From positions 1-33,805 of IMG/VR virus record IMGVR_UViG_3300037804_000023: a DNA stretch of 33,805 nt; one strand, written 5' to 3'. This stretch comes from a virus. Below the pieces are notes generated by a model. The model was given only the letters and a program-made list of their open reading frames with translations, had not been told where the DNA came from and ran no database searches. The position numbers and the translations under genes were made by a program. Below, one piece after another: positions 1 to 33,805 of the stretch (the first letter of the stretch is position 1; each line of letters begins with the position of its first letter).

Positions 1-83
1 CTACTATCATACTTACTAAATTGATGTATTTCAGATGTTACTCTGCTATTTACTTTAAAGTACTGTTCGTGATACCATTTCAC
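1..83 (-). CDS. Partial unknown protein, N-terminal 27 codons
   Basis: The reading frame starts at a GTG (83-81) and stays open to the window edge. An AGGAGG sits on the minus strand five bases before the GTG, which decides the start. The encoded residues begin MKWYHEQYFKVNS and look like ordinary protein. Too little is present to name a family. It would be the most downstream visible member of the minus-strand gene group. The main doubt is its short length. Confidence 0.45.
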   Translation of the reverse strand, partial: MKWYHEQYFKVNSRVTSEIHQFSKYDS

Positions 84-176
84 TTTAGCCTCCTGTTTTC
101 TAGTTTAGAATAAAACTCTTTACTTAATACTTTGGGATAATGCGTAGCTGTTAATTCAGTGTATGATGAACCTTAT

Positions 177-206
177 GTAGTTAAACTACTATTGTTATCA
201 TAACAA
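177..206. promoter_or_regulatory. Two adjacent palindromes, possible operator pair
   Basis: GTAGTT-A-AACTAC (177-189) is a perfect inverted repeat around one base. Two bases later TTGTTAT-C-ATAACAA (192-206) is another perfect inverted repeat around one base. They lie in the 160-base gap between two minus-strand genes, upstream of the gene that starts at 83. Both are the right size for a dimeric repressor site, but a transcript could also fold them into hairpins. No convincing -35/-10 pair was found beside them. The rest of the gap (84-245) shows no gene. Confidence 0.4.
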
Positions 207-245
207 CATTACCCCTTCGTCATTGGGATGCGGAGTCCCTTTGGA

Positions 246-518
246 CTAATCCTCTAAGACGTATTCAATAACCTTATCTTTGGGTGGTCCCAATATAAGT
301 GTCTCCATCTTCTTGATTTGAGTGTATCGTTTGTTTCCAACACCCTTGTATCGCTTTAAACTGTAGCCTATATCTCTTGTTAACCTTAGTATATCAGGTA
401 GAGTTAGGTCAAAATAATCTTCCCAAGTTAGACCAGTTTGTTTTACTATAGCATTACCTACGTAATGTGGGATGAATCGGTGTCCCACTACCATTTCGTC
501 ACTCCTTATTATCTTCAT
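246..518 (-). CDS. Small protein with helix-hairpin-helix, RNAP alpha-CTD-like
   Basis: This is a 90-residue protein with AAGGAG six bases before its ATG. Residues about 38-75 fit the helix-hairpin-helix pattern of the RNA polymerase alpha C-terminal domain: a leading LPDILRL helix, a Gly at 51, then a GVGNKRY hairpin (59-65) followed by a helix. In that family the hairpin contacts DNA or the RNA polymerase machinery. A role as a phage transcription modifier or DNA-binding protein is inference. It overlaps the upstream minus gene by 20 bases and starts with the same MKI context, so the two are probably co-translated. A short 5-bp hairpin overlaps its stop codon. The fold call rests on pattern only. 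Confidence 0.6.
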   Translation of the reverse strand: MKIIRSDEMVVGHRFIPHYVGNAIVKQTGLTWEDYFDLTLPDILRLTRDIGYSLKRYKGVGNKRYTQIKKMETLILGPPKDKVIEYVLED

Positions 519-699
519 TTGTTACTCCTTCGATTAATAAGCTAATAACCTTTTGATAGGCTTTATCAGCTCCGTATTTACGACCAATGTCTTCAGCACT
601 TAGATGCTGATTGTTATAGTTCTTAGTTATGTCCTCCAAGTTTCTAGTTCGTAGCTCTTGTATCTTAAATATTGCATCCATTACCTTCTGTATCTTCAT
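499..699 (-). CDS. Unknown 66-residue protein
   Basis: AAGGAG stands seven bases before the ATG, almost the same leader as the downstream overlapping gene. The protein is helical and charged, with no membrane segment, Cys pair or known motif. Residues about 34-45 (SAEDIGRKYGAD) could begin a helix-turn-helix, but this is weak. It lies between the terminator at 748-780 and the alpha-CTD-like gene, so it probably heads its own small minus-strand transcript. Confidence 0.55.
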   Translation of the reverse strand: MKIQKVMDAIFKIQELRTRNLEDITKNYNNQHLSAEDIGRKYGADKAYQKVISLLIEGVTNEDNKE

Positions 700-747
700 T
701 GAGTTACTCCTTATTTAATTTCCATTCCTGCTTGTAGGTGTGATAAA

Positions 748-780
748 ATATAGGGGGCGGAATACACCACCCCCGTATAT
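748..780 (-). terminator. Rho-independent terminator-like hairpin
   Basis: ATATA-GGGGG-C-GG (748-760) pairs with CC-A-CCCCC-G-TATAT (767-780) around an AATACA loop. On the minus strand the helix is followed by TATATTTTAT, a U-rich tail. It begins 13 bases after the stop codon of the minus-strand gene 793-1194, where its terminator would be expected. Confidence 0.6.
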
Positions 781-792
781 TGTTCGAGTATA

Positions 793-1194
793 CTACTCTT
801 GTGTAGGGAAGTCTTCTTCCTTACCACCAGATGGTACTTTGTACCTATACTCTATTACCTCAACACCTGACCCCGTCACGTGGTTGACATTAATGGCGAG
901 GGACTCGTCTGTATGCAATGGGTAATCTGTGTCTTTCAGGAACTTTAGGTCCTTGTAAGTCTCAGACAACGCCTTTACTGTGTTAGCAGTTAAGAGCTCT
1001 GGCAATTGCCCCGCAATTTCAGCATTAGTCACTCTTTGATGAATAATAATTGAATTCTCATAGACCGAGTCTATGGGATTAAGGATTGGGTTCCCATCCT
1101 GACCCTTAATCACTTTTTGTGTTTCAGGGTTTCGCATCCAGTTTCTTGCGTTATAGCAAGAATGTGTCTTTAGACCTTGATTCGATGTTGACAT
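793..1194 (-). CDS. Unknown 133-residue protein
   Basis: AGGAG lies seven bases before the ATG on the minus strand. The protein is soluble-looking and acidic at the C-terminus, with no recognised domain. It is the first gene leftward of the GC-rich structured block, so that block may be its 5' leader if transcribed on this strand. The terminator hairpin at 748-780 closes the unit. Confidence 0.6.
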   Translation of the reverse strand: MSTSNQGLKTHSCYNARNWMRNPETQKVIKGQDGNPILNPIDSVYENSIIIHQRVTNAEIAGQLPELLTANTVKALSETYKDLKFLKDTDYPLHTDESLAINVNHVTGSGVEVIEYRYKVPSGGKEEDFPTQE

Positions 1195-1218
1195 AATATA
1201 CTCCTATATTCTTTCAAC

Positions 1219-1257
1219 CTAATAATTCATTTATTAGATTGTTGAGCTAGTGCTCAA
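1219..1257. promoter_or_regulatory. Two hairpins between structured RNA and minus-strand gene
   Basis: CTAATAA (1219-1225) pairs perfectly with TTATTAG (1231-1237) around five bases. TTGAGC (1242-1247) pairs with GCTCAA (1252-1257) around TAGT. On the minus strand both would lie in the leader of the gene starting at 1194. On the plus strand they would precede the GC-rich RNA. Their role is unknown. Confidence 0.35.
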
Positions 1258-1265
1258 AACAAACA

Positions 1266-1426
1266 GGGGACGGCAGACCGGAAGGGTGCGGTAGCACGCC
1301 GAGCAGGCGTTGGTTTGAAGCCCGGGGGGAGAGACAAGTTAACCTGAGGGACGATGGTCAACGTAGTCGACCCCCCATAGGGCGTAAAAACAACCCACCC
1401 GGTCAACGAACAAACCGTGTACTCCC
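1266..1426. ncRNA. Putative structured RNA of unknown family
   Basis: This is a strongly GC-rich block with no ORF, in an AT-rich phage. Its complementary segments nest into one closed architecture. P1: 1267-1273 with 1415-1417 plus 1423-1426 (5-nt bulge). P2: GACCGG 1276-1281 with CCGGTC 1399-1404. Hairpin: GTGC/GCAC 1286-1297. Hairpin: GCC/GGC 1298-1308. P3: GGTT 1312-1315 with AACC 1392-1395. P4: GCCC+GGGGGG 1320-1329 with CCCCCC-ATA-GGGC 1371-1383. GAC/GTC: 1333-1335 with 1366-1368. P5: 1338-1344 with 1356-1362. GGTCAACG occurs twice (1356, 1401). The strand is undecided: the one mismatch in P5 (A1341/C1359) becomes a U-G wobble on the minus strand, which would make it a leader of the 793-1194 gene. 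It could equally be a free small RNA or an orphan of a large RNA family. Confidence 0.5.
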
Positions 1427-1468
1427 ATTCTACAGCAATTTTTCAAATAGTTTTTTATTGTTTTTGTA

Positions 1469-1474
1469 TATAAT
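1469..1474 (+). promoter_or_regulatory. Consensus -10 box (TATAAT)
   Basis: An exact TATAAT lies eight bases before the ATG at 1482, with no good -35 at 17 bases. If used, transcription would start at or next to the ATG and the mRNA would be nearly leaderless. This matches the absence of a ribosome binding site there. AT-rich sequence can yield this hexamer by chance. Confidence 0.35.
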
Positions 1475-1481
1475 TTTTCGT

Positions 1482-1715
1482 ATGAATTTTATAATAATTT
1501 TAATCATTTCAGGTATTTCAGTAAGCTTTATAGCAGATGAACCTACAATCTCTGAAGGGGACTATTCATTATATGATACTATATATGACCAAGACAGTAC
1601 AAACCATCAATACATAGACATACGTAACGGTGAGAACTGGTGTTGGAGACACAATATATGGGAGAATGTTAGGATAGTGAACCCTAGTAGAGTGCGTAGA
1701 AAAGACGAAGAATAG
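1482..1715 (+). CDS. Small exported protein, unknown function
   Basis: The frame is open from a TTG at 1458, but the ATG at 1482 gives a clean protein of 77 residues. Residues 1-17 are a hydrophobic stretch (MNFIIILIISGISVSF) followed by an acidic region, as in a signal peptide or N-terminal membrane anchor. No Cys sits at a lipobox position. The remainder is polar with a NGENWCWRHNIWENV patch rich in Trp. No Shine-Dalgarno is seen. It is the first plus-strand gene beyond the structured RNA. Function is unknown; a membrane-acting early protein is one possibility. Confidence 0.5.
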   Translation: MNFIIILIISGISVSFIADEPTISEGDYSLYDTIYDQDSTNHQYIDIRNGENWCWRHNIWENVRIVNPSRVRRKDEE

Positions 1716-1780
1716 TAAATTCTCCTATCTTGTTCATATCGTTCAGTTTAAACGAAACCACTTAAAGTAAATCATAACTA

Positions 1781-1829
1781 TTGTTATTAGATGTAAACGG
1801 TTTTACATTTTAATAATATTTGTTATTAG
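1781..1829 (+). repeat. Direct repeat TTGTTATTAG, two copies
   Basis: TTGTTATTAG occurs at 1781-1790 and 1820-1829, 39 bases apart, in the gap before the nuclease gene. The TTGTTAT half also begins the palindrome at 192 and TTATTAG ends the hairpin at 1219-1237. Repeated short motifs in non-coding DNA suggest binding sites, though the AT-rich composition weakens this. Confidence 0.3.
1791..1808 (+). terminator. Weak terminator-like hairpin
   Basis: ATGTAAA (1791-1797) pairs with TTTACAT (1802-1808) around CGGT, followed by TTTAATAATATT. The stem has one G-C pair, so termination would be weak. It follows the small exported gene by about 75 bases. The rest of 1716-1864 holds no gene. Confidence 0.3.
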
Positions 1830-1864
1830 TTCTTAACGATTTAAACAAGGGGTGGTTGTCGTAA

Positions 1865-2515
1865 GTGGTTGATATACATCAGTATATAAAGAGTGATGAT
1901 AAGCTCAACTATGAGTTATTATGGAAAAACTGTGCTAATATCACGGGATTCCAAGCTGAACGTAAGAGAGGAGTGTTATACTATGAGGTCACAGAAGCAT
2001 ACAAGGATTACAAAGCGTCTTCTAAACATACTAAGGATGGTATTCCATCTACAGATGTTAAAGATGAGGTACTACATAACCCTACTACTCAAGTACCTAG
2101 GTCTTCTAAAGTAACAGAAGACTTTGTTATTTCGTATATAAACAAAGAAGCTCAGTCTAATTTTGTAAAGACCGGTGAATACTGTACATATGATGCCGAT
2201 GAAGAGCGTTATATAGCAGAAATCAAAGTTCGTAATAAGCATTATGATACTTGTCTAATAGAATGGGATAAGTATATGGCTAATAAGGGACACGCAGACA
2301 TAGATGATAAAGAGTTTCTTTACATAGTTGCTACAAATTCACATATATATGTATTTAACATCAATACAATCCAGAAAAGTAGGTCTAAAATACGTTGGAA
2401 AGACCAGGAATTACCAAGAAATAGCCATTTTGGTGGATATAATGATAAAAAGACTAAGAAAGTGGGTTATATTCCAATAGGAAGAGCAAGTGTTTGTTAT
2501 AACTATAAATCATAA
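1865..2515 (+). CDS. PD-(D/E)xK nuclease candidate
   Basis: A 216-residue protein with a GTG start; AAGGGGTGG lies about ten bases upstream. Residues 108-137 match the core of PD-(D/E)xK nucleases: acidic residues D110 and D112, a beta strand ending in E119-I-K121, then a helix containing CLIEWDKY. Strands FLYIVATNSHIYVFNI (151-166) continue the alpha/beta core. Such folds cut DNA with Mg2+, for example resolvases and recombination or host-DNA nucleases. The substrate cannot be told. It overlaps the next gene by 26 bases and is upstream of the terminase genes, so it may work in packaging, recombination or host DNA breakdown. The call rests on motif pattern, not alignment. Confidence 0.6.
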   Translation: MVDIHQYIKSDDKLNYELLWKNCANITGFQAERKRGVLYYEVTEAYKDYKASSKHTKDGIPSTDVKDEVLHNPTTQVPRSSKVTEDFVISYINKEAQSNFVKTGEYCTYDADEERYIAEIKVRNKHYDTCLIEWDKYMANKGHADIDDKEFLYIVATNSHIYVFNINTIQKSRSKIRWKDQELPRNSHFGGYNDKKTKKVGYIPIGRASVCYNYKS

Positions 2516-3272
2516 AGACATAGGACCTACAGAATACCCTGTATACACTAAAGATGAAGCTGATTCAAATGATATTACTTACCTACATTGGCAAAAGGCT
2601 AATAAAAAACAGTGGGCACTTACCGATGACAATTATGTTGCAAAGGTTATTAGTAAGAAATCTTATCAAGACAAGGAGAAAAGAATGTCCTATTATTATA
2701 GGATGCCTTTTGGTTATATTATGTGGAATCCTAAGTATCCTGATAAGAAGTTTTGTTGTGGGGGTAGGGTAGCTAACAATACATTTACCGGTGAAAAATG
2801 GTTAGATGTAAAAACTAAGTCTGAGGACTATAAGTCTTTAGCAATGTGGGCGGCTTTAACTGAAAATAGGGATGTTGCTATTGACCAAGTGTTTGGTCCT
2901 GTAAATGCAAGTAAGAGGCGTAAGTTAAAGCGTCATATGAGAACGGAGGTTTTTAAAAAAATGAAGAGAGATGAAGCTCAAAAACTATTAACTGACAATA
3001 TGTTGGATGCAGACTACTTTATTGATTTAATGAAGAAGGGAGTAGATATTGCACTAAAGAAAGAAGATGTCAGTGGTATTCGTGGATTTGTAAATGATGG
3101 TATGGAAATACACGGAATGAAGGATAAGGAAACAGTAACTGTTACCGATAAGCTAGAAGCAACACAAACTAGGAAACTGATTGATAATATCAATTCAGAG
3201 GAAGATAAGTTAATTGCATCTAGAACAACTAAAATGCCTATTGAGGAGGTAAAGAATGGAGATGATGAGTAA
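2490..3272 (+). CDS. Putative terminase small subunit
   Basis: A 260-residue protein with GTG start and an AGGAAG a few bases upstream, inside the end of the nuclease gene. It is mostly charged. The C-terminal half (about 155-260) is predicted helical, with a conserved-looking IHGMKDKETVTVTDKLE stretch near 207-224 and an acidic tail. No catalytic motif is visible. Position just before the large terminase, separated only by two tiny genes, is the main reason for calling it the DNA-recognition subunit of the packaging motor. The N-terminal half contains CC at about 89-90 and many aromatic residues, unlike typical compact small terminases, so it could be another pre-terminase protein. Confidence 0.45.
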   Translation: MFVITINHKDIGPTEYPVYTKDEADSNDITYLHWQKANKKQWALTDDNYVAKVISKKSYQDKEKRMSYYYRMPFGYIMWNPKYPDKKFCCGGRVANNTFTGEKWLDVKTKSEDYKSLAMWAALTENRDVAIDQVFGPVNASKRRKLKRHMRTEVFKKMKRDEAQKLLTDNMLDADYFIDLMKKGVDIALKKEDVSGIRGFVNDGMEIHGMKDKETVTVTDKLEATQTRKLIDNINSEEDKLIASRTTKMPIEEVKNGDDE

Positions 3273-3402
3273 TTATTATCACACGTTAGTAGAACTAGAG
3301 CACTTTCCGGGTTGGGAGCTATATATATTTCTCAACTTGTTATTATGGATTAGTGCTATATTTAGATTAAACAGAATAGAAAGGAAGGTCACAAATGATT
3401 GA
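3256..3402 (+). CDS. Tiny single-span membrane protein (48 aa)
   Basis: A strong GAGGAGG (3243-3249) lies six bases before this ATG, which is good evidence for translation. The protein has a polar N-terminus of about 20 residues, one hydrophobic segment (LYIFLNLLLWISAIF, about 22-36) and a basic tail. It overlaps the end of the preceding gene by 17 bases and the next tiny gene by 8. Function is unknown; small single-span phage proteins include holins, antiholins and membrane inhibitors. Confidence 0.55.
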   Translation: MEMMSNYYHTLVELEHFPGWELYIFLNLLLWISAIFRLNRIERKVTND

Positions 3403-3520
3403 GTTATTATTATTTATAGCAGGAGTATTAGTATTAGTAAATAGTATGTTATGGTCCAATGGATATTGGAAAAAATATGGTAAGTATGGAAAATGGATAT
3501 CCGGGAAACTGTCCAAGTAG
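3395..3520 (+). CDS. Tiny single-span membrane protein (41 aa)
   Basis: AAGGAAGG lies five bases before the ATG. The first 18 residues (MIELLLFIAGVLVLVNSM) form one hydrophobic segment, followed by an aromatic and lysine-rich tail (YWKKYGKYGKW). This suggests an N-out single membrane span with a basic cytoplasmic end. It overlaps the upstream tiny gene by 8 bases and the large terminase by 28. Function is unknown. Confidence 0.5.
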   Translation: MIELLLFIAGVLVLVNSMLWSNGYWKKYGKYGKWISGKLSK

Positions 3521-5010
3521 ACGATTACGAAGCCAAATACGCACAACAACAAGCTCTAAAAAAACTTAGAGATAATGTTGGGCTATTTGGTAGAACAATG
3601 TTTCCTACTGCTATTGCAAAAGCAGTTCCTCCATTTCACCACGAGATATACAAAAATCTGGCAGATGAGGCGAGAAAGCGTGTACTGATTGCCGCTCCTC
3701 GGGGAACGGCGAAAAGTACAGTGACCTCCTTAATTCTACCCCTTCATAGAATAGCTTTCAAGCCCTCTGCCAGTGACCTTTTTATTGTTATAATATCAGA
3801 GTCACAATCTCAGAGTATAAATTTTTTATCAAGAATTAAGTATCACTTAATTAATTCACAAAACTTTAAGGAGATGTTTGGAAATTATGGACCAGAGACT
3901 GCAAAGCGTTGGACGAATAACGATATACTTCTTGCAAATGGTGCACGGATTATTGCTGTGGGAACTGGACAGCGTGTACGGGGGTTTATCGAGGGTGACA
4001 CTCGCCCTAATCTTATCATTGTTGATGACTATGAGTCTGAGCTTAACGCCGCTACTGCTGAGGCTAGAGCAAAAAATAGAAAATGGATAACTGAAGCTGT
4101 TATTCCATCTTTGTCTGATGATGGAAGAATAGTTATGATTGGAACTGTTATATCTGAAGATTGTTTTTTATATTGGGCTAAGGAATCACCAGTTTGGAAA
4201 GTACTTTGGTATTCTATATATGATGATGATGGGCAAAGTATATGGGAAGAAAGATTCCCCGAAGAACGAATACAGTCAATAAAACAAGAATTTGAATCTG
4301 TTGGTAATCTTAATGGATTTTACCAAGAGTATATGAACGAGGCACAGAGTCCGGATAATGCACCCTTCAAACCGAAATATATTAAATTACATCATTTCCA
4401 GTTTTCCCATAATAACGGCGAAAGTATCCTTATCGGTAAGTCAGGTGGAAAAGATATTAAGAAACCAGTTAACGTCTATTGTGGCATCGACCCTGCTAGT
4501 AGTCTATCTAAGCGTTCTGACTTTTTTGTTATTGCTACTCTTGCACTTGACGCTGATGGTAATATTTATATACTGGATATACTCAGAGATAAAATCGACC
4601 CTGCATACCAACCTGAAGAAATTATTAAAGTATTTAAAAAATATCACCCAAAAAGAATGACTATTGAGACTGTGGGCTACCAAGAGGCACTTAGGAGTAA
4701 CGTAAGAAAGATGATGCTAGAAGAGAACCTATATATACCGGGACTCGAAAAAGGCATAAAACCAAGACAAAGAAAATCCGAACGATTGTTGTCCTTGGTT
4801 GCCCCTCTCGCTAAAGGTGAGTTTTATTTTAGACCAGAAGATTTACACGCACAACAAGAGTTCTTATCTTACCCAAGAGGTAAACACGATGATATTCTTG
4901 ATGCAATATACTATGCACTTGATAAAGCAAAGCCGTCAAGGCAGAAAGAATACATAAATCCAGAGGACAGAAAAGGAAGAACAAAAGTCCTTGACTGGAT
5001 GACATTATAA
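3493..5010 (+). CDS. terL: Terminase large subunit
   Basis: A 505-residue ATPase-nuclease that powers DNA entry into the procapsid and cuts the concatemer. The ATPase domain has Walker A APRGTAKST (68-76) and Walker B LIIVDD (174-179) followed by the catalytic acidic E181 region. A TGQRVRG coupling-like motif lies at 158-164. The nuclease domain has the RNase H-like acidic set: D333 in GIDPAS, E392 in TIET and D466-D467 in KHDDILDA. Length is normal for the family. The start ATG lies inside the previous tiny gene and has only a weak ribosome site, so coupling is likely. Portal follows after 18 bases, the standard order. Confidence 0.95.
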   Translation: MDIRETVQVDDYEAKYAQQQALKKLRDNVGLFGRTMFPTAIAKAVPPFHHEIYKNLADEARKRVLIAAPRGTAKSTVTSLILPLHRIAFKPSASDLFIVIISESQSQSINFLSRIKYHLINSQNFKEMFGNYGPETAKRWTNNDILLANGARIIAVGTGQRVRGFIEGDTRPNLIIVDDYESELNAATAEARAKNRKWITEAVIPSLSDDGRIVMIGTVISEDCFLYWAKESPVWKVLWYSIYDDDGQSIWEERFPEERIQSIKQEFESVGNLNGFYQEYMNEAQSPDNAPFKPKYIKLHHFQFSHNNGESILIGKSGGKDIKKPVNVYCGIDPASSLSKRSDFFVIATLALDADGNIYILDILRDKIDPAYQPEEIIKVFKKYHPKRMTIETVGYQEALRSNVRKMMLEENLYIPGLEKGIKPRQRKSERLLSLVAPLAKGEFYFRPEDLHAQQEFLSYPRGKHDDILDAIYYALDKAKPSRQKEYINPEDRKGRTKVLDWMTL

Positions 5011-5028
5011 TTTGTAAGTTTATACGGG

Positions 5029-7221
5029 ATGGCTTACAGCGATAAAGATTCAAAGAAATCTAGCGAAGAACTTGTAAACGAAACTCACGACCTTTTTAAA
5101 ACTTATTCAAGTAAAAGAGAAGTCTGGGCTAGTCAAGCACAAGAGGACGCAGAATTTAGATTAGGAAGACAGTGGTCTTCTGAGCAACAACGCATTTTAC
5201 TAGAAAGGGGTCAAGCACCTCTAGTAGTTAATCGTATCCACCCAGCAGTCGAAGCCGCAAAGGCACTACTCACTTCAGGCAAACCACAATTTAGAGTATC
5301 ACCGAGAGAAGATTCCGACAATAAAGTAGCACAGGTCTTCAATGGGTTGTTAGAATATATGTGGTATGTATCTGACGGGACTCAAGCACTCCGCAATGTG
5401 ATAGACGACTACTACACAATGGGTATGGGTGCTATGTGCGTTTATATTGACCCCTTGAAAGATTATGGAAGAGGAGAAGTCTGCGTACACGATGTCGACC
5501 CTCTTGATGTTTATATCGACCCTAACTCTAGACATAGAATGGGTGATGATGCTGAAAATATTATTATAAGTAGATTGTTTACAAAAGAACAAGCTACTAC
5601 TATGTACCCTGTATATGAAGAAGCAATTAAAAATGCTACATCAGATTTATATACAGATAGACCAGTCACAGATAGAGTTGATGACAAAGGAATAGCATTT
5701 CCAGAAGATAGTAATACTCAAACTCACGTTGGCTTTGGACATAACAACGAATACATCAGAGGTTATGAAAGATATCAAAAAGTGTGGGTTAAACGCTATC
5801 ACGTAAAGAATAACATTAACAAAACTGAAGAAGTGTTTGATAATGAGGGATATGCAGAGTATTTAGAAAGAAATGCTGTGCGTATAAATGGTCAAATTGT
5901 ACTTGATGAAGATAAAGCGGCTAAGATTGTTGAACAATTAACTATGCAATTTCAACAACAAACTAAACAAGCTGAGATGGAAGGTGTAGACGGACCTGAA
6001 ATGCCTCAGATTGAATCAGTTCCTTATTCTGAATTAGTACAACAAAAATTAATAGAGAGCGTGTCAGTTCCCGTTCAACGCATTAAGATGTGTGTTATTA
6101 TGGGTGACAAGTATCTATATTCTAGAATCCTGCCAGTTGAGCATTATCCCATCGTTCTATTTATGAACATTCATAACAGAACACCCTACCCAGTAAGCGA
6201 TGTTCGTATGGTTAAGGATTTACAAGAATATATTAACAAGACACGCTCTCTTATTATTGCACACGCAACAACAAGTACAAATACAAAGATTTTAATACCG
6301 AGTGGTTCTGTTGATATGCAAGACTTTGAGCAAAGATGGGCACAGCCGGGAGTTGCTATAGAAGTAGATATGGACCAAGGTGCACCACAGCCAATACAGC
6401 CAACACCTTTGCCCAATACACTTTATCAAAATGAACAAGTTGCTAAAACAGACATAGACCATCAATTAGGTTTATATGAATTAATGCAGGGTAACGCTGA
6501 AGCGGCTCCTCAAACATATAAAGCTACTATTAGTTTAGACGAGTTTGGTCAAAGAAAAATAAAGTCTAAGTTACAAGATATAGAAATTTCTTTAGCAAGG
6601 GTTGCTAAGGTAGCTATACCAATAATGCAACAATTATATAGAGCGGAAAAAGTTGTTAGACTAGTACAGCCTAATAATAGTATGTCAGAAGTAGCTATTA
6701 ATAAAAAATTATATGATGATAAAACTGGTGAAATGAGCGTTATGAATGATATATCAAGAGGGGCTTTTGATGTAGTAGTAGTAACTGGCTCTACCTTACC
6801 AACAAATAGGTATGCACAGCTTGAAATGTATATGGATGCTTATAAGAATGGAATTATTGACAAGACTGAAGTTCTTAAGAAAACAGAAGTATTTGATAAA
6901 GAAGGTGTACTAGAAAGAACAGACCAAGTTGGACAATTACAACAATCTGTTAAAAGTATGGAAGAAAAGATTAAAGAATTAAAAGGCGACCTACAGACAA
7001 GAGAACGTGAAAACTATCACTTGAAACAGGCGGCTGAATTAGAAAAATTCAAAGGCAAACTCGATAATATCTCAACCCAGAATAAAGCATCTGGAAAGCT
7101 ATTAGAGAAGCGTATGGATGACGTTCTTGGACAGGCAAAAGCTGGTGTTCGTGAAATGAACAAGCAAAGCCAAACACAACAATCCACACCCGATTCCAAG
7201 AAATCGGCTGGAGCAAAGTAA
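5029..7221 (+). CDS. Portal protein, P22 type
   Basis: A 730-residue protein close in length to the P22 portal (725). It forms the dodecameric ring at the capsid vertex through which DNA passes. The N-terminal part has the pattern of the family: an aromatic-acidic helix, FRLGRQWSSEQ (about 42-52), a LVVNRIHPAVEA segment (65-76), then DVDPLDVYIDPNSR (155-168). A coiled coil covers about 632-676, comparable to the C-terminal barrel or helical region of large portals. The tail is Gln/Ser/Lys rich. It sits between the large terminase and the scaffold gene. The preceding ribosome site is weak. Confidence 0.9.
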   Translation: MAYSDKDSKKSSEELVNETHDLFKTYSSKREVWASQAQEDAEFRLGRQWSSEQQRILLERGQAPLVVNRIHPAVEAAKALLTSGKPQFRVSPREDSDNKVAQVFNGLLEYMWYVSDGTQALRNVIDDYYTMGMGAMCVYIDPLKDYGRGEVCVHDVDPLDVYIDPNSRHRMGDDAENIIISRLFTKEQATTMYPVYEEAIKNATSDLYTDRPVTDRVDDKGIAFPEDSNTQTHVGFGHNNEYIRGYERYQKVWVKRYHVKNNINKTEEVFDNEGYAEYLERNAVRINGQIVLDEDKAAKIVEQLTMQFQQQTKQAEMEGVDGPEMPQIESVPYSELVQQKLIESVSVPVQRIKMCVIMGDKYLYSRILPVEHYPIVLFMNIHNRTPYPVSDVRMVKDLQEYINKTRSLIIAHATTSTNTKILIPSGSVDMQDFEQRWAQPGVAIEVDMDQGAPQPIQPTPLPNTLYQNEQVAKTDIDHQLGLYELMQGNAEAAPQTYKATISLDEFGQRKIKSKLQDIEISLARVAKVAIPIMQQLYRAEKVVRLVQPNNSMSEVAINKKLYDDKTGEMSVMNDISRGAFDVVVVTGSTLPTNRYAQLEMYMDAYKNGIIDKTEVLKKTEVFDKEGVLERTDQVGQLQQSVKSMEEKIKELKGDLQTRERENYHLKQAAELEKFKGKLDNISTQNKASGKLLEKRMDDVLGQAKAGVREMNKQSQTQQSTPDSKKSAGAK

Positions 7222-7232
7222 AGGAACTGAGA

Positions 7233-8183
7233 ATGATAGAATCAGAAGTTACCCCCGATATGGAAGTAAAGGGCACTACTGCGTCAGAACCAGTGAACGA
7301 GGATGTAACAAATCCTCTTGAGGGTTTTTTTAGAGCTAACGGTCTTGAAGAAGAGCAACCATCAAATGACCCATTCAATACGAATGAAATATCACCCGAT
7401 GTACCTGCTCAAGAGCAAGTTCAACAAGCTCAACAAGAAACTCAGGATAACGATGAAAAGCGTTATCAATATTGGCAAAGTGAGGCTGATAAAGCTCGTA
7501 ATGAAAATGCACATATGGCACAACGCCTACAAGCATTAGAACAACAAGCCCAAGCACCTCAGCCAACAGTAGAAAACGAAGTAGAAGAAGACAGACAGTT
7601 TCCACCTCCACCAATGAAACCTTCAAAGCCTAGAGGCTTTAATAGGGGTGAAGCGGTAGAGGATACTACTTCTGAGTCTGCAAAGTACCTCGATGATGTA
7701 GAAGAATGGCGAGATGAGATGGATGATTATAACAGACTACAATCTGAATATAATCTAGCATTAGTAGAAGAGGAGAAGCAGAAAATTGTAGAAGAAAGAA
7801 ACGAGATACTAAGGCAACAAGCTGAAAGTCAAAACAGACAGCAACAAATGAGTGGAATACAGAATCATTTGAGGGCAAATTATCAAGCTAGTGACCAAGA
7901 GATAGCACAATTCGTAGAGATTATGGATAAACCTGAATCTGTTACTATTGATAACTTGTTTAAATTGTATAGAATGGAGTCTGGTAATCAGACTGTATCT
8001 AGACAAGCACCTCTAACTGAAACTGCTCCAAATGAATCATTTCAGCAGATGCAGAGAGCACAGCAAGTTCCAGCTAGTATGGGAGTTCTACCTTCATCGG
8101 GCAATACTCAGGGTAGTGCAGAAGACAATATGATGGATTCTATGATTAGCAATTACAAAAAACAGAACCCTTGGGGTTCGTAA
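7233..8183 (+). CDS. Scaffolding protein candidate
   Basis: A 316-residue acidic protein, rich in Gln and Glu, with no globular motif. Gln-rich coiled segments span about 65-110 and 165-205, and a PPPPMKPSKPRG proline stretch lies near 122-133. The small C-terminal module ends in NYKKQNPWGS. Composition, helical content and placement between portal and capsid genes are typical of phage assembly scaffolds, which fill the procapsid and leave before DNA packaging. Function is inferred from context only. A protease role is not supported, since no catalytic triad is visible. Confidence 0.75.
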   Translation: MIESEVTPDMEVKGTTASEPVNEDVTNPLEGFFRANGLEEEQPSNDPFNTNEISPDVPAQEQVQQAQQETQDNDEKRYQYWQSEADKARNENAHMAQRLQALEQQAQAPQPTVENEVEEDRQFPPPPMKPSKPRGFNRGEAVEDTTSESAKYLDDVEEWRDEMDDYNRLQSEYNLALVEEEKQKIVEERNEILRQQAESQNRQQQMSGIQNHLRANYQASDQEIAQFVEIMDKPESVTIDNLFKLYRMESGNQTVSRQAPLTETAPNESFQQMQRAQQVPASMGVLPSSGNTQGSAEDNMMDSMISNYKKQNPWGS

Positions 8184-8199
8184 AAGGAGAAACTAGACT

Positions 8200-9516
8200 A
8201 TGGCAAATGTATTTAGTCATAAAACAGGTGTAACTCCGGGTGGCGTGTCGATTGACGACAACCGCCGGATTTATAACTTTGGCGAAAGAGTCGCTGAGTT
8301 AGCACCTCAACAGTCTCCGTTCTTTGTATATCTAAGCAAAATGGCTAAAGAAGCTACTGATGACCCAGTATTCAAGTTCCTTGAACAGCGTCATCAATGG
8401 CAACGTAGAGATTTTGAATTAAAAACTGCTATAAGTACACAGGTCACTAAAGGTAGTGATTCTGCTGAACTTAAAATGGTTTGTGGATATGACAAATTCG
8501 GAGTAGAAACAGCGGCAAGTGCCGCACCACAATTCTTTGTAAAGAACCAAGTTGTTAGAATTGGTGGCAAAGCGTGGAAAATCAAATCAATCGAGAATGT
8601 AGGTACTGGATTAAACGCAACTTATGTGGCTGGTACAGTTGGCACTTACTCATCAGTTAAACTAACAGCACTAGAAGATTCTGGTACTTTAGCGGCTGGT
8701 GTAAAGGGTCAGATAATCGGTAGTGCGTATGGTGAAGCAACAGTTGACCCAGACGGATGGAAAGATGAACTCTACACTAGAGAAGGTTACTGTCAGATTT
8801 TTAAAACTGGCATTCAGCTTTTCTCAGGTACAGCTCTAGCGACTCGTTACAGAGGTCGTCCAGATGAGTATCGTAGAGTATGGTCTAGTAAGTTAATGGA
8901 ACATAAGATGGACATTGAACACGCTATGTTGTTTGGTGTTGGTGCCGCTGATGAATCAGCCTCTGTTGGTCCTATTCGTTACTCACACGGAATTGTGCCT
9001 TATACTTTAGCTAATGGAAAGAACTATGCTTTCTCTTATGCTAATAGTACTTATGACACATTCATCGATTCAATGAAGGACTTCTTTGCTCCAGAAACTG
9101 GAAACAGTGGAGACAAGTTGGTTCTTTGTTCTCGTACAATCTTAGCTTGGTTACAAAAGCTAGGGGCTAATGGATTCTTGAAGAACACTGTAACTTCTAG
9201 CTCTTATAAGTTAGATGTTCAGAATATTCAGGGTGCATTTGGGCATCAGGTAACAAAGGTAAATACCATTTTTGGTAACTTACACTTTATTGCTGAGCCA
9301 TTGTTTAGAGGGCAAGACGATAATATTGCAGTAGCTATTGATATGGCTAATGTAAAATATCGTCCATTGGCTGGTAATGGTATCTCAAGAGATACACACA
9401 TTATCACTAATGTGCAGGATAACAATATGGATGGAAGGAAAGACATCGTAATGACCGAAGCTGGTCTTGAGATATCTCTTCCTGAGACTCACGCCTTAAT
9501 GACCTTTGGAACTTAA
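8200..9516 (+). CDS. Major capsid protein (HK97-like fold)
   Basis: A 438-residue protein with AAGGAG nine bases upstream. Its N-terminal GERVAELAPQQSPFFVYLSK (27-46) and the central helix with KLMEHKMDIEHAMLFGVG (229-246) are typical of major capsid proteins of the SU10/DUF5309-type HK97-fold group. Residues about 80-190 look like an inserted beta-rich loop domain. It follows the scaffold and is followed by a strong hairpin. Subunits would assemble the icosahedral shell. The subfamily name is from pattern memory and less certain than the capsid call. Confidence 0.88.
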   Translation: MANVFSHKTGVTPGGVSIDDNRRIYNFGERVAELAPQQSPFFVYLSKMAKEATDDPVFKFLEQRHQWQRRDFELKTAISTQVTKGSDSAELKMVCGYDKFGVETAASAAPQFFVKNQVVRIGGKAWKIKSIENVGTGLNATYVAGTVGTYSSVKLTALEDSGTLAAGVKGQIIGSAYGEATVDPDGWKDELYTREGYCQIFKTGIQLFSGTALATRYRGRPDEYRRVWSSKLMEHKMDIEHAMLFGVGAADESASVGPIRYSHGIVPYTLANGKNYAFSYANSTYDTFIDSMKDFFAPETGNSGDKLVLCSRTILAWLQKLGANGFLKNTVTSSSYKLDVQNIQGAFGHQVTKVNTIFGNLHFIAEPLFRGQDDNIAVAIDMANVKYRPLAGNGISRDTHIITNVQDNNMDGRKDIVMTEAGLEISLPETHALMTFGT

Positions 9517-9535
9517 GCGTAGGTAAGTTAAAATG

Positions 9536-9553
9536 GGGGGTCTTCGGACCCCC
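9536..9553 (+). terminator. GC-rich UUCG hairpin after capsid gene
   Basis: GGGGGTC (9536-9542) pairs perfectly with GACCCCC (9547-9553) around a stable C(UUCG)G tetraloop. It lies 20 bases after the capsid stop codon. No T-run follows (TATTAAAAGG), so it may protect the capsid mRNA from 3' decay or reduce readthrough rather than stop all transcription. The next ribosome site (AAAGGAT) comes just after it. Confidence 0.6.
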
Positions 9554-9568
9554 TATTAAAAGGATAAT

Positions 9569-10624
9569 ATGTCATTAACAAGTAAAGTACAAAATTATAC
9601 AAATAGCACATCTTCAGAGAATATATCAGATGCGTTAAATAGAGCTGTTGATTATTCAATATCTATTGTAGCTCAAGTAAATCCGGGATTACTACCTGCT
9701 TTTTCTAATGTACAGATTATAGTTAATAATACAACCTCTCTTGGTTATGATTATTATTCAGGAAACAAGACATACCATTTATTAAAAGTTGAAAGAGCGG
9801 ATGGCGAAGATACTTATAGACACTGTCAGCCAGTTCCAGACTCACAAGCAAGAGACGCTTTTAATACAAATAGCATTTATTATGCATTGCCTGATAATCC
9901 TGTTTATTGGATAAGCGATGAAAATAGTTTATTTATGGCACCGTTAGCTACTGCTCAAGCCAAAAAAGGTTTTAAAATAACAACAGTTCCAGATTTTAGC
10001 GGAAGAACTATAAATGATGGTGCTGAAACAATTACTCAGTTTCCAAAAAATTTCAATGAGTTAGTCATACTTCATTCAGCAGAATTAATACTAGTAGAAA
10101 GACTTGCAGATTTTAGAACAAAGTTACCAACAGATTTAGATGCAGATACTACTTTGTTTGACCAAATAGCAGATGTGTCTGCGAGTATTAGTTATACTTT
10201 TCCATCTGCTGATTTTCAAGATGCAATAGATAAATCTAAAAATTTAATAAGTGGAACTACTATGGGTGGAGATACTGAGCCAGAAAGTGCACAGTATTGG
10301 TTAGCTGATGAAGATGAAGATATGACAGCCTCTACACTACAAGTTGCTTCTCAAGAGTTACAAAGAGCCAATTCTATTTTAGGAGAGTTTAACGCAGAAC
10401 TAGGTGCTCAATCTGCTCAAAAGCAACAAGTCTTGGCTGAGTTCCAAGCTAATCTCCAAAAGAAAATGGGATTATATGATAAAATTATTCAAAAAATTAC
10501 AGTAGATTATCAATGGACACAGGGTCAATTACAACTTATTGGTGCAAAAAAACAAGAGTTTATACAAGTTAACATTGGAAGTGCTGGTATAAAAGACGAC
10601 CCTAAGGAAACTAAAGCTATATGA
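9569..10624 (+). CDS. Neck/adaptor-type virion protein with C-terminal coiled coil
   Basis: A 351-residue protein with AAAGGAT before the ATG. Residues 1-250 look globular, with alternating helices and strands. About 258-335 form a long coiled coil with Gln/Ala heptads (ELQRANSILGEFNAELGAQS). It is the first gene after the capsid hairpin, where podovirus-like genomes carry head completion and neck proteins. A structural role is inferred from this position and the fold pattern; the exact family is not recognised. Its stop overlaps the next start by four bases. Confidence 0.55.
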   Translation: MSLTSKVQNYTNSTSSENISDALNRAVDYSISIVAQVNPGLLPAFSNVQIIVNNTTSLGYDYYSGNKTYHLLKVERADGEDTYRHCQPVPDSQARDAFNTNSIYYALPDNPVYWISDENSLFMAPLATAQAKKGFKITTVPDFSGRTINDGAETITQFPKNFNELVILHSAELILVERLADFRTKLPTDLDADTTLFDQIADVSASISYTFPSADFQDAIDKSKNLISGTTMGGDTEPESAQYWLADEDEDMTASTLQVASQELQRANSILGEFNAELGAQSAQKQQVLAEFQANLQKKMGLYDKIIQKITVDYQWTQGQLQLIGAKKQEFIQVNIGSAGIKDDPKETKAI

Positions 10625-10884
10625 AGTTAAAAGAAATGATAGAAAGAGTCCAACAACATCATCCAAGTATGGGGCAAGTTGAGATAATAAGATATTTAAA
10701 TGATGCCGCTAATGATATGGGTTTTAGAACAGAGATTATAGAGTCTATGGATACATTTAGCACAGTTGAGAATCAAAGAGTATACCCACTTAAAAAACAT
10801 ATTATTAAAGTAAAGGGTGTAGATTATGATAATAAGACTATTAAGAAATTAATAGGCAGACCCACTGAAAGGGATGTTACATAA
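10621..10884 (+). CDS. Small adaptor-like protein, N-terminal half
   Basis: An 87-residue protein overlapping the previous gene by ATGA. It begins with a helix (MKLKEMIERVQQHHPSMGQ) followed by YLNDAANDMGFRTEI and a strand region ending in VKGVDYDNK. This is the usual N-terminal layout of phage head-tail connector or adaptor proteins. The stop and the next start share TAATG, and the following protein looks like the matching C-terminal half. It may therefore be one adaptor encoded by two coupled genes. Confidence 0.5.
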   Translation: MKLKEMIERVQQHHPSMGQVEIIRYLNDAANDMGFRTEIIESMDTFSTVENQRVYPLKKHIIKVKGVDYDNKTIKKLIGRPTERDVT

Positions 10885-11375
10885 TGGAAAGACAAAATTT
10901 AAACATTAGCCAGAACTTATGGTGGACAGAAAGAGATTCTGTTCTTATTGCTTATTATGATTCTAGTACAGGAAAGTTTAGCTCTCCAAGAGAAGTTAAA
11001 CAAATCAATTTACTTTACATACAGAGACCAGATAAGTTTTTAGTACCCGGAGAAACTCCAGAAAGAGATGGATTTACTACAGCAAGTACAAGTGCAGTTA
11101 CAGGTGCTTATCTAGGAACAGAGTTAGCTGGTAGTGATTCAGTGCCAACTATGCAAGAATCTCAGTATTTAAATCAAGAATCAGAGATACCAGAGCAATT
11201 CCACGAATCCTTGGTAAATCGTGTGATAGCAAACGGATATGAAAGAAAGGTTGAAACATTAGCACTATCAAATCATTATATGACTAAATATGAAGTTGGT
11301 ATTAAAAAGGCTAAGGCTTATGCCTTTAGAGGGAGAGATGGTTCTAGGCAAACAATACAACCAATGGATTTTTAA
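10884..11375 (+). CDS. Adaptor-like protein, C-terminal half
   Basis: A 163-residue protein whose ATG overlaps the previous stop (TAATG). It starts with QNLWWTERDSVLIAYYDSSTG, then INLLYIQRPDKFLVPGE, and ends in a helix (IPEQFHESLVNRVIANGYERK, about 109-129) and a basic tail. The helix resembles the last helices of gateway or connector proteins. The upstream gene supplies what would be the N-terminal part. Role in joining head and tail is inference. Confidence 0.5.
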   Translation: MERQNLNISQNLWWTERDSVLIAYYDSSTGKFSSPREVKQINLLYIQRPDKFLVPGETPERDGFTTASTSAVTGAYLGTELAGSDSVPTMQESQYLNQESEIPEQFHESLVNRVIANGYERKVETLALSNHYMTKYEVGIKKAKAYAFRGRDGSRQTIQPMDF

Positions 11376-11588
11376 ATGGGCGTTAAATTTAGCGATATAA
11401 ATACAGCTTTTGACACTATAGCATTTTCTTTTAATAATATTTTACTTGGTCTGTTTGTAAAAGGAACGCCAACAGTTAGGGTTATAAATGCAATTCCTAC
11501 TGCATCTACAAGAGTTGCTAAATCAGCTCCACCAGTTTTTAATAGAGTTAATGAATCAACAGCACCAGTTTACACGAGGGTAATATAA
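11376..11588 (+). CDS. Small repeat-containing structural protein
   Basis: 70 residues; the ATG follows the previous TAA directly. The C-terminal half repeats a roughly ten-residue unit ending in RV (TVRVINAIP, TASTRVAKS, VFNRVNES, VYTRVI), suggesting a short beta-repeat. The N-terminus is a helix with a hydrophobic NNILLGLFV. It lies between adaptor and fibre genes and ends in TAATG with the next gene. No family is recognised; a minor tail or fibre-attachment role is possible. Confidence 0.45.
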   Translation: MGVKFSDINTAFDTIAFSFNNILLGLFVKGTPTVRVINAIPTASTRVAKSAPPVFNRVNESTAPVYTRVI

Positions 11589-11929
11589 TGGCAGGAAGTT
11601 TATCAAGTCCTAATTTAGTAAAGGATGTATATACTAAGCTTGTATGGTATAATACAAGTGATGGTAAAATGTATAGAGACAATGGTACTTCTGACGTAGA
11701 AGTATTACCTGATTTAGTATCTGGAAATATTTTAAAACATCAAACAAGTAGTTCTGTATCATCAGGAGACTTGTTTCAAATCTTAAATAATAGCACAGAA
11801 GTGTTCTCTGTAGATTATCAGGGAGCAGTGCATTTGAAACCAAGAACATCGGCACCAGCAGACAACTCCGAAGGAACTCTTTATTATGATAGTTCTCAAG
11901 GGTCCTTATTGGTATCAGTCGAAGTATAG
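11588..11929 (+). CDS. Putative minor fibre/tail structural protein
   Basis: 113 residues, starting in the previous stop codon. It has phage-fibre language: KLVWYNTSDGKMYRDNGT near the N-terminus and EGTLYYDSSQGSLLVSVEV at the C-terminus. These are typical of short beta modules in tail fibres and of fibre-foot proteins. It precedes the first large fibre gene by 12 bases with AGGAGAAT as that gene's ribosome site. Function is inferred from composition and position. Confidence 0.5.
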   Translation: MAGSLSSPNLVKDVYTKLVWYNTSDGKMYRDNGTSDVEVLPDLVSGNILKHQTSSSVSSGDLFQILNNSTEVFSVDYQGAVHLKPRTSAPADNSEGTLYYDSSQGSLLVSVEV

Positions 11930-11941
11930 GAGAATAACACT

Positions 11942-13285
11942 ATGGCTAAAGAGTGGAAAAAAATCCAGCGGTCTGATGAGGACTATACTGGTAAAGTTAC
12001 AGGTACTATAGATGGAACATCTGTAGCGGACATTAAAACAGGAGCGGCGGCAGGAGTAGCTGTAAAAGTAATTACAGATGATGCCTTCGATAGTAATAAA
12101 AAATTAAAAGTATCTAATGCGGCTGATGGATTAAAGAATGCTAATACGACAGCAACAGATGTTGGCTTAGAAAATGTAGCAAACGAAAATCCGGCTACAT
12201 TAAAAGCTACAATGTCATTAAATAATGTTGAGAATAAAGACCAAGCAACAATATTAGGCGGTGCTTTTACAGGTACTATTGGCGGTACATCGGCAACAGA
12301 CATTAAATCGGGAGCTGCCGCAGGTGCAACTGCTAACCAAGATGACACAGCTACAATATTAGGTGGAAACTTAACTGGTAGTATTAATGGAACAACTGGC
12401 TCTACTGTTGTAAGTAATGCCGCAGATGGTGCATTAATAAAACCAGCTTTTGACACATCGGGTTCAAGCCCAATAATCAAAGCAGATAACGCTCCATCAA
12501 CTTTAAAAAACGCTTCAGTTAGTATAAACTCTGATGGTACGTTGAGTGGTGCTGGTTCAGGTCAAGTAAGTGCTACTGGATTAGGAGCTATTAAAACTGA
12601 CTTGGCAAACGCACCTACAACTATTGTAAATTCTAATACAACGGCTAGTGATGTAGGTCTAGACCAAGTAACAAACGAATCTAAAACAACTATGTTTTCA
12701 TCTCCAACTTTTAGTGGCACAGTAGCAGGTGTAAGTAAAGCTCACGTTGGACTAAGTGCTGTTGATAATACAGCGGATAGTGCTAAACCAGTATCGACTG
12801 CACAAGCAACTTCAATAGCAACAAAAGCACCTACAGCAAATCCTACTTTTACAGGAACTGTAGCTGGGGTTTCTTCAACTCACGTTGGTTTAGGAAATGT
12901 TGTTAACCAAGCGATTACAGTAGCATCTGGTAAGATTAAATTTGACGGAACGTCTCAAACTATTGATGCTGATAAACTTGGAGGTAAAACATCAGGTGAA
13001 ACTGAAACTTCTGCCGCATCTACAGCAGAAAGCAATATTCTTGATGGTGCACCAGCAGGGTTACGAACACTGAATGAACTAGCCGCCGCATTAAATGACG
13101 ATGCTAGTTTCAATACAACCGTAACTAATAGCATAGCAACTAAAGGTCCAGCACCTCTTACGCTAACAGCAGAAGATGTAGATGGAGACGCAACCTTTTC
13201 AAGTTCAGCAAATACTCCAGCAAATCTAGTAGTAGGTCAAGTGGGGATATTTGGTGGTAATCAATATGTAGTTGTAGACGTTTAG
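11942..13285 (+). CDS. Tail fibre protein A
   Basis: A 447-residue Ala/Thr/Ser/Gly-rich protein. It has repeated fibre modules with the hVGLxxVxN pattern (VGLENVANEN, VGLDQVTNES, VGLSAVDNTA, VGLGNVVNQA) and NPTFTGTVAGVSSTHVGL units. Near the C-terminus is the LRTLNELAAALNDDASFNT motif common in phage fibres, ending with GQVGIFGGNQYVVVDV. Trimeric fibres of this kind bind the cell surface. The N-terminal 20 residues (MAKEWKKIQRSDEDYTGKV) match fibre B ([19 protein letters not shown]), so both probably attach to the same virion site. It lacks an obvious receptor-binding C-terminal domain. Confidence 0.8.
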   Translation: MAKEWKKIQRSDEDYTGKVTGTIDGTSVADIKTGAAAGVAVKVITDDAFDSNKKLKVSNAADGLKNANTTATDVGLENVANENPATLKATMSLNNVENKDQATILGGAFTGTIGGTSATDIKSGAAAGATANQDDTATILGGNLTGSINGTTGSTVVSNAADGALIKPAFDTSGSSPIIKADNAPSTLKNASVSINSDGTLSGAGSGQVSATGLGAIKTDLANAPTTIVNSNTTASDVGLDQVTNESKTTMFSSPTFSGTVAGVSKAHVGLSAVDNTADSAKPVSTAQATSIATKAPTANPTFTGTVAGVSSTHVGLGNVVNQAITVASGKIKFDGTSQTIDADKLGGKTSGETETSAASTAESNILDGAPAGLRTLNELAAALNDDASFNTTVTNSIATKGPAPLTLTAEDVDGDATFSSSANTPANLVVGQVGIFGGNQYVVVDV

Positions 13286-13294
13286 GAGTAAAAA

Positions 13295-13843
13295 ATGGCT
13301 AAGAAAGTAATAAAATCTTTTGCTCTAAAAGACCTGAAATGTTCTTTACCCGACAGTGGTCAGTTTCCTGAAAAGGAGACTGGCACTTCAGGTAAGGAGT
13401 ATGTAGGGTTACCGCCTTATGAATACGAACCTTTGAAAAAATCTTTACAAGACAAAGGTTATAAACCTGAAGACTATGACTATATTGTAGCTACATCAGA
13501 TGGTAAAGTTTTATGGGGTGGTAGAAGAGTATGGTTGATGCAAAAAGATATGGGGCTAGACCAAGACCAAATGATTGATTGTGAAATATGGGAAAAACAA
13601 GATTGGTTAGATGAATTAAAAAAAGCAATGACAGCTAATGTTAATCCAAACTTATTTCGTACAAGAGATAAAGATGGTAAAAAAGTTATGCCAACTGCTA
13701 AATTAACTATGGGACCAGACCACAAAGGATACCAGAACTTAAGGAAATATCAAAAGAATATGACGATGCCTTACAACCTTGATGATTTTGTGTTGTCAAA
13801 TGGTCTAACACTAAAAGAACAAAGAGAGTTAAACGATAAATGA
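13295..13843 (+). CDS. ParB-like fold protein
   Basis: A 182-residue protein; AGGAGT before the ATG. Residues about 45-110 follow the ParB/Srx N-terminal pattern: a helix (YEPLKKSLQDKGY), a strand (YDYIVATSDGKVLW), a GGRRVWLMQ box at 75-83 equivalent to the family's GxxR motif, then MIDCEIW. In this fold the box binds nucleotide (CTP or ATP) or phosphate. The C-terminal part is lysine-rich and helical. It sits between two fibre paralogues, an unusual place for a ParB-like protein, so it may modify or assemble the fibres, or be a passenger. Motif-level evidence only. Confidence 0.5.
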   Translation: MAKKVIKSFALKDLKCSLPDSGQFPEKETGTSGKEYVGLPPYEYEPLKKSLQDKGYKPEDYDYIVATSDGKVLWGGRRVWLMQKDMGLDQDQMIDCEIWEKQDWLDELKKAMTANVNPNLFRTRDKDGKKVMPTAKLTMGPDHKGYQNLRKYQKNMTMPYNLDDFVLSNGLTLKEQRELNDK

Positions 13844-14091
13844 GTTTCTGGGATGATGCAAAATCAAAATTAAAACCGGCGAAAGCCAATGAAGAAGTAG
13901 TAGACTTACAACAAAAACTATCAAAGTTAGAACTTTCTGACATAAATTATATTTATGATATGATGTTGAATGGAAACTATAGGGGTAGAGAAATAGAACA
14001 AGCAACAACGACTTATTTAAAAGTTAAGTTTATTAAAGCTATGCTAGAACAAGGAGATAGTAATGGAAAAGAAGAAGTTGAAAGTAGTTAA
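13840..14091 (+). CDS. Unknown small helical protein
   Basis: 83 residues, overlapping the ParB-like gene by ATGA. It is helical and charged with a likely coiled coil at about 20-32 (VVDLQQKLSKLEL). It starts SFWDDAKSKLKPAK. No family recognised. It belongs to the insert between the two fibre paralogues and overlaps the next small gene by 29 bases, so it is probably coupled to it. Confidence 0.45.
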   Translation: MSFWDDAKSKLKPAKANEEVVDLQQKLSKLELSDINYIYDMMLNGNYRGREIEQATTTYLKVKFIKAMLEQGDSNGKEEVESS

Positions 14092-14260
14092 ATGTACCAC
14101 ACAAGAACTTGAAGGTATCTGCACACTAATATCAGGTATTGAAGTTAAAGTAGGTGAAGGTGCTTGGGTATATGAAATGCACAAAAAATTTACAAAAGCA
14201 TTTGAAGAGGCGGCTAAAACTGACCCTGATTATGAATTACAAGAAGTAGACAATGGCTAA
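14063..14260 (+). CDS. Unknown small basic-acidic protein
   Basis: 65 residues, with GGAGA nearby inside the previous gene. The sequence is MEKKKLKVVKCTTQELEG followed by an amphipathic helix and an acidic end. A single Cys at 11 and no other motif. It ends within the start of fibre B (ATGGCTAA overlap), which ties its translation to that fibre. An assembly or chaperone role for the fibre is conceivable but not shown. Confidence 0.4.
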   Translation: MEKKKLKVVKCTTQELEGICTLISGIEVKVGEGAWVYEMHKKFTKAFEEAAKTDPDYELQEVDNG

Positions 14261-16013
14261 ACAATGGAAACAAGTACAAAGAGCTGACTCTGATTTTGCT
14301 GGTAACGTAACTGGTAAAGTCAATAATGTTGTTGTTAGTAATGTATACACTACTAGCAACAAACCTAGTAAAACAGATGTAGGTCTTGGCAATGTAACCA
14401 ATGAATCAAAAAGTACTATGTTTGCTAATCCTACATTTACAGGTACGCCAAGCGGTATAACTAAAAGTCACGTAGGTTTAAGTGCTGTAGAGAATTTTAG
14501 TAAAGCAAGTATATTAGGTGGTACCTTTACTGGCGATATAGGCGGTACAAGTGCGGCTGATATTAAGGCTAAAGCTGTAGCTGGAGAAGCGGCTAAAAGT
14601 GCTGTAGATGGTAGCACAGCTATTACTATGGTAGGTGGTTCATTAAGTATTGGTACTGCTTCAGGTGGAGTATATCCTTTTTCAGTAGATACTTCTGGTA
14701 ATTTAAAAATTAAAAATGATGAGTTCCAAGCATTAGCAGATGGTACTGTTAACTGTAAAGGTAGCTTTACTATTAATCAAGATTCTAGTAGTAATTCAAA
14801 AATACTTTTATCAGGTTCAGGTAATGGTACTGCTGAAGTAGAAGTACAGGGTGCTAATCCTACATTCGACCTTGGTGGAAGTAGTCCACTTGGTACATCT
14901 ACTTTATATATTAAAAGAGGTGGAACAAACAACCAAGCTAGAATAAACTTTAGAACAGGAACTGGGGCTACAACATTTGCTATAGGTAACTCTAATAATA
15001 GCGGTATAAACGACCAATTTGCTATAGCTACTAGGTCATTATGGAGTAGTGGAACTGCACCTGAAAGAGCTTTATCTTTTGATGCAGATGGTAAAATAGG
15101 TATGTATTCTAATAGTAAGACTGTTGCAGGATTTACATTTGGTAGCGATGGTACTAATAAACACGTTTATGTTAAAAGTGGTGGCTTAGGAGTTGGTACT
15201 ACTTCTTTCGTAAACGGAGGAATAACTAATGGAAGCGGTGGAATAACTACAGACGGAGATATGTTTGTTGGTTCAAACTTAACTGTAGATGGTGGAGATG
15301 CTACATTTTATAATGATGTAGGTGTTCAAGGAAATCTAGACGCACAAACATATAGTGGTAACGGTTCTGGATTATCAAATATTGTACCAGCTAATAACTC
15401 TGTAACTCTCGCAAAAATGGCAGATAATTCAGTTAGGGTTGCTGAGTTAGATACAAATAATACTCCAGCTTCTGGACAGCAGTTAACTTATATTCCATCA
15501 GGAACAGGGTTATCTTGGATAAATCCAGTTGATGTATGTAATTGGCAATGGAATGCAAGATGGTATACTAGATATAATGATTATTTTTACCCTAATAGTA
15601 GTTATGGTATGAACGAGCCAAACTGGTCTACTAGTTCATCTAGTGCTAAGACTACTTGGTTAGCATATCATATGCCACCTTTTGTTGCTCCATTTGCTTT
15701 TACACTTACAGAATGTTTTCTTCGTGGTGCACCAACTAGTGGTCAGACCTTTGAGCTTATATTAAAGAAAGGAACTCCTAGCTGGGCTAATAGTTCTTCA
15801 GCTACTACTATTGCAAATATAACTAGTGGCAGTAGCTTAGAAACATTATATTGTACACAAAGTAGAAAAAATGAATTAGGGCAACAGGCTTTAAGTGTAA
15901 GTGTAGCTAAGGGAGATATACTTGTTCCTCAATTAAGAAGGGTAACAGGCAACAGCTCGACTTATATTTATTTTCAAGGAGTTTTTAACATAGTGGGACA
16001 TAGGACAATATAA
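14253..16013 (+). CDS. Tail fibre protein B, likely receptor-binding
   Basis: 586 residues. The N-terminus copies that of fibre A, and [18 protein letters not shown] and [10 protein letters not shown] match fibre A modules. Middle segments (about 130-400) are beta-rich with [14 protein letters not shown]-type fibre motifs and Gly/Ser/Asn-rich turns. The last 150 residues are a different Trp/Tyr-rich beta domain beginning near [11 protein letters not shown] and ending with DILVPQLRR and [15 protein letters not shown]. Such C-terminal domains are usual receptor-binding heads in marine phage fibres. No S74 autocleaving chaperone motif was seen. It ends in TAATG with the collagen-like gene. Confidence 0.8.
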
Positions 16014-17245
16014 TGGCAAGACCAAAGAAATTTTCAACCCACAGAGGAAAAACTTTAGAAACAAAAACCGATACTGAGTTTGAAGCAAGGCAAGATGAAT
16101 TAGACGATATTTACAACAACGCAAATGACGGTACAGGTGCTCACGATACTGAGGAAGTAGCTATGATAAAAAAGCTATTTGTAAAGTGTGATGAGATTAT
16201 TGATGATGTAGATACTATATCATTAACAGCAGGTCCCAAAGGTGACAAAGGCGATACAGGTTCAGCAGGAGCTAAAGGAAGCACAGGTTCTCAAGGTCCA
16301 GCAGGACCAGCAGGTGCCGTAGGTGCTAAAGGTTTAACTGGAAGTGCTGGTAGTAACGGCACTAACGGAAGCAATGGAGCTAAAGGCGATAAAGGTGACA
16401 CAGGTGCTCAAGGTCCTACAGGTCCTAAAGGCAGTACTGGTTCAGCTGGAGCGGTTGGAGCTAAAGGCTCAACTGGTAGTGCGGGAAGTAATGGAACTGA
16501 CGGAAGTGATGGTGCTAAAGGGGACACAGGAAGTACTGGAAGTCAAGGACCGAAAGGTGACACTGGTTCAGCTGGGGCTAAAGGTGACCCCGGTAATGAT
16601 GGTAGTGATGGAGCTACTGGAGCAAGAGGTGCTACAGGTGCTACAGGTAATGCTGGGACAAATGGCTCAGCTGGTGCGAAAGGCGATACTGGCTCTACAG
16701 GTCCACAAGGACCAAAAGGCGACACTGGCTCGGCAGGAAGTAATGGAACCAATGGTTCAGCTGGAGCTAAGGGCGATAAGGGAGACACTGGGGATACTGG
16801 ACCCACAGGACCCGCAGGAAGTGCTGGAGCAAAAGGAGATAAGGGTGACACTGGAGATACTGGTGCCGCTGGAAGTAACGGGACTAATGGTTCGGCAGGT
16901 GCTAAAGGTGATAAAGGAGATACCGGAAATACTGGAGCAACTGGTCCTCAAGGAGGAACAGGAGCTACTGGGGGAGTAGGACCTAAGGGTGATACTGGTA
17001 ATGCAGGGGCAGATGGAACCAATGGAAGTAATGGTTCAGCCGGAGCAACAGGAGCACAGGGACCAAAAGGAGATACTGGAAGTGCAGGTGCTACGGGTGC
17101 TCAAGGTGCAACTGGTGCAACAGGAGCCGCAGGTTCAAATGCCGCTGTTTCAGGATATGATGGAACCGTAACTGTTGTTTATAACAGTAAAGGGCAAACA
17201 AAAGACTTAACATTTAAAAGCGGTTTATTAAAAAGCGTAAAATAA
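16013..17245 (+). CDS. Collagen-like virion fibre protein
   Basis: 410 residues: an N-terminal charged helical region (1-73), 101 uninterrupted G-X-Y triplets (74-376) and a small C-terminal beta domain (377-410, ending [10 protein letters not shown]). The triplets are rich in [10 protein letters not shown] and GSNGTNGS units, with few prolines, as in bacterial and phage collagens where Lys/Asp pairs stabilise the triple helix. Trimeric collagen-like rods occur in phage fibres and act as spacers or adhesins. It follows fibre B by a TAATG overlap, so it is probably another fibre or fibre extension. Synonymous codons vary strongly between units. Confidence 0.85.
16232..17140 (+). repeat. G-X-Y triplet repeat tract
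   Basis: Tract encoding 101 triplets without a single interruption. Protein units recur ([22 protein letters not shown]) but their DNA differs by synonymous changes, so long identical DNA repeats are rare. Other frames also stay open because of the repeats. Confidence 0.85.
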
Positions 17246-17255
17246 AGGAATACTT

Positions 17256-17429
17256 ATGTTAAAACCAGAATTAGAAAAATTTAGAGAAGACGCTATAAAA
17301 GAAGCCAAGAAAGGCATAGACTTATTATATCCAAAAAGCTATGGCGATATATTTGTAGACGATTATAATAAAGTGCTAAACATACTGAGGGAGATAGCCG
17401 GAATACCGGAGCCTAAGGAAGGTGAGTAA
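17256..17429 (+). CDS. Unknown 57-residue protein
   Basis: A small ORF with AAAGGAA seven bases before the ATG. The protein is helical and charged (MLKPELEKFREDAIKEAKKG) with LLYPKSYGD and ends in IAGIPEPKEGE. No membrane segment. It overlaps the next membrane protein by eight bases and opens the lysis-type cluster. Function is unknown. Confidence 0.5.
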   Translation: MLKPELEKFREDAIKEAKKGIDLLYPKSYGDIFVDDYNKVLNILREIAGIPEPKEGE

Positions 17430-17715
17430 ATCCAACCTTGCGAGGTCGTACAAGGTGGATAGGATTGACGATAACTTCAGTGTACATCTTAACATTAAGT
17501 GGCTTATTCAGTTGCTTATGCTTACAGCTACACTTGTTTATACGTACGTTAACATTACGACACAACTTGGTAATTCTTCAAGAGAATTGGAGGAACTTAA
17601 TATAAGAATAAGTAAATTAGAACAGAAGCACGAGGCAGAAATTCAAGAAATTGAACAGTGGTATAAGCAATCACTTGAACTAAACCCATTAAAATGGGGT
17701 AAGAAGCGTAAATAA
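17422..17715 (+). CDS. Membrane protein with coiled coil
   Basis: 97 residues from a GTG whose spacing to AAGGAA is very short; a second GTG at 17455 is an alternative start. One membrane span lies at about 27-45 (WLIQLLMLTATLVYTYVNI), followed by a coiled coil (about 50-80, ELEELNIRISKLEQK) and a basic end (NPLKWGKKRK). Single-span plus coiled-coil proteins of this size lie near holins in marine phages. Role in lysis timing, for example as spanin-like or antiholin, is inference. Confidence 0.55.
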   Translation: MSKSNLARSYKVDRIDDNFSVHLNIKWLIQLLMLTATLVYTYVNITTQLGNSSRELEELNIRISKLEQKHEAEIQEIEQWYKQSLELNPLKWGKKRK

Positions 17716-17726
17716 AACGAGGCAAT

Positions 17727-18044
17727 ATGGATTTTTTAGCGGTATATTCAGAAGCAGGGATGATAGGCGTAGTCGGAGCTATGTTTGTTTATATGGTATT
17801 TAGTATGAATAAAAGAGCAACTGAACAAGCTGAAGCACTCGAAGCTTTAAAAATTGAAAACAGAGGTCAAAGCGAAACTCTTGAAAATATGGAAGGTATG
17901 ATTATTAAACTTATAGCTAGGTGGAATAAGTCTGATGACAAGCTTGATAGAAAGTTTGATGCTATGACAAAAGAAATTAACGATGCAGATAATCAACTAT
18001 CTGAAATAAAAGGCTCTTTATCAAGGGTAAATGGAAAACACTAA
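17727..18044 (+). CDS. Holin candidate, BhlA-like topology
   Basis: 105 residues with GAGG before the ATG. An N-terminal span (GMIGVVGAMFVYMVF, about 11-25) is followed by a charged basic residue cluster (NKRATEQAE) and a long coiled coil to the end. This matches the layout of BhlA/UviB-type holins, which form membrane lesions that release the endolysin. The gene lies some 600 bases before the GH108 endolysin. It ends in TAATG shared with the next tiny membrane gene. Motif identity is weak, so the holin call is topology-based. Confidence 0.5.
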   Translation: MDFLAVYSEAGMIGVVGAMFVYMVFSMNKRATEQAEALEALKIENRGQSETLENMEGMIIKLIARWNKSDDKLDRKFDAMTKEINDADNQLSEIKGSLSRVNGKH

Positions 18045-18193
18045 TGGATAGCTTAAAGGTAACTGGGATGACAACAGGTTTAGGGTTTGTATACTGGACA
18101 GATGTATTGTCTGGTATATTAATGTGCGGAATGTTTGCAATACAAATTTATTATTTATATTTAAAAACAAAGAGAATCAAGGAGAGTAAATGA
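18044..18193 (+). CDS. Tiny single-span membrane protein (49 aa)
   Basis: The start overlaps the previous stop (TAATG). One hydrophobic span (about 21-40: VLSGILMCGMFAIQIYYLYL) ends in a strongly basic tail (KTKRIKESK). A pinholin, antiholin or holin partner is plausible from its place between the holin candidate and endolysin. Its stop overlaps the next start. Confidence 0.5.
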   Translation: MDSLKVTGMTTGLGFVYWTDVLSGILMCGMFAIQIYYLYLKTKRIKESK

Positions 18194-18417
18194 TGGACAT
18201 AAAAGGAATGATGTTAGAGTTAGCTGAGAAACAAGCTGACGCTATGAAAGATAAAATGATGGATGAGTTGGGAAGTGAAGATATGGCTTCTAAAATTGCA
18301 ACTGCCATTAATAAAAAGATTGATATACCTTTCGTATCAGAAGACAAAGAACAGATTTTTTTTGAGAAATGTGTTGATGTAGTTACTGATATTATTGAAG
18401 GTATGTTTAAAAAATAA
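18190..18417 (+). CDS. Unknown Met-rich helical protein
   Basis: 75 residues. AAGGAG lies five bases before the ATG at 18190 and eight before a second in-frame ATG at 18193; either could be used. The protein is helical and Met-rich in the first 35 residues (MKDKMMDELGSEDM). The C-terminal CVDVVTDIIEGMFKK is an amphipathic helix. No family recognised. The next gene starts directly after its TAA. Confidence 0.5.
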   Translation: MMDIKGMMLELAEKQADAMKDKMMDELGSEDMASKIATAINKKIDIPFVSEDKEQIFFEKCVDVVTDIIEGMFKK

Positions 18418-18678
18418 ATGTCAGAAGCGTGGACTAGAAAAGAAGGTAAATCTGAAAGTGGTGGATTAAACGCCAAGGGAAGAGCTTCTTATAAAAAAGG
18501 TAATCTAAAAGCACCTGTGACTAAAAAGAATCCTAAAGGCAAAGCTAAGGCAAGAAGAGCTAGTTTTTGTGCTAGGATGTGTGGAATGAAAAAAAGATTA
18601 ACAAGTGCTAAGACAGCTAGGGACCCTAATTCTAGAATAAATAAAGCTCTGCGTAAGTGGAGATGCAAATGCAAATAA
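18418..18678 (+). CDS. DUF6321-like basic Cys protein
   Basis: 86 residues, strongly basic. The N-terminal AWTRKEGKSESGGLNAKGRASY is the signature of small DUF6321-type proteins common in cyanophages and other marine phages. Function of that group is unknown. The second half has FCARMCGM (C51, C55) and a C-terminal RKWRCKCK (C83, C85), enough for a zinc-binding site. Basic charge suggests nucleic-acid or cell-wall contact. The gene overlaps the endolysin start by ten bases. Confidence 0.65.
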   Translation: MSEAWTRKEGKSESGGLNAKGRASYKKGNLKAPVTKKNPKGKAKARRASFCARMCGMKKRLTSAKTARDPNSRINKALRKWRCKCK

Positions 18679-19154
18679 CAAAGTTTGATGATGCCGTAAA
18701 GATAATATTAAAACACGAAGGTGGATATGTAAACGACCCAGTTGACCCGGGTGGTGAAACTAAATACGGGATAAGTAAAAAAGCTTATCCTTTTCTTAAT
18801 ATTAAAGACCTTACAGAAAAAGACGCATCTGATATTTACTTTAAAGATTACTGGTTAAAAGCTAAAGTATCTAAAGTACCTGAAGAATTACGAATGATTT
18901 ATTTTGATATGGTAGTTAATATGGGTAAGTCAAGAGCTGTAAAGATACTACAAGAAGCTATTAGTGCTAAAGGCGTTAAAACAGATGTAGACGGCGGTAT
19001 TGGACCAAAGACTATAAGTAACGCCCTTAAATCAGGTTTAGAACCAGAAAGGTTACGTAGCTATAGAGTAAAGTATTATGCAGACTTGGTAAATAGAAAA
19101 CAAAAATTAGGTAAATATTGGTATGGTTGGTATAGAAGAGCAACGTCTGTCTAG
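18669..19154 (+). CDS. Endolysin, glycoside hydrolase family 108
   Basis: 161 residues from the ATG at 18669, preferred because GGAG lies six bases upstream; the in-frame GTG (18657) and ATG (18663) have worse spacing. It begins FDDAVKIILKHEGGYVNDP, with catalytic E17 in the HEGGY motif of GH108 muramidases. DPGGETKYGIS follows. The C-terminal part (about 75-160, GGIGPKTISNAL and YYADLV) is the associated peptidoglycan-binding domain. It would cut the glycan of the host wall at lysis. No signal peptide is seen, so release through a holin is expected, and holin candidates lie upstream. Confidence 0.88.
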   Translation: MQITKFDDAVKIILKHEGGYVNDPVDPGGETKYGISKKAYPFLNIKDLTEKDASDIYFKDYWLKAKVSKVPEELRMIYFDMVVNMGKSRAVKILQEAISAKGVKTDVDGGIGPKTISNALKSGLEPERLRSYRVKYYADLVNRKQKLGKYWYGWYRRATSV

Positions 19155-19434
19155 TAAGAAAACACCAAAAAAGATTTTTGATAATTTAGAGTTCAGAGGA
19201 ACTAAACGATTTAAACAAGCTCCTGAAGAATGTAATTGCTGTGGTTACACAGATATTGTAGGGATAGAGTTAATTGGAGCTAAGAAAGGTGTCTTATATT
19301 GGGAGTGTACCCGATGTGAAGAAAGATACTTAAAATACACAAAAGTTACAACAATGAAGTACTTAAAAATAGCATCCGAGTTATGGATAGATTTAGGAGG
19401 TCTAGAAAACATATGCGAAGAATTACCAAATTGA
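19123..19434 (+). CDS. Zinc-ribbon protein
   Basis: 103 residues, overlapping the endolysin end by 32 bases. A zinc ribbon is shown by C37-x2-C40-G and C62-x2-C65, with strands between. The N-terminus has NLEFRGTKRFKQAPEE. The C-terminal 35 residues are helical. Such domains bind DNA, RNA or proteins; the partner is unknown. It overlaps the phosphoesterase by 22 bases, suggesting a linked job. Confidence 0.6.
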   Translation: MVGIEEQRLSSKKTPKKIFDNLEFRGTKRFKQAPEECNCCGYTDIVGIELIGAKKGVLYWECTRCEERYLKYTKVTTMKYLKIASELWIDLGGLENICEELPN

Positions 19435-20204
19435 ATGAAGCAGTTGTCAAAAGAGGAATTATTACACCAGATAAACACTTTCCTCTCCACGACCAACCAG
19501 CAATTAATGTTGTTTGTGAAGCGATTAGAAGAGTTAAGCCTGATTTCTATGTGGATTTGGGAGACACGGGAGAGTGGGGTTCAGTCAGCCATTTCCAGTG
19601 GAAGAAAAAAAAGCGTCCTCCATTGGAGTACCAATTACCGAGGGTGTATGAAGATATTAAGAATGTTAATAAAGGTATGGACCAAATTGATGAAGCACTT
19701 GATTACGCTAACTGTAATGAGAGATATTTCTTGGAAGGAAACCACGAACAATGGTTAAACAGCTTCTCAGAAGAGAATCCGTATCTTCAAGGTCTTTCCG
19801 TAAAAGAAGCTTTACTCTTAGAAAAAAGAGGATACGAGTATTATCAAAACGGAAAATACTTAAAGATAGGTCATCTTCATTACTACCACGGGAATCATTA
19901 CGCAGGAATTGCTCACGCAAGGAATCATCTTACAAGATTAGGGTGCAACGTAATGTACGGACACCATCACGATTTACAGATGGCGAGTGTTACTCACGTT
20001 GACGGACCTAAATCAGCTTGGAGTATTGGATGTTTAAAGGATATGTCAGATGAAGCTAATGGATGGCTTGGTAATAGAAAAACTAATTGGCAACACGCTT
20101 TTGCAGTGGTTGATTACTATACAGACGATAGATTTACAGTTCACGTTGTTAATATATTGGATGGAGTTACATCACTCTGGGGCAAGACTATAGACGGAAA
20201 TTAA
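19413..20204 (+). CDS. Calcineurin-like metallophosphoesterase
   Basis: An in-frame ATG exists at 19383, but the AGGAGG at 19395-19400 lies between it and the ATG at 19413, so the latter is chosen (263 residues). Motifs of the two-metal phosphoesterase family appear in order: D20-x-H22, GD51, GNHE (109-112), GNH (160-162) and GHHH (183-186). Family members act on phosphodiesters or phosphoproteins, including DNA ends and nucleotides. The substrate cannot be told here. Location between a zinc-ribbon gene and a tail gene is typical of accessory phage enzymes. No signal peptide. Confidence 0.85.
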   Translation: MRRITKLNEAVVKRGIITPDKHFPLHDQPAINVVCEAIRRVKPDFYVDLGDTGEWGSVSHFQWKKKKRPPLEYQLPRVYEDIKNVNKGMDQIDEALDYANCNERYFLEGNHEQWLNSFSEENPYLQGLSVKEALLLEKRGYEYYQNGKYLKIGHLHYYHGNHYAGIAHARNHLTRLGCNVMYGHHHDLQMASVTHVDGPKSAWSIGCLKDMSDEANGWLGNRKTNWQHAFAVVDYYTDDRFTVHVVNILDGVTSLWGKTIDGN

Positions 20205-20486
20205 ATGCCTAAAAGAATATTTGAAATAAACACATTCCAAGCTGGGATAATATCAGACCCTCAAGACGAGCTAGACATACCATCTAGTGCGGCTTCTACA
20301 AGTTTAAATATAGACCCTTTAAACGATGGTGATTTAAAAGGTATCCCAGAAGTTCAATTATTGAAAGACACTGGATTTGAAAATCCTTTTTCTACTATTA
20401 GTTATACAAGAGGAAATTCTTATACTGTAGCAGAAAATCAAGTAGGACAATATAATGCCGCACCGCCAAACAATGAGAGTGGTTAA
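20205..20486 (+). CDS. N-terminal piece of a large tail protein
   Basis: 93 residues; the ATG follows the phosphoesterase stop directly. It begins MPKRIFEINTFQAGIISD, a standard N-terminus of large marine-phage tail proteins, and continues SAASTSLNIDPLNDGDLKGI. It ends PPNNESG at TAA. The next ORF is in the same frame, six bases after the last sense codon (TAA, ACA, then ATG), and continues as the rest of such a protein. This is either a separate small subunit, a natural split, or one gene with a stop codon that is read through. Confidence 0.6.
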   Translation: MPKRIFEINTFQAGIISDPQDELDIPSSAASTSLNIDPLNDGDLKGIPEVQLLKDTGFENPFSTISYTRGNSYTVAENQVGQYNAAPPNNESG

Positions 20487-20489
20487 ACA

Positions 20490-23400
20490 ATGCCAGTAAG
20501 TCCTTGGAATAAAAAGTATTTTGAAGTTTACGGAACTTTTAGTGGTGCTAATGCTACTACTTTTGAAGTGTCAGTAACAGGTAGTGCTGGGTCAGAAGCT
20601 TGGAGATATAGAAGTAAAGAGACTGATGGTGGTGCTTATGGTTCTTATAGCTCTAGTACAACTATAGTTGTTAATACTGGCTATCAGTTAGGTTCAACTG
20701 GGGTATATGTTAAATTTACAAGAACAAATGCTACTTCTTATACAGGAGGAGATAGATGGACTTTTAGCACTAATGTAGATGTTAAGCTTGATGATAGCGT
20801 AGAGCAATTTGACCACATACAAACTATAGATATAGAAGATAATAGAAATCTTTTAGCTATTAGTTCTTCTACTGGTAGAGTTGCTACTATAGAAGATATT
20901 GACACTAGTGAACCTAAAGCTGTAGACACAGAATTAAGCATTGGTTCTATAACTCCCGGTCACATATTAGATTTTGAAAAAAAGAACAAAGAATTGTATA
21001 TAGCTAAAGGAAGAGAATCAAATCCTCAGTTTTTAGGATATAGTAAGAATAATGGGTTTGAAGGTGTTGGTGATACAGAACTTAGGTCTAACCCTGCTAT
21101 AGATGTTTTAGAGGGTGCTAACAACCCAAATACGGACGCATACGATATGTCTGTAGTTTTAAGAGGTGGTGGCGGTGCAAATACTCAAGATGCAAAAATA
21201 GCTGTTGGTATAAATAATGTTGCATCATCAGGTACAATTAAAAATGGAATTACAATACAAAATTTAATAGATGATAAATTATATGAATACGGAAGTTTAA
21301 CAACCCCTATTGCAATTAAAAGATTTTATGGCAAGTTACACGGAGATTATTGTGATGGGTTTAGTGTATTAAGAAAGCCTGAATTAGGTGAAGACTATGT
21401 TGGCACTATTGATTTATGGAGTTTAAATACTGCATTAGGTGGAACCATTGGGCAACAGGCTAATATGTATGCTACTATACATTTAAAAAGACCTGACAAT
21501 ACTGATAAGATAATGGAATTTGGTGACTTTTACATAGTTCCTGAAACATCTGAATATGCAAAATGGTATATTGTATTATCTAAACATAGAAGTAGATGTA
21601 GAAATTTTAATGTTAACGATGGTCAAGGCTGGTTATTTAGAACATCAAGTATAACTACTGCTAATTTAACAGATGGTAAAGTAATTGATTCTGATGACTA
21701 TGAAGATATTACCCCTAGTTTATTTGATGAAGCTGGTTCAGCTAGTGTTAAAAATGGAAATGAAATGTATTGGATGCAGAAAGTTACTCCAAATGGTAAT
21801 GTAGGACCTATTACAGCACCCGGAGGAACTTCATATACAGCAGATATGCCTGACTTTGTTATGATACACGCAAGTCACTATACTGGTGGAAATATGACCC
21901 CTAAGATTACAGAGACCACTAACTATGGATGTATATCTTTTGCAGGATTTAATGCTACTGCTGGTAGTTATGGTAAATCTCCTATGCTGTCTTTTACTGG
22001 AAAAATAGGACCAAGTTTAGATAAAAGAGCTAATAGGAACTGGTATCAAGCCAATGCTTGTTTAGCAAGTGTTGCACAAAAACAAATAATTACTGGAGTA
22101 TCGTATAATTGGGATGACCCTCTGGCACATAGTATGCCTCAATGGACTACAGATGCATTTGGACCTTTTATGTCTAACAATGCTGGTAACCATAATCAAA
22201 TTAATTACAGACCTGTAAACTGGTGTACTTGGATGGTTGAAATAGATGACGGTAATACAGGTAGAAGTAAGTATAAATCTTTTCCACATATGTTAGATTG
22301 GAACGAGCAAGGTAATCTTGCAAAAAAATACAGAACATTTAAAGGTAGTCAAACATTTAGTATTCCTAATTGGGTAACTTCTATTGAAAATGAATCTGGT
22401 GAGGGAGAACAACAAAAGCAATCTGGCACTGTTGTAAATAAAGGTATTATTAAAATGGGATTAGTACCTTCAAAATCTCCCAACTTTGGTTATTCAGGTA
22501 GAATAATTTTTTCTACAATAGGCTCTAAAAGACATAGACACTTGTTAAGTTATGTTAGACCGGGCAATAGAGCTGTTTATACGTTTAGATTTGGTTTAGA
22601 AAGTTCTACTCCACAATCATTATCAGATGTACATAATCCAATGTTATTTCCAAACTCTTGGGATACTAGTAATGCTAGTGCACCAATCGATTTTCAATCT
22701 ATGAATGCTTATACTTTATGGAATGAAGATGATACAGCTAGTGCTTTTCCTATAAGTTTTTACGATACTGCCGCTAAGTCTCTTTTACATAAAAGATACA
22801 GAAGCATTCCAACATTAGGTTCTGGTGGAGATGATAAACACGGATATAGACCTGCTGAACACGGAAACGTAACCCTAGATAATACTGGTGCTACTACTCA
22901 ATGGTATCCTAAGGTTACTGATAAATTTCATATATTTGGAGTTAGGTATGGAGACAATGAACAGAAAGCTAGATACAGAGCATTGTTTACGGGAACAGCA
23001 GGATTTACAAATGAATACACTTCAAGCGTTTCTGAATTTGCAATAGCATCTCCTACTGAAAGTGGTACAGCTAATAGTTGGGCAGGTCCTACTATTACGA
23101 AAGCTTATTATAAGGCGTCTTTAATATACGATGGTTATCAAGAAACTCCATTGTTAAGCACTCCTAATTCATTCTATAAAAGTGGTGGTATTAATCAATC
23201 TCTTGATGTTGAGATAAAAATTAAAGATAGTTATCCTGTATCAGAGAGAGTAACTGGAGTTGCTTTATACAGAGCAAGTTCTGTTAACACTGCTGAACTT
23301 ACTGACCCAGAATCTTTGTATAGATTTATAGCTGAAATACCATTATTCCAATTTAACCATAGTGAAGTTAATGGTCACCAAAGTTTTACTGTAAGAGATA

Positions 23401-24443
23401 CTGGAGATGCTGAAGGAACTTATGAATCTATTAATGGACTTAGTGAGAATATATATGATTTAGGAGTTAATTACTCAGTAAACGCACAACAAAACGGTTA
23501 TCACTTTATAGGTAATTGTAAACATTCTCAAATAGCTGATGCAGAAAATTATGTATTTAGGTCACAGCCCGGCAAGTTTGCAATATTTGATTGGACTAAA
23601 GATTTTATTGAATTACCATTTATACCTACAGCTTTAATTGGGTTTATGGGTAAGGTATATGCTTTTAGTAATAATCAATGTGCTATAATTAATCCAGAGA
23701 ACTTGTTTATTGAAGATGTTATTGACGGCATTGGATGTATAAATAGTAAGTCTACTCTCGTAACTGACGCAGGTTTAATGTGGTGTGACTATAGAAATAT
23801 ATACTTATCTTCTCCTAAGATAAAGCCTATTGGTAATACTATACTAAATGTAGAAAATGATGGTTGGTTAAATTTAAGTATAGAAGAAAAAGAAGGCGTT
23901 AGGATTGGTTATGATTCTAAACGAAAAGCATTTTTATTATTTTATACTAGAGGAACAAATTATAGATGTTGGGCTTTTAGTACTCAAAAAGGACGATGGG
24001 ACCTATTTGAAACACCTAACAAGGTGATGGATACAGCCCTCACGAAAGATGGTTCTACTATATTATTACTTGCTGATAATAAGTTGGCTAAGTTTCTTGC
24101 ACATACGAGCATCCGGAAAGACTGGGAATGGAGCTCTAAAAAAATTGCTATGGGTAATACTATGGTAGATAAGAAAGTTAGGAACATCAAGATTGAGGGC
24201 GATTCCAAATCATTAACATCTTTGTATTATAAAATAGATGGTGATACAGCTTGGAAAAGCGGCGTAGATATATCTAATAAGTTTACTGGTGCTCAGAATA
24301 GAGCTATTACACTACAAACAGCTGACAAAAGTAAAAAACTTCATTGGATAAAATTAAAGATAGAAGGGGACAATACATCAGTAGGCTCTGACGCTAAGGT
24401 GTTTGCTACTTCTGTAATATATAAATCAAAGAGACCTAAATAA
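20490..24443 (+). CDS. Large tail protein (hub/nozzle-type candidate)
   Basis: 1317 residues. Residues about 8-95 form a beta-sandwich module (YFEVYGTFSGANATTFEVSV to GGDRWTFST) that recurs as an insert in virion proteins. After it the sequence HIQTIDIEDNRNLLAISSS reads as propeller-like strands, and further beta-rich segments follow to the KSKRPK end. It is the biggest protein after the head genes and lacks tape-measure helices. A podovirus-type tail hub or nozzle, possibly with host-cell contact, is inferred. It follows the 93-residue ORF in the same frame. A GAGAG lies about ten bases before the ATG as a weak ribosome site. Confidence 0.6.
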   Translation: MPVSPWNKKYFEVYGTFSGANATTFEVSVTGSAGSEAWRYRSKETDGGAYGSYSSSTTIVVNTGYQLGSTGVYVKFTRTNATSYTGGDRWTFSTNVDVKLDDSVEQFDHIQTIDIEDNRNLLAISSSTGRVATIEDIDTSEPKAVDTELSIGSITPGHILDFEKKNKELYIAKGRESNPQFLGYSKNNGFEGVGDTELRSNPAIDVLEGANNPNTDAYDMSVVLRGGGGANTQDAKIAVGINNVASSGTIKNGITIQNLIDDKLYEYGSLTTPIAIKRFYGKLHGDYCDGFSVLRKPELGEDYVGTIDLWSLNTALGGTIGQQANMYATIHLKRPDNTDKIMEFGDFYIVPETSEYAKWYIVLSKHRSRCRNFNVNDGQGWLFRTSSITTANLTDGKVIDSDDYEDITPSLFDEAGSASVKNGNEMYWMQKVTPNGNVGPITAPGGTSYTADMPDFVMIHASHYTGGNMTPKITETTNYGCISFAGFNATAGSYGKSPMLSFTGKIGPSLDKRANRNWYQANACLASVAQKQIITGVSYNWDDPLAHSMPQWTTDAFGPFMSNNAGNHNQINYRPVNWCTWMVEIDDGNTGRSKYKSFPHMLDWNEQGNLAKKYRTFKGSQTFSIPNWVTSIENESGEGEQQKQSGTVVNKGIIKMGLVPSKSPNFGYSGRIIFSTIGSKRHRHLLSYVRPGNRAVYTFRFGLESSTPQSLSDVHNPMLFPNSWDTSNASAPIDFQSMNAYTLWNEDDTASAFPISFYDTAAKSLLHKRYRSIPTLGSGGDDKHGYRPAEHGNVTLDNTGATTQWYPKVTDKFHIFGVRYGDNEQKARYRALFTGTAGFTNEYTSSVSEFAIASPTESGTANSWAGPTITKAYYKASLIYDGYQETPLLSTPNSFYKSGGINQSLDVEIKIKDSYPVSERVTGVALYRASSVNTAELTDPESLYRFIAEIPLFQFNHSEVNGHQSFTVRDTGDAEGTYESINGLSENIYDLGVNYSVNAQQNGYHFIGNCKHSQIADAENYVFRSQPGKFAIFDWTKDFIELPFIPTALIGFMGKVYAFSNNQCAIINPENLFIEDVIDGIGCINSKSTLVTDAGLMWCDYRNIYLSSPKIKPIGNTILNVENDGWLNLSIEEKEGVRIGYDSKRKAFLLFYTRGTNYRCWAFSTQKGRWDLFETPNKVMDTALTKDGSTILLLADNKLAKFLAHTSIRKDWEWSSKKIAMGNTMVDKKVRNIKIEGDSKSLTSLYYKIDGDTAWKSGVDISNKFTGAQNRAITLQTADKSKKLHWIKLKIEGDNTSVGSDAKVFATSVIYKSKRPK

Positions 24444-24718
24444 TGGGAAAAATTAGAAGAAAGAATCCTAACATAAAAAAGACTGGCAATAGCGGTATAA
24501 ACCATTATTCTACTGATGCAAATAGTTCAAGGGATTCAGAGTATCAAATAGACAAAACAATAGAAAAAACAACAACAACTAAGGAAGAATTGAGTGGACC
24601 TATAGGAACTATGAGAATTGTAGTCGATGGTGAACAACCCTTTTTAGAGGTAAAATCTAAAGAAGGATGGGTTCGGAGCGATAATACAAGTGCCTCTGGG
24701 TTTTCATTTAAAAAATAA
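24443..24718 (+). CDS. Unknown small virion-type protein
   Basis: 91 residues, sharing TAATG with the preceding stop. The N-terminus is basic (GKIRRKNPNIKKTG). A polar Thr-rich linker follows, then a short beta module (IGTMRIVVDGEQPFLEVKSKEGWV), as in fibre-foot or trimerising proteins. No family recognised. Confidence 0.45.
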   Translation: MGKIRRKNPNIKKTGNSGINHYSTDANSSRDSEYQIDKTIEKTTTTKEELSGPIGTMRIVVDGEQPFLEVKSKEGWVRSDNTSASGFSFKK

Positions 24719-24738
24719 GTATATTAAAAGGTGATATT

Positions 24739-25938
24739 ATGGGAAATTGGTTATCAGATTGGGTAAATACAAGAAGCGGAGCTAATCTAAAGATAGATGC
24801 TGACGCTCAACAGGGTCGTTTTAATACAGCGATGGCTCCTGTTACAGAGGGTATGGCTGAAATGAAGGGCATTGTTAAACAACAAATGGACCCGAACTCA
24901 GCTTTAAATCAAAATGCTTTAGCAACTTCAAAAGAACAATCAGCAGATGATATTGCTGAAGCTAATAGATTAGCAGGTCGTAATGTTGCAATGGGTGGTG
25001 GCAATGCCACAGCCTCAGCTTTCCTTGGTGCAGATGCTTTAAATAATATGACAGGTAAAGTATACTCTGACTTTCAAAACAATATGAATAATAGAACTGA
25101 ATCTGGTTTAGAAAGTTTAAGTGGTATATATTCTAATTTAGGTTCTATAGGACAAGCTGGATTCAATATGAAAGAATCAGCTTTAGCTAGTAACAAGATG
25201 GTAGACCGAAACTCAATGATAGCTAAGGGTAATATGCTTGGTGGAGCGTTAAAGATTGGTGGCGGTTTATTAAGTGGCAACCCAATGATGGCTCTTAGTG
25301 GTGCAGGTAGTATGTTGCAAGAAGGTGGACCAGTAGGATATAATACAGGTGGTCAAGTAGAAGACCCAGAAAACCCTAAGCCAGTAGGTAATGGTACTTC
25401 AGATGAAGACTCAATGTTAGCTTTAGCAATGCAACAAAGAACAGATGATAACAATTTTATGTGGAGGAAGAATGTCCAAGGTTATGAGCATAATCGAAGC
25501 GGAGAAAAGTTTAAAGGACTTGCTAAAGGAGCATTAGCTGGAGACCTTGCTGGTAGATTGTTAGGTACAGTTGTACCGGGAGCCCGGATTCCTGCCGCAA
25601 TAGCCGGTGCACTATACGGAAGATATAAAGGTGGGAAGAATTTTGAAGAAAAACACGAAGATATTTTTAGTGCAGACGATAGAGCTAAAGTAAAAGAAAT
25701 AAGAAAAAGAGGATTTAATGCTTATCAAGAAGGTGGTCAATACAGTCCACTGCCCGGTGATATAGTAGATGCTAAACTAGAACCCGGTGAATATGTATTA
25801 AATAGAAATGCAGTAAATACCATAGGTAAAGAAAATCTTGATGAGCTTAATGAACAAGTATCTCCTAGATTCCCTAAACAAAATCCTGATGATGACCGAA
25901 GTATAAAAATGAGAATGGGAGGATACCTATATGGCTAG
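24739..25938 (+). CDS. Internal virion/tape-measure-like protein 1
   Basis: 399 residues with AAAGGTG before the ATG. It holds Gly/Ala-rich hydrophobic stretches (about 162-193 and 270-297), polar GG motifs (QEGGPVGYNTGG near 194, QEGGQYSPLPGD near 330) and LEPGEYVLNRNAV (347-359). This last motif is a standard mark of internal tail or ejection proteins in phages. Such proteins are packed in the particle and pass into the host envelope. The order of three neighbouring large proteins matches the internal protein set of short-tailed phages. Confidence 0.6.
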   Translation: MGNWLSDWVNTRSGANLKIDADAQQGRFNTAMAPVTEGMAEMKGIVKQQMDPNSALNQNALATSKEQSADDIAEANRLAGRNVAMGGGNATASAFLGADALNNMTGKVYSDFQNNMNNRTESGLESLSGIYSNLGSIGQAGFNMKESALASNKMVDRNSMIAKGNMLGGALKIGGGLLSGNPMMALSGAGSMLQEGGPVGYNTGGQVEDPENPKPVGNGTSDEDSMLALAMQQRTDDNNFMWRKNVQGYEHNRSGEKFKGLAKGALAGDLAGRLLGTVVPGARIPAAIAGALYGRYKGGKNFEEKHEDIFSADDRAKVKEIRKRGFNAYQEGGQYSPLPGDIVDAKLEPGEYVLNRNAVNTIGKENLDELNEQVSPRFPKQNPDDDRSIKMRMGGYLYG

Positions 25939-28153
25939 TCCATTAGAAACTTATTTAAAAAAGACTAAACGAAACAATGCACTCATTAATGTAAGTAGAA
26001 GAGGTGACCAAGGTGGTGGCTCAGTTTATAATAAAGAGGACGAACGTTCAAGAATAGAATCAGAGTATCTTGCTAGTACAAAGATGCCCCAAGCACCAGA
26101 ATTTAAAGTTACTAATAGTCCAGCAAGAGAAGCTCGAAGATATAGAGATGCCAATAGAGTTCAAGATGAAAAGATAGTATATGAAGCTAGTATAAGAAAT
26201 CAATTTGACCAAGCTAAAGGAATAGGTGGAGATATTGGTTTAAAACAAATGCATCAGATAGGTATGAATACTAGAGATGGCGTTAGCATATTTGATAATA
26301 TGTATAAAGGTGATGGAATGACGTTTAATGACCTTGCTCAAAATTTACCATCAGGTGGTAGTCCGCCTCCAATACCTAGGCTTAATGATACTCATAGTAA
26401 TCAATTAGACCAAATGATAACTAATGGCGTTACTATGGATGATGTTAGAATGCAACCCGGTTTAGAAAATGCTATACAAAATGCATCAATGAAACAAAGA
26501 CGACAGCTTGAATCAAATACTTATTCAGCTAATCAAGCTATAGATTTAGCTGACAGAACTCAAATGGAATCTGACGCAAGAGATAAAGCTTATAATGAAA
26601 AAAGAGCTATGGAAGAAGCCGCCTATAAAGATAAAATGATAACTGAAGGCGGTAAAGCATATTATGGTCCGGGAGTTGACCAAGATAAAATGAATCTACT
26701 TGCTAAAGATTTTGTTAAGTATGACGATGTCAAGCCTCTACATATGGTTTCAGCATTAATGGGTGACAAAGATGAGACTGGTGGATTGATGGGTATGTTA
26801 AATATGCGTAAGGTTTTAGCAAAAGAAGGAGCTAGTGAAAAACAGTTAGCTAAGTTTGATGACTGGGGTCATAGCTCAAGAATTAATAGAATGGAAAACA
26901 ACAACCCTAATACTTTTTTAAACGCAGACCAATTAGCCGATAAGAGAAATAAAGAAGGTATTGAAGAGATAATGGCTGTTAAGAATGTTGAATTACCTGA
27001 GGGGAGTAAAGTAAAGCCTAGGAAAAAAAGTAAAGCTAGGGAACTATTATTAATGGCTCAGAGAGGTGGACAGAAGTTTGCTTCGGGTTTAACTACAAGT
27101 AAAGACGACTGGAGGCATAAAGTTAAAGAAGGTGGGTTTATAAGTAAACTTGGTGCAGGTAGTAAAGCAGTTTATGATAGATATTTTGGTGACGCTATTG
27201 CTTCTTCTAAGTATGATGACATAGCTGAAAACAATTTAGATTTAGATGGTGCACAGATTAAACACAGAAGAGACACACTGGGCGAAGGTGAAGCTAGTAC
27301 TGGTGACGTAGCTGGTAAGTTTATTAGACAAGCGGCTGGAGACACAGTAAAAGGTGCAGGTTTAGCGGCTATGGGAGTTGCAGGAGCCCCAGTTGCATTA
27401 GCCAAAGGAGCAAAAGCACTGTATGACAAAGCGAATGAAGGCAAAGCTGATTATGAAGATTTAGCTGAAGGTAAGAAAAAGGGAAGCTTATTACAAAGAC
27501 TTGGTAAAGGAATGACTTTTGCCGGTAATGCTGTAGATATAATGAATGCTGATAATCCATCTCTTGAATATGCAAATACTGATATGAAGTTTTATGATGG
27601 TAAAAGTGACGAGAAAATAAAGTCTATAGATATGAGTGAGGCTGGAGATGTTAATAAACCACCTGTTACAGAAACAACAGAAGAGGTAGATGCTAAAAAC
27701 CCAGCTCTTGAAGGCTCTGCATTAGAAGAAACAAATGTTCAAGCTAAAGTAGATGCCGCTCAGAAAGATATACCTTCTCCAATGTTAACAGATGAAATGG
27801 ATGCTATGACAAAACAAAAGTTAATGAAAGAAGCTGGTATAGACATAGGGACTAGTGGTCAAAATAATGATGGAGTTGATGGTGACTTTGGTCCTAAATC
27901 TCAAGCCGCTTGGAAACAATATACAAGTATGGTAGAAGGTGGAGATTATACTACAGGTGCTGATGGAAATATGGTGTATGATTTTAGTGGTGGTGAAGTA
28001 GATAACGAATCTGATATATCAAAAGCTTATAGTGCTGGATATAATCCAAATAACTTTCTTACTAGAGACCCGATTAATCCTGTACCTTTACATTTAGGGA
28101 AACAAGAGGGTGGCTTTATATCGAAGCTTATTAAAAATGGGAGAGCATACTAA
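25931..28153 (+). CDS. Internal virion protein 2 with peptidoglycan-binding-like motif
   Basis: 740 residues, overlapping the previous gene by eight bases. It is mostly hydrophilic and helical. EGGFISKL appears at 400-407 and again at 726-733. A Gly/Ala-rich membrane-type segment lies near 475-500 (GAGLAAMGVAGAPVALAKGA). Residues about 643-665 contain GVDGDFGPKSQAAWKQY, close to the peptidoglycan-binding type 1 motif, where DGxFGxxT precedes the helix. A wall-interacting role during DNA ejection is plausible. It ends TAATG with the next gene. Confidence 0.55.
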   Translation: MASPLETYLKKTKRNNALINVSRRGDQGGGSVYNKEDERSRIESEYLASTKMPQAPEFKVTNSPAREARRYRDANRVQDEKIVYEASIRNQFDQAKGIGGDIGLKQMHQIGMNTRDGVSIFDNMYKGDGMTFNDLAQNLPSGGSPPPIPRLNDTHSNQLDQMITNGVTMDDVRMQPGLENAIQNASMKQRRQLESNTYSANQAIDLADRTQMESDARDKAYNEKRAMEEAAYKDKMITEGGKAYYGPGVDQDKMNLLAKDFVKYDDVKPLHMVSALMGDKDETGGLMGMLNMRKVLAKEGASEKQLAKFDDWGHSSRINRMENNNPNTFLNADQLADKRNKEGIEEIMAVKNVELPEGSKVKPRKKSKARELLLMAQRGGQKFASGLTTSKDDWRHKVKEGGFISKLGAGSKAVYDRYFGDAIASSKYDDIAENNLDLDGAQIKHRRDTLGEGEASTGDVAGKFIRQAAGDTVKGAGLAAMGVAGAPVALAKGAKALYDKANEGKADYEDLAEGKKKGSLLQRLGKGMTFAGNAVDIMNADNPSLEYANTDMKFYDGKSDEKIKSIDMSEAGDVNKPPVTETTEEVDAKNPALEGSALEETNVQAKVDAAQKDIPSPMLTDEMDAMTKQKLMKEAGIDIGTSGQNNDGVDGDFGPKSQAAWKQYTSMVEGGDYTTGADGNMVYDFSGGEVDNESDISKAYSAGYNPNNFLTRDPINPVPLHLGKQEGGFISKLIKNGRAY

Positions 28154-29736
28154 TGGCTGAAATTAAACAAACTAGAGTATCAGGCTATATGAATCCTATG
28201 ATGCCTGAGAAAGACGAGGGCAGAGAAGCTATACAAAAAAGACAACTTGCAATGCAAGAAGCTGTAGCTAAGTATCAAATAGCTGGTATGAAAGAACAGC
28301 AAAGAGTACAAGGTGTTAATAAAAAAGCTAATGATTGGTTTGCTTCTAACTCTGATTCTTTATTCTCTCAAACTTCAAATCCATTAGACTCTGGTACATT
28401 AAATTTTAGTGACCCTGAAAAAATATCAGCAATGTATAAGCAATATAGAGAAGAAGTCGGAGGAAACTACGATACCTTTCAAGAATATGTTAAAATGGGT
28501 CAGGCTAATGAGATAAAGAATAATCGAAGACAGCTTGATATAATGATTGATGAATACGATAGTCCAGAGAAAGCTAAAAAAGCTATAAACAAACAGCTTC
28601 AAGGTATGAGCGAAGGAGATAGAAACAAACTATTTTCTATGCTTGATGAGGAATCTTATTCTAGGCTAAATGAAATTTACGATACGAGTGCAGGTGGGTT
28701 TTGGGACACTGTAATGGACAACAAGTTAGCAGTAGGAGTCGGAGTAGGGACTACTGCATATGCTGGATATAGATTATTAAAAGGTAGAGGTGGTGCAAAT
28801 ATCCTTGATGATATTGCTAAAGCTGGTAAAAAAGCTGGAAAAAAAGGTGGTAAGAGAAGCTCTAAGGCAATTAAAAAAGAAATGTTACAATTAGGTCCGG
28901 GAGCAAAGCGATTAGGACCCGGAGCAAAGCAGTTAGTAGGAAGAACTAATGACCCTAACACTATATACGCAGGTGGAAAAAGAGTTCCATTAATAGGTGG
29001 TAAAGTAGGTGGTCCTAAAACTGCACAAGATATAGCAAAGGAAGCTCAAATAAAACAAGGTAGAGGTGTCCCAAGAGAATCAAAAATTAAATTCGATAGT
29101 AAAAAAATACAAGACGCAGAGTTTGACGATATAAAATTAAAATCTAAACAAGTTGTTCCTGATAATAAAATATCCGCTGAGATGAAAATGGTTGGTGAAA
29201 AAATGAGGTCAGGTCAAATATCAAAACTTGAAGCTAAATCTTACAGAGAAGCTATAGAAAACTTACAAAAGGCAGGAACTCCACTTACTAAAGGTGCTAT
29301 AGTTGAGTCTTTGAAATCTAGACCCGGAGGTGTTAGATTCTTAGAGAAGATAGCTAATAAAGAAATAGGTTGGAAAGGCACTATAGGAGCTGGATTAGCA
29401 GGTGCTTACATAGGTGGCGGCATTATGTCGAAAGGTGCTGAAGCTTTAGGCTTTGGTGAAAAAGGACAGAAAGTTGGTGAGGCAATTGGTAGCACAGGTG
29501 GAGCAATAGGAAGTCCCGGAGCTATTAAAGGACTACAACAAATAGTAAAACAGCAAGGTCCTAAAGCTATATACGACAAACTCCTAAAGAAAAAGGGAGC
29601 TAAGTGGGTAGCTAGAAAAGTTGCTACTGGTGCATTAAAAGGTTTATTAGGAGGCAGTGGTATTGGAACTGCTGTAGGTGTAGGCTTACTTGCATTAGAC
29701 GCAATGGAAATTTATAATATTTTAAAAGAAGATTAA
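28153..29736 (+). CDS. Internal virion protein 3, glycine-rich hydrophobic
   Basis: 527 residues. The first 180 are charged and helical. Three Gly-rich hydrophobic segments follow (near 190-208, 410-430 and 497-525), of the kind seen in proteins that insert in membranes during ejection. LGPGAKRLGPGAKQL near 247-261 is a direct repeat. It lies between internal protein 2 and the giant ORF, with four bases to the latter. Its role is inferred from composition and order. Confidence 0.55.
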   Translation: MAEIKQTRVSGYMNPMMPEKDEGREAIQKRQLAMQEAVAKYQIAGMKEQQRVQGVNKKANDWFASNSDSLFSQTSNPLDSGTLNFSDPEKISAMYKQYREEVGGNYDTFQEYVKMGQANEIKNNRRQLDIMIDEYDSPEKAKKAINKQLQGMSEGDRNKLFSMLDEESYSRLNEIYDTSAGGFWDTVMDNKLAVGVGVGTTAYAGYRLLKGRGGANILDDIAKAGKKAGKKGGKRSSKAIKKEMLQLGPGAKRLGPGAKQLVGRTNDPNTIYAGGKRVPLIGGKVGGPKTAQDIAKEAQIKQGRGVPRESKIKFDSKKIQDAEFDDIKLKSKQVVPDNKISAEMKMVGEKMRSGQISKLEAKSYREAIENLQKAGTPLTKGAIVESLKSRPGGVRFLEKIANKEIGWKGTIGAGLAGAYIGGGIMSKGAEALGFGEKGQKVGEAIGSTGGAIGSPGAIKGLQQIVKQQGPKAIYDKLLKKKGAKWVARKVATGALKGLLGGSGIGTAVGVGLLALDAMEIYNILKED

Positions 29737-29739
29737 AAT

Positions 29740-32700
29740 ATGGCACAAGAAGGTTTGTTTGAACCTAAAGCCACGAAGGAACAAACTAGGGAATCAGTAA
29801 CGAAATATAGGTTACGCCCTGAGCTTTGGGATGGCAATGAGAAAGAGATAGAAAATCTCAAAAGACACGCAGAACATCATAGGATACCCTTTTCTCGTAG
29901 TAACCAACATCAAGACAGTTTTCTTTCAGGCGTATTAAAGAACTATGGTAGAGGTGTTATGGAGGGCTATACAGCTAACATAGCACAATTCGATGACCAA
30001 CCAGATACTGTAAGTGAAAAAGTAGCTAGACAGCTTGGTTCTCTATCAGGATTCCTTGGTAAATTACCGGGAGGTAAGTTTAGTAAAACTATTAGAGCTA
30101 TTAACGCTGTAACAGCAGGAAGGTCTTTACCTTTAGCTGGAGCAAACGCTGTTACCAAGTTTGTTAGTAAAACAGGTAAACCCATTATACGGGATATGCC
30201 TAATGTTAGAAAATTATTCCAAGAAGAAAATTTAGCTGGTGACGTATTAAAGGGAGCATTTCATTTAGGAACTGCTAGTGCTATATCTGATTGGAGAGGT
30301 GTAGTAGATGAAGGTATGCCTAGACTTATAGACGCATTTAAACAAGGTGGTATTTGGGGTGGTGGCTTTAGAGCTATAGGTAATATGAAAGGCTTTGGTA
30401 AAAGATTACAACCTCATCAAGTAGACTCAGGAACTATGATGCCTATAATGAGCAAGTTAGAACCCGGTCAAAAGTTTGATGCTATATTAAAAGCTGGTAC
30501 TATGGGTGCAATACAAGGTGGATACGCAACAAGTTTAGACTTACCATTAGAAGAACAAGTATATGAATATGTAATGGGTGCTTACTTTGGTTTTAACGAG
30601 ACTCCACTTCAATTAAGAATATCAAAGAAAGCTATTGCCGAAACTATATCTAAGAAATACGAAGACCCTACTGGATTACCTGACCCAGAGATGCATCCGA
30701 AATGGGATACTTGGACTAATGAAGCACAGAAATATATAAAAAGAGATTTTAAAGAATTTTTTGGTGAAAAAGAAGATGTAAGAAGAGCTACTTATAAATT
30801 ATACAAAAGAAGTTTAGCTAATGGCGGTGTAAATGAAAAAGATATTATTGAAGAAATGGAGTCAATGGTAGCTAAAAATCTTGAGGGAACTGAATTTGCA
30901 CCTGATGGTAAAGTAATTAAACCTATTAGTAAAGGTGATATCAAAAGAGTACAAGATATTATAAAAGACAATCCTAATAAAGAAGAATATCAAGACCTTG
31001 ATATGCACATCAATGAGATATCTAAGTTACCGGGGAAAATATCTGGTCAGGGTGGATTTGTTGATAGATATATAATGCCTAATATAGATGGTGGTAACAC
31101 AGCAGATAGGTTAGTTGAGTCTTTAAAAATTAATAAACAGTGGGATAGTTTACATCAAATAGTTAAAGGCGTTAATATGCCTAGAAAAGGTGCTGTAGAC
31201 GTTATGTATGACTATCTAAAGAAAGAATATAAACGTACTGAGCTGTCACAACCCGAAATGGATTGGTGGAGAAACTGGGCTGAACAAACTAGAAAAAAGA
31301 AACTTGTATTACAAACATATTTTGCTGATGGTAAAGTTGCTTATGTAGACAAGGGAGTTAATATACTTGGTAATAAAAAAGAATTAGTATTTGAACCGCC
31401 TTTAATGGAGCAAGTATATCAACAGTTAGGTGGTGAAGGTAATTTTTATGCTATATCTGACCACTTTGTTAGGAAAGGTAAAGAATATAAGCTTAACGAT
31501 GTAAATAAATTACAGGATGATTTATATAGAGAGAAAGGTGGTAGAAAGAAAAAAGCTGAGAACATTATAAAACAAATAAAAACCAAAATGTTAATAGAGA
31601 TGGATAAAGAAGGTTACCATTATGTTGGTGGTCGTGGCGATAAAAAAGCTATGTACTTTGTTAAAAAGAATCCACAAGTAAGAGGTAGTGTTCAAGAGAA
31701 TATGCTACAAATAAAGAAAGCTTTTGTAGATGCTGGTATGGATGCTGAAAGATTTGACAACCTTAGAAATTATAGTAAAAGACAATTTTGGTCTAAGAAT
31801 AGAACTTTACGTCAAGATTATTATGATGAGGCTTTTATAAGCAATATACATTACGATGTTTATAATAATTTTGGAGCCACTGTAAAAGACTTTAACAAAG
31901 CCTTGGTTCAAATGTTAAGTAATAAAGGTTATGTTAGTGACTCTAAGGCATATAATAAAAGAGCACAGATTTGGTTTAATACTGGAATGAGTACTAATGA
32001 TGTTGTTGCTAGAAAGTATTTAAAAAAGTATGCAAAAAGATATAAAGAACAAATAGAAGCTTTAGATTTCTTTGGGAGCGATGGAAACTTAAGAGCTCGT
32101 GGTCAGTTTTGGAATGATGATGTAAAAAATTCAAAGAGCAAAAAGGTGCTTCGTAAAAACTCTGAAAGACCTGAATCTTTTGATGGTGGTATACCTGCAC
32201 TTCCAGAGTTTGTATACGCTTTAAACAAGGCTAATGGAATAACTAATGAAGGTGCGGTTAATAAATCTTTTATTGTATCTCCTAATGGAAGACACGGAGC
32301 ATTACTAGGAAAGTATATGTTTTTTGAAGCTACTCCTGAAATGGCGGCTTCAATGAGAAAGGATGGCATACATTTCATTGCACCTAAGTCTGCTATAAAA
32401 CAATTTGGCACACGAAGATATGGTGATGTTGTTGAAGCTGGAATTAAAGATGGATATACTAAACAAGATTTTGAAAATGAAGTAAATGCTATGGGGTTAA
32501 AACATAAGAGACATCCATCGGACCCTGATAGAATAGGTGAAGTTTTTATACCAACAGATTTGCAAAGACAGGGCTATGGCACAAGGTTTTTAAAAGCTTT
32601 TGAAAGGTATAGAGCAAACGAAGGGGCTACTCAAGTAAAGATTAACGCTATAGGTGGTCGTAAAGATTTAGGTAGTTTTGATTTAGATAATGTAAACTTT

Positions 32701-33805
32701 TGGAAAAAGCAAGGTTTTAAAGTAGACACCAAAGAACTTGAAAGAATGAAAAAAGCTGGTATAGATGTCCAAAAAATAAAGACTAGTTTTAATCCAAAAG
32801 CAATAGATAAAACTGTTGGTGTAGTTCCAATGGTAAAAAGTATTAAGCCTAAAGACCAAGCTAGGATGCGTTTTGAAGGACCTACCTACGATATTAGGTT
32901 AGACAACATTAGAACAGTATTATCTGAAGTAACAGGTAATAGAGATATGGATGGTGCTAAGTTCGCTAAACAGCTATGGTCTACTATAACGCATTTTGGA
33001 ATTAAACCCACTGACCCTAAGCTTGTTAAATTAATGTCTGACGAGCTAATTAGAAACTCTGTTGAAGGTGATAACGATTTAAACGCTCAATGGGATGAGC
33101 ATATTAAAGCACCAAATAAGGTTTCTGAAGCTAAAGTGTTAGAAAATCTAGATGAAATTTCATTGCAAAGACTAATGAATGCAGTTGTTGATAAAGATAA
33201 TGAAGGTTTTGCTAGTAAGATTTATGATGGTATCTTAAAAAAGTCAAATGAAATTGAAGCACAAAAAGCAGAAGACTCAGAAACTAATAGAGATGATTAT
33301 TTTAGTGCGGCTGGTGAGATAAGCGAGTTTGATACTATAGTAGATAGAATGAGTGAGTTGTATCCAGATGGCAATCTTGGTTTCTATATGCATAAGATGG
33401 CTAAGAACTATAGACAACAAGCTGTTAAGAATTATATAGTAGATAGAATTAGTAGACCTAAATTAAAAAATGGAATGAAATCAAGAATGAGACCTTGGGA
33501 CCATTCTATGTGGAGCCATAAAAAGTTTAGCATCTTTGACGACTCAGATGGAAAAGGACAAGAAGTATTTTTTCTAGATGATGGAGCTAAACAAAAAAAG
33601 ATATATGACCCGTTTTTTGACAAGGGATATGAGACGCTAGGTAACATATGGAAAAATAGAAAACTAGGCGATAAAGGCATATATAAGGACAATTTAGACT
33701 ATGTAGATGACATACTAGAAGCTGTTAATATGAGAGTACCTATGGATTCTCAAAGTGGTGCACACGTTTTAAAGTTTGCTGGATTTACTGGAACTAGAGG
33801 TCACG
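29740..33805 (+). CDS. Giant virion-associated polyvalent protein (partial)
   Basis: Open from the ATG at 29740 to the window edge, 1355 codons with no stop. The frame is inferred by reading codons through. The N-terminal 250 residues contain Gly-rich, hydrophobic parts. Residues about 855-1010 look like a GNAT acetyltransferase core: a strand before, Q942-RQGYGT (acetyl-CoA loop, QxxGxG) and a following helix, then FWKKQGF at 987-993, a typical end strand of GNAT. At the visible end is PMDSQSGAHVLKFAGFTG (about 1335-1352), of a type seen in very large phage polyvalent proteins. Such proteins are injected with the DNA and carry effector domains. Full length and end are unknown. Confidence 0.65.
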   Translation, partial: MAQEGLFEPKATKEQTRESVTKYRLRPELWDGNEKEIENLKRHAEHHRIPFSRSNQHQDSFLSGVLKNYGRGVMEGYTANIAQFDDQPDTVSEKVARQLGSLSGFLGKLPGGKFSKTIRAINAVTAGRSLPLAGANAVTKFVSKTGKPIIRDMPNVRKLFQEENLAGDVLKGAFHLGTASAISDWRGVVDEGMPRLIDAFKQGGIWGGGFRAIGNMKGFGKRLQPHQVDSGTMMPIMSKLEPGQKFDAILKAGTMGAIQGGYATSLDLPLEEQVYEYVMGAYFGFNETPLQLRISKKAIAETISKKYEDPTGLPDPEMHPKWDTWTNEAQKYIKRDFKEFFGEKEDVRRATYKLYKRSLANGGVNEKDIIEEMESMVAKNLEGTEFAPDGKVIKPISKGDIKRVQDIIKDNPNKEEYQDLDMHINEISKLPGKISGQGGFVDRYIMPNIDGGNTADRLVESLKINKQWDSLHQIVKGVNMPRKGAVDVMYDYLKKEYKRTELSQPEMDWWRNWAEQTRKKKLVLQTYFADGKVAYVDKGVNILGNKKELVFEPPLMEQVYQQLGGEGNFYAISDHFVRKGKEYKLNDVNKLQDDLYREKGGRKKKAENIIKQIKTKMLIEMDKEGYHYVGGRGDKKAMYFVKKNPQVRGSVQENMLQIKKAFVDAGMDAERFDNLRNYSKRQFWSKNRTLRQDYYDEAFISNIHYDVYNNFGATVKDFNKALVQMLSNKGYVSDSKAYNKRAQIWFNTGMSTNDVVARKYLKKYAKRYKEQIEALDFFGSDGNLRARGQFWNDDVKNSKSKKVLRKNSERPESFDGGIPALPEFVYALNKANGITNEGAVNKSFIVSPNGRHGALLGKYMFFEATPEMAASMRKDGIHFIAPKSAIKQFGTRRYGDVVEAGIKDGYTKQDFENEVNAMGLKHKRHPSDPDRIGEVFIPTDLQRQGYGTRFLKAFERYRANEGATQVKINAIGGRKDLGSFDLDNVNFWKKQGFKVDTKELERMKKAGIDVQKIKTSFNPKAIDKTVGVVPMVKSIKPKDQARMRFEGPTYDIRLDNIRTVLSEVTGNRDMDGAKFAKQLWSTITHFGIKPTDPKLVKLMSDELIRNSVEGDNDLNAQWDEHIKAPNKVSEAKVLENLDEISLQRLMNAVVDKDNEGFASKIYDGILKKSNEIEAQKAEDSETNRDDYFSAAGEISEFDTIVDRMSELYPDGNLGFYMHKMAKNYRQQAVKNYIVDRISRPKLKNGMKSRMRPWDHSMWSHKKFSIFDDSDGKGQEVFFLDDGAKQKKIYDPFFDKGYETLGNIWKNRKLGDKGIYKDNLDYVDDILEAVNMRVPMDSQSGAHVLKFAGFTGTRGH

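Follow-up and report, generated by a model that had tools for sequence, protein, structure and literature searches.

The genomic locus

The DNA analysed here (hereafter the window) comes from a virus: it is the 33,805-base contig of IMG/VR record IMGVR_UViG_3300037804_000023. The preliminary description of the window, made from its letters, singled out a GC-rich block at 1266-1426 that has no open reading frame and is sited between divergent gene sets, and both statements agree with the gene map. The element to which the block belongs always lies between a leftward operon, of which gene X is the first gene, and a rightward operon that carries TerS, TerL and the structural genes; it stands upstream of TerS-TerL also where the intervening genes have been lost. 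From gene content we infer that these operons are early and late, respectively. In the annotated relative (G002), X is followed in the leftward operon by genes of replication and recombination, and this operon holds primase-helicase, Sak4-like, Gp157-like and HNH genes. In another relative (L119), a ThiF/E1-like gene is found within the replication operon (9462-10145, minus strand). The cumulative GC skew turns at the element, as expected at a point where early and late genes diverge. Coordinates are collected in Table 1.

Table 1. Features of the locus in the window, from left to right
Feature	Positions	Strand	Basis or match
Motif A, GTAGGTGTGATAAAATA; single copy per genome within the window's clade	734-750	+	sequence
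GC-rich hairpin that directly follows motif A, past the X stop codon	752-777		
Gene X, first of the leftward operon, 133 aa	793-1194	-	no family, no PDB fold match
Extra hairpin CUAAUAA-UUCA-UUUAUUAG of the window's own subgroup, stems changing in step	1219-1237		alignments, sequence inspection
Whole conserved element: 5' hairpin, structured core, 3' block	1239-1443	+ (provisional)	model match 1263-1449, alignments
P0 hairpin UUGU-UGAGC-UAGU-GCUCA-AA-ACAA, directly 5' of the core	1239-1262	+	own versus swapped halves
Near-invariant box CAGGGG	1264-1269	+	alignment
P2 5' arm GACCGG, partner 1399-1404	1276-1281	+	fold, covariation, alignment
Next inward helix of the window's fold, 5' arm GGGU, partner 1393-1396	1284-1287	+	fold
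Inner GC helix (P4) 5' arm GCCCGGGGGG, partners 1371-1376 and 1380-1383 across a 3-nt bulge	1320-1329	+	fold, alignment
Conserved box UCAAC	1358-1362	+	alignments
Inner GC helix (P4) 3' arm CCCCCC-AUA-GGGC	1371-1383	+	fold
GUAAAAAC, counterpart of conserved GUGAAAAC; GNRA-like loop or helix strand	1384-1391	+	alignments
P2 3' arm CCGGUC	1399-1404	+	fold, covariation
3' block GUACUCCCAUUCUACAGCAAUUUUU, best-conserved part of the element	1419-1443	+	alignments, 3' pattern search
3' block read leftward, TAGAAT then GGGA	1423-1432	-	sequence inspection
Small ORF, 77 aa from ATG, next rightward gene, no evident Shine-Dalgarno	1482-1715	+	
260-aa gene upstream of TerL, small terminase (TerS) by position only	2490-3272	+	no family match
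Terminase large subunit (TerL)	3493-5010	+	phrog_38, E 1e-96

Across the relatives, X measures 97-149 aa and falls into two protein families that cannot be aligned with each other. AlphaFold models of both families gave no match in the PDB, the model of the window's X being of low confidence. Because the element persists across both families, its presence is not bound to a particular X protein. On the other side, the small ORF next to the element is absent from several relatives; it and its homologues share a hydrophobic start, a conserved REGENWCWLHNxWENVRIV-like segment and a U-rich leader. Farther along, the window contains a tail fibre gene with long collagen-like repeats (16013-17245) and a giant gene of the structural operon (29740-33804, open; 9343-18483 in L116), which encodes about 2,800-3,150 aa in full-length relatives and has no family match except for a weak acetyltransferase hint.

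Just past X, genomes of the window's clade carry the site GTRGGTGTGATAAAATA, which is unique, and a hairpin; among relatives, this hairpin is frequently interrupted by a conserved internal loop, GUGUGUGKC ... AACGCAC or GAAGCAC. Motif A, which is missing from more distant relatives, may be a rightward extended -10 promoter or the tail of the terminator of X. About 20 related contigs (L002, L018, L023, L031, L035, L061, L068 and others) start in or near the hairpin behind X. A physical genome end (cos) at this site was considered and rejected: contigs reach it from the right side only, and a contig ending there lacks the approximately 8 kb by which spanning contigs continue leftward. In L047, L061, L063, L068 and L073, a conserved T-rich stretch lies about 150-250 nt behind the 3' block, before the TerS-side gene, and is possibly a late promoter, judging from its letters.

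Composition and folding of the block

The block was described as distinct in base composition, and so it is: its GC content is 61%, against 37% in the window, and 1266-1426 is the highest-GC 161-nt stretch of the window, with no other stretch reaching 61%. Folding energy relative to shuffled sequence had been proposed as a check, and the block gives z -2.3 on the plus strand (2 of 200 shuffles) and -2.2 on the minus strand. Since these values are only moderately better than those of shuffled sequence on either strand, the folding of the window sequence alone is poor proof of a structured RNA. It is the homologues, not the single-sequence fold, that decide whether the structured element is real.

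Homologues and their distribution

With the window's TerL as the query, 80 related contigs were gathered, and more than half of them show recognisable block DNA in the corresponding position, most of the others being too short on that side. A pattern taken from the 3' end of the element yielded further homologues, distant lineages included; its one bacterial match, within a long ORF of a Binatia MAG, was set aside as chance. In short, the element occurs in about 80 phage contigs or loci, once per genome and at the same place, and these counts are not independent because the loci are related contigs, many of them short.

A first covariance model, built from 17 relatives with the window left out, matches the window with 45.9 bits (E 3e-8). 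It finds one match per locus in 69 of 71 loci (the window and 68 others), with an orientation that never changes with respect to TerL, and 8 long contigs yielded one copy apiece. Among 39 loci whose TerL is more distant, a second model matches 15, although many of the 39 are too short for a judgement or have diverged too far; this model gives no match in seven unrelated virus contigs used as controls. Over 47 homologues, the mean folding z is -3.8 on the plus strand and -2.8 on the minus strand. Among named phages, searched by DNA and by TerL, no close relative turned up (TerL identity does not exceed about 27%) and none carries the element.

Rfam 15 was searched with the window at the gathering threshold and with the block and ten homologous loci at a relaxed threshold. 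No family exceeded the curated threshold in the window, HEARO, GOLLD and ROOL included, and the relaxed search of the block and the ten loci returned only chance matches, so the earlier admission that no family could be assigned holds. The element is thus a new RNA family, previously uncatalogued, in uncultivated phages. That a GC-rich, folded block in a phage might belong, as an orphan or in degenerate form, to a known large class (HEARO/omega RNA, as had been suggested, or GOLLD, ROOL, group I/II intron or retron RNA) is extremely improbable: there is no Rfam match at the gathering level and none credible at the relaxed level, the HEARO/omega RNA model has no match in the window, the block or the ten loci, intron and retron RNAs have no Rfam match in the window, and both the TnpB/Cas12f zinc-ribbon domain and the reverse transcriptase domain RVT_1 are absent from 8 contigs in searches that detected their positive controls (the accompanying search for the IscB RRXRR domain had no positive control).

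Architecture of the element

The block as originally delimited corresponds to the core of the element; as the full element it falls short, missing the 5' hairpin (1239-1262) and the 3' tail to 1443. On the plus strand, from 5' to 3', the order is P0, CAGGGG, the long-range helix P2, its continuation P3 and variable inner arms, followed by UCAAC, a run of C, GUGAAAAC and the 3' arms of P3 and then P2. UGUAUAUCACG often comes next, and the 3' block GUACUCCCAUUCUACAGCAAUUUUU, which is single copy in the window, stands last. Near-invariant boxes flank P2/P3, namely CAGGGG on the 5' side, UCAAC...CCCC inside and the 3' block. A hairpin of variable sequence occupies the P0 position in nearly all homologues, and in a crude split into halves, own halves did better than swapped ones (0 of 2000 permutations).

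The inner arms vary among homologues, are branched in some of them (the window included) and are poorly aligned. The GC stem of 10 bp with a 3-nt bulge reported earlier as P4 is consistent with the relatives: both arms of this helix, like those of P2, change in step in L008 and L011. The C run of its 3' arm could pair with the 5' GGGG as a pseudoknot. For the outer helix GGGG/CUCC the homologues give no covariation support, GGGG being nearly invariant, and GGGG could equally pair with the inner CCCC. In that alternative, as in the pairing of GGGUAC with GUACUCCC, the arms are nearly invariant and so offer no covariation. An apical loop GGGACGA of the inner arm (1346-1356 in the window; same place in L016, L018 and L004) is conserved in several subgroups and is, by its sequence, a candidate for a loop-loop contact.

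Covariation of P2 and P3

In an alignment fitted to the structure, double changes occur in all 14 P2/P3 pairs. Of the cells, 82% are paired (56% when shuffled) and 203 are doubly changed (73 when shuffled); the covariation score is 0.48 against 0.15, with 0 of 500 shuffles as high, and controls with slid alignments reach at most 0.11. Because this alignment leans to the structure to which it was fitted, two unfitted tests were added. When the P2/P3 arms were swapped among members, in a sample where the arms overlap in a few short members, own partners gave -32.3 kcal/mol and swapped partners -20.6 kcal/mol (0 of 2000 permutations). P2 alone forms 4.5 pairs with its own partner and 3.9 with swapped ones (0 of 5000). 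Its variants include GCACC/GGUGC, GCGUC/GACGC, UCAGC/GCUGA, GAACC/GGUUC, GUGCG/CGCAC and others, next to GACCGG/CCGGUC in the window.

Compensatory changes hence exceed the relatedness controls, whether shuffled, slid or swapped, and such changes keep P2 and P3 intact in sequences that have drifted beyond the reach of ordinary alignment. The preliminary description had staked its proposal of a closed multi-helix RNA in part on covariation in homologues, and with the P2/P3 covariation found, the proposal stands. The element is almost certainly a conserved structured RNA.

The transcribed strand

We infer that the element is transcribed, probably from the plus strand and so rightward. The minimum free energy is lower on plus than on minus in 42 of 47 homologues, and where a helix is predicted on both strands, a single change yields G-U 55 times and A-C 25 times (31 and 16 after rough de-duplication). 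The mismatches of P2/P3 are A/G-rich on the plus strand, and A/G-rich mismatches are usual in RNA. Other counts are neutral or point the other way. An unfiltered wobble test gave 36 versus 33; a strand-neutral stem finder gave 17 A-C versus 7 G-U, mostly from one repeated position; and the window and its closest relative differ by 4 A-C and 0 G-U changes, which favours the minus strand, where these are wobbles. For promoters upstream of the element, the leftward -10-like sequence in the 3' block and the rightward motif A are both sequence resemblances, and no convincing plus-strand promoter was found adjoining P0.

Possible roles of the element

Our preferred reading, held tentatively and at somewhat less than even odds, is that the element is a cis-acting leader RNA on the plus strand. 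The rightward transcript would open with the element, which would set early versus late expression. It might, for example, modify the host RNA polymerase as this passes, with antitermination across the long late operon, or hide the start of the gene that follows. A conserved partner, for which RNA polymerase, the ribosome or a phage protein are candidates, would make contact at the boxes CAGGGG, UCAAC/CCCC and 3' CAUUCUAC..AAUUUUU, while P0, P2, P3 and the inner arm would form a scaffold free to vary. A constant place and orientation, one copy per genome and the covariation of P2/P3 speak for a cis-acting leader; energies, z-scores and wobbles in helices predicted on both strands speak for the plus strand, as does, in the window's clade, the unique extended -10-like motif A, which lies 560-715 nt upstream of the 3' block and faces right. 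A leader RNA with a regulatory role where early and late genes meet would agree with the place, the invariant boxes and the variable scaffold. Against this reading, a T-rich stretch resembling a promoter separates the element from TerS in some relatives, so that the late genes may do without the element's transcript. The spacing, too, tells against a rightward leader, as the distance to the next plus-strand gene varies widely (-17 to 443 nt) whereas that to X is narrow (40-98 nt).

The same spacing lends some weight to a leader on the minus strand, a possible but doubtful reading that the preliminary description had also offered. Here the 3' block would be a leftward early promoter with transcription starting at about 1421, and the structured block would be the 5' untranslated leader of X and the early operon, acting by put/nut-like passage of the hairpin terminator behind X or by control of X translation. 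Judged from general promoter knowledge, TAGAAT-GGGA resembles a -10 and GGGA discriminator and is a possible promoter for X; the element fills the gap from the 3' block to the ribosome site of X (median 70 nt); and directly behind X follow a hairpin and then TATTTTAT, which are terminator-like. The A-C changes of the window's closest pair add to this. However, family-wide energies, z-scores and de-duplicated wobble counts favour the plus strand, no -35 element is seen, and TAGAAT breaks in distant relatives (CATTCTCG, CATTCTCA), where CATTCT and the T run are kept. Read backwards, the 3' block also resembles a promoter of T7-type RNA polymerase; this candidate was rejected. The motif occurs once per genome. 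A search of 20 contigs for PF00940, made with no positive control, found none, and polymerase motif B was not found in the giant proteins.

It is unlikely, if still a fair candidate, that the element is a trans-acting stable RNA or RNA-protein particle, for instance one that belongs to the packaging machine or that regulates the host's polymerase or ribosomes; a free small RNA was among the readings of the preliminary description. The compact covarying fold, the invariant boxes and the single copy would suit such an RNA, and so would its place, always upstream of TerS-TerL even with the genes between lost; yet this place may reflect only the start of the late operon, no promoter or terminator was found that would bound a stand-alone plus-strand transcript, and no known trans-acting family matches. 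More specifically, that the element is the packaging RNA of a tailed phage of the terminase type, acting in trans as part of the TerS-TerL motor or in loading it, is suggested only by the constant position and is highly improbable; to our knowledge, it would be the first packaging RNA outside the phi29 group.

Scarcely more probable is an element that works as DNA, with its inverted repeats serving as a replication origin or a pac/cos site. It could account for the turning point of the GC skew, for one copy per genome near TerS-TerL and for the contigs that end in or near the hairpin behind X; those ends lie at a different place, about 300-450 bp to the left of the element, with none seen that ends there from the left side, and P2/P3 are long-range, irregular and covarying, with mismatches that are A/G-rich on the plus strand. 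A ColE1-like replication primer was also rejected, since the U-rich 3' end would argue against a stable hybrid.

Whichever reading applies, a large lineage of uncultivated phages keeps one RNA architecture at the early/late junction while other sequence has diverged past ordinary alignment, and because the architecture persists despite this divergence, a strong function in gene control, packaging or host takeover is to be expected. With about 80 loci, two covariance models and defined boxes, the family is definite enough for testing, and the element can serve as a metagenome marker for this phage lineage.

Comparison with known systems

The put RNAs of phage HK022 and the nut and PR' leaders of lambda are structured RNAs that open phage operons in divergent control regions. 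The element shares this structured character and this setting and, if read leftward, is also followed by one gene and then a terminator-like hairpin. It differs from put RNA, which measures about 70 nt, in its length of about 200 nt, its other architecture and its invariant 3' block; antitermination by the element is hypothetical and its strand provisional. The pRNA of phi29 is likewise a phage-encoded structured RNA of similar size, with variable sequence and a conserved fold. The element, however, comes from a terminase-type phage and has other boxes, the pRNA model in Rfam has no match in the window, the block or the ten homologous loci, and a packaging role is hypothetical. Part of the family forms a rod-like hairpin interrupted by internal loops, as 6S RNA does; here the differences are the lack of a family match, invariant boxes unlike those of 6S and the fixed phage locus. 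GOLLD and ROOL, whose models find no match, are several times larger than the element, which shares with them the character of a conserved, ornate phage RNA without known function.
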